This document shows, one piece after another, positions 1 to 38,462 of a stretch of DNA of 38,462 bases; positions within the stretch are counted from its first letter, which is position 1, and each line of letters starts with the position of its first letter. This stretch comes from Akkermansiaceae bacterium (lineage in GTDB: Bacteria; Verrucomicrobiota; Verrucomicrobiia; Verrucomicrobiales; Akkermansiaceae): positions 1-38,462 of the forward strand of contig JANXMQ010000235.1 of NCBI GenBank assembly GCA_025354565.1. The letters run 5' to 3'. The translations under genes and the position numbers were made by a program. The notes below the pieces were generated by a model. The model saw only the letters and a program-made list of their open reading frames with translations. It made no database searches and had not been told where the DNA came from.

Positions 1-115
1 GTGCGGTGCCTGGAGCGGAGGCAGCCCAAATTCGAGTCCCTCGCCACTCCATCCTTGACCCAATATTCATGATCTCATATCAATCCGCCGCGCCCCGCAC
101 CATAGCTTAGTTTAG

Positions 116-427
116 CCACTGAGTGGTCGGATTTTCGGGGCCGCCTCACTCGTCATCAACTACGGGAACCTTCAGGCTATGGTGAAAATCGGTAATTCAA
201 TGAAGACCGTAGCTCCAGGACAGCAGATCGTAGAGAAGATCGATGCGGACGCAGATGGGATGCTTGGCCTTCTGATCAGCCATGTGGACAAAGATAAAAA
301 TATTGTAACCTGTTACGATCACAAGGTTTCCTCGAATCCCAACACCAGGAAATTCATTCTGCTCTTTCCCGATCAGGATACCGGACTCCGCGCCATGAGC
401 CTATCCGAATTCGGCCCCTTCGAGTGA
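116..427 (+). pseudogene. C-terminal remnant of a small secreted-protein family (copy 1)
   Basis: The frame is open from 116 and the first ATG is at 179 (82 aa from there); translation upstream of that ATG continues the same kind of protein sequence without a start or signal peptide. The end of the product (pattern LLFPD..TGL..SLSEFGPFE) matches the end of the damaged gene at 524-911, so the two are paralogues. That second copy keeps a signal peptide and an N-terminal half that this copy lacks, so I read this one as the C-terminal half of an originally longer secreted protein. A short real protein starting at 179 remains possible. Function is unknown; no enzymatic motif is visible. Confidence 0.5.
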
Positions 428-523
428 TGACCTCAGCGCCGCATAAAATATCCAAAGTTTACGCATGGATATCTAATCCTTATACCTAACAAAATCCGCC
501 CCAATAAAAATTCACCACTCATT

Positions 524-911
524 ATGTTCCGCCCATTCCTTCCCCGCCCCTTACTTTTTAGCGCGGCAGTGCTCTTCGGCTGGCTCGCGTCCTTAGCCAG
601 CCAGTCCGTCCACGCGCAAGCCGAAAAACCGGAAAGCAAGTCCCAAATCCGGATCATTTGCGTCGCTAGTCTGAGTGAGGATCAGAATGTCGTCCTTGCC
701 TCGCCCAACCAGGAGGGAAAATGGCAGGAATACGGCGAGCTCAAGTTGCGATCTCCATTTCTATCTGCTTGGACACCCGTCCATGCAGGAGAACTCCACC
801 TCACGCTACGTGTCTAACAATCCAGAGGCGCGTGACATCATGTTTCTTCTTCCGGACGCAAACGTGGGACTGAAAGTTTACAGCCTTTCCGAATTCGGTC
901 CTTTCGAGTGA
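524..911 (+). pseudogene. Frame-disrupted paralogue of the same secreted-protein family (copy 2)
   Basis: The frame starting at ATG 524 gives a signal peptide (hydrophobic stretch FSAAVLFGWLASLASQ, likely cut after VHA) and about 65 residues of mature protein, ending at a stop near 815. The C-terminal residues matching copy 1 (NNPEARD...SLSEFGPFE) lie in a different frame that ends at 911. The junction falls at about 790-815. Compared with copy 1, a middle section of the protein also seems to be absent, so an out-of-frame internal deletion is more likely than a single-base slip. Both copies end with nearly the same DNA (393-427 and 877-911). Function is unknown; a secreted or periplasmic protein is inferred. 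Confidence 0.6.
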
Positions 912-1065
912 TTGTTGTCTCGCAGCGAGTGGCAAGCACGACAGAGGGACAACCCTTTAGTGATGCGCCGTCCAAAATTCCTCACCCGCAACGCCGCAAA
1001 TTTCCAGAGCGATTCGCGGTCTCATTCGATTGACCAGACAGAGCCTGACGGGCAGTATTCACTTC

Positions 1066-2202
1066 ATGCAACCCTTCGATATACGCCTGCCCATTGGACT
1101 CCCGCTCATTTTCCGTATCGCGTTCGCGGCTTTGCTGCTGGATGTTTCCCACGCAGCCGATGAAAATCGTGAACATCATTTTCTCTATGTCGCCACCCCG
1201 GGCATCCGCAACGAGTTGAAATACGGGGGCCACGGCGTGCTCGTTTTCGACATCGATGACGGACACAAGTTCGTGCGGCGCATCCGCTCCACCGGCTTTG
1301 CGGAAAACGGCCAGCCCGACAATGTGAAGGGAATCTGCGCGAGTGCACCGCTGCAGCGCCTTTACGTCAGCACCATCAGGGAACTGATTTCCTTCGATCT
1401 AACGACCGACGTGATCGTGTGGGAGAAGAAATACGAAGGCGGCTGCGACCGCATGGCCATCTCGCCAGACGGGAAAACCATCTATCAGCCGAGCTTCGAG
1501 CGCGACCACTGGCATGTGCTCGACGCGGCAAGCGGCGACGTGATCGCCCGCGTGGAGCCGAACCCCGGCGCGCACAACACGAATTACGGAGCGGATGGCA
1601 AGGAGGCGTATCTCGCCGGCCTGCGCTCGCGGACACTTGCCATCGCGGACACTGCCACGCACAAGATCGTCCGCCGTGTGGGTCCATTCAGCGCAGCGAT
1701 TCGTCCCTTCACCGTGAACGGCAGCCAGACGCTGGGATTCATGTGCGTGAATGACCTGCTAGGATTTGAAATCGGCGATCTGAAATCGGGCAAGCTCTTA
1801 TCGCGCGTCGAGGTGCAGGGGTTTTCCAAGGGACAAGTTTCCCGCCACGGCTGCCCGAGCCACGGCATCGGCCTCACACCGGATGAAAAGGAAATCTGGG
1901 TGTGCGATGCGTTCAATCATCGCATGCATGTCTTCGACGCCACCGCGACACCGCCGAAGCAGGTCGCGAGCATCGAGGTGCGCGAGGAGCCTGGCTGGAT
2001 CACTTTCAGCATCGATGGTCACTACGCCTATCCCTCCACCGGCGACGTTATCGATGTCGCGTCGCGGAAGGTCGTCGCGCATCTGACCGACGAAAATGGC
2101 ACCGCCGTTCACAGCGAGAAAATGCTGGAGATCGACTTTGCAGGCGGAAAAGCCGTGCGGGCCGGATGTCAATTCGGGGTCGGCAACGTGCGGGCCAAAT
2201 AA
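1066..2202 (+). CDS. Secreted YVTN/WD40-like beta-propeller protein
   Basis: This 378-residue protein has a signal peptide (hydrophobic LPLIFRIAFAALLLDVSHA, cut before ADEN) and then repeated propeller-blade segments: a HFLYVATPG opening blade, LISFDLTTDVIVW, MAISPDGKTIY, WHVLDAASGDVIA, IGLTPDEKEIWVCDAFNH and WITFSIDGHYAYPSTGDVID. These SPDG/TPDE turns and alternating strands are typical of YncE/YVTN or lactonase-like propellers, which act outside the cytoplasm. I prefer ATG 1066 over TTG 1030 because the signal peptide then begins at the start. It stands alone between decayed genes and an opposing membrane gene. No catalytic residues can be assigned; a binding or scaffold role is as likely as an enzymatic one. 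Confidence 0.8.
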   Translation: MQPFDIRLPIGLPLIFRIAFAALLLDVSHAADENREHHFLYVATPGIRNELKYGGHGVLVFDIDDGHKFVRRIRSTGFAENGQPDNVKGICASAPLQRLYVSTIRELISFDLTTDVIVWEKKYEGGCDRMAISPDGKTIYQPSFERDHWHVLDAASGDVIARVEPNPGAHNTNYGADGKEAYLAGLRSRTLAIADTATHKIVRRVGPFSAAIRPFTVNGSQTLGFMCVNDLLGFEIGDLKSGKLLSRVEVQGFSKGQVSRHGCPSHGIGLTPDEKEIWVCDAFNHRMHVFDATATPPKQVASIEVREEPGWITFSIDGHYAYPSTGDVIDVASRKVVAHLTDENGTAVHSEKMLEIDFAGGKAVRAGCQFGVGNVRAK

Positions 2203-2375
2203 CGGACTACCAATCGGTATCCAGATCCGCTCGAAGTGTTAGGCTATTGTGATAGAGGGAAAGGCCTTGAATCCTAAAGAATGATCGCAGAAACGATGAC
2301 CAAGATCGCCACCCGCGATAGGAATCTTTTTGCTGTATGGTTCACTTCACCGGGCCCGCGCGCTCGGGGTGGTTT

Positions 2376-2708
2376 TTAAAACGGCTTGCGCAGGCCGAGC
2401 CAGGCGGCGGTGACGGCGGCGAGGATGCAGAGGATGAGCACGATGGAGGCGGGCAGCACTTTGCGTTTGGCGAGGGCGGGGGCGAGGCCGATGAAGAGCC
2501 AGAGGCCGAGTTTGACCATCCACCAGTATTGATGCATCGGCGGCTTGTGGAGCAATGCGAAGCCGACGAGCAGGATGAGCACGAGGGAGATGCCGTGGAG
2601 GATGGAGGCTCCCTTTTTCCCGGAACCTGCGAGCAGGCTGGCACCGAGCGAGGTGAAGAGGCCGATGACGCCGGCGAGGTGGAGTGTTTTGAGGATGAGC
2701 GGGTCCAT
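2376..2708 (-). CDS. Small integral membrane protein, about four helices
   Basis: This 110-residue hydrophobic protein begins MDPLILKTLHLAGVIGLF, with further membrane segments at GISLVLILLVGFALLH, LGLWLFIGLAPAL and SIVLILCILAAVTAAWL. An upstream ATG would add a charged, Arg-rich 15-residue leader, so the ATG at 2708 is preferred. It diverges from the cytochrome c/LRR gene at 2846, and the two share a 137-bp intergenic region. That placement and the helix layout would fit a membrane partner of a respiratory protein, but this is inference. I do not recognise the family with confidence. Confidence 0.7.
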   Translation of the reverse strand: MDPLILKTLHLAGVIGLFTSLGASLLAGSGKKGASILHGISLVLILLVGFALLHKPPMHQYWWMVKLGLWLFIGLAPALAKRKVLPASIVLILCILAAVTAAWLGLRKPF

Positions 2709-2845
2709 GGGCGTTGAGGTGCGGGAGTCTCGCCGGATGCGCTGGGGAATCAAGGATGTTCGCTGGCTTTTACACGGTGATGGAGGTTTGAAATCGCCCT
2801 TGCGCTGAAAGTCTTGGGCGGGTTATTGCGTAGTTCCAACACCCT

Positions 2846-4438
2846 ATGTCTGATCACGATCTTTCCGCCGCCCGACGCAAGAAACCTCTGGCGCTCACTT
2901 TTTTCTGCCTTTTAGCCGCAGGCGGGTTGATCGCGATGCCTTATCTCGCGGGACCGCCAGCGGAGGATAAAATGCCGGATATTGTGAGATTTATCGGCCA
3001 TTTCCACCCGGTGCTGCTGCATCTGCCGATCGGGATTTTCGTGTTGATTCTGTTTCAGGAGCTGCGTGCGATTTTCGGTAAACGCGGAGGTATGCCTGAT
3101 GATACAGCGCTTTTCCCGCTGTTTTGTGGTGCCGCAAGTGCCGTCATCGCGGTGATCGCGGGCTTCTTGCTCTTTCATGGCCATGGTGACGAATACGGCG
3201 GCAGCGCCATCGCGACTCGCCATCTCTGGGGCGGTCTCATTTTCGCAGTGGCGGCGATTATTACTTTCATTTTCAAGGCGTGGTCGGTCGCGTCGAATGG
3301 GAATGGATCATTTTACCGGCTGCTGCTCTTCGCCAGCGTGGGGGTGATGACTTATGCGAGTCACGACGGAGCCTCGATCACGCATGGTGAGGGTTATCTC
3401 ACGAAATACGCGCCCGCCGGACTCAAGCGCTTGTTAGGCGAGGCCAAGCCGGCGGTGAAAGACGGTGAACCCGTCGTGAAGGACGGTGCGCCTGCGGTTA
3501 TTGTCGCGAAGCCGCCTGAGCAGCAGATCGCCTATGTGGACATTGTCGCGCCGATCTTCGAGCACCGCTGCGGTCAGTGTCATAACGAGACGAAGGCAAA
3601 GGGCAAATACCGGATGGATCGCTACGATTTGCTGGTAAAAGGCGGGAAGGTAGGCCATGCCATCGAGCCGGGAAAACCTGCGAATAGCGAGGTCCTCAAG
3701 CGCATCGCTCTGCCCAAGGATGATGACGAGCACATGCCGCCGGAGGGCAAGCCTGCGATTGAGGAGTCTGAAGTCGCAATCATCAAGTGGTGGATCGAGT
3801 CCGGCGCGGATGCGAAAAAATTGCTCAAGGATTATGAAGTGCCGGCCCCGATCAAAGCGGCGATTGCTAAAATAGTGCCAGCCCCCGCCGCCGGTTCCGC
3901 CCTAACCGGCAGTGCTGCTCCAGCTCCGGCCCCAGCTCCCGCGCCGACTGGACCGGACGAGGCGCTCAAGGCCAAGGTCGCGGCCATTTCCAAGGATTTT
4001 CCCGGTGCCCTAAGTTTCGAGTCGCAAGGTTCCGTGCTCCTGACTTTCACCGCAGTCTCGATGCGCGCAAATCTCGATGATGCCGCCTTCAAGAAACTTG
4101 AACCCGTCTCTTCCAAGCTCGTCACCGTCGATCTATCCGCCACAAAAATTACCGATCAGGGCGTGACCCAACTCAGCGCGGCGAAAAGCCTCCGGGTCAT
4201 CCGCCTCGCGGAAACCGGTGTCACCGATGCCGCCATCGAGACGCTACTGAAGCTGCCGAGCTTGGAGTCCATCAACCTCTACGGCACCAAGGTCACCGAC
4301 GCAGGGGTGAGCAAGCTCTCCGCCCTGACGAAGCTCAAACGGCTTTATCTCTGGCAGACCGCCGTGACTCCGGCTGCGATCAAGACGCTCAAGGAAAAGC
4401 TGCCGGGTTGTGAGATCGTCACTGGCATTGATTCCTGA
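2846..4438 (+). CDS. DUF2231 membrane domain - cytochrome c - leucine-rich repeat fusion
   Basis: This 530-residue protein has three parts. An N-terminal helix (LALTFFCLLAAGGLIAMPYLAG) and a DUF2231-type four-helix membrane domain (about residues 45-180, with HFHPVLLHLPIGIFVL) come first. A planctomycete-type cytochrome c domain (about 225-335) has one heme site, RCGQCHN near residue 240, and a distal Met candidate in EHMPPEGKP. After an Ala/Pro-rich linker (about 340-370) come leucine-rich repeats (about 390-525; T.ITDQGV.QL, TGVTDAAIETL, TKVTDAGVSKL). Such proteins are known from Planctomycetes and Verrucomicrobia, where they are thought to be membrane-anchored periplasmic electron carriers or sensors. 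The stop codon lies 6 bp from that of the opposing permease gene. Confidence 0.85.
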   Translation: MSDHDLSAARRKKPLALTFFCLLAAGGLIAMPYLAGPPAEDKMPDIVRFIGHFHPVLLHLPIGIFVLILFQELRAIFGKRGGMPDDTALFPLFCGAASAVIAVIAGFLLFHGHGDEYGGSAIATRHLWGGLIFAVAAIITFIFKAWSVASNGNGSFYRLLLFASVGVMTYASHDGASITHGEGYLTKYAPAGLKRLLGEAKPAVKDGEPVVKDGAPAVIVAKPPEQQIAYVDIVAPIFEHRCGQCHNETKAKGKYRMDRYDLLVKGGKVGHAIEPGKPANSEVLKRIALPKDDDEHMPPEGKPAIEESEVAIIKWWIESGADAKKLLKDYEVPAPIKAAIAKIVPAPAAGSALTGSAAPAPAPAPAPTGPDEALKAKVAAISKDFPGALSFESQGSVLLTFTAVSMRANLDDAAFKKLEPVSSKLVTVDLSATKITDQGVTQLSAAKSLRVIRLAETGVTDAAIETLLKLPSLESINLYGTKVTDAGVSKLSALTKLKRLYLWQTAVTPAAIKTLKEKLPGCEIVTGIDS

Positions 4439-4444
4439 GAGATT

Positions 4445-5284
4445 CTAACGACCGCGCGCGGTGAGGAGGCCGTATTTCGGGCTGAACAAATAGGCCGCGA
4501 TGAAGAGCAGGCCGAGCACGATCACGATGGCGGGACCGGGGGCGATGCCGAATTTACCCGAGAGCAAAACTGCGACCACCGAGCCGACTCCACCAATCAA
4601 TCCGCCGCCCCAGAACAGCGCGGAGGTGCGATCGGTGAGCAGGGAAACCGTCGCCGCCGGGGTCACGAGCAGGCCGACGGAGAGCACGCAGCCGACGGCT
4701 TGCAGCGAGGACACGAGAGCCAGCACTAACAGCCCGAAGACGAGGTATTGGATGAAGCGCACCGGCACGCCTTGGGCGGCGGCGACATTTGGCTCGAAGA
4801 GGGTGAGCAGGATCGGGCGCATCAGGAGATTGGTGATCAGCAGCATGGAGGCCCCGATGCCGTAAGCGATCCAGATGTCGGCATTGCCCACGGCGATGAT
4901 GTCGCCGAAGAGCCAGTGCTCCAGTTCTTGTCGGGTATCGAGTTTCGGCAACAGGGCGATCCCGGCGGCGAATGCGGCGGTGTAAAGCACGGCCAGCGCG
5001 GTGCCTTGTTCCACCCGATTGCCACGCGCCACCGCGACCGAACCGAGGCCGACCAGCAGCGCGGCGAACATCGCACCGAAAAAGGCATTCCACTGGCTGA
5101 GTGCGCCGGTTAGGAAAATTCCCAAGGCGATGCCGGGAAGCATCGTGTGGGACAATGCGGAGACCGAGAGCGCATTGCGCCGCAGCACGACGAAGCCGCT
5201 GAAGAAGCCGTTGGCGAAACCGATGAAGCCAGCGGTGGCGAGCGCCCGCTGATAGAATGGATTGGCCAATAGATCGGAAACCAT
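4445..5284 (-). CDS. Zn/Mn-type ABC transporter permease (ABC-3 family)
   Basis: This 279-residue, strongly hydrophobic protein has about eight helices and the landmarks of ZnuB/MntB/TroC permeases: an N-terminal ANGFFSGFVVLRRNALSVSALSHTMLPG region (quoted in part: VVLRRNALSVSALSH), a LEHWLFGDI loop, and a C-terminal VGCVLSVGLLVTPAAT segment. Family knowledge indicates uptake of zinc, manganese or iron across the inner membrane. It begins 3 bp after the stop of the ATPase gene, so the two are co-transcribed. Metal specificity cannot be read from the sequence. No periplasmic binding protein (ZnuA type) is in the operon. Confidence 0.92.
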   Translation of the reverse strand: MVSDLLANPFYQRALATAGFIGFANGFFSGFVVLRRNALSVSALSHTMLPGIALGIFLTGALSQWNAFFGAMFAALLVGLGSVAVARGNRVEQGTALAVLYTAAFAAGIALLPKLDTRQELEHWLFGDIIAVGNADIWIAYGIGASMLLITNLLMRPILLTLFEPNVAAAQGVPVRFIQYLVFGLLVLALVSSLQAVGCVLSVGLLVTPAATVSLLTDRTSALFWGGGLIGGVGSVVAVLLSGKFGIAPGPAIVIVLGLLFIAAYLFSPKYGLLTARGR

Positions 5285-5287
5285 GGG

Positions 5288-6049
5288 TCAGACCGGGGTG
5301 GTGGTTTCGTGGAACGAGCGGGCGATCAGCTCCGGTGTTAGGATTTCCGCCACCCGTCCAAAGGCCAGGGGTCGCGTGGCGAGGACGAGGGCCTCATCAA
5401 ACAAGCGCGGTACGGTATTGAGATCGTGGTGTGACGCGATGACGAGGCGGCCCTCGTTGGCGAGCTTGGCTAACAAATCGCCCAGCAATTGCGCGGCGTT
5501 GCGATCAAGTCCGGTGAAGGGTTCGTCGAGCAACAGGACGTGAGCTTCCTGCGCCAGTGCGCGGGCGAGGAAGGCCCGCTGTTGCTGTCCGCCGGACAGC
5601 TCGCGGATTTGGCGATGTTGTAAATCGGTTAGAGCGAGGGCGTCTAACGCGTGATCCACCGCTGTCGTATCTGCTGGGGAAAATTTCCGCCACCAACCGG
5701 TTTGCGGGTAGCGGCCCATTTCCACTAACCCGCGCACCGTGATGGGAAACGACCAGTCCACCTCCTCGCGCTGGGGGAGATAGGCGAACTCGCGCGACCA
5801 TTTCCGTACGGCGGTACCCCGCCAGCGGATGGTGCCATGGTCGCGGGGAACCAGTCCGGCGATGGCCTTGAGCAGCGTGCTCTTGCCCGCGCCATTCGGG
5901 CCGATCAGGGCCACGCGATTGCCACAGGATGTCGCTAGCGAGACATTTTCCAAGGCCCGGACACGGCGGTAGGAGACGGTTAGATTTTCCACAATCAGCT
6001 CGTGATGGTGGCCGTGATGGGCGCAGCAAGCGTGGTGGGATTCACTCAT
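5288..6049 (-). CDS. Zn/Mn-type ABC transporter ATP-binding protein with His/Cys-rich N-terminus
   Basis: This 253-residue ABC ATPase has Walker A (GPNGAGKST), the Q-loop region (YLPQREEVDW), signature LSGGQQQR, Walker B (HVLLLDEPFTGLD) and switch His (ASHHDLN). The sequence is typical of ZnuC/MntA/TroB ATPases. The start at 6049 is chosen because a longer frame would add 39 low-complexity residues overlapping the upstream gene. Right after the start is a metal-ligand-rich stretch (SHHACCAHHGHHHE), which may bind zinc; this is inference. Its start codon overlaps the end of the upstream small gene by 8 bp, which suggests translational coupling. Confidence 0.93.
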   Translation of the reverse strand: MSESHHACCAHHGHHHELIVENLTVSYRRVRALENVSLATSCGNRVALIGPNGAGKSTLLKAIAGLVPRDHGTIRWRGTAVRKWSREFAYLPQREEVDWSFPITVRGLVEMGRYPQTGWWRKFSPADTTAVDHALDALALTDLQHRQIRELSGGQQQRAFLARALAQEAHVLLLDEPFTGLDRNAAQLLGDLLAKLANEGRLVIASHHDLNTVPRLFDEALVLATRPLAFGRVAEILTPELIARSFHETTTPV

Positions 6050-6488
6050 GAGCGGCGGGGAAGGGGAGTTCGAGGAAATCGTCGATGTCGCCATCCGCAT
6101 CGAAGACATGGGTGAGTGTCTCCTGGCCGGGTGGCTCCAGCGTGAGTTTCGCAAAACGGTGCTCACCGGCAGCGGTTGGAATTTTCCAACGGACGATTAG
6201 AGCGACCTGTGGATTTCTCGAATCCAGCATGAGATCACCGGTAAGCGGGGATTTGTCCAGCGGGAGGGTGACGACGCTCGCTGAATGGATTTCCACCTGC
6301 GACGCCGGAGCGGACAGCAGCAGACGGAACGACACGCTGCGTGCGGCAGCTTGCGGTTTTTCCATCCCACCGCTGGCAATTGGTAGCGGATTGGCGAGCC
6401 TTGCTGCCGTCACATTCCTCAAGCCCAGCCCTGCCGCAATCAAGGCAAGAGAAAGGATGATGAACCGGAGGAGGGGTGAGCCGCGCAC
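6042..6488 (-). CDS. Small membrane-anchored periplasmic protein in the metal ABC operon
   Basis: This 148-residue protein starts at GTG 6488 with an N-terminal hydrophobic segment (LLRFIILSLALIAAGLGL), so it is anchored or secreted. The rest is a beta-rich domain without obvious metal-binding clusters, ending FDADGDIDDFLELPFP. Its last 8 bp overlap the start of the ATPase gene, and the 64-bp gap to the upstream UPF0261 gene has no visible terminator. It occupies the place where a substrate-binding protein would be expected but is far too short to be one (usually about 300 residues). I do not recognise the family. A periplasmic accessory or chaperone role for the transporter is only inferred from position. 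Confidence 0.7.
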   Translation of the reverse strand: MRGSPLLRFIILSLALIAAGLGLRNVTAARLANPLPIASGGMEKPQAAARSVSFRLLLSAPASQVEIHSASVVTLPLDKSPLTGDLMLDSRNPQVALIVRWKIPTAAGEHRFAKLTLEPPGQETLTHVFDADGDIDDFLELPFPAAHE

Positions 6489-6552
6489 GGCAGTAACCTG
6501 TCTCGGTGGATGCTAATATGCAAGAAACATGCAGAGATGTCCCGAGTTGAAT

Positions 6553-7758
6553 TCAACGGGCGGCGGCTATCAATTCGAGTAATTTTTCCGCGCAGGCACG
6601 GGCGAAAACGGGACTGTTAATCTCTTCGTCGAGCGTCACCACCGGGACTTTTGAATCGGTGCGGAGGGCGGCGAACAAAGCGTCATCGGCAAGAGGATCG
6701 TGAAATGGCTGGCCTGCCGCACTGATCACACTGATGGCCATTTGCGGGATCATGATGGCGGCAGGTGCCTGATAGGAATTAACTTTTTCCGCGATGATGC
6801 GGCCGAGTTCCGCGCACTCTTTGGGTGTCGTTCGCATGAGAGTGACCTGCGGATTGTGGAGATAAAAATTCCGGCCCGCGAATTTCTCCGGGATGGAATT
6901 CGGTTCACCGAAATTCACCATATCGAGACAGCCGGGCGCGATGACGGCGGGGATTTTCGCCTTGGCCACGGCGTTCATACGATCTGGTCCAGCGCTCAAC
7001 ACGCCGCCGATGAGTTCGTCCGCCCATTCGGTGGTTGTTAGGTCGAGCACGCCGGCGACCAGTCCGCTCTCGATCAGCGTTTCCATCGCCCTGCCACCCG
7101 CGCCGGTGGCGGCAAAGATAAGCACCTCGTAGCCGGCTTCCTCGAGGATGCGCTTCGCCTCGGTGATGCAGGCCGTGGTGTTGCCGAACATGCTGGCGAC
7201 GACCAAGGGGCGCGATTCGTCTAGGCTGATTTCCGCCTCCACCATCCCGCAGATCGCCCCGGCCGCGCGGGAGAAAATGAGCCGCGAGAGCCGGTTTAGA
7301 CCTGCGACATCCGCGATGCTTGGCAGCATGACGATATCCTTGGTGCCGAGATAGGGTGCGGTGTTGCCCGCCGCTAACGTGGAGACCATCAGCTTCGGGA
7401 AACCCAAGGGTAAGGCCCGCATCGCCGCCGTAGCGATGGCCGTGCCGCCACCACCGCCGAGGGAAATGACCGCATCGATTTTCCCTTCAGCCGCCAGTTT
7501 CGCGAGAAAAACTGGGGCCGCTCCGCACATCGCCATCACACACTCGCCCCGGTCTTTGCGGGCTAACAGCTCTGTGAGATCGAGGCCCGCTGCGGTGGCG
7601 ACTTGCTCGCGAGTGAAGTCGGGAACGACAGACGGTGGATCACCGGTGCCGACATCTATCAACAGGGTGCTGTGTCCTCGCGCACGGATTCGTTCCGCGA
7701 CAAAGGCGTGTTCCGCGCCCTTCGAATCCAGCGTGCCAATTACCGCGATGGTGGCCAT
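6553..7758 (-). CDS. Tm-1-like ATP-binding / UPF0261 family protein
   Basis: This 401-residue protein opens with IAVIGTLDSKGAEHAFV and contains ISLGGGGGTAIATAAMRALP and KLMVSTLAAGNTAPYLGTKDI, the landmarks of the UPF0261/Tm-1-like family; plant Tm-1 is an inhibitor of tobamovirus replication and its N-terminal domain binds nucleotide. The length matches the family's usual ~400 residues, in which two related halves pack together. It follows the PEP-hydrolase-like gene by 12 bp in the same direction. The pairing matches the domain order of plant Tm-1, which joins a UPF0261 part to a TIM-barrel part, so the two products probably work together. The reaction in bacteria is not established. Confidence 0.9.
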   Translation of the reverse strand: MATIAVIGTLDSKGAEHAFVAERIRARGHSTLLIDVGTGDPPSVVPDFTREQVATAAGLDLTELLARKDRGECVMAMCGAAPVFLAKLAAEGKIDAVISLGGGGGTAIATAAMRALPLGFPKLMVSTLAAGNTAPYLGTKDIVMLPSIADVAGLNRLSRLIFSRAAGAICGMVEAEISLDESRPLVVASMFGNTTACITEAKRILEEAGYEVLIFAATGAGGRAMETLIESGLVAGVLDLTTTEWADELIGGVLSAGPDRMNAVAKAKIPAVIAPGCLDMVNFGEPNSIPEKFAGRNFYLHNPQVTLMRTTPKECAELGRIIAEKVNSYQAPAAIMIPQMAISVISAAGQPFHDPLADDALFAALRTDSKVPVVTLDEEINSPVFARACAEKLLELIAAAR

Positions 7759-7770
7759 GGCCGGATAATG

Positions 7771-8640
7771 TTAGTTTTTCCGCCGCACCGGGATCGACTT
7801 GAACTGGCGTGTTAGACTCGTCAGTGATTCCTCAACTGCCATGCGCTCTAGACTGGACGCGCCGACGAAGCCGACGCAATCGGTGGCTTGGATCACGCGA
7901 TCCGCATCATCCGGGGTGTTGATAGGGCCGCCGTGGCAGAGATAGAAAATGTCGTCACGCACAGTTTTCGCCGCATCGATGATGGCCTGGGTACGTTGGA
8001 TCGTTTCCTCCCAGCTAACCACCGCGTCGGTCACGCCGATGGAGCCGCCGACGGTGGTGCCGACGTGGGCGATGATCGCGTCCGCGCCGGACTCCGCCAT
8101 GGCTACGGCCTCTTCCGGGGAACCGACATAGACGATGGAAAAAAGGTCCATCCGGCGGGCGAGAGCGATCATTTCAAACTCCTTTTTCACGCTCATGCCG
8201 GTTTCCTCCAGCACCCCGCGGAAATGGCCGTCGATGATGGTGTGAGTGGGGAAATTGTTCACGCCGGAAAATCCCATGTCCTTCACTTTTCCCAGCCAAT
8301 GCCACATCCGGCGGCGTGGATCGGTGGCGTGGACACCGCAGATGACGGGCACTTCGTTGACCACCGGGAGCACCTCATACTCGCCGATTTCCATGGCGAT
8401 CGCATTGGCATCGCCATAGGCCATCAGCCCAGCGGTCGAGCCATGGCCCATCATGCGGAAGCGGCCGGAGTTATAGATGATGATGAGGTCCGCGCCGCCT
8501 TTTTCGATGAATTTCGCGCTGATCCCCGAGCCTGCTCCGGCGGCGATGATGGCATTTCCCGATGAGAGCGTATCGTTGAAACGCGCGATGACCTCGCTGC
8601 GGGTGTAAGGATTTCCGATTCCAGTCCATGGATTTGGCAT
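7771..8640 (-). CDS. Phosphoenolpyruvate hydrolase-like TIM-barrel protein
   Basis: This 289-residue TIM-barrel protein has the features of the PEP-hydrolase/TIM-barrel signal family: GAGSGISAKFIEKGGADLI near the N-terminus, a central GFSGVNNFPTHTIIDG, IVYVGSPEEAVAMAESGAD and AHVGTTVGGSIG. It is related to the C-terminal part of Tm-1-type proteins and to isocitrate lyase/PEP mutase-like barrels. It is the first gene of the minus-strand operon, 12 bp ahead of the UPF0261 gene. The upstream region (8641-9062) holds a strong inverted repeat that could be a leader control element. The substrate in vivo is unknown. Confidence 0.88.
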   Translation of the reverse strand: MPNPWTGIGNPYTRSEVIARFNDTLSSGNAIIAAGAGSGISAKFIEKGGADLIIIYNSGRFRMMGHGSTAGLMAYGDANAIAMEIGEYEVLPVVNEVPVICGVHATDPRRRMWHWLGKVKDMGFSGVNNFPTHTIIDGHFRGVLEETGMSVKKEFEMIALARRMDLFSIVYVGSPEEAVAMAESGADAIIAHVGTTVGGSIGVTDAVVSWEETIQRTQAIIDAAKTVRDDIFYLCHGGPINTPDDADRVIQATDCVGFVGASSLERMAVEESLTSLTRQFKSIPVRRKN

Positions 8641-9062
8641 GGCGAGCTTGCTAACCTACCAAACCGCTGCTGCCAAGTCTCAATCCTTGAATGGTCGGAC
8701 AGCGGAATGGTCGATGGTGCATAGGCACCCCAGCGCAGCGTGGGTTCTGGTGCTAAAAAAGAAAGCGGCCCGACTGATCATCCCCCCAGGAAAAACCCAT
8801 TAACCAAGGAAGCATCTCAGTCGGACCGACTATTTGTGTCGCGACATGGATAGAAACGCGCCGGAGACGCAAATCTGTCTGGAATTCGACTTTTTTTCAA
8901 AATAGAGTGGCTTTCGCGGTCGTTCCCTCTAACGGCTAACAGCGACCTCAAAGCCTAATGACGAATTTTGAAATTTACCAGGGTTTGCGGGCTTGAGTAA
9001 TGGATCTGAATTCCAACTTGATGTTACCCGAGACCCGGAAATCATGTGCCCAGTCATTTCCG
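8641..9062. other. Intergenic leader region between the M24 and TIM-barrel genes
   Basis: This 422-bp stretch has no credible gene. It contains the inverted-repeat element at 8755-8831 (listed separately) and a small hairpin GGTGC-ATAG-GCACC at 8716-8729. The portion from about 8835 to 9062 shows nothing recognisable apart from a short T-run at 8890-8896. Confidence 0.6.
8755..8831 (-). promoter_or_regulatory. Competing hairpins with a T-run: candidate attenuator or structured leader RNA
   Basis: On the minus strand the 11-nt arm at 8827-8817 (GGTCCGACTGA) pairs fully, with one G-U, with the arm at 8777-8767 (TCAGTCGGGCC), enclosing a 39-nt loop and followed by GC and a T-rich tract (8764-8755). 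The first arm is also part of a second, exclusive palindrome, AGTCGG-T-CCGACT (8831-8819). One long hairpin plus T-run against an overlapping upstream hairpin is the arrangement of a transcription attenuator. It lies 115-190 nt upstream of the TIM-barrel gene start. No known riboswitch class is recognised. A conserved repeat or a small RNA on the plus strand are alternatives. Confidence 0.4.
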
Positions 9063-10243
9063 TCATGCGATTTCCCACTTGTAAGGAGCATGGGAGATTT
9101 TCTCATTGCCGCCAGACACGACGTGGACCACGTCCTCGATCCGCACCCCGCCTAGGCCGCGGTAGTAGAGTCCCGGCTCGACGGTTACCACCATGCCTTT
9201 CCGAAACTTGAAACTCGCTCCGGAACGAATGATCGGATCTTCATGAATCTCGAGTCCCACCCCGTGGCCGAGGGCGTGAAAGAAGCCTTTCTGCTCAGTG
9301 CGGCTCTTATGGGTCTCGTATCCCTCCTTGGCAAAAAACTGCTCGACGGCCTCATGTACCTTGCCGCCCACCACCCCTGGCTGAATCATGCGTATGGCGA
9401 GTTCGTGGGCACGCTTGACGGTGCGCACCAGTCGCCGTTGGGCGTCGCTGGCCTGGCCTTTAGATACGTTCGCGTCATGTCGCCCCAGTATCCGTCCGCG
9501 ATCCTCTGCGGGAAAATGTCCACCACGATCAATTCACCAGCCCGGATCGGCCCGTGACCGGCGCAGTGGTTGTCGCAGACCTGGTCCCCCGCTGCGGCGA
9601 TGGTGTGCAGAGCCGATGCCCCCGCATCGAGGCAGGCATGGTTGATCAACTCGCGCAGGCGCTCGGAGGTGAGAACCATTCCCTGATAGATAAGTTCCCC
9701 GCGCCGGACCTTCGACTCAGCGAGTGTCTTCTCCACCACCCGGAAACCGGCAGCGCTGGCGCGATTTCCTTTGCGGAGTGCTTCGACTTCGGTCGCGGTC
9801 TTGCATTGGCGCTCAGGTAAAAGATCGCCGTCCGCATCGACCGTGATTTTCATTCCGGCATCCTGCAGGGCGGCGAACAAGCCGGCAGGGAATCGGGATC
9901 CCACCCGGAACTCGCGGATCTGATAGAGCTTCGCCAAGTGCTTCACCACTTGGCAGGAGTTAGGTCTGACTTTCTTGGACAGCTTGAAATCTTGGACCGC
10001 ATCCTGCTCGATCTCGGGTAAGAACAAAACCTCGTCGAAGTCGGACTCACTGATCATCCGTCCGTATTCATTGCTCGGTGCAACGCCGATCTTCTTGCCA
10101 CCAACCATGAAGGCGAGGTAAGGATCGAAAGCGTTGAACTGGCTGAAGTAGCGCATGTCCGGGTCCGACGCATCGGCGTGAAACAAGATCGACGGGGCGG
10201 ATCGCTTGCCGTTACTTTTCAATGAAACATTACTAATCGACAT
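9063..10243 (-). pseudogene. M24 family metallopeptidase (Xaa-Pro aminopeptidase-like), frameshifted
   Basis: Two overlapping frames together encode one protein of about 393 residues: an N-terminal creatinase-like domain, then the pita-bread metallopeptidase domain. The five expected metal ligands are present: Asp in VVDIFPQ, Asp in GDMTRTYL, His in HALGHGVGLE, Glu in TVEPGLYY and Glu in RIEDVVHV. The frames are broken at the AAA run at 9459-9461 (TTT on the plus strand). One extra A there restores a smooth reading (TYLKGQASDAQRRLVRTVKR), so a one-base deletion in a homopolymer explains it. Because all catalytic residues persist, either the mutation is very recent or it is a sequencing error. 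No slippery heptamer of the usual -1 type is present. Confidence 0.8.
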
Positions 10244-10382
10244 GATACCGTTTATGTTGAAGTTTTAGTCTTTCGGTTCGTTGAGCCAGAAATCGATCGG
10301 CTAAGGAGCGTCACCTCGCATAAAGGGCTAACAGTCGGATGGATGCCACGATATCAAAGTCTCTAGGAAAAGCGTCAGATGG

Positions 10383-10419
10383 AAAAAATTCACGGCATCC
10401 CGAACGTGCCGGGATGCCG
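10383..10419 (-). terminator. Rho-independent terminator of the HU gene
   Basis: A perfect 10-bp stem, CGGCATCCCG (10393-10402) with CGGGATGCCG (10410-10419), 7-nt loop, is followed on the minus strand by a T6 run. It lies 24 bp past the HU stop codon. Confidence 0.88.
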
Positions 10420-10442
10420 CGTGTTACATTTTCAAACGGATC

Positions 10443-10772
10443 TTACAGAGCCATGTCCTTGAGTTTCTTCAAAGCACGCACCTTGATGACTGTGGTAGCT
10501 GGCTTGGCCTTGAAGATCACTTCTTCCTTGGTGAAAGGGCTGATGCCCTTGCGTGCCTTGACCGCAGGTTTGCGGACGGAAGTGATTTTCAGCAGGCCGG
10601 GGAGCACAAACTCACCGACAGAGTTTTTCTTAACGTGACCTTCGATGACTTCGGCGAGGCTATCGAGAACGGCAGCTACTTGCTTGCGGCTGAGTTCGGT
10701 GCTAGCCGCGATCTCGTCGAGGATTTGGGTCTTGGTGTATTTGTCCTTAATGGTTGTTGGTTTTTTCGCCAT
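10443..10772 (-). CDS. HU/IHF family DNA-binding protein
   Basis: This 109-residue basic protein starts at ATG 10772 (MAKKPTTIKDKYTKTQ); a longer frame would add 10 residues with no family match. The dimerisation helices (TQILDEIAASTELSRKQVAAVLDSL) and the beta-arm region (FVLPGLLKITSVRKPA and ARKGISPFTKEEVIFKAKPA) match the bacterial histone-like HU fold; the motif is quoted in parts. The N-terminus is longer than in E. coli HU, with extra Lys. It packages and bends DNA in the nucleoid. It is monocistronic, with its own strong terminator. Confidence 0.92.
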   Translation of the reverse strand: MAKKPTTIKDKYTKTQILDEIAASTELSRKQVAAVLDSLAEVIEGHVKKNSVGEFVLPGLLKITSVRKPAVKARKGISPFTKEEVIFKAKPATTVIKVRALKKLKDMAL

Positions 10773-11002
10773 GCACGTGAATGCGTGGAACTCGCCCCGC
10801 ATGTCAAGGCTACTTGATGGGCGGCACGCTGAATTTCGGCGTATTTCGCATGGATTGGCCGTTATGAAGCGGATATCCGGCCTTTTGAGCCTAACGGCAA
10901 TCGCGCTGCTGCGGATTTCTGACGGTTTGAAAGTGATCGAAACTCACTGGGAGACACGTAGAGTCGGCGAAATCCACTCTAGCAAAAACTCCTTTCCGCG
11001 CC

Positions 11003-13279
11003 ATGTTCCTCCGATCACTCATCGTGTTAGCCGCCGCCCTGTCGGTGATTTCCCCCGCTCGTGGCGAATCCCCGGCGAATCCAGCCAACTCCGTGCTCTG
11101 GTATGACCAGCCCGCTCGGACGTGGATGACCGAGGCGCTGCCGCTCGGAAACGGCTCACTGGGCGGCATGTTTTTCGGACTCACCACCACCGAGCGCGTA
11201 CAGTTCAACCACAACAGCCTATGGACCGGCAGCGAGAAGGACACGGGGTATTATCAGGCGTTCGGCAACATTTTCATTCAGCTCGGCCACAAGGATCCCG
11301 CCGGCTACCGCCGAGAGTTGGACATCGACCGGGCGGTGCAGAAGGTCGGCTACACCTGCAACGGGATTCACTACGAGCGCAGCGCCTTCGTCAGCCATCC
11401 GGCACAGGCGATGGTCATGCGTCTCACCGCCGACAAGCCCGCCGCATACACCGGTCGCATCTGGCTGACCGATATGCACGATGCGAAAATCTCCGCCGAC
11501 GGAAACCGCCTCACCGCAACAGGGAAACTCGCTGACGACGGCCTCGAATACGAGTCCCAGCTTTCGTTGATCAACACCGGCGGCACGGTCCGCATCGAAA
11601 CGAAACCCTCGGTAGCCGCAGAAAACCCGCTCACTGGCGTGCCCGGCGCGGATCAAATGAAGCTACCCGAAGTTTGTCTCGTTTTCGAAAAATGCGATAA
11701 TCTGACGCTCGTTCTCGCCGCAGCAACAAACTACCTGCCGGACTCTACCAAAAAATGGCGCGGCCCGAATCCCCATCCCGCCGTCACGCAACGGGTGGAC
11801 GCCGTCACGGCGAAATCACTCCCCGGCATTTTCGCGGCACACGTCGCGGACTATCAAGCGCTTTTCCACCGCTTCACCGTCGATGTCGGCACCACGGACA
11901 AGGCGCTCGCTGCGAAGCCGACCCAGCAACGGCTGGCGGCCTACACCAAGGACAAGACCACCGATCCGGACCTGGAGGAACTCTTTGCCCAATACGGCCG
12001 CTATCTGATGATTTCCTGCTCCCGCGTGGGTGGGCTTCCCGCTAACCTTCAGGGCCTGTGGAACGATTCAAACAAACCACCGTGGCGCAGCGACTATCAT
12101 TCTAACATCAATATCCAGATGAACTACTGGCCGGTCGAGCAAACCGGACTCGGCGAGTTGCATCGGCCGCTCATCGATTATTTCGTCTCACAGATTCCCG
12201 TCGCCCGCCAGCGCACGCGCGAGGAATACGGGGATAAAGTCCACGGCTGGACGGTCCGCACTGAGAACGGGGTCTTCGGCGGTGGCAGCTTTGTTTGGAA
12301 TCCACCAGGAAGCGCTTGGTATGCCCAGCATGTGTGGGAGCATTACGCGTTTTCCCAAGACAGGAAATACCTTGCAGACACTGCCTATCCGGTGATCAAG
12401 GAGGTTTGCGAATTCTGGGAGGATACTCTAACGACCCGGCCGGACGGCACGCTCGTCGCCCCGAAAGGCTGGTCGCCGGAGCACGGTCCGACCGAGCCCG
12501 GCGTGTCTTACGATCAGGAAATCATCTACGACCTCTTCACCAACTACGTCGAGGCGGCGGACGCTTTACAAATCGACAAGAACTACCGCGACAAGATCGC
12601 CGGCATGCGGGACCACCTGCTAGTCCCGAAGATCGGCAAGTGGGGGCAGCTTCAGGAATGGGAGACCGATCGCGACGATCCGAAGGACCAGCACCGTCAC
12701 ACGTCCCACCTCTTCGCGCTTCACCCTGGACGCCAGATTACGGCCACGGGAACGCCGGATCTCTTCAAAGCCGCGATGGTTTCCCTGCGCGCCCGCGGCG
12801 ACGGCGGCACCGGCTGGAGCCGTGCATGGAAGATCAATTTCTGGGCCCGCTTTCAAGATGGCGATCACGCCTACCTCATGCTGCGCAACCTGATGACCGC
12901 TGTGAACACAGTCGGCACAGACATGACCAATGGCGGCGGAATCTATCCGAACTTGTTCGACGCCCACCCGCCATTCCAAATTGATGGAAATTTCGGTGCC
13001 ACTTCCGGTGTGGCGGAAATGCTCGTGCAGTCCCAGTCCGGCGAGATCGTCCTGCTGCCAGCGCTGCCCTCGACTTGGTCCGACGGCAGTGTCACCGGCC
13101 TGCGGGCGCGCGGCGGATTCGAAGTCGGCCTCACCTGGAAAGCCGGTAAACTCACCGGCGCAAACATCCGCAATGTGAGTGGAACCCGTGCGAAGATCCG
13201 CTATGGTGACGTAACCGCGTCCTTTGACCTGAAGCCCGGCCAAGTGGTGAATCTCGATACCGCACTAAAGACTCACTGA
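11003..13279 (+). CDS. GH95 family alpha-L-fucosidase (secreted)
   Basis: This 758-residue protein has a signal peptide ([21 protein letters not shown]) and the glycoside hydrolase family 95 layout: N-terminal beta-sandwich domain ([28 protein letters not shown]), (alpha/alpha)6 barrel and a C-terminal beta domain. Residues equivalent to the known GH95 active site are present: Asn368 and Asn370 in [10 protein letters not shown], Glu493 in WSPEHGPT, and Asp661 in QIDGNFG. The family hydrolyses terminal alpha-1,2-fucose (some members act on galactose) by an inverting mechanism. It is 12 bp upstream of a sulfatase gene, so a sulfated fucose-containing glycan such as fucoidan or mucin is a sensible substrate. 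It acts outside the cytoplasm. Confidence 0.93.
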
Positions 13280-13291
13280 TAGACGCCACCC

Positions 13292-14782
13292 ATGAATCCT
13301 ACCCCTATCTCACATAAACACCGGCTGTGGACTGCGATGGCGCTTTTCTCGTTGCTTGCAATTTCCACATTTGCCGCGACTCCTGCCGCTGAGTCGCCTG
13401 CAAAGCCTAATGTCCTGTTAATCATTCTGGAGGATTGGGGGCCGTATTTAGGCTGTTATGGGTTGAAGGAAATTTACACGCCGAATCTGGATAAACTCGC
13501 GTCGGAGGGGAGCCTCTACAAAAACTGTTTCAGCAGCGGTCCGGTCTGCTCCGTCGGTCGTTCCACGCTGATGGTTGGTTTGAGCCAATACACCACGCAT
13601 ACCCAGCAGCATCGGACAAAGAACCCGAAGCCTAACCTGCCGGTTGGTGTTAAATCCATCGTCGATCTTTTTCGCGATGCCGGTTACTTCACCGCTTTGG
13701 GTTGCGGCTATTCCCGAAAGGTGGACCTCAATTTCACCTTCAATGAGAGTGTTTCCTACCAAGGCAAGGATTGGCTGGAGAGAAAGCCGGGGCAGCCGTT
13801 CTATGCTCACCTGACTCTGATGCAGACCCATCGGTCCTGGGCAGGCGATGCACAGCGGCCGATTGATCCCAAGTCCGTCACTCTGCCGGCGTGGTATCCA
13901 GACACACCGCTGACACGCAAGGACTGGGCGCTGGGCTTGGAAAGCGCGCAGACTTCCGACCGCGACATCGGGGACATCGTAGCCCGCCTGAAAAAAGAAG
14001 GCGTCTATGACAACACCATTATCGTCATCACTGCCGACCACGGCGTCGCGTTGCCGCGCGGCAAGCAGTTCATCTATGACGAAGGCTTGCAAATTCCACT
14101 CATCATTCGTTGGCCATCACGGCTTGCGGCGGGACGTGTTTCCGAGGAACTGGTTTCCAATCTGGACATAGTGCCTACCATTCTTGATCTGGCGGGCATG
14201 CCGCGACCCACCTACCTGCAAGGACGATCCCTCGTGGACCCCGGCCAAAAGGAGCCGACATACATCTTCGGCGGGCGGGATAAAATGGACGATACACACG
14301 ACGCTTCACGGACCGTCCGATCACGTGAGTTCCGTTATATATTGAACCTCATGCCCGAGCGGGCCTGGTGCCAGTTCAACTCGTACAAGGAAAGGTCATA
14401 TCCCGGACTCGCGGTGATGAACGTGCTGCACCTTCAGGACAAACTTCCGCCGGAGCAAGACGCCTTCATGAAGGACAAGAAGCCCGAGGAAGAGCTTTTC
14501 GATATCAAAATAGATCCCAGCGAAGTGCACAATCTAGCAGCCGACTCCAAATACGCTGAAACGCTCAAGGAATTCCGCAGCCAGCTCGCGAAATGGCGCG
14601 TGAAAGTTGGCGACACCGGCGTGACCGCAGCATTCCGCGCTGGTGGCTGGCCGGGGACTTATCCCACCCGCTCATTGGACGAATGGATTGGCATCGAGTC
14701 CATGTGGACGAATCACATCCTACAAGGTGGTAAGAAGCCGAACATCTCGCAGCCCCCGCAGTATTTTCCGGAGACGAAATAA
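13292..14782 (+). CDS. Secreted S1-type sulfatase with atypical CSVGR active-site motif
   Basis: This 496-residue protein has a signal peptide (ALFSLLAISTFAATPA) and the sulfatase fold: metal-site start KPNVLLIILEDWGPYLGCYG, TPNLDKLASEGS, the active-site region PVCSVGRSTLM with Cys86 and Arg90, and VITADHGVALPRGKQ. The formylglycine motif is usually C-x-P/A-S-R; here it is C-S-V-G-R, with Val at the Pro/Ala position and Gly for Ser. Cys and Arg are kept, so conversion by a formylglycine-generating enzyme is still plausible. It is co-directional and closely spaced with the GH95 gene, which suggests desulfation of a fucose-containing polysaccharide. The sub-family is not assigned. Confidence 0.9.
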   Translation: MNPTPISHKHRLWTAMALFSLLAISTFAATPAAESPAKPNVLLIILEDWGPYLGCYGLKEIYTPNLDKLASEGSLYKNCFSSGPVCSVGRSTLMVGLSQYTTHTQQHRTKNPKPNLPVGVKSIVDLFRDAGYFTALGCGYSRKVDLNFTFNESVSYQGKDWLERKPGQPFYAHLTLMQTHRSWAGDAQRPIDPKSVTLPAWYPDTPLTRKDWALGLESAQTSDRDIGDIVARLKKEGVYDNTIIVITADHGVALPRGKQFIYDEGLQIPLIIRWPSRLAAGRVSEELVSNLDIVPTILDLAGMPRPTYLQGRSLVDPGQKEPTYIFGGRDKMDDTHDASRTVRSREFRYILNLMPERAWCQFNSYKERSYPGLAVMNVLHLQDKLPPEQDAFMKDKKPEEELFDIKIDPSEVHNLAADSKYAETLKEFRSQLAKWRVKVGDTGVTAAFRAGGWPGTYPTRSLDEWIGIESMWTNHILQGGKKPNISQPPQYFPETK

Positions 14783-15521
14783 GTCAAATGAGTCCGCTTT
14801 GCGCGGGTTGCCTCCGTGCCTCTCTCTGCGATCTTCGCGCCTTTGCGTTTCGTTTCGGAAAAGTATTTTGCCAACGAACCTAGCCCGCTTCGACTTGGAA
14901 GCGACGGCTGCGTTTCCTGACAGTAACATCCCTTGCAACCAAGCGGGAGCGGGCGTCGAACGAGAGGTTGGGATTGTAACTGCGGGAGAACATCGAAACT
15001 GGGCGGCTGGCAGGGGTTGCTCTGGCGCGGCTTGTGGGTGTTTGAGTGATTATCGGTATTAGCCACCCATGCCAGCGCAAACTCCACTTCGCGAAAGGAA
15101 AATGGGAGTAAGTCTCCAAGCCTACGCGGAGCTATGCCTGCATGAGGGAGGGCAACTCTGCCGAATTCCGATTTTTATCGAAACAAGCGGCTCATCGCTT
15201 CGGTGTGAGACGGACTACCCGGCTTCTCGGTAGGCCGGTCTGAGGGCGTCGAGACAAGTGTCTGTTGTAGGGTTGACACCGCGTCCTAAGGGCAGAAGGA
15301 GGAAATTTGGCCGGATAGGGCCGATACCTCGCTCAAAAACACTAGACTCACGACGGAGAGATCTGCATAATTTTGCCGATGACGCGAACATCTTCAGCCC
15401 AAGGGAATATTGTAACACGACGTAACACTTTCCGCCTGCACTTTGGGGATATTTCGTGCATTTCGAGGCAATTTAGAACATCTCAAAACAGTCATCTTTC
15501 CTACATAAATCGTTGAATATC
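14783..15521. other. Long gene-free stretch with a purine-rich repeat-like tract
   Basis: This 739-bp stretch has only short, unconvincing frames. At 14808-14862 it holds a patterned tract that reads on the minus strand as runs of the CGCAAAGGCGCGAAG type followed by GCAGAGAGAGGCACGGAGG, resembling dispersed intergenic repeats seen in many environmental bacterial genomes (recalled, not searched). The rest, including the AT-richer 160 bp before the oxidoreductase gene, shows no clear promoter or terminator. Confidence 0.5.
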
Positions 15522-16670
15522 ATGAAAAAACCAATTCGCATCGGCCTCATCGGTTACGGCTTCATGGGCCGCACCCATTCTAACGCTTACTCCCAACTCG
15601 CCCATTTCTTCGATACCGATCACTACCCAGTCCGCCAGGCGGTCTGCGGTCGGGACGAGGAAAAAGTCAAAGCCTTCGCCGAAAAGTGGGGCTATGCATC
15701 GTACGAAACCGACTGGCGCGAACTCGTGAAACGCGAAGACATCGACGCCATTGACATCTGCACGCCGAACAATTCCCACGCCGAGATCGCCCTCGCTTGC
15801 ATCGCGAACGGCAAGATGATCCTCTGTGAAAAACCGCTCGCCCTCAATGGCGAGGAAGGCGAGGCGATGGTCGCCGCTGTCGAGAAATCCGGCCTGCCGA
15901 ATTTGGTTTGGTATAACTATCGGTTTCTCCCCGCCGTCACCCACGCTAAGAATATCGTCGATGCTGGAGAACTCGGACGCATCTTCCACTACCGCGCAAA
16001 TTTTCTCCAAGACTGGACGATTTCTGAGGAACTCCCGCAAGGCGGTGCCGGCCTTTGGCGGCTCGATGCCGCTGCCGCTGGCTCCGGTGTTACAGGAGAT
16101 TTGTTAGCACACTGCATCGACACCGCCCGCTGGATCAACGGCGACATCGTTTCCGTTAGCGCGATGACCGAGACCTTCATCAAGGAACGCGTCCACACCG
16201 CGACCGGTGAGAAACAGCCAGTCACCATCGACGAAGCCTGCGCTTTCCTCGCCCGTTTCGAGAATGGCTCACTGGCGATCTTCGAGTCCACTCGCTACGC
16301 CCGTGGCCACAAGGCACTTTATACCTTTGAAATCAACGGGGAGAAAAAATCCCTCTCGTGGGATCTGCATGATCTCAACAAGCTCGCCTATTTCGACCAC
16401 GGCGTCCCCGGCGACCGCCGAGGCTGGAGCAGCATCCATTGTTCCGACGGCGATCACCCGTATGCGGGTAACTGGTGGGTGCCCGGCCTCTGCCTCGGCT
16501 ACGAGCATTCGTTCACCCACGAGCTGGCCGAGTTTTTTAAATCCTTGGATGACCCAAGCGCCGAAAAGCGTTACCCAGATTTCCGTCACGCGCTCGGCAC
16601 CCAGTATGTCTGCGATGCCGTCTTGGAATCCGCCCGAACCAAACAATGGGTGGACGTGAAAAAAGCCTGA
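15522..16670 (+). CDS. Gfo/Idh/MocA family oxidoreductase
   Basis: This 382-residue protein starts at ATG 15522 (a TTG nine bases earlier is less likely). It has an N-terminal Rossmann fold, [19 protein letters not shown], the CEKPLAL motif with the catalytic-type Lys104, and the [13 protein letters not shown] segment of the C-terminal alpha/beta domain, with a His in the usual place. The family carries out NAD(P)-dependent oxidation or reduction of sugars and polyols, often in the breakdown of unusual sugars. It follows the fucosidase/sulfatase pair at a distance of about 740 bp, so a link to sugar use is possible but not shown. The substrate cannot be assigned. Confidence 0.9.
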
Positions 16671-16683
16671 CAAACCCTATCGG

Positions 16684-16717
16684 AAACTCCTCTGCACTGA
16701 CTCTGCGGAGGAGTTTT
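16684..16717. terminator. Bidirectional terminator between convergent genes
   Basis: The arms AAACTCCTC (16684-16692) and GAGGAGTTT (16708-16716) form a perfect 9-bp stem, extended inside by GCA/TGC. It sits between the oxidoreductase stop and the convergent NUDIX stop, overlapping the latter. T-runs are short on both sides. Confidence 0.6.
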
Positions 16718-17333
16718 AGCGTACGGCCAAATGCCGAATGCAATGTTGCGACCAGGTTTCCAAGCGGTCGAACCATGAGCTGTTCAGGTCAGTTAGCGGC
16801 GTGAATCCTAGATCGGCCAGCGCGTCCTCCCGCGAGGCGACCGCGTCCGATTTCAAATCCACCAGATGGACGATGCCGAGGTGGACTTGGCCGACGGGAT
16901 TGGACTCATCATTGAGCAAGGCGATGATTTGGTGTGCGTGTTCCCCGGGAAGATCTAACTCCTCCTCGATTTCGCGGGTCACCGCCGCATGATAGGCGTC
17001 TGCTCCGATGCGTCCGCCGCCGGTATCGACCGGGTTGACGTGGCCACCGACGCCCACGGAAATCTTCGCGTGCAAGCGACTTTCCCCGCCAGACTTGCCC
17101 CGCGTGTAATGCAGGATCCTATCGCCGCAGCGGAAAATACAATACGGTATCAACTGCTTGTGCGAGGGGTCCATTTCCGCCGCCGCGCGATCCATGAAAA
17201 AGTGATTCGCCGGATCTAGCAGGCAGGCGACTGCGGCATCAAGGCCATCCGTCCGGATGCCTTCGAACGAACCAATCCGCTCCAAGATCTCACGCGGCAC
17301 CACTAAGACTTCTTCTCCGGCATACTTTGACAT
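16716..17333 (-). CDS. NUDIX family phosphoesterase (COG4112-like)
   Basis: This 205-residue protein starts at ATG 17333 (MSKYAGEEVLVVPREIL), matching the start expected for the COG4112 group; a longer frame adds 22 Arg-rich residues. It has KQLIPYCIFRCGDRILHY, then SVGVGGHVNPVD, then a NUDIX helix ending TREIEEELDL. Compared with the consensus Gx5Ex7REUxEExGU, the first Glu is Asp and the late Gly is Asp, but the key REIEEE metal-binding cluster is intact. It probably hydrolyses a nucleoside diphosphate linked to another group; the substrate is unknown. Convergent with the oxidoreductase gene. Confidence 0.85.
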   Translation of the reverse strand: MSKYAGEEVLVVPREILERIGSFEGIRTDGLDAAVACLLDPANHFFMDRAAAEMDPSHKQLIPYCIFRCGDRILHYTRGKSGGESRLHAKISVGVGGHVNPVDTGGGRIGADAYHAAVTREIEEELDLPGEHAHQIIALLNDESNPVGQVHLGIVHLVDLKSDAVASREDALADLGFTPLTDLNSSWFDRLETWSQHCIRHLAVR

Positions 17334-17510
17334 GCGGCGATGATAGACCGACTGGCAGCGTCGCCAAGCCCTCATCACATCGAACTGAGGACAAATCATA
17401 CGGACATCCTTATCTTACGCGATCACGTGATTCCGTATGGCCGAATTTGTGACATGATCCATTCATCAGCCGATCACCCCATTCGCTGATGATCCCCCGC
17501 TCCCCCTACG

Positions 17511-18332
17511 ATGAAACTCCCCCTTGCCTACCTGTCGATCATTGGCGTGATCCTCGCGATCAAATCCGAGGCCCAAAGCCTGCCTAGCTCGCTCAGCTTC
17601 ACCAGCGCTGGCTCATTTGCGAACGGCGTCAACGAAAGCAACAGCAGCATCCTGATCGTGGACAACAACCTTACCGATGGTTACGCCGCTGGCATGGACC
17701 TGACGGACGCCCCCACGGCGCTCAATTCAACTGGCCCCGCTGGTTCCGCCGCATTTCAATGGGGAACCCCTAAATCCTCCAGCGCCTATCCCCACAGCAG
17801 CGCCCTGTGGTTCGAGCCAATCGCAGCAAAGAACGTGGCTCCGGATCAGTTCTTCAACCTCGGCACTCTCTAATATCGCAATGGCACGATCGTTACCAAC
17901 TCTGGTGCCTCGGCGGTTGATATCGGTCTGAAGTTCAATGTCTCGAATCCATCCGGCATCTCCGCCATCAACACCTCATTCACCAGCGACCTCATTAATT
18001 CCGTCAATTCCAACGACCCTGTGGCAAGCGCTGACATCGTGTCCCTCACCAATCATGGCTCCGCGATCAATTTCAAGGATGCCAACGGCCAACAATATTA
18101 CCTCGAACTCAGCTTCAAAGTGGACCAGAACACTTTGGATGGCACCCTCTCCACTCTCGATCAATTCAAAGTCTTCGAGGGCACACAGGGCAGCGCTGAT
18201 CTGATTGGACGTTTCACCACCACTCCGATGCCAGTCGGAAGCTCAATCGACAATACCGTCACCGTCCCCGAGCCATCCACTGCGTTGTTAAGCCTTCTTG
18301 GTACGGTCGCCCTGTTCCGCCGTAAGCGCTAA
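17511..18332 (+). pseudogene. PEP-CTERM secreted protein (choice-of-anchor K type), interrupted by an in-frame stop
   Basis: One continuous frame of 273 codons has a single internal stop, TAA at 17871-17873. The first part has a signal peptide (LAYLSIIGVILAIKSEAQ) and an Asn/Ser-rich beta domain. The second part resumes in the same frame (YRNGTIVTNSGASAVDIGL) and ends with the PEP-CTERM sorting signal: VPEPSTALLSLLGTVALF then RRKR. The FNLGTL-stop-YRNGTI context fits the choice-of-anchor K domain. Without the stop this would be an ordinary exosortase substrate carried to the cell surface. As read, the product would lack its sorting signal. A recent nonsense mutation or a sequencing error are the two explanations; readthrough has no support. 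Confidence 0.78.
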
Positions 18333-18432
18333 GCGTTCCGATCTGCGGAAGGTCCAAGGGAGATCCTGTCATTTTCCCAAAAATCATCTTGCGCCCCCGA
18401 GGCCTCGCCGATAAACCTCCGCCCACCCGAAA

Positions 18433-18505
18433 GGGGCGTTAGCTCAGTTGGTAGAGCACTTGCATGGCATGCAAGGGGTCAGCGGTTCAAATCCGCTACG
18501 CTCCA
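18433..18505 (+). tRNA. tRNA-Ala (anticodon GGC)
   Basis: A complete cloverleaf of 73 nt: acceptor GGGGCGT with ACGCTCC, D-arm GCTC-AGTTGGTA-GAGC, anticodon stem CTTGC/GCAAG with loop ATGGCAT (anticodon GGC), T-arm AGCGG-TTCAAAT-CCGCT, discriminator A. CCA is not encoded. The T-loop has A where the downstream partial copy has G. Its 3' end is the left attachment site of the integrated element. Confidence 0.97.
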
Positions 18506-18508
18506 CTT
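18479..18508 (+). repeat. attL: 30-bp tRNA-Ala 3'-end attachment repeat
   Basis: These 30 bp (T-arm, acceptor arm and 3 bp beyond) recur at 23884-23913 with one mismatch (A18489 against G23894). Direct repeats of a tRNA 3' end bracketing an integrase gene mark an integrated element. Confidence 0.92.
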
Positions 18509-18584
18509 CTTTGATTTTCAATGACTTACGTTTTTTTGGCCTGCTGGGTGTGACCTAAACTGTGTGCTACTTATTTCCGGGCAT

Positions 18585-18617
18585 AAAAATACCGCCACCC
18601 TGCTTCCAAGGTGGCGG
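18585..18617 (-). terminator. Terminator of the element's last gene
   Basis: The 8-bp stem CCGCCACC (18592-18599) with GGTGGCGG (18610-18617), 10-nt loop, is followed on the minus strand by TATTTTTA. It lies 33 bp past the small gene's stop codon. Confidence 0.75.
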
Positions 18618-18650
18618 CGTCCCGACCGGTGATGAACGGCACCAGAAATT

Positions 18651-19010
18651 TTAGCCTGCGAAGGCGTTGCGGTTGAGGATACGATGCACGGTAAAATTGT
18701 GCCTTGTTGGCGTCGAGTATGCCCGCGCTGTTGGCTTGCCTGACTGAGCAACCTCCTGCGCGGCCTGCCTGACTATTTGGCGGACCGTCTCCAAGTCGAT
18801 CCTTGGCGCGGCCTGTTTAGGCATGTGGACGGGCGCGGCCTTGTGGACGGGTGCGGCAAGTTTGCGTTTCACGATGGCATTTCCTGCCGAGAGGTGGTGC
18901 GCAGAAATCTGTTCCGCCGTGGGGCTGGTCTTGCGAGATTCTTGCAGCTTGCGAGCGATGATGGCATTGCCATCGTGCATGGATTGGTCGTGGATCTGTT
19001 TTGCGTTCAT
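18651..19010 (-). CDS. Small element protein with internal duplication, function unknown
   Basis: This 119-residue basic protein starts at ATG 19010 (MNAKQIHDQSMHDGNAI); the longer frame uses a TTG. It contains two versions of one motif: QIHDQSMHDGNAIIARKL and QISAHHLSAGNAIVKRKL, each about 18 residues and separated by about 14. A Pro/Ala/His linker and a helical stretch (LETVRQIVRQAAQEVAQ) follow. It is the last gene of the element, downstream of the palindrome cluster and followed by a terminator. The duplicated motif may bind DNA or a partner protein. No known family is recognised, so no function is assigned. Confidence 0.65.
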   Translation of the reverse strand: MNAKQIHDQSMHDGNAIIARKLQESRKTSPTAEQISAHHLSAGNAIVKRKLAAPVHKAAPVHMPKQAAPRIDLETVRQIVRQAAQEVAQSGKPTARAYSTPTRHNFTVHRILNRNAFAG

Positions 19011-19327
19011 CGGGACTGATTCAATCAGGCGTTTCAATTTTAAACAAGCGTTTAAATCGGTCGTTGCGTTTTAAGGTTTATTTTTTTATGTGCAGGTTTT
19101 CCTAACACCCGGACACAACCTAAGTCCTTTATTATCAACGGATAGATTCCTTGATGCCCGGTAGAGGGGGTAGGGCAGGGCTTGACGGGGGAGGCCTTGG
19201 ATGAGTGGCGTTTTGAATCTGTCTCATAATTCCAGATGTATATAGATGTGAGATTATGAGACAACGGCCTTCCCTCCGTCTCATAATAGTTTTGAGACTA
19301 TTATGAGACTACGAGAAAACCTTGTGG
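19011..19327. other. Intergenic control region of the element
   Basis: This 317-bp stretch separates the ATPase stop from the small gene's start. It holds the GTCTCATAAT palindrome cluster (19221-19309), an AT-rich tract at 19040-19090 with TTTAAAC repeats, and a G-rich patch at 19161-19200. An origin of replication, an operator for the small gene, or both, would fit here. Confidence 0.55.
19221..19309. repeat. Four half-sites of GTCTCATAAT in two inverted pairs
   Basis: GTCTCATAAT at 19221-19230 is inverted as ATTATGAGAC at 19253-19262. GTCTCATAATAG at 19278-19289 is inverted perfectly as CTATTATGAGAC at 19298-19309, around an 8-nt centre. A further TGAGACTA occurs at 19293-19300 and 19304-19311. 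Evenly repeated, identical 10-12-nt half-sites near replication genes are typical of iterons or multi-operator control regions. The outer pair encloses 22 bp, the inner pair 8 bp. Confidence 0.8.
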
Positions 19328-20452
19328 CTAAAAGGGTTTGGCGCGGTCCCAGCTTCCGTCGGTGCCTTGAATTATAGCGCCCTTTTGTTGGAGTTCCTTT
19401 GTCAACCTGTAGAACGTGGGCTTCGTGATTCCATGCTCATCGTCGGCACGCTTGCGCCATGCTGGTTTTGATGCCGCTGGAAGCAGTTCAAGCAGGGCGT
19501 CGGGACTCACTTCGGGCTTACGGCCAAGCTTGGATCGGCTGGTTGCCATGATGGAATCTTCGTGGTGAACGATGCAAGAAGTGATCTCCTTCCCCCTGCG
19601 GTCGATTCCAAGAACTACGGTCTTGAGGGAAAAAGGCATTGATTCACCGGCTGGCATGTCCCGCTGTTTAGTGACTCGCACGGTGGAAACCGTTTCGCCC
19701 TCGGGCCGGGTAACCTCGATCTCAGTATCCACGGCAGCGCGTAGCGATGAGTGCCCGCGTGCCCCTCGGGCTTCGTCCTTGCCACAATGATGAACTACTG
19801 CGACATGCGCCCCGGTGGCGGCGCGTATGGCGTCGATTGCAGACACCGCCGCCGTCATGTCTTGCCCGCTATTTTCGTCGCCGCCTGCCATCGCTCGGGC
19901 AAGGGTGTCGAGAATGACGAGACGGCAAGGCATGGCGCTTTCAGCGGCGGCTTGCTTCACGGATTGCGCCAGTCTGGCAGCGTGCCCGCGTTCCAGTAGG
20001 GACACAGGAGCGAAGCAGAAAAACAACGGTGCATCCTCGGGCAAGCGCCCTTCCCGTTTCAGTGCCTCAATCCGATTGCGGACACCGAAAGCCCCTTCAA
20101 GCGCGACATAGACAACCGCGCCTTGGTCAACTTGGAGTTCATCGCGGAAATCCACGCCAGTCGCCACACAAACGGCGAGGTCGAGAACCCAGAACGATTT
20201 CCCGCAGTTGCTCGGGCCATAGATTACGCTCGCTCCGCCTTCCGTTAGGAGAGACTCCACAAAGTCGGCAACCACGGCCATCCCCGAAGTGAGTCCGGCG
20301 CGTGTGATTGGAAATCCCTCGGGCTTGGCCTGCGGCGCGACTGCCACTGGCGACTGGATCGGCTCGGCACTCAGGACGGCAGCGCGTAGGGCTTCCCGGC
20401 CTGCGGTATTGAGAATGGCGCGGGCGTCTTTTGCTAGGGTGGCGTCACTCAT
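19328..20452 (-). CDS. RepA/RecA-like ATPase with C-terminal winged helix (element replication)
   Basis: This 374-residue protein starts at ATG 20452 (MSDATLAKDARAIL), overlapping the primase stop by 8 bp. A longer frame adds 66 Arg/Pro-rich residues that shadow the primase gene. It has Walker A GPSNCGKS (79-86), Walker B LVILDT (Asp about 182), and HVAVVHHCGKDEARGARGHSSLRAA (quoted in parts), as in hexameric RepA-type helicases and RecA-fold AAA ATPases of phages and plasmids. The C-terminal ~70 residues form a likely winged helix (ITKPTFYRLTKELQQKGAI). It probably acts as the element's replicative helicase with the adjacent primase. Confidence 0.85.
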   Translation of the reverse strand: MSDATLAKDARAILNTAGREALRAAVLSAEPIQSPVAVAPQAKPEGFPITRAGLTSGMAVVADFVESLLTEGGASVIYGPSNCGKSFWVLDLAVCVATGVDFRDELQVDQGAVVYVALEGAFGVRNRIEALKREGRLPEDAPLFFCFAPVSLLERGHAARLAQSVKQAAAESAMPCRLVILDTLARAMAGGDENSGQDMTAAVSAIDAIRAATGAHVAVVHHCGKDEARGARGHSSLRAAVDTEIEVTRPEGETVSTVRVTKQRDMPAGESMPFSLKTVVLGIDRRGKEITSCIVHHEDSIMATSRSKLGRKPEVSPDALLELLPAASKPAWRKRADDEHGITKPTFYRLTKELQQKGAIIQGTDGSWDRAKPF

Positions 20453-21428
20453 GGCTGGCGGTTCCCTTCCATGTGAGGATTTCCGCCGCGTGCCCTTTGA
20501 GAAGCTCGGCAACTTTCGCGGTGGCGGCTCGACCTGGCGGATCGGCATCGAAACACAAGACAACCCGCTTCCCCCGGAATAGCGGTGCCCAGTCCCTCGG
20601 AAATGACGTGCCCGGTGACGCCACGCAAGCGGCGGTGCCATCGTCTTCAAGTCCGGCTTCTATCAAAGCCATGCAGTCGCTCTCGCCTTCGGTCAGATAG
20701 ACAGTGCGGGTGTTCGCCTTTACCCACTCCAAGCGCCACGGGCCGAGTGCCTTTCCGACGATCCACCGGAAACGGAACTTGCCGGACGGGTGCGGGTTCC
20801 TCCATTTCAATCCATGCGAATAGGCGTAGCAAAGCCATCCATCGGCAAGGCCAAGCCCGGAGCTTCCCCATGAAGCCAAGCGGAGAGTTTCGCGGTCGAG
20901 GCCAAGGCTTGCGGCGATGTCGTCAACGATGGGTTCGCCGGCGTGGAAGGCATCGGAGAATGCGAGTCTTGCGGCGTGAACGGTTTCCCGCTCGCCATCG
21001 GATAGAACGAAAGGCGGCTCGGGTTGCATGGCGGGCCGTGGCGGTGCCGTGGCGGGCCTTGTGGCGGTTCCTGCGGTCGCCTGTGGCAGATAGAGGCCAA
21101 GGGCGGCGGCAACGTCGGTAACGGCCTCGGGGAAGGTCGAACTACGGCCTAGCCACTGACTGACGGCGAACACGTCGCCGGTGAATCCGCACGGGAAGCA
21201 ACCGCATGTTTCGTGATTGGTGCCGAAAACTGCGAAGCTAGGGGCGCGGTCGTCATGGACGGGACACCGACCGACAAGGCGGGTGACATTCCTGCGGAGT
21301 TCTACGCCACGGGCGGCGAGGTAGTCGGGCAAGCGGTGGCGCATGGCTTCCAGTGTCTCTGAATCAATTCTGCGACGGTCGGGGATAGGTTTGTGTGAAT
21401 GATCTGGCGGCTTGATTTGGATGTTCAT
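20445..21428 (-). CDS. DNA primase with CHC2 zinc finger and Toprim domain (element-encoded)
   Basis: This 327-residue protein has a CHC2-type zinc-binding domain (Cys55 and His58 in GRCPVHDDRAPSF; Cys77 and Cys80 in CGCFPCGFTGD), a middle region (about 140-230), and a Toprim domain: Glu247 in VYLTEGESD and Asp294/Asp296 in VLCFDADPPGR. Those residues bind the catalytic metals. It lacks the DnaB-binding C-terminal domain of host DnaG, as expected of phage, plasmid and satellite primases. Its stop overlaps the start of the ATPase gene, so the two are translationally coupled and likely form one replication module. Confidence 0.9.
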   Translation of the reverse strand: MNIQIKPPDHSHKPIPDRRRIDSETLEAMRHRLPDYLAARGVELRRNVTRLVGRCPVHDDRAPSFAVFGTNHETCGCFPCGFTGDVFAVSQWLGRSSTFPEAVTDVAAALGLYLPQATAGTATRPATAPPRPAMQPEPPFVLSDGERETVHAARLAFSDAFHAGEPIVDDIAASLGLDRETLRLASWGSSGLGLADGWLCYAYSHGLKWRNPHPSGKFRFRWIVGKALGPWRLEWVKANTRTVYLTEGESDCMALIEAGLEDDGTAACVASPGTSFPRDWAPLFRGKRVVLCFDADPPGRAATAKVAELLKGHAAEILTWKGTASHE

Positions 21429-21518
21429 TTTTGTTCATGTTAGAAGTTAGTGTATCATTAAAGCATCTTGCTGCCGCTGCATCGAGTTGTGTAAAAAAAC
21501 TGCGCCCGCTTTTATTCG

Positions 21519-22121
21519 TTAGATAACAGGCACTAACGGAAATTTGATCTCTGCCACGCGGGCGGCGGCTTCGGAAAAGGCTTGTTCATCCGGCGCTAGC
21601 TCGAATCTGCGAACGGCGGCACGGGCGATTTCTACTGTCGCTTCTGCATCCTCCGCCGCTAGCTCGATGCGTTCACGTTCCTGATAGATTTTGTAACGGT
21701 CCGTCTTGGATGCAAAAAGATTGATGGTGATCTCAGCGGCCTGCTTCAATTTTGCCTCGATGAATCCCGGTTGGGCTTTGGCGCGTTCGGCGATCATGAC
21801 ATTAAGGATTTCGCAAATCTCAGGTGCGTTATGTTGCAGGTATGATTCTGCAGCGGCACGTTGCCTCGGCTCAATAGCCCATTCGCGAAACTCTTCGATT
21901 GCTTTTCGAGCTTCGGTTAGGTCAAGTCGGGCGCGGATACGTGCGGTGGCATCGTTGCCGATTGGCTCAGCAACCCTTCGCTCACAATCGGCGGAAAATG
22001 CTTCGAGTTGCGCCTTTTCCGTGACGGGTGCGAGTCTTGCGGCGTTTAGCGCGTTGGTATAGTTTGCGATTTCTTTTGATGGTTTCATGGTCATTGTTTG
22101 TGTGGTTAGAGTTAGAATCAT
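21519..22121 (-). CDS. Coiled-coil protein of the element, function unknown
   Basis: This 200-residue protein is almost wholly charged and helical, with long Ala/Glu/Arg/Lys stretches (KIYQERERIELAAEDAEATVEIA in the middle, quoted in parts), so a coiled coil is likely. Its ATG overlaps the stop of the upstream HTH gene (ATGA at 22118-22121). Internal Met codons at residues 10 and 12 are alternative starts. A 90-bp gap separates it from the primase gene. I do not recognise a family. Its position between excisionase-like and primase genes suggests an accessory replication or DNA-binding role, by inference only. Confidence 0.7.
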   Translation of the reverse strand: MILTLTTQTMTMKPSKEIANYTNALNAARLAPVTEKAQLEAFSADCERRVAEPIGNDATARIRARLDLTEARKAIEEFREWAIEPRQRAAAESYLQHNAPEICEILNVMIAERAKAQPGFIEAKLKQAAEITINLFASKTDRYKIYQERERIELAAEDAEATVEIARAAVRRFELAPDEQAFSEAAARVAEIKFPLVPVI

Positions 22122-22339
22122 GCGAGTTCCCGCGCCTCACATTCCGCTAGGAATTGGCGGATCGTGGGAACGTGATAGAGCCTTTTGCCGTAACCTGCGC
22201 CGGGTTGCTTGAGTGACAGTGAACGGATCGTCCCAGCCTTCCTTAGATTGAATAAAGGTGTGTGGGTGATGCCGAAATTGCGGGCTACGTATTTTTCGTC
22301 CGCCCACTCGGCTTCTTTATTTAGTGTTTTTTCTTTCAT
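22118..22339 (-). CDS. AlpA/excisionase-like helix-turn-helix protein
   Basis: This 73-residue protein has a MerR/AlpA-like winged HTH layout: WADEKYVARNFGITHTPLFNL (first helices, quoted in part: KYVARNFGITHTPL), then a wing region (TIRSLSLKQPGAGYGKRLYH) and a final helix VPTIRQFLAEC. Small proteins of this kind serve as excisionases or activators of integrase in tRNA-integrated elements. It lies next to the integrase gene but is separated from it by the integrase terminator, so it probably starts the second transcription unit. Confidence 0.75.
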   Translation of the reverse strand: MKEKTLNKEAEWADEKYVARNFGITHTPLFNLRKAGTIRSLSLKQPGAGYGKRLYHVPTIRQFLAECEARELA

Positions 22340-22435
22340 CGGCAGGATAAAGGGACACGTTTTTCTTATGTCGAGATGTTTTTCCAGTTTTACCTAACTC
22401 ACACGTTTTCAGTGTATTGAAGCGCGTTGATATAC

Positions 22436-22462
22436 AAAAAAGCCCGCCAGAAATGGGCGGGC
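22436..22462 (-). terminator. Terminator of the integrase gene
   Basis: GCCCGCC (22442-22448) and GGCGGGC (22456-22462) form a 7-bp GC stem, followed on the minus strand by six T. It lies 33 bp past the integrase stop. It separates the integrase from the downstream gene block. Confidence 0.88.
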
Positions 22463-22494
22463 TTCATGTTTTTTTCCAAGGCTGGAAGGTCTTT

Positions 22495-23745
22495 TTACAG
22501 GCTCGGCAGTTTTGCGATAGCCTCGCGCAATGCCGATTCGTCAGCGTGACTGTAAATCTGATGGCTTTCTCGGGTAGAATGACCCGTTAGAGACATGCGG
22601 TCTTCTTCACTTACACCAGCGTTCCGCAACCAACTTGTGAAGGTGTGGCGGAGACTGTGGAAGCCCCGCTCGTATGTGACCCTGCCAGCCCCTCTAGTCT
22701 CGCCCGCTTCGATGTCGCGGGACGGTTTGCCGCGATCCACGCTAGCGGCCTGCATGACCTTGTTGAACGTCTGAGAAAGCCCGGCACGGTCGCCGATTTT
22801 CAGCTTTGCGAGACTTGGAAAAACCGGGGCGTTCGGGGTATCGTCCGCGACTGGAGCGGCGAGCAAATAAGCGAGCAAGTCTGATTGAATCGGTATGCGG
22901 ACTTCCCGTTTTTTCTTCTTGGTCTTAGATGGAACCAGCGTGATACGTTTCGCTTCGAGGTCCACCGATTGCCAAGAGAGTTTTGAGGCATCGCCAAGCC
23001 GCAGTCCTGTAAATGCGGCTGTGAGAATAAGCCCGCGCCATTCCTCGCTCGGGGCGTGCTTCATGAGCAAGGCAACCTCTTCACCCGTGAACGGCTTCCG
23101 GTCGAGGCTGTCGCTAGTGTCGATAACATCGAGTGAAGTGAACGGATTGAACGAAACTAGACCTTCGCGAATCGCGGCACGAAACACCCCGCCCGCGTCC
23201 TTCGTGTAAGCTAAGACGGTTTTACCACTTCTCCCGGCATCCTGCAAACCCTCCCGCCAGCGGCGAGCGTCCTGCGATGTGAGGCTTTCCAGCGGACGCT
23301 TGCGCCGCTCGTCGCCAAGCCATGCAAGCAAAGCGTCGGTGTGGCATTTGTATCTCGCCATCGTCGCCTTGCTAGAATCTCGGGACTTCCTGCGAAGCCA
23401 TTCAATCGCCCAAGATTCAATCGTCCACTCTTCGAGAATTTCCCCCGTCGCTAACTGAAGGAGTTTTGAAAGGTATCGGCGAGCGGTGGGTGCCGTGAAC
23501 GTCTCGCGCTCGATCTCGGCGACGGCATCGGCCAAGATGAGTTTTGCCCGTTGCGCTCGGTCGCTTCCAGCGGCCATGACGGCCTTGCGGTTCCGTTCCA
23601 ATTCATCGGCGAACTGCTGAGCCAATTTCTTGTTCGAGCATCCGGTGGACTTTCTGACTTTTGAAACCTCGCCCGTCTTCGGGTCAGTTAGATAGAACTG
23701 ACATTGCCAAATTTTGCTTTCCGGTCGTTTGTTAATACTAGCCAT
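22495..23745 (-). CDS. Tyrosine recombinase / site-specific integrase of the element
   Basis: This 416-residue integrase has an N-terminal arm-binding region (1-60), a core-binding SAM-like domain (about 100-200) and a catalytic domain with Arg249 (FTGLRLGD), a Lys in the strand after it (TKKKKREV), His363 and Arg366 (HSLRHTF), His389 (TGHS) and the nucleophile Tyr398 (HQIYSH). All residues needed for strand exchange are present, so it is probably active. It is transcribed away from the right attachment site, which is about 140 bp upstream of its start, and has its own terminator. It integrates the element into tRNA-Ala. Confidence 0.96.
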   Translation of the reverse strand: MASINKRPESKIWQCQFYLTDPKTGEVSKVRKSTGCSNKKLAQQFADELERNRKAVMAAGSDRAQRAKLILADAVAEIERETFTAPTARRYLSKLLQLATGEILEEWTIESWAIEWLRRKSRDSSKATMARYKCHTDALLAWLGDERRKRPLESLTSQDARRWREGLQDAGRSGKTVLAYTKDAGGVFRAAIREGLVSFNPFTSLDVIDTSDSLDRKPFTGEEVALLMKHAPSEEWRGLILTAAFTGLRLGDASKLSWQSVDLEAKRITLVPSKTKKKKREVRIPIQSDLLAYLLAAPVADDTPNAPVFPSLAKLKIGDRAGLSQTFNKVMQAASVDRGKPSRDIEAGETRGAGRVTYERGFHSLRHTFTSWLRNAGVSEEDRMSLTGHSTRESHQIYSHADESALREAIAKLPSL

Positions 23746-24126
23746 ATTTTTCGGGATTAAGTCGGTTTTTCGTTAGGACTGTGTCCAGACTGTGACCTAG
23801 TTTTGCCATCCTTGCAAGTTTTTACTATTCTGATAGTGCTTAAAACAAGGGTTTTCATTGATCTAGCAAGGGGCGATTTCTTTTCAGCGGTTCGAATCCG
23901 CTACGCTCCACTTATTTTATGCTGTGCGTTAAGAGCAAGTAAAGCGCCCGCCCAGCCATTGAGTTGCGCGAAAGATCGCTACTCGTTGGCAATTTCACAA
24001 GTCTCCCAATAATTTCGCCCTGCAATTGCGGCGAGATGGATGATTGTCTGAAGCCTTGAGAATCAATGATATTCAAAGAGGGATTCAAGTTGGCACGCAG
24101 GGTGGTTTGACGGGCGTAGCCACAAA
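23746..24126. other. Integrase upstream region, right attachment site and flank
   Basis: This stretch holds the integrase promoter region, repeats of the ACTGTG/TGTGACCTA type at 23778-23799 (also at 18549-18566 by the other end), the right attachment site at 23884-23913, and 213 bp of host flank with no convincing gene. Confidence 0.6.
23884..23913 (+). repeat. attR: partial tRNA-Ala copy, right end of the element
   Basis: It repeats 18479-18508 with a single mismatch at position 23894 (T-loop TTCGAAT here, TTCAAAT in the intact tRNA). Only the T-arm and acceptor half are present, so no functional tRNA is encoded. Confidence 0.92.
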
Positions 24127-24534
24127 GTGCTTGGATATTCTGTTGAGGCCACGATTGAACTGACCATACCCGACTACCATAATCCCCATAAACTACCGAA
24201 AATTGTCGGCAGTCTAGCCGCAGCAATCGCCCTGTTAGTGCTTGGCGCATGGACTTATCAACTCACCAGCCGCAAGGGGATGATCATCACCACCTTCTTC
24301 GGCAGCTTTGGTTTGTTGTTCGCGGCTCACCAGCTTCACGTCACGCCTGCGAATGATTGGCCCGTTATTCTGCCCTTTTTCTCTGCCATGGTCTTCGGCG
24401 GACGTGGCTGTGCCATGTGGTGGCGGTCCCGCAAAGAAAAAGAACTCCGGCTGCCAGCTCTTCTACTGCTCATCGGCACCTGTGCTGCCTTGGTCGCGAC
24501 ATTTGCTGCGATTTTGAATCATGGAGCGATTTAA
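24127..24534 (+). CDS. Small integral membrane protein, four helices
   Basis: This 135-residue protein has about four membrane segments: IVGSLAAAIALLVLGAWTY, GMIITTFFGSFGLLFAAH, WPVILPFFSAMVFGG and ALLLLIGTCAALVATFAAIL. The start is uncertain: GTG 24127 is used here, the frame is open back to 24070, and no ATG exists near the beginning. Its stop codon overlaps that of the opposing ROK kinase gene inside TTTAAA (24531-24534). It lies just outside the integrated element, on the host side. I do not recognise the family. Confidence 0.6.
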   Translation: MLGYSVEATIELTIPDYHNPHKLPKIVGSLAAAIALLVLGAWTYQLTSRKGMIITTFFGSFGLLFAAHQLHVTPANDWPVILPFFSAMVFGGRGCAMWWRSRKEKELRLPALLLLIGTCAALVATFAAILNHGAI

Positions 24535-25466
24535 AGCGCTTCCAAACCTAACACCGCTGCGCCAATGATACCGGCTTCGTGGCCAAATGCGGCCGCTTTC
24601 ACTTGCAGATGGTCTTTGAATGGTCCGGAAAGCTGGGCGAAAAGATGTTTCTTGATTGGACCGAAAAGCACCTCGCCCGCGCGTGCGACGCCGCCGCCAA
24701 TGATAATCGCCCCGGGATTGAGCAGCCAGCAGCAGTTCATGGTCGCCGTGGCTAACAGCCGCCCCACACGATCCCATTGTGCCAGCGCGATGGGATCACC
24801 TTGTTGAGCCGCCGTGGCCAGAGCCCCGGGGCTGCAATCCTCATGTGGCATCTGAATGCCGGCCGCTTGGTAAGCCTCTCGCGCCGAGGCTGTGATTTCC
24901 CGGTTGCCGACGTAATCTTCTAACGCACCGAGGTTGCCATAGTGACCGGGAATGCCCTGCCAGTCGATGGATGTTTGGCCGATTTCCCCTGCACCAAAGC
25001 AGGCTCCACGGACCATCCTGCCATTCGCGATGATGGCCCCGCCTACGCCGGTGCCCAAGGCTATGAAAATGACATCTTCATACCCGCGGCCCGCACCGTG
25101 CTTCCACTCGGCCAGGGCCATGCACTTCGCGTCGTTATCAACCATGACGGGAAGACCGATTTTTTCCCGAAGAATCTTTTTGAGGGGGACCTTCTCCCAT
25201 CCCTTAACATTCGTTAGATTGTGGACCAGACCTTCCTTGAAATTGACGAAGCCAGGCATACCCACACCGATTGTGGATATTGCCGGATGCCTCCCCCGTA
25301 AATCCTCCACCGTGCGAACCATCGCTGCAATCAGCTCCTCACGGTCGAGAAATTCCTGAGTCGCAATCGGCGGTGCCAGATCGATAACATGGCTCTGGGA
25401 AACCACGGCAATTTTCACAGATGTTCCGCCGAAGTCGATTCCAAGGGTCAGGGGGCTGTCGCTCAT
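24531..25466 (-). CDS. ROK family sugar kinase (glucokinase-like)
   Basis: This 311-residue protein starts at ATG 25466 (MSDSPLTLGIDFGG); the same start is kept in the partial duplicate at 27869. It has the phosphate-binding DFGGTSVKIA, the catalytic Asp in VMVDNDAKCMALAEW and GTGVGGAIIANG. The usual ROK zinc motif (CxCGxxGCxE) is replaced by GHYGNLGALED, and the expected His of GEIGH is Gln (GEIGQTSID). It therefore belongs to a zinc-less ROK branch. It likely phosphorylates glucose or a related hexose with ATP. Its ancestral partner was coaX, as the duplicated junction shows. Confidence 0.9.
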   Translation of the reverse strand: MSDSPLTLGIDFGGTSVKIAVVSQSHVIDLAPPIATQEFLDREELIAAMVRTVEDLRGRHPAISTIGVGMPGFVNFKEGLVHNLTNVKGWEKVPLKKILREKIGLPVMVDNDAKCMALAEWKHGAGRGYEDVIFIALGTGVGGAIIANGRMVRGACFGAGEIGQTSIDWQGIPGHYGNLGALEDYVGNREITASAREAYQAAGIQMPHEDCSPGALATAAQQGDPIALAQWDRVGRLLATATMNCCWLLNPGAIIIGGGVARAGEVLFGPIKKHLFAQLSGPFKDHLQVKAAAFGHEAGIIGAAVLGLEAL

Positions 25467-25573
25467 TTCGAATGCGAGACCTATCTGATTCGCCTGGAAT
25501 GGCACGTTTTTTTCATCGGCCGGCGTTACAAAAACACGCGGGCGGCGACTTGGCGGAGGCCGTCGAGGGTGAT
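25317..25573 (-). repeat. Copy A of the coaX-3'/ROK-5' duplicated junction
   Basis: On the minus strand this holds the last ~16 codons of a coaX gene with its stop (25573-25526; reads NITLDGLRQVAARVFL), a 59-bp spacer, then the start of the intact ROK gene. It matches 27708-27975 with roughly a quarter of positions different. The coaX portion is a remnant without the rest of the gene. Confidence 0.85.
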
Positions 25574-25648
25574 ATTTGAGAAACCGAGGGTAGGGGAGCA
25601 GCGGTTTGCCATGAACGGGCATGCCAGAAACTAAAGGCTTTGGAATCT

Positions 25649-25664
25649 TGGCACGCTTGTTGCT
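25649..25664 (+). promoter_or_regulatory. Sigma-54 promoter of amt1
   Basis: TGGCACGCTTGTTGCT matches the sigma-54 consensus TGGCACG-N4-TTGCW at every fixed position, with the correct GG-GC spacing of 10 bp. The expected start of transcription is about 25675, giving a leader of about 150 nt before ATG 25828. Nitrogen-regulated ammonium transporters commonly use sigma-54. Confidence 0.88.
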
Positions 25665-25827
25665 TAAACGCCTTTTGATTTGCTGATGGCTCGCGCCAGT
25701 CAGCAGATCAAGGTTTTTGGTGTGCCTTAACCAGCCGTCTTTAGCGGTTCGTTAACAGAACAACAATAAAACAGACACTGCATATCCAACCAACAGAAAC
25801 AACAACACCGACTAACGAACAAATAAT

Positions 25828-27474
25828 ATGAAAAAATTCAGCTTGGAAAGATTCGTTGAAAAAATGCGAGATCCAGAAGAACGAAAGTTCTTCTACGCAA
25901 TTTTCGGCGGAAAAATGCTCGGGGTCTTAACGGCCTTCATCATTATAACCGTCATCTCGATTTTTATCGGTGGCTCGGCAGTGAAAGTAAATGCTCAGGA
26001 TAAGCCGGCGGAACCCGCTGCTGCGGTCACGTCAGCGCCTGATGCCTCCAAACCGGTAGCGGCAACCCCTGCCACCACTGAGGTTGCTGCGCCCGCCACC
26101 CCTGTTGCTCCTCCTGACCCGCCTTATTGCAGTCCTATCAACACCATGTGGGTGTTGGTTGCCGCGTTCTTGGTGTTTTTCATGCAAGCTGGCTTCATGT
26201 TTCTGGAAGCTGGATTTTCTCGTTCCAGAGAGTCGGTGAATGTCATGCTGGAAGGACTGGTTGATACCGCACTTTGTGGTGTTCTCTTCTATTGCTGGGG
26301 TTTCGCATGGATGTTCGGCCACGGCAACGGATTCATCGGGTCCGGTGGTGCTGACGGGAAAACCTGGTATTTCCTGCAAAACCTCCCTGACACCTATGAG
26401 ACGACCGGTGTCGCGACTCTTGCGATCTTCCTCTTTCAATTCGCCTTCGCGGATACCTGCTCGACCATCACTTCCGGTGCCATGGTTGGCCGCACCGGTT
26501 TCTGGGGCGACCTATGGTACAGCCTCGGTGTCAGCGGATTCATTTATCCAATTTTCGGTCACTGGGCCTGGGGCCCGGATGGCTGGCTGAACACCATCGG
26601 TTCCGCGGGTCATCCTTTTGAATGGCTCGGATGCGCGTTCCATGATTTCGCCGGTTCTACAGTGGTTCATACGATCGGCGGCATGGTTGCCCTAGCTGGT
26701 GCCATTGTTCTTGGTCCTCGTCTTGGCCGTAAGTTCAAGCGTGATGGAGGCGGGCCGATGCCTGGCCACAACATGCTCATCGCAGCGGTAGGCACTGTCA
26801 TCCTCTGGTTCGGTTGGTATGGATTCAACCCAGGCAGCACGCTCTCTGCCATGGACTACATTGGCATTTCTCGTGTATCGACCAACACGACTCTAGCGGC
26901 TGTTGCAGGTGGTCTCACTGCGCTCTTCTTCGTGTATCCCCGCTATAAAAAGTGGGATTGCGGCATGACGCTCAATGGTCTTCTTGCCGGACTGGTTGCT
27001 ATCACCTGCCCATGCTACTGGGTCTCGCCCACCGGTTCCCTTGTCATCGGTGCTGTTGCTGGTATTTTAGTTGTTTTGGGCACTGACCTGCTGGAATACC
27101 TGCGCATTGATGATCCATGCGGTGCATTTCCAGTGCATGGTATTTGTGGAATGTGGGGCACATGGAGCCTAGGACTCTTCGCAACCGGACAATTCGGTGC
27201 AGCAACTTCGACCGGTGCGTCCAATATCACCAGCGGACCAACTGCCAATGTCCTGACCGGGTGGTTTTATGGTGGCGGTTACAATCTACTCATTGCTCAG
27301 CTTATCGGTAACCTTGCCATCGGTGTCGGCGTTTTCATCGTGGGGATGATTCTGATGTTGCTCGTGAAAGCGACAGGAACACTCCGGGTTTCCGAGGAAG
27401 GCGAACGTGAAGGTCTTGATATCCACGAGCACGGTGCCGAGGCATATCCGGAAATGACAACGTCACATCGCTAA
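25828..27474 (+). CDS. amt: Ammonium transporter with long N-terminal extension (Amt1)
   Basis: This 548-residue Amt/MEP/Rh protein has the family landmarks: MWVLVAAFLVFFMQAGFMFLEAG (quoted in part), FADTCSTITSGAMVGR, and the pore twin histidines His281 (STVVHTIGG) and His437 (FPVHGICGMWG). The N-terminus is unusual: a charged lead of about 28 residues, a hydrophobic segment (MLGVLTAFIIITVISIFIGG), a possible cleavage site VNA-QD, then a Pro/Ala-rich linker of about 45 residues before the first transporter helix. A sigma-54 promoter precedes it and a strong terminator follows. No glnK gene is adjacent. It moves ammonium across the inner membrane. Confidence 0.94.
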   Translation: MKKFSLERFVEKMRDPEERKFFYAIFGGKMLGVLTAFIIITVISIFIGGSAVKVNAQDKPAEPAAAVTSAPDASKPVAATPATTEVAAPATPVAPPDPPYCSPINTMWVLVAAFLVFFMQAGFMFLEAGFSRSRESVNVMLEGLVDTALCGVLFYCWGFAWMFGHGNGFIGSGGADGKTWYFLQNLPDTYETTGVATLAIFLFQFAFADTCSTITSGAMVGRTGFWGDLWYSLGVSGFIYPIFGHWAWGPDGWLNTIGSAGHPFEWLGCAFHDFAGSTVVHTIGGMVALAGAIVLGPRLGRKFKRDGGGPMPGHNMLIAAVGTVILWFGWYGFNPGSTLSAMDYIGISRVSTNTTLAAVAGGLTALFFVYPRYKKWDCGMTLNGLLAGLVAITCPCYWVSPTGSLVIGAVAGILVVLGTDLLEYLRIDDPCGAFPVHGICGMWGTWSLGLFATGQFGAATSTGASNITSGPTANVLTGWFYGGGYNLLIAQLIGNLAIGVGVFIVGMILMLLVKATGTLRVSEEGEREGLDIHEHGAEAYPEMTTSHR

Positions 27475-27533
27475 ATTCACGCGAATCCGCCTAACTTTGT
27501 TTGTAAGTCTGTTGGGTTAAACAACGGATCGGA

Positions 27534-27570
27534 CCATGCCTCGCTATGAAAAGCGGGGCATGGTTTTTTT
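27534..27570 (+). terminator. Terminator of amt1
   Basis: CCATGCCTCGCT (27534-27545) and AGCGGGGCATGG (27552-27563) form a 12-bp stem with one G-U, 6-nt loop, then seven T. The reverse strand also has a short A-run, but the main direction is plus. Confidence 0.92.
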
Positions 27571-27707
27571 GTTGAAGCATCTGGAGCGCTCCGACGACGA
27601 CATAGCGGTCCATCAGCGCGAACTTCAACTCCGCTTCGGATGCCACATCGCCATTGACGAGACACCGGCAGAGAGACTGGCCGATGGAGACGCGCATTTT
27701 GAGAATC

Positions 27708-27869
27708 TTAGACGACGCGGACCATGGCCGCGATGAATGCCTCATGGTCGGCAAATTCCTGGGTCGCGATGGGCGGCGCTTGGTCGATGATGTGGCTTTG
27801 AAAAACGACGGCGATTTTCACGGTGGTTCCGCCGAAATCGATTTCGATGGTCAGGGGGCTGTCGCTCAT
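27708..27869 (-). pseudogene. 5' remnant of a ROK kinase gene (53 codons)
   Basis: The minus strand from ATG 27869 reads MSDSPLTIEIDFGGTTVKIA and continues as a clear match to the first 52 residues of the intact ROK kinase (24531-25466), then hits a stop at 27708-27710. The rest of the gene is missing. It sits 55 bp downstream of coaX, in the same order and spacing as in copy A. The full gene therefore once followed coaX here, before amt1 came to separate them. Confidence 0.88.
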
Positions 27870-27924
27870 AGGGAACGAGACCTATCAACCCGCAGGCAAA
27901 GGATACGTTTTTTCATCACACGGG

Positions 27925-28662
27925 TTACAAAAATACGCGTGCGGCGACTTGCCGCAATCCGTCGAGGGTGATGTCCGGATCGACCGCGTCGATTTCTGTT
28001 ATGCCTTGGGCGATCAACGCCGCATCGCCGCCGGTGGCGACGATTTGTGGCTTGCCGGAAAGCTCGTCACAAATCCGGGCGATGATTTCCTTCACCAGCC
28101 CGCGGTAGCCGAAGACCGCGCCGACCTGCATGGCGTGGACGGTGGACTTGCCGATCGCGGAAGGTGGCTCGAAGAGTTCAATTTCCGGCAGCAAGGCGGT
28201 CTTTCTTGATAGATAGCCCGACATCGCGCCCAATCCCGGAGCGATGACGCCGCCACAGTAAGCCGGTTCTGCGGAAATCACGTCGAAGGTCACTGCCGTC
28301 CCGAAGTCGATAATGATGGCCGGGACGCCGTGACGGGTGGCTACCCCAGCGGCATTGGCGAGACGATCGGCGCCGATCTGAGATGGCAGCGGATAGTCGA
28401 TTCCCACGCCGAGCGGACTCGTGCTCGTGAGAAAATGGACTGGGTGAATTCCCGCGAAATGGCAGTTCAAGACCTCTGCCATCAGCGGCACCACCGAACA
28501 GATCATCACAGCGGTGAAGTCGAGGTCCGCGAGCAGCCGAGCGAGCGAGTCAGGTGAGATCTCAGGCGTGGCAATGACGCCCCGCCAAGGTAGCAGATGA
28601 TCGGCATCGCCGAGGGCAAACTTCGTCCGCGTGTTAGAGTTATCGATGAGTAGCCAGGCCAT
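27925..28662 (-). CDS. coaX: Type III pantothenate kinase
   Basis: This 245-residue protein has the CoaX landmarks: N-terminal LLIDNSNTRTKFAL, GVGIDYPLPSQIGADRLANA, the phosphate-binding IIDFGTAVTFDVI, GGVIAPGLGAM and C-terminal IVATGGDA. It phosphorylates pantothenate in the first step of coenzyme A synthesis, in the cytoplasm; type III enzymes are not inhibited by CoA and need a monovalent cation. The length is usual for the family. It starts 3 bp after the stop of the small membrane-anchored protein gene, so the two are in one operon. A ROK gene used to follow it, and a remnant remains at 27708-27869. Confidence 0.95.
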   Translation of the reverse strand: MAWLLIDNSNTRTKFALGDADHLLPWRGVIATPEISPDSLARLLADLDFTAVMICSVVPLMAEVLNCHFAGIHPVHFLTSTSPLGVGIDYPLPSQIGADRLANAAGVATRHGVPAIIIDFGTAVTFDVISAEPAYCGGVIAPGLGAMSGYLSRKTALLPEIELFEPPSAIGKSTVHAMQVGAVFGYRGLVKEIIARICDELSGKPQIVATGGDAALIAQGITEIDAVDPDITLDGLRQVAARVFL

Positions 28663-28665
28663 GGG

Positions 28666-29118
28666 TCACCAGTGGTTGGAGGTGAAATTCGAGAACTGTG
28701 TGTTTTCAATTTCCGGTATGCCGCTGCTCGTCTTGACCATGAGCTTGCCATCATTGATTTGGAGCACGAGAGGGCCTGCCAGATCGTTTGCTTCCAGCCA
28801 AAACTTCACCCAAATCTCATCGGGATTCCGCCCTTCTTTGCTGGCGAAAGTGGTATCCGCAGGTTCAAGTGTTTTGCGGTTAGATGTCTCAAGTCGCACC
28901 GGTTTTTGCAAGTCATGGGTCATGCCTGGGCTGACTTTCAAATGCACCTCTACCCAAAAAAACGCATGGTCCCGAGTTACCAAAGTTTCCGTAATGGCAC
29001 AGCGTGCGGCGGCATCTGGACGCCACGCGTAAGGACGGAACCAACACCACGCGGCGAAGGCGGCCGAGGCCAGCAAACATGCCGTAAGCAGTAGGTATCG
29101 TAGGTGCGGACGCTTCAC
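28666..29118 (-). CDS. Membrane-anchored protein upstream of coaX, function unknown
   Basis: This 150-residue protein starts at GTG 29118 (basic VKRPHLRY then the helix LLLTACLLASAAFAAWCWF). The longer frame to 29235 would cross the terminator of the neighbouring amt2 gene and part of its coding region, so it is rejected. The rest is a beta-rich periplasmic domain (LVTRDHAFFWVEVHLKVSPG, DEIWVKFWLEAND). It is coupled to coaX with a 3-bp gap. I do not recognise the family. Confidence 0.65.
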   Translation of the reverse strand: MKRPHLRYLLLTACLLASAAFAAWCWFRPYAWRPDAAARCAITETLVTRDHAFFWVEVHLKVSPGMTHDLQKPVRLETSNRKTLEPADTTFASKEGRNPDEIWVKFWLEANDLAGPLVLQINDGKLMVKTSSGIPEIENTQFSNFTSNHW

Positions 29119-29155
29119 GCGGATAGAGGAACCTGCTTGGGGTCGGGCTGCAAAC

Positions 29156-29186
29156 GAAAACGGGCGGTCCGTTGCCGAACCGCCCG
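29156..29186 (-). terminator. Terminator of amt2
   Basis: CGGGCGGT (29161-29168) and ACCGCCCG (29179-29186) form a perfect 8-bp stem, 10-nt loop, followed on the minus strand by TTTTCGTTT. It lies 27 bp past the amt2 stop codon. Confidence 0.85.
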
Positions 29187-29212
29187 CGAAGTGATTTTCA
29201 ATTCCGAAAATC

Positions 29213-30745
29213 TCAGAAGTCGTAGCCTTCTTCACCGTGGTCGGTGATGTCCAGCCCGGCGTTTTCTGCCTCCGGTGTTGGGCGCAGGCCGATCACGACT
29301 TTGACCACCATCGCGATGATGATGGTGCCGACAATCGAGATCGCCAGGGTGATGCCGATGGCCATCAACTGTTGGCCGACCAGCCCGCCTTCAGCGACAA
29401 ACTTGGCCAAGCCGTTCTTGGCCGCTGCCGCGTTCGCAGCGAGCAAATTGCCATTCACGCTTGATGTCGCCAGCACGCCGGTGAGCACCGCGCCCATGGT
29501 GCCACCAACCGCATGCACGCCAAACGTGTCGAGCGCATCGTCATAGCCGATGGCGCTTTTCACATACATCACGAAGATATAAGGAACTATCGCGGCTAGC
29601 GTGCCAATAACCATCGCGCCGGTAGCATCCACAAATCCGCAAGCCGGAGTGATGACGACCAACCCGCCGACGATGCCCGAGCACATGCCGAGAATGGAGG
29701 CGTGGCCCTTGAGAACCTTTTCAATGATCGCCCAAACAAACCCGGCGGTGGCGGCAGCGAGGGTGGTGGTCATGAAAGCATTGGCTGAGACGCCGTCCGC
29801 AGCGAGGGCTGAACCGGCATTGAAGCCATACCAGCCGACCCAGAGTATCCCGGTGCCGACCATGCAGAGCACCATACTGTGTGGGGACATCTTGTCCTTA
29901 CCAAAGCCATGACGTTTGCCGAGGATGAGGCAGAGCACCAAGGCGCTCCAACCGGATGTCATGTGGACGACCGTGCCGCCCGCGAAGTCGATTGCCGCGA
30001 TTTTCGCGTCACCATTCCAAACTCCATTCATCATGCCAGTGATGCCCCAGATCATGTGGGCCATCGGGATATAAATCACAAACATCCAGATGAAGATGAA
30101 CAGCATGATCGCGCTGAATTTCATCCGCTCGGCGATGGCGCCGACGATCAGCGCCGGGGTGATGATGGCGAACATCAACTGATACATGGCGAACACGTTT
30201 TGGGAAACCCAGAAGCTGTAGTCCGTGTTCGGCGCGCTCGTCACTCCTTTGAGGAAAAAATACTCGTTGCCACCGAAGAAAGCGGAACCGTAGCTTTTCC
30301 CGAAAACGAGGCTGTAACCCACTGCCCACCAGATCACGGTGACCATCCCCGCGCAGCCGAGGCACTGGGCCAGCACGCTGAGAACGTTTTTCTTTCTCAC
30401 CAAGCCGCCGTAAAACAGCGCGAGACCCGGTAAGGTCATAAATAGTACCAAGGCGGCACAGGCCATCATCCAGCCGTTGTGACCCGGACCCGGTACACTC
30501 GCGACTTTGGATGTCCAGGGTGCGGTGGTGGGACCTCCCACCCCGACATTGTTGATGTAGCTCTCTAAGTCCGCTAGCCGTTGCTCGACCGTCGCATCCG
30601 GCGGCGTGGCAGTTGGAGTGGTTGGAGCGGCTGCTGGTGGGGCCGCCGCATCTTGCGCCGAGGCGGGCGAACACAAGGGGACGGCAAGGATTGCGCTCGC
30701 AGCAATCAGCAGGATTTGGATTTTGTGGAGATAACGATTTGTCAT
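29213..30745 (-). CDS. amt: Ammonium transporter (Amt2)
   Basis: This 510-residue Amt protein has a signal peptide (IQILLIAASAILAVPLCSPASA), a Pro/Ala/Thr linker (32-56), a short helix (VEQRLADLESYINN), then the transporter core with GLALFYGGLVRKKNVLSVLAQC, LVFGKSYGSAFFGG, the twin pore histidines His261 (GTVVHMTSGW) and His411 (FGVHAVGG), and GAIAERMKF. This is the AmtB type, distinct from Amt1, which has a divergent core. A sigma-54 promoter matches 80-95 bp upstream, and no PII gene follows. It lies divergent from the TorF-like porin gene. Confidence 0.96.
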   Translation of the reverse strand: MTNRYLHKIQILLIAASAILAVPLCSPASAQDAAAPPAAAPTTPTATPPDATVEQRLADLESYINNVGVGGPTTAPWTSKVASVPGPGHNGWMMACAALVLFMTLPGLALFYGGLVRKKNVLSVLAQCLGCAGMVTVIWWAVGYSLVFGKSYGSAFFGGNEYFFLKGVTSAPNTDYSFWVSQNVFAMYQLMFAIITPALIVGAIAERMKFSAIMLFIFIWMFVIYIPMAHMIWGITGMMNGVWNGDAKIAAIDFAGGTVVHMTSGWSALVLCLILGKRHGFGKDKMSPHSMVLCMVGTGILWVGWYGFNAGSALAADGVSANAFMTTTLAAATAGFVWAIIEKVLKGHASILGMCSGIVGGLVVITPACGFVDATGAMVIGTLAAIVPYIFVMYVKSAIGYDDALDTFGVHAVGGTMGAVLTGVLATSSVNGNLLAANAAAAKNGLAKFVAEGGLVGQQLMAIGITLAISIVGTIIIAMVVKVVIGLRPTPEAENAGLDITDHGEEGYDF

Positions 30746-30823
30746 GTTGGTCGGAGTGGATCGGGTGTTTTAGGGTTGCATTGGCATGGTGAAACTTAGT
30801 TCTGAATGGGGCTAAGCGCGCTC

Positions 30824-30839
30824 AGCAAAGGCTGTGCCA
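30824..30839 (-). promoter_or_regulatory. Sigma-54 promoter of amt2
   Basis: On the minus strand it reads TGGCACAGCCTTTGCT, matching TGGCAC-R-N4-TTGCW with the exact spacing. The start of transcription is expected near 30813, about 68 nt upstream of the amt2 start codon at 30745. Confidence 0.87.
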
Positions 30840-31040
30840 AAATATGTCCCGACGTCAATCCCAACATCAAACGCGCGGATTTATGAAAAAATGCGTGGAA
30901 TTTTCGATTCTCGCTTGCCATCGCCAAACCTCGCAACTATCCCACTCGCAACCGGAACGCTGATCCGTGCCAAAATAATTCTGGACAATTACTTCGGAAA
31001 AGCGAACTATTCGCCCAACGGAAAGTTTCCAGCACCACAA

Positions 31041-31056
31041 TGGCATGCGGGACGCT
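31041..31056 (+). promoter_or_regulatory. Weak sigma-54-like promoter of the porin gene
   Basis: TGGCATGCGGGACGCT keeps the GG and GC pairs with a 10-bp gap, but the -12 box is ACGC rather than TTGC. A start of transcription at about 31067 would leave a 70-nt leader. Chance occurrence is possible. Confidence 0.4.
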
Positions 31057-31136
31057 AAATCCGACTCGCTCCTGACTGTTCCGGATAATCTGGACAGCCA
31101 AGGACGCAAGCAGCAACCGAAAACCAACATAACAAG

Positions 31137-31847
31137 ATGCAAAACTACTGCAAAACAATTGGCGCCTTGGCCGCTGCCTCCGCCCTTGTGGCTGGCAACG
31201 CGAAGGCGGAAGTCGAATACGAACTCCACACTGGCTACTCCACCGAGTATATCTTCCGGGGTATTGAGACCGGTGATAACATGGTCGAAGTCGGTCTTGA
31301 CGCCGCAGGCAAATGGAACAACGTCGGCCTCAGTGCCGGAGTCTGGGCCGCTGCTTTCGATTCAAACCGCACGGGCACCCTTGAACACGAAGTCGATCTG
31401 TACACCGAAGCCAATTACAACTTCGGTTTCATGACCGGAGCCATCGGCTACATTTACTACTGGAATGTCACCAACCAAGGACCGGATTCTCAGGAAGTTT
31501 ACTTCTCGCTTTCCCGCGACCTCGGATTCGCCACCGCCTCCCTTACCTATTACTGGGGCATTGCGGGTGCGAACAACGACGGTTACACCGAACTCGGACT
31601 CAGCCGTAGCTGGGAACTCAGCCCTTGCCTTAAGCTGAACGTCAGCAGCAAGTTGGGTTACCTCGTTGAACAAGGTCAATGCACCGCTTGGACGAACAAG
31701 GCTTCACTTGACTGGGGCTTCCGTGAACACGCGAAGCTTTCCCCGTTCGTGACGGCTTCTATGTCCCTCAGTGATGACAATGACACTGCGTATTTCCATG
31801 CTGAAAACGAATACAGCATTGGCACCATGCTCAGCGTCAGCTTCTAA
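31137..31847 (+). CDS. TorF-like outer membrane porin
   Basis: This 236-residue protein has a signal peptide (TIGALAAASALVAGNAKA, cut before EVEYE) and alternating beta strands rich in Tyr/Trp/Gly, as in the TorF family: VEYELHTGYSTEYIFRGIETG at the start (quoted in part: GYSTEYIFRGIE) and aromatic ending STEP-like TMLSVSF. It is predicted to form an outer-membrane beta-barrel. It diverges from amt2 and possibly shares sigma-54 control, which suggests passage of nitrogen compounds through the outer membrane. It ends with a strong terminator. Confidence 0.82.
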   Translation: MQNYCKTIGALAAASALVAGNAKAEVEYELHTGYSTEYIFRGIETGDNMVEVGLDAAGKWNNVGLSAGVWAAAFDSNRTGTLEHEVDLYTEANYNFGFMTGAIGYIYYWNVTNQGPDSQEVYFSLSRDLGFATASLTYYWGIAGANNDGYTELGLSRSWELSPCLKLNVSSKLGYLVEQGQCTAWTNKASLDWGFREHAKLSPFVTASMSLSDDNDTAYFHAENEYSIGTMLSVSF

Positions 31848-31883
31848 GCCAACTTCGGGTCATTTGACTTGAATCAACTCCAA

Positions 31884-31912
31884 GGGCGGTCGCGCAAGCG
31901 ATCGCCCTTTTT
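31884..31912 (+). terminator. Terminator of the porin gene
   Basis: GGGCGGTCGC (31884-31893) and GCGATCGCCC (31898-31907) form a 10-bp stem with one G-U and a GCAA tetraloop, followed by TTTTTC. Confidence 0.93.
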
Positions 31913-31965
31913 CTTTCTCCACATTCCTGCTTGGAAAAACCACTGCTACCAGAAAAACTCAGCGC

Positions 31966-33522
31966 ATGTTCCTCGGTCTCGATTCTTCGACCCAATCCCT
32001 CACCGCCGTTCTGATCGATCCGCCATCGGGTGAAATCACCTGCCAGCTCTCGGTCAATTTCGGCACCGATCTTCCTCATTATCAATCACCGAGCGGATTC
32101 ATTCCCGGCGGCGAGGCGGGCGAAGTCCATGCCGATCCCCGGATGTGGTTGGAGGCGCTGGACCTGCTTTTTATGCGGCTAACCGCAAAAGCAGACCTTT
32201 CCCGGGTCAAAATGATCTCCGGCTCCGGCCAACAGCATGGTTCGGTCTATCTGGACGCCACTTTCGACCAACGCCTCGCCACTCTGGATTCTGCGAGCGA
32301 TCTCGTCACCCAGCTCGCCCCCGCCCTGACCCGCACGACCTCGCCGATCTGGATGGACACCTCGACCGGCGTTGAGTGTGCTGAAATTACTTCTGCCCTC
32401 GGTGGCCCGGCGGAAGTCTGTGGTCGCAGCGGATCTATCGCCATCGAGCGCTTTTCCGGGCCGCAGATCCGGCGCTTTTTTAAGACCCAACCGATGGATT
32501 ATCAGCGCACGGACCGCATTCATTTGGTGAGTTCCTTCATCGCCTCGGTGCTCGCGGGAAAGTCCGTTGCCATTGACTTTGGCGATGGGGCGGGGATGAA
32601 TTTACTCAGCCTATCCAAACTCGGTTGGGACACGGATTTGTTAGCCGCGACAGCCCCGGATCTCGGGACGAAGCTGCTACCACCGACCGCCGCAACCACG
32701 ATTCAGGGGGATATTTCGCCCTATTTCATCAAAAAATTCGGCTTTTCGGAAAATTGCCGCACGACCCTGTTTACCGGCGACAACCCGGCGTCCTTGGTCG
32801 GCATGGGCGCGACCACACCCGGCAACGTGGTGATTTCCCTCGGCACCAGCGACACCTATTTTGCCGCCATGCCGGGACCAAAAACCGATCCGAACGGCTT
32901 CGGCCACGTCTTCGGCAATCCGGCTGGCGGGTTCATGTCGCTGATCTGTTTCCGCAACGGCTCACTCGCCCGGGAAGCGCTGCGCGACCAACTTGGCCTT
33001 GATTGGTCAGCGTTTGACCGGGACGCGCTCGCCAGCACCTCGGATGCGGCAGGAAAAAATCTGATGTTGCCATTTTTCGGCCCAGAAATCACCCCGCGCC
33101 ATGACTTCACCGGACCGGTTTTGGAAGGCTCGCCCGCGTTCAAATCCGGCAGTGCTCCCGCCCTGCAAGTCCGCGCCTTGCTAGAAGGCCAATTTCTCAA
33201 CATGCGCCTGCATTCCCAGTGGATGGAGGTGAAAACCGAACGCATCCGACTGACTGGAGGAGCCTCGAAAAACGATGGCATCGCCCAACTCGTCGCCGAT
33301 GTTTTCCAAGCACCGGTCGAGCGGCTGGACGTTTCAAACTCCGCCGCCCTCGGTGCCGCCCTCGTCGCCGCTGCGGCGGATGGCCAGGATCTTCCCGCGC
33401 TTCAGGAAATTTTCTGCAAGGCCTCCGTCGGTTCGAGCCTGCGGCCGAATCCCACTCTAGCCGGTGTCTATCAGGAAGCGCTGGGTCGCTTCAAATCGCT
33501 GATCGATGCCAGCCGCCGATAG
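31966..33522 (+). CDS. FGGY family carbohydrate kinase (xylulokinase-like)
   Basis: This 518-residue protein starts MFLGLDSSTQSLTAVLIDPP and has the FGGY landmarks: ISGSGQQHGSVYLD, PIWMDTSTGVECAEI, DFGDGAGMNLLS, VVISLGTSDTYFAAM with the ATPase glycine loop, and RLTGGASKNDGIAQLVADV. The order is that of xylulokinase (D-xylulose to xylulose 5-phosphate), though other pentuloses are possible. It is 32 bp upstream of the hisC gene and in the same direction, so the two may be transcribed together, but their functions are not related in an obvious way. Confidence 0.88.
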   Translation: MFLGLDSSTQSLTAVLIDPPSGEITCQLSVNFGTDLPHYQSPSGFIPGGEAGEVHADPRMWLEALDLLFMRLTAKADLSRVKMISGSGQQHGSVYLDATFDQRLATLDSASDLVTQLAPALTRTTSPIWMDTSTGVECAEITSALGGPAEVCGRSGSIAIERFSGPQIRRFFKTQPMDYQRTDRIHLVSSFIASVLAGKSVAIDFGDGAGMNLLSLSKLGWDTDLLAATAPDLGTKLLPPTAATTIQGDISPYFIKKFGFSENCRTTLFTGDNPASLVGMGATTPGNVVISLGTSDTYFAAMPGPKTDPNGFGHVFGNPAGGFMSLICFRNGSLAREALRDQLGLDWSAFDRDALASTSDAAGKNLMLPFFGPEITPRHDFTGPVLEGSPAFKSGSAPALQVRALLEGQFLNMRLHSQWMEVKTERIRLTGGASKNDGIAQLVADVFQAPVERLDVSNSAALGAALVAAAADGQDLPALQEIFCKASVGSSLRPNPTLAGVYQEALGRFKSLIDASRR

Positions 33523-33554
33523 AAAATTCTAGCTATAACACTTTATTTTACCCC

Positions 33555-34679
33555 ATGACCACTGAGCAATACGCCAACCGCTTCATCTGCGACCTTGTGG
33601 CCTACGAGCCCGGCAAACCGATTGATGAAACCGCCCGCGAACTCGGGCTGGATCCGTCACAAATCGTCAAAGTGGCGTCGAATGAAAATCCACTTGGCCC
33701 TTCGCCCCTGGCGAAAGCCGCCATGCGCGAGGCACTCGAGGAAGCCCACATCTATCCGGATGGCGGCGGCTACCGACTGCGCTCGGCCATCGCGGAATCA
33801 TTCGGCATGGAAATTTCTAACGTGGTGCTGGGCAATGGATCTAACGAAATCATCGAGCTGCTCTGCCATACGTTTTTGAATCGGGACGCGGAACTCATCG
33901 CCGCCGAGCACGCCTTCGTGGTTTACAAACTGATGGCCACGCTGTTCGGCGCGAAATATGTGGAAGTGCCGGATCCCGGATTCATCCACGACCTCGATGC
34001 CATGGCCACCGCGATCACTCCTAACACGCGGCTGGTCTTCATCGCAAATCCTAATAATCCGACCGGCACGATGGTCGGTCAGGAGGAGATCGACCGTTTC
34101 ATGGCCATGGTGCCGGAGCACGTGATCGTGGTTTTCGACGAGGCGTATTTTGAATTTCCCGACTCCCCGCCGGACACGCTCAAATATGTCCGTGAGGGCC
34201 GCAACGTCTGCGTGCTGCGGACGTTTTCCAAAATCCACGGCCTCGCTGCCCTGCGTGTGGGTTACGGCTTGGCCTCTAAAAACGTGGCGACCCTTTTGCA
34301 AAAAGCGCGACAACCATTCAATGTGAACGCCATCGCTCAAGCCGGTGCGCTGGCCGCCATGGCTGATTCTGCACACATCGCCAAGACCCGCGCGGTGAAC
34401 CGGGCGGGCATGGCATTTTATGAAACCGCCTTTGCCGAACGCGGATTGGAATACGTGCCGAGTCATGCGAATTTTCTGTTGGTCAAGACCGGTGAGGGCG
34501 ATCGGGTCTTCCGCGACATGTTGAAACAAGGTGTGATCATCCGGGCAATGAGCAGCTACAAGCTGCCCGATTGGGTGCGGATCTCCATCGGGACGGTATC
34601 GCAGAATCAACGTTGTCTGGAAGTGCTGGACTCCGTACTCGCCGCTAACAGTTTAGATTCTCGCATGATCGCAACATGA
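33555..34679 (+). CDS. hisC: Histidinol-phosphate aminotransferase
   Basis: This 374-residue protein starts at ATG 33555 (MTTEQYANRFICDLVAYEPG); the frame is open well upstream but crosses the kinase gene. It has the fold-type I PLP-enzyme landmarks: ASNENPLGPSPLA, YPDGGGYRLR, IANPNNPTGTM, FDEAYFEF and the PLP-binding Lys226 in TFSKIHGLAALRVGYG. It converts imidazole acetol phosphate and glutamate to histidinol phosphate in histidine synthesis. Some members also act on aromatic amino acids, so a broader specificity cannot be excluded. Confidence 0.92.
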   Translation: MTTEQYANRFICDLVAYEPGKPIDETARELGLDPSQIVKVASNENPLGPSPLAKAAMREALEEAHIYPDGGGYRLRSAIAESFGMEISNVVLGNGSNEIIELLCHTFLNRDAELIAAEHAFVVYKLMATLFGAKYVEVPDPGFIHDLDAMATAITPNTRLVFIANPNNPTGTMVGQEEIDRFMAMVPEHVIVVFDEAYFEFPDSPPDTLKYVREGRNVCVLRTFSKIHGLAALRVGYGLASKNVATLLQKARQPFNVNAIAQAGALAAMADSAHIAKTRAVNRAGMAFYETAFAERGLEYVPSHANFLLVKTGEGDRVFRDMLKQGVIIRAMSSYKLPDWVRISIGTVSQNQRCLEVLDSVLAANSLDSRMIAT

Positions 34680-34775
34680 TCTCCCCAGAGCTTGAGGACT
34701 TGAATTTCCCTTACGGTTGCGGCTGATCTGCCCTTGACCTTGGATCGGTCGGTCGGTTTGCTACGGGCGAGAAAA

Positions 34776-37040
34776 ATGAGCCTGAAAATCCCAAGCAACC
34801 TGTGGCTCTTACTGATTTCCACCAGCTTGGCCGTTACGGTTATTTTCGGCTACAAGCATTTCTCCAACAGCCCCAAGTCCTCTCCAGTCGCGGTCGCTGT
34901 CTCGCCAGAAACAGCCTCCGATGCCACGGTGCATGCGCACTATGCCGGCTCAGCGAGTTGCCGCGAGTGCCATGCGGCGGCTTTTGAAAAATGGCAGACA
35001 TCTCACCACGGACTCGCCGAGCGGGAGGTAAAACAGGAGCAAGACTACCCGGCCTTTTCCCCTCGCCAGAACGCGGAGGGCTCCAGCACTTTTGTCGATG
35101 CGGATGGCCTCGCAAAAATCCTGACCCGCGGCCTTGACCAACAACTCCACCCCTATCCGGTCGTGGGAGTGATCGGCCATTCGCCCTTACGCCAATTCCT
35201 CATCGCCGCGCCCGGTGGCCGCATGCAGGCCTGCGATCTCGCCCTTGACCCGGCCAAAAATACATGGTTCGGCATCTACGGCGAGGACCGCCGCAACCCC
35301 GGGGACTGGGGCCACTGGACCGGTCAGGGCATGAACTGGAACGCCATGTGCGCGGCCTGCCACAACACCCGCCTGTGGAAAAATTATGAACCGCAAACTA
35401 ACAGTTATCACAGCACCATGGCCGAGCAAAGCATCGGTTGCGAGGCCTGTCACGGCCCGCTCAAGGCCCACGTCGAGTGGCAGAAAAAGCCACCTTTGAA
35501 TCATGCCAAGGATCCCACCCTGCCACATTTCACCCGTGACCAAGGTATGGAAACCTGCGCCGCCTGCCATGCCCGCCGCAGCGAACTAACTGGCGATCTC
35601 ATTCCCGGCGAGTCTTTTTACGACCACTTCAGTCTAACTATTACTGACGAGACGAACACCTTCCACCCCGACGGCCAAGTGCGGGACGAGGACTACGAAT
35701 TCACCTCATTTCTCTCCAGCCGGATGCACCATGCTGGCGTCCGTTGCGCGGACTGCCATGACCCGCATTCCGGGCAGCGCCTTGCCCCCGGTAATCTACT
35801 TTGCATGCGCTGCCACGTCGGCGGCGGGGAATTCAAAGCCCCGATCATTGATCCGGTTACCCACGGCCATCACGGCGCGGATAGCCCCGGCAGTCTCTGC
35901 ACCTCCTGCCACATGCCTGTCACCAACTACATGCAGCTCCAGCCGCGCCATGACCACAGCTTCAGCATCCCCGATCCGCGGTTGACCAAGGAATTCAACG
36001 TCCCTAACGCCTGCAACCGCTGCCACAGCGACAAGGATAGCGACTGGGCCATTGACGCCTATAAGAAATTCTACGGCGAAAAACCCGACCGCCCCTCGCG
36101 CACGCGCTCCCTGCTCATCGCCACCGCCCGCAGGGGCGATCCCGCTGCCCGCGATGGACTTATCAATTTGTTAGCCAGCCCGGAAACCCCGGCATGGAAA
36201 GCCACCGCCTGTCGCCTGCTCACCCGCTGGACCGCGGATCCCGCCGCCACCCAGGCTTTGTTAGGTGAACTTCGCCATGAGAGTCCACTCGTCCGCGAAG
36301 CCGCCGTCCGCCCGCTTGGTGCGCTGGTTCGGGAAAATAACAGCCAAGTCCGCACCGCGCTCCAACCGTTGCTGGACGACTCCGCTCGCTCAGTTAGAAT
36401 CGCCGCCGCTTGGGCGCTCTGCGCGGACCTCGACCTCGACTCCCGCGCCGGGCGCGAGCTCGTCCACATGCTCGATCACAATGCCGACCAACCGACAGGG
36501 CGGATGCAGCTCGCCCAGTTCGCCTCCCTCCGAGGTGACAACGCCGCCGCCATCCGCCAGATGCGCAAGGCCATCGAGTGGGATCCGAATTCCCCACCAT
36601 TCCACCACGATCTCGCCATCCTCCTTAGCACCACGGGCGATGCGCAGGGTGCCGTCAACGCCATCCGCGAAGCCATCCGCCTCGACGCTACCAACCCCGA
36701 GTATCAATACAATCTCGCCCTCGCCTTGAACGAACTCGGCTCCACCGCCGCCGCCACCGCTGCCTTGGAAAAAACCGTCCAACTCGATCCCACCTACGCC
36801 CGCGCCTGGTACAATCTCGGCCTCGCCCGCAACGGCGCGAACCAACCCCGTGAAGCTGTCGCCGCTCTCCAGCGTGGCGAAGCCGCCGATCCCGCTGACC
36901 CGGCCATCCCATACGCCCGCGCCACCATTCTCGCCCGCCTCGGGCAAAAGCGCGAGGCCCAGGCCGCCGCCGCCCGCGCCCTCCAGCTCCGCCCGGACTA
37001 CCCCGAGGCGCGGCAGCTCATGGAATTCCTAATGCGTTAG
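34776..37040 (+). CDS. Octaheme cytochrome c fused to HEAT-like and TPR repeats
   Basis: This 754-residue protein starts at ATG 34776, with an N-terminal membrane anchor (LWLLLISTSLAVTVIFGY). Eight CxxCH heme sites follow at about residues 62-412: CRECH, CAACH, CEACH, CAACH, CADCH, CMRCH, CTSCH and CNRCH. After the last heme come HEAT-like helical repeats (about 440-560; HESPLVREAAVRPLGALV) and TPR units (about 575-751; WDPNSPPFHHDLAILL, LDATNPEYQYNLALAL, LDPTYARAWYNLGLAR). The heme part resembles cytochrome c554/multiheme nitrite-reductase-like proteins. It is a periplasmic electron carrier or reductase; the substrate is unknown. It stands alone between hisC and a pseudopilin gene. Confidence 0.88.
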   Translation: MSLKIPSNLWLLLISTSLAVTVIFGYKHFSNSPKSSPVAVAVSPETASDATVHAHYAGSASCRECHAAAFEKWQTSHHGLAEREVKQEQDYPAFSPRQNAEGSSTFVDADGLAKILTRGLDQQLHPYPVVGVIGHSPLRQFLIAAPGGRMQACDLALDPAKNTWFGIYGEDRRNPGDWGHWTGQGMNWNAMCAACHNTRLWKNYEPQTNSYHSTMAEQSIGCEACHGPLKAHVEWQKKPPLNHAKDPTLPHFTRDQGMETCAACHARRSELTGDLIPGESFYDHFSLTITDETNTFHPDGQVRDEDYEFTSFLSSRMHHAGVRCADCHDPHSGQRLAPGNLLCMRCHVGGGEFKAPIIDPVTHGHHGADSPGSLCTSCHMPVTNYMQLQPRHDHSFSIPDPRLTKEFNVPNACNRCHSDKDSDWAIDAYKKFYGEKPDRPSRTRSLLIATARRGDPAARDGLINLLASPETPAWKATACRLLTRWTADPAATQALLGELRHESPLVREAAVRPLGALVRENNSQVRTALQPLLDDSARSVRIAAAWALCADLDLDSRAGRELVHMLDHNADQPTGRMQLAQFASLRGDNAAAIRQMRKAIEWDPNSPPFHHDLAILLSTTGDAQGAVNAIREAIRLDATNPEYQYNLALALNELGSTAAATAALEKTVQLDPTYARAWYNLGLARNGANQPREAVAALQRGEAADPADPAIPYARATILARLGQKREAQAAAARALQLRPDYPEARQLMEFLMR

Positions 37041-37142
37041 AAAATCTGGCCTTGGTCCTGACCGTATTGCGAAATATTCCGAAAATCGGTATCAACCTGC
37101 GGATGGACATTCGACATAGGGAGTGTAGCTTCCTAGAAAATC

Positions 37143-37850
37143 ATGATCCCGATGAATCCGCGTCACAAATCCAAAGGCAGGGGATTTACCCTCGTCGAGT
37201 TGCTCGTTGTCATCGCAATCGTCGCGGTTCTGGCGCTGATGAGCTTCATTGGCTCCAGTCGTTTCATCGAAAAAGGCAGAAAAGTGCAGACCATGGCCTT
37301 GTTCCGGGATTTCACAGTCGGCATGACCATGTTTGTAAACGACTACAACGGACCGCCCACTCCCCAGCCCAAGCGGGATTTCGGTTTGGATACGATTTAT
37401 GGGGACCCGGGCGGGAAATATAGCACCCAGTTTCTGGTCTCTGTCTTGGCGGGGCAGGATAAGGATTATCCCTATGGCGGTGACATTTTTTCTGCGAAAG
37501 CCGCGAATCCACGCGGCGAGTCCTACATGGTTTTCAAGACCGCATCGGCAGATAAAAAATACGGTGTCGCCGTGGACGGAAAGCTCTATGACCCGTGGGG
37601 TAGCGAGGTCATGGTGGCCATCAACGCCTTCAAATCGAACAATCCGAGTGACGTCTTGGTTCCCTTCAACAACGGCAAGAACGACTCGCGGCTTCACACT
37701 TATGGCTTAGCCGAGTACAAGGACACAAAGCCCATGGAGCAGGCCTTTGTCTTCTGGTCCTATGGCAAGGATAAGAAGAAGGGGAACAACGGCGCGAGCT
37801 ACGGCGCGATCGTTCCTTATGCTGGCTCCGACGATGTCATCTCTTGGTGA
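37143..37850 (+). CDS. Type II secretion-like pseudopilin (prepilin methylation motif)
   Basis: This 235-residue protein has a short basic leader (MIPMNPRHKSKGRG), the prepilin cleavage site with FTLVELLVVIAIVAVLALMS (Gly before Phe, Glu at +5) and a C-terminal domain of about 200 residues. Such proteins assemble in type II secretion or type IV pilus systems. In Verrucomicrobia many stand-alone copies are known, with no secretion genes close by, as here. A start at 37152 (second Met) is equally possible. The C-terminal half is rich in Lys/Gly/Asn and does not match the DUF1559 type common in Planctomycetes. Confidence 0.9.
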   Translation: MIPMNPRHKSKGRGFTLVELLVVIAIVAVLALMSFIGSSRFIEKGRKVQTMALFRDFTVGMTMFVNDYNGPPTPQPKRDFGLDTIYGDPGGKYSTQFLVSVLAGQDKDYPYGGDIFSAKAANPRGESYMVFKTASADKKYGVAVDGKLYDPWGSEVMVAINAFKSNNPSDVLVPFNNGKNDSRLHTYGLAEYKDTKPMEQAFVFWSYGKDKKKGNNGASYGAIVPYAGSDDVISW

Positions 37851-37943
37851 CTCGGGGAAGCGGTCTGGAAATTATCAGACACCGCTCAAATCATATCTCA
37901 AATGGATGCCCCAGCGGCTAACAAGACTGGAAACTCATCATTT

Positions 37944-38329
37944 TCAAGATGGTCTCTCAGGGTTTCCCAACGAGTCCAAGACCCCCCCGCAGCCATCTTC
38001 AAGCAACTGAATGACGTGATCGAATCCACGCTGCCCGCCGTAGTAGGGATCTGGCACGCGGAGATCGTCGTGATGCCTGCAATAACTCACCAGCGGTCGG
38101 ATTTTTGAATGAAGCGAACCGGCTTGATCAAGCTGCCGGACATCTCGGAGATTGGATTCATCCATCGTCACGATGAGATCGAAGTGCTCCAAATCCGCCG
38201 CCTGGATCCGCCTTGACTGACCTTGGATCGTGTAGCCATGACGTTCGAGGGATTCCGCCATCCGCGAATCAGGTGGTGCGCCTTCGTGAAATCCAATGGT
38301 CCCGGCGGAATCGATTTCAAAATGCCTCC
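37944..38329 (-). pseudogene. Low-molecular-weight protein tyrosine phosphatase, 5'-truncated
   Basis: The minus strand from about 38329 to 37944 encodes the C-terminal two-thirds of an LMW tyrosine phosphatase: HFEIDSAGTIGFHEGAPPDSR, then MAESLERHGYTIQGQSRR, DLIVTMDESN and the general-acid loop VPDPYYGG. A stop codon (TAG) occurs in frame just upstream of HFEIDS, and the N-terminal P-loop (CxxxxxR, the catalytic Cys) is absent. The ATG at 38261 would give 105 residues without catalytic Cys, so no activity is expected. The lost 5' end abuts a repeat-like element at 38330-38462. Confidence 0.82.
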
Positions 38330-38462
38330 TCCGCTAAATCCGTGGGTAAAACCGGGGGCTAACCGCCGCGAAGCGGCGTGAGCCTCTTGAAAGTTGTCCA
38401 CGACAGACCGCTTCGAGAATGGGTCTGTAACTCGTCGGAGAAGTGGACTGTTGTGGGCAACT
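38330..38462. repeat. Inverted-repeat element at the window edge
   Basis: AGTTGTCCACGACAG (38392-38406) and CTGTTGTGGGCAACT (38448-38462) are inverted repeats matching at 13 of 15 positions, with a nested pair ACAGACC (38403-38409)/GGTCTGT (38422-38428). Between the phosphatase remnant and this pair, a short hairpin CGCCGC-GAA-GCGGCG lies at about 38365-38379. The element reaches the window edge, so its full extent is unknown. A MITE-like repeat or the end of a larger insertion is possible. Confidence 0.45.

Follow-up and report, generated by a model that had tools for sequence, protein, structure and literature searches.

A tRNA-Ala gene in an Akkermansiaceae bacterium (GenBank assembly GCA_025354565.1, contig JANXMQ010000235.1, positions 1 to 38,462; this whole 38,462-nucleotide stretch is the window) is adjoined by a compact set of integration and replication genes, raising the question of what kind of mobile element this is and by what means it would travel. 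The preliminary description read it as a satellite or integrative plasmid that replicates itself and borrows transfer from a helper phage or a conjugative element. Our analysis suggests that window 18479-23917 is likely a minimal phage satellite, which would be excised by the integrase it encodes, replicated by the primase and RepA-type helicase it carries and, by prediction, packaged by a helper phage.

Ends, insertion site and genes of the element

Direct repeats that copy the 3' end of the tRNA-Ala gene mark both ends of the 5.4-kb element. These were first noticed as a 30-mer, which is identical at 29/30 positions, and the full repeat extends to 32/34; the second-best match to the 34-mer anywhere in the window on either strand was 19/34. 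The repeats enclose six genes, encoding an integrase, an HTH protein, a 200-aa protein, a primase, a helicase and a 119-aa protein. The features are listed below.

18433..18506, plus strand: intact tRNA-Ala(GGC), the attachment-site gene (ARAGORN; Rfam RF00005, 67 bits)
18479..18512: att repeat, tRNA side (32/34 identical to 23884-23917)
18591..18618, minus strand: terminator-like hairpin and T run, 3' of the 119-aa gene (hairpin search)
18651..19010, minus strand: 119-aa gene (ORF start possible at 19037; small family at the tail end of relatives)
19220..19309: two palindromes, arms both GTCTCATAAT, candidate origin or operator (repeat count, DNA folding)
19328..20452, minus strand: RepA-type helicase/ATPase (AAA_25), 374 aa (PF13481, 2e-37; RSF1010 RepA, 1g8y, 7e-9)
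20445..21428, minus strand: CHC2 zinc-finger/Toprim primase, 327 aa (PF01807, 4e-11; PF13155, 9e-11)
21519..22121, minus strand: 200-aa gene (pairwise homologues in L035, 1e-4, and L036, 2e-6; in L239, 8e-24, in a profile search, some profiles of which were built from position-grouped genes that match them by construction)
22118..22339, minus strand: HTH gene, 73 aa, possibly AlpA/excisionase-like (same-place homologues in L041, L174 and L177)
22439..22465, minus strand: terminator-like hairpin, 3' of the integrase (hairpin search)
22495..23745, minus strand: tyrosine integrase, 416 aa (PF00589, 8e-17; phrog_1, 1e-52)
23884..23917: att repeat, integrase side, a tRNA-Ala 3' fragment (32/34 identical to 18479-18512)

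Base composition did not clearly set the element apart from its surroundings. The left flank (NUDIX-tRNA-Ala) was conserved at 19/29 same-genus loci, and at none of the 29 tRNA-Ala loci was the element present within 1.5 kb. Right-flank DNA matched none of the same 29 loci. A kinase gene 0.6 kb off on the right flank is common across the genus, and no tRNA was found in the scanned stretch near this kinase at 12 same-genus loci. An empty site defined by way of the right flank was therefore rejected, and the case for insertion comes from the left flank. At 6 of 7 further same-genus loci examined, tRNA-Ala fragments adjoin integrases related to that of the window.

Most of the gene content claimed earlier was borne out. 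The integrase is intact and retains R249, R366, H389 and Y398, which we take to be the tyrosine-integrase catalytic motif. The primase and the RepA-like ATPase are coupled, with matches to PF01807, PF13155, PF13481 and 1g8y and an 8-nt overlap between the end of the primase gene and the start of the ATPase gene, and primase residues C55, H58, C77, C80, E247, D294 and D296 were invariant in 20 aligned sequences. The 200-aa gene shares 4 nt with the end of the HTH gene. The two genes called unknown, of 200 aa and 119 aa, had no family match in Pfam or PHROG. A profile search placed the 119-aa family at 7 places in 5/254 genomes; the protein is predicted to be helical (mean pLDDT 72, pTM 0.26), and its fold matched no viral model at E 0.001 or better. 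The absence of transfer and capsid genes also held, as Pfam and PHROG found no terminase, capsid or conjugation family and no Psu, Sid or Delta match among the six genes. The same searches gave no match to terS, sid, ppi or relaxase in window genes, and PADLOC recognised no defence family in 10 proteins.

The label "AlpA-like" was not confirmed, as the window HTH gave no match in Pfam or PHROG. HTH genes in the same place in four relatives matched HTH_17 and phrog_66 (excisionase) (L036, 2e-6 and 3e-6; L239, 5e-4 and 2e-5), phrog_66 (L035, 5e-4) or HTH_17 (L221, 3e-9), and these four are tied to the window HTH by gene position and not by a direct search match.

The palindrome cluster noted earlier was also recovered. 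Four copies of GTCTCATAAT lie at 19221-19309 and none elsewhere in the window, with 0.03 expected, and DNA folding of the cluster gave z = -5.7. The cluster may serve as an origin or operator. Terminator-like hairpins were no commoner than in shuffles (5 found vs 7.8 expected).

Related elements and their packaging genes

Five repeat-bounded relatives of 7.8-8.3 kb carry the same primase: L174 (tRNA-Lys, repeats 38/38, 7.84 kb), L175 (tRNA-Phe, 52/52, 8.24 kb), L179 (tRNA-Thr, 39/39, 8.31 kb), L221 (tRNA-Arg, 50/53, 7.88 kb) and L041 (20/20, 8.33 kb, at a site without a tRNA). With L239 the six bounded relatives span 7.8-8.4 kb; these similar lengths are suggestive only, because the stretches searched for repeats were hand-chosen to cover the tail and the integrase, for the most part no farther than 8 kb from the primase, and longer elements would escape them. 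A single MAG of 12.6 Mb, with 6% contamination, is the source of three of the six (L041, L221 and L239), and L222, on the same contig as L041, was counted once. No end repeats were present in the stretches searched at L036, L177, L178, L188, L189 and L220, several of which are cut by contig ends, nor in a second repeat search at L178; the L177 integrase is adjoined by a tRNA-Ala fragment. A second relative, L034, lies in the window's own genome. Islands of 16-19 kb also use integrases related to that of the window, so the integrase is no marker of satellites. A CRISPR reading of the repeat arrays of relatives was rejected, as each "spacer" has its own inverted repeat by eye and the unit is confined in genome G404 to three contigs of such elements.

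A small terminase gene (TerS) was recognised in 3/5 of the primase-bearing bounded relatives and a capsid gene in 1/5. The TerS genes belong to two PHROG families, that of L174 matching PF03592 (1e-8) and phrog_51 (1e-18) and those of L179 and L041 matching phrog_57 (2e-12 and 5e-7). The capsid gene of L041 is HK97-fold (PF05065, 7e-7), and its model matched HK97-fold shells, SaPI1 and SaPIbov5/Ccm among these. It is rare, with 7 proteins including L041's own vs 235 for the primase. TerS and capsid were the sole packaging genes recognised among the L041 proteins scanned, with no large terminase, portal or protease. TerS was not recognised in L175 or in the ~580 bp between helicase and tRNA-Leu of L034. 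Neither the L041 capsid in IMG/VR nor the TerS of L041 and L278 in phage records found a match.

Two candidates picked by eye gained no support: ters2, adjoining the small gene in L035, L221 and L239, resembles a Nu1-type TerS but had no Pfam or PHROG match, and a 688-aa ORF of L277 taken for a tape measure had no phage match. A capsid-bearing prophage in the host genome was rejected, a PF05065 search there giving no match.

A probable phage satellite and its alternatives

A satellite is favoured because related elements carry TerS or capsid genes, and the element probably represents a minimal form within a family of satellites of the Akkermansiaceae, with packaging by a helper phage predicted. 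The earlier picture of a self-replicating, tRNA-integrated, transfer-borrowing element fits, with the relatives favouring its phage side; in the proteins scanned, no relaxase or secretion family passed its cut-off to go with a conjugative helper. Helper infection would turn on the run of HTH, 200-aa, primase, helicase and small genes, and the integrase together with the HTH protein would excise a circle. The helicase may load at the palindromes, after which the primase would prime. A helper TerS or packaging signal, perhaps with the 119-aa protein, could then direct the DNA to the capsids of the helper, where it may be packaged in concatemeric form, as PICMI115 is. Against the satellite reading, the window element itself lacks TerS, a capsid-size or other known hijack gene, and a gene overlapping the integrase. 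The primase, moreover, has no close match in IMG/VR (best-segment identity at most 39%), and the rarity of the L041 capsid gene, its lack of IMG/VR matches, the lack of phage matches for the L041 and L278 TerS, the absence of a PF05065 capsid from the host genome and the origin of three bounded relatives in one MAG also weigh against it.

The main rival, though we consider it unlikely, is a decayed satellite, a shortened 8-kb form that has lost TerS, the tail genes next to it and the gene overlapping the integrase, and that can no longer move by itself. It takes this place because the window element has no TerS and lacks the gene that overlaps int by 4 nt in L041, L177, L276 and L281. Its length of 5.4 kb vs 7.8-8.4 kb for the six bounded relatives points the same way, as does the absence of f108 and ters2, a pair of genes that L221 and L035 carry between their helicase and small genes, as judged in the profile search in which some profiles were built from position-grouped genes that match them by construction. 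However, all six genes are open, the checked catalytic residues, palindromes and att repeats are present, and TerS absence recurs, since none was recognised in L034 or L175 either.

A bolder form of the satellite reading, which we hold to be rather doubtful, is a separate family of the Akkermansiaceae in which one replication core is joined to exchangeable packaging tails, namely TerS from either of two families, a gene resembling TerS or a satellite capsid, its length near 8.2 kb set by a small capsid. The window tail would have shrunk to the 119-aa helical protein, a new packaging-redirecting factor that would be enough on its own to get a replicon of 5.4 kb packaged in the particles of the helper.

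We regard it as improbable that the element is an integrative plasmid or a mobilisable island that a conjugative helper transfers via an unrecognised oriT. In favour of this, the helicase is similar to RepA of the mobilisable plasmid RSF1010, and oriT sites are hard to see. On the other hand, no relaxase or secretion family scored above cut-off in the window genes and relatives' proteins scanned (49 proteins, 52 Pfam scans), the primase had no match in 72,556 plasmid records, and phage packaging genes recur among the relatives; with neither relaxase nor plasmid match, an integrative plasmid was set aside.

A prophage remnant keeping only integration and replication genes is the least probable reading: the helicase does match 144/50,697 phage records, but phage matches to the primase number only 6, none above 36% identity, the compact gene set recurs at tRNA genes for Ala, Lys, Phe, Thr and Arg as well as at a site without a tRNA, and no large terminase, portal or tail family exceeded the curated cut-off among the relatives' and window proteins scanned. 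According to the preliminary description, longer forms equipped with capsid and tail genes would reveal a decayed prophage. The longer forms have TerS and one lone capsid gene, but no tail, portal or large terminase was found in them, which suits satellites better.

Comparison with described satellites

Known satellite families have their hosts among enterobacteria, Gram-positive cocci, vibrios, cyanobacteria and actinobacteria, and a literature search of titles and abstract openings gave no report of phage satellites in Verrucomicrobiota; one paper that mentions both states that it excluded satellites from its analysis. The window element combines an integrase, att repeats and its own replication genes with no virion gene set, as satellites in general do. 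P4-like satellites are tRNA-integrated, with an HTH regulator, their own replication and Psu, Sid or Delta genes. The window element shares the first three traits, but has no Psu, Sid or Delta match, and its CHC2/Toprim primase and its helicase are separate proteins. Capsid-forming PICIs have their own set of capsid and packaging genes; L041 shares TerS and a capsid gene with them, but no large terminase, portal or protease was recognised in its proteins scanned, and the window element has no capsid gene. PICIs are also larger than the window element. In the parts of the published accounts drawn on here, PICIs and SaPIs join an integrase, a regulator, a primase-helicase and their own TerS, as the relatives do (PMC11389934), and Ccm of SaPIbov5 resembles the lone capsid homologue of L041 (PMC8569155); the window form differs in having no TerS by Pfam or PHROG, whereas a PICI is marked by a TerS of its own or by packaging redirected through cos.

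Among described satellites, the phage-inducible chromosomal minimalist islands (PICMI) of vibrios come nearest (Barcia-Cruz 2024, PMC10803314). As far as the portion of that account used here goes, both have about six genes in 5-7 kb, and the PICMI order int-alpA-up1-prim, with iolg left out, equals the window's int-HTH-gene-primase. Within the same portion, PICMI and the smallest form here both have direct repeats at their ends and no TerS or capsid-remodelling gene was found in either. The PICMI hallmark there is int-alpA-prim, of which the integrase and primase are clear in the window and the HTH has no AlpA match of its own. The iolg gene, which that text reports to be required for PICMI115 excision (PMC10803314), may be likened to the integrase-overlapping gene of four relatives, and the window element lacks it. 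By the same partial account, PICMI integrates at fis in Vibrionaceae, in contrast to tRNA-Ala in a member of the Verrucomicrobiota, and differs from the elements here in that the window has a separate RepA-type helicase and relatives carry TerS and, in one case, a capsid gene.

If the satellite reading is right, the poorly known phages that infect Verrucomicrobiota have satellite parasites too, and the primase, RepA helicase and 119-aa gene would be markers for detecting them. The relatives would then form a natural series, with capsid-bearing elements at one end and the six-gene form at the other, in which to test how few genes suffice to hijack a tailed phage.

Layout of the element and its site of insertion

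To define the element, its end repeats and genes were mapped within the window. The 34 bases at 23884-23917 repeat the last 28 bases of the tRNA-Ala gene plus six more (32/34 identical), and the next best match to this repeat anywhere in the window was at most 19/34. Six genes lie between the repeats, every one on the minus strand, and the parts and their order are as follows:

18433-18506, tRNA-Ala(GGC) gene
18651-19010, minus strand, 119-aa gene
19328-20452, minus strand, helicase
20445-21428, minus strand, primase
21519-22121, minus strand, 200-aa gene
22118-22339, minus strand, HTH gene
22495-23745, minus strand, integrase

The HTH and 200-aa genes overlap by 4 nt and the primase and helicase genes by 8 nt. 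Primase residues C55, H58, C77 and C80, presumably zinc ligands, and E247, D294 and D296, which we take to be the Toprim acids, were invariant across 20 aligned sequences. The helicase was of the RSF1010 RepA kind (1g8y, 7e-9), and two palindromes with GTCTCATAAT arms sit between it and the 119-aa gene. Terminator-like hairpins were found 3' of the integrase and of the 119-aa gene, such sites being no commoner than in shuffles, and base composition did not clearly set the element off from its surroundings. With the paired repeats, six genes and palindromes in place, the repeat-bounded element at tRNA-Ala with an integrase, HTH, primase and helicase that had been proposed in the preliminary description is real.

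Insertion was assessed by comparing tRNA-Ala loci. A 121-bp query across tRNA-Ala matched 73 of 73 same-genus genomes (E 0.001 or better), and the best 29 loci, one per genome with the window's genome excluded, were compared together with flanks of at most 1.5 kb. The NUDIX-type gene upstream of tRNA-Ala in the window was kept in 19 of the 29 and element DNA matched in none, so the left flank is common at these loci and the element is missing there. Support for an insertion comes from this left flank; the window's right flank matched none of the 29 loci within the same distance. As 23921-26000 was beside tRNA-Ala in 0/29, this stretch to the right of the element may contain an earlier insertion or rearrangement. 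Seven further loci were picked from partial matches to the 121-bp query. A tRNA-Ala fragment lay just upstream of a window-related integrase in six of the seven (L276, L277, L278, L280, L281 and L282), and both ends were found in three (L276, 7.2 kb; L277, 16.3 kb; L278, 19.2 kb), indicating that tRNA-Ala is a hotspot of this integrase group, larger islands included. The larger islands with related integrases span L277:265-16635 and L278:266-19454.

Distribution of the primase and length of related elements

Of 7,998 candidates scored against the primase, 235 proteins reached E 0.001 or better, and the best 120 of the 235 were 62 to 100% identical, the window's own included. At E 1e-30 the primase profile was found in 19/386 genomes of the order, 13/260 of the family and 1/387 sampled across the phylum, the last being the window's own, in draws that overlap. 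Matches better than 1e-140 in the order search all fell within the window's family. No match was found in 72,556 plasmid records, and 6 of 50,697 phage records matched at 36% identity or less. Two IMG/VR searches returned 2 and 33 loci with best-segment identity of 39% or less, and this absence of close matches probably says little because virus finders lean on virion genes.

End repeats were sought in 13 loci (12 distinct) and detected in six distinct ones, the window and the relatives L174, L175, L179, L221 and L041, the L041 repeat being the weakest (20 bp only, no tRNA). A seventh repeat-bounded locus, L239/L245, had a 38/45 repeat at tRNA-Thr and a topoisomerase-like protein in the primase position (L239:16155-17087; phrog_6247, 4e-43). 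From start to start of the repeats the window element measured 5,405 bp and the relatives 7,838 (L174), 8,238 (L175), 8,311 (L179), 7,882 (L221), 8,334 (L041) and 8,434 bp (L239/L245). L041, L221 and L239 share the same-genus MAG G404 (12.6 Mb, 6% contamination), so that binning limits their independence. The six relatives differ in genes yet all have 7.8-8.4 kb between repeats; this spacing may reflect a packaging limit, in a sample biased towards these lengths by the choice of stretches searched and with three of the six from one MAG.

Packaging genes, capsid gene and small gene

A recognised terminase small subunit (TerS) was present in three of five primase-bearing bounded relatives: L174 (Pfam Terminase_2 1e-8, above cut-off; phrog_51 1e-18), L179 (phrog_57 2e-12) and L041 (phrog_57 5e-7). 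Family searches recognised none in L175 or L221. Among 50,697 phage records the L174 TerS matched 26, several annotated as terminase small subunit, and the L041 TerS none. L041 also carried a capsid gene (PF05065 7e-7, above cut-off) that matched 11 of these records (best 27% identity; ten annotated capsid or head protein, one unannotated) and, itself counted, seven proteins in the protein set. Its AlphaFold model (mean pLDDT 70, pTM 0.72) resembled HK97-fold shells, including those of SaPI1 and SaPIbov5 with Ccm, and likewise encapsulins, which have this fold too. In the tRNA-Ala islands, L278 had a homologue of the L174 TerS (3e-26) with no phage match at 0.001, and the best phage match to one L277 protein was the Akkermansia phage Chantilly head maturation protease (36%). 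L278 also holds a 2,611-aa ORF. Relaxase, secretion, large terminase, portal and tail families gave nothing above curated cut-offs when 49 proteins, those of relatives included and part of the small ORFs among them, were put through 52 Pfam scans.

The window's 119-aa gene was weakly similar to the final gene in L035 and in L221, and its profile found 18 proteins and, in genomes, seven places in 5/254. Genes of this type come after a gene that we call ters2 in L035, L221, L239 and L240; by eye ters2 looks like a Nu1-type TerS, and it had no family match. In L241 only a 108-aa-type gene was seen ahead of the 119-aa-type gene, L242 was cut at the contig start, and in the window the 119-aa gene stands alone behind the helicase. 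The protein was predicted with low confidence to be helical, and its predicted structure matched no viral model at the E 0.001 cut-off.

Four relatives have CRISPR-like arrays of 2-5 repeats, with a spacing of 57-66, close to their tail end:

L221:7379-7640, CRISPR-like array
L041:15279-15499, CRISPR-like array
L035:9870-9960, CRISPR-like array
L239:12010-12110, CRISPR-like array

Each array 'spacer', read by eye, contains its own inverted repeat. The array pattern had 9 matches in G404, all on three contigs carrying such elements, and none in genome G006 or the window's own genome. These arrays could be origin or packaging sites.

Comparison with PICMI115 and related elements of the same genome

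The closest tested system to the window element is PICMI115, a phage-inducible chromosomal minimalist island of Vibrio. As described in PMC10803314, PICMI115 spans 6,110 bp and carries int, iolg, alpA, up1, prim and up2 as its six genes; homologues of terS, sid and ppi were not found in it, it is packaged as an 8-copy concatemer, and iolg is required for its excision. On this description the order int-HTH-gene-primase is equal in the two, iolg excepted. A gene overlapping int by 4 nt, as iolg does, was found in L041, L177, L276 and L281, whereas the window element, and likewise L174, has no int-overlapping gene. Given the described requirement for iolg, this absence speaks against present mobility of the window element. 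The fis site described as a PICMI hallmark was also absent, making the element no PICMI by that criterion, and the evidence does not place it among the PICI or P4-like satellites. In the cycle that we envisage, the integrase and HTH protein would excise the element, the helicase would open the palindromes, the primase would then prime, and a helper phage would package the DNA. As to the earlier suggestion of a satellite or integrative plasmid, the satellite half held up better. We class the element as a minimal representative of a probable satellite family in the bacterial family of the window.

Two other loci in the window's own genome resembled the element. L034:278-3678 (G000:C127) has an HTH gene, then a primase 84% identical to the window's, a DUF5906-type helicase and about 580 bp to a tRNA-Leu, its integrase end lying beyond the contig. 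L037:6887-12584 (G000:C142), with an 845-aa fused primase-helicase, an HTH gene and a distant integrase, is perhaps a third related element of this genome.
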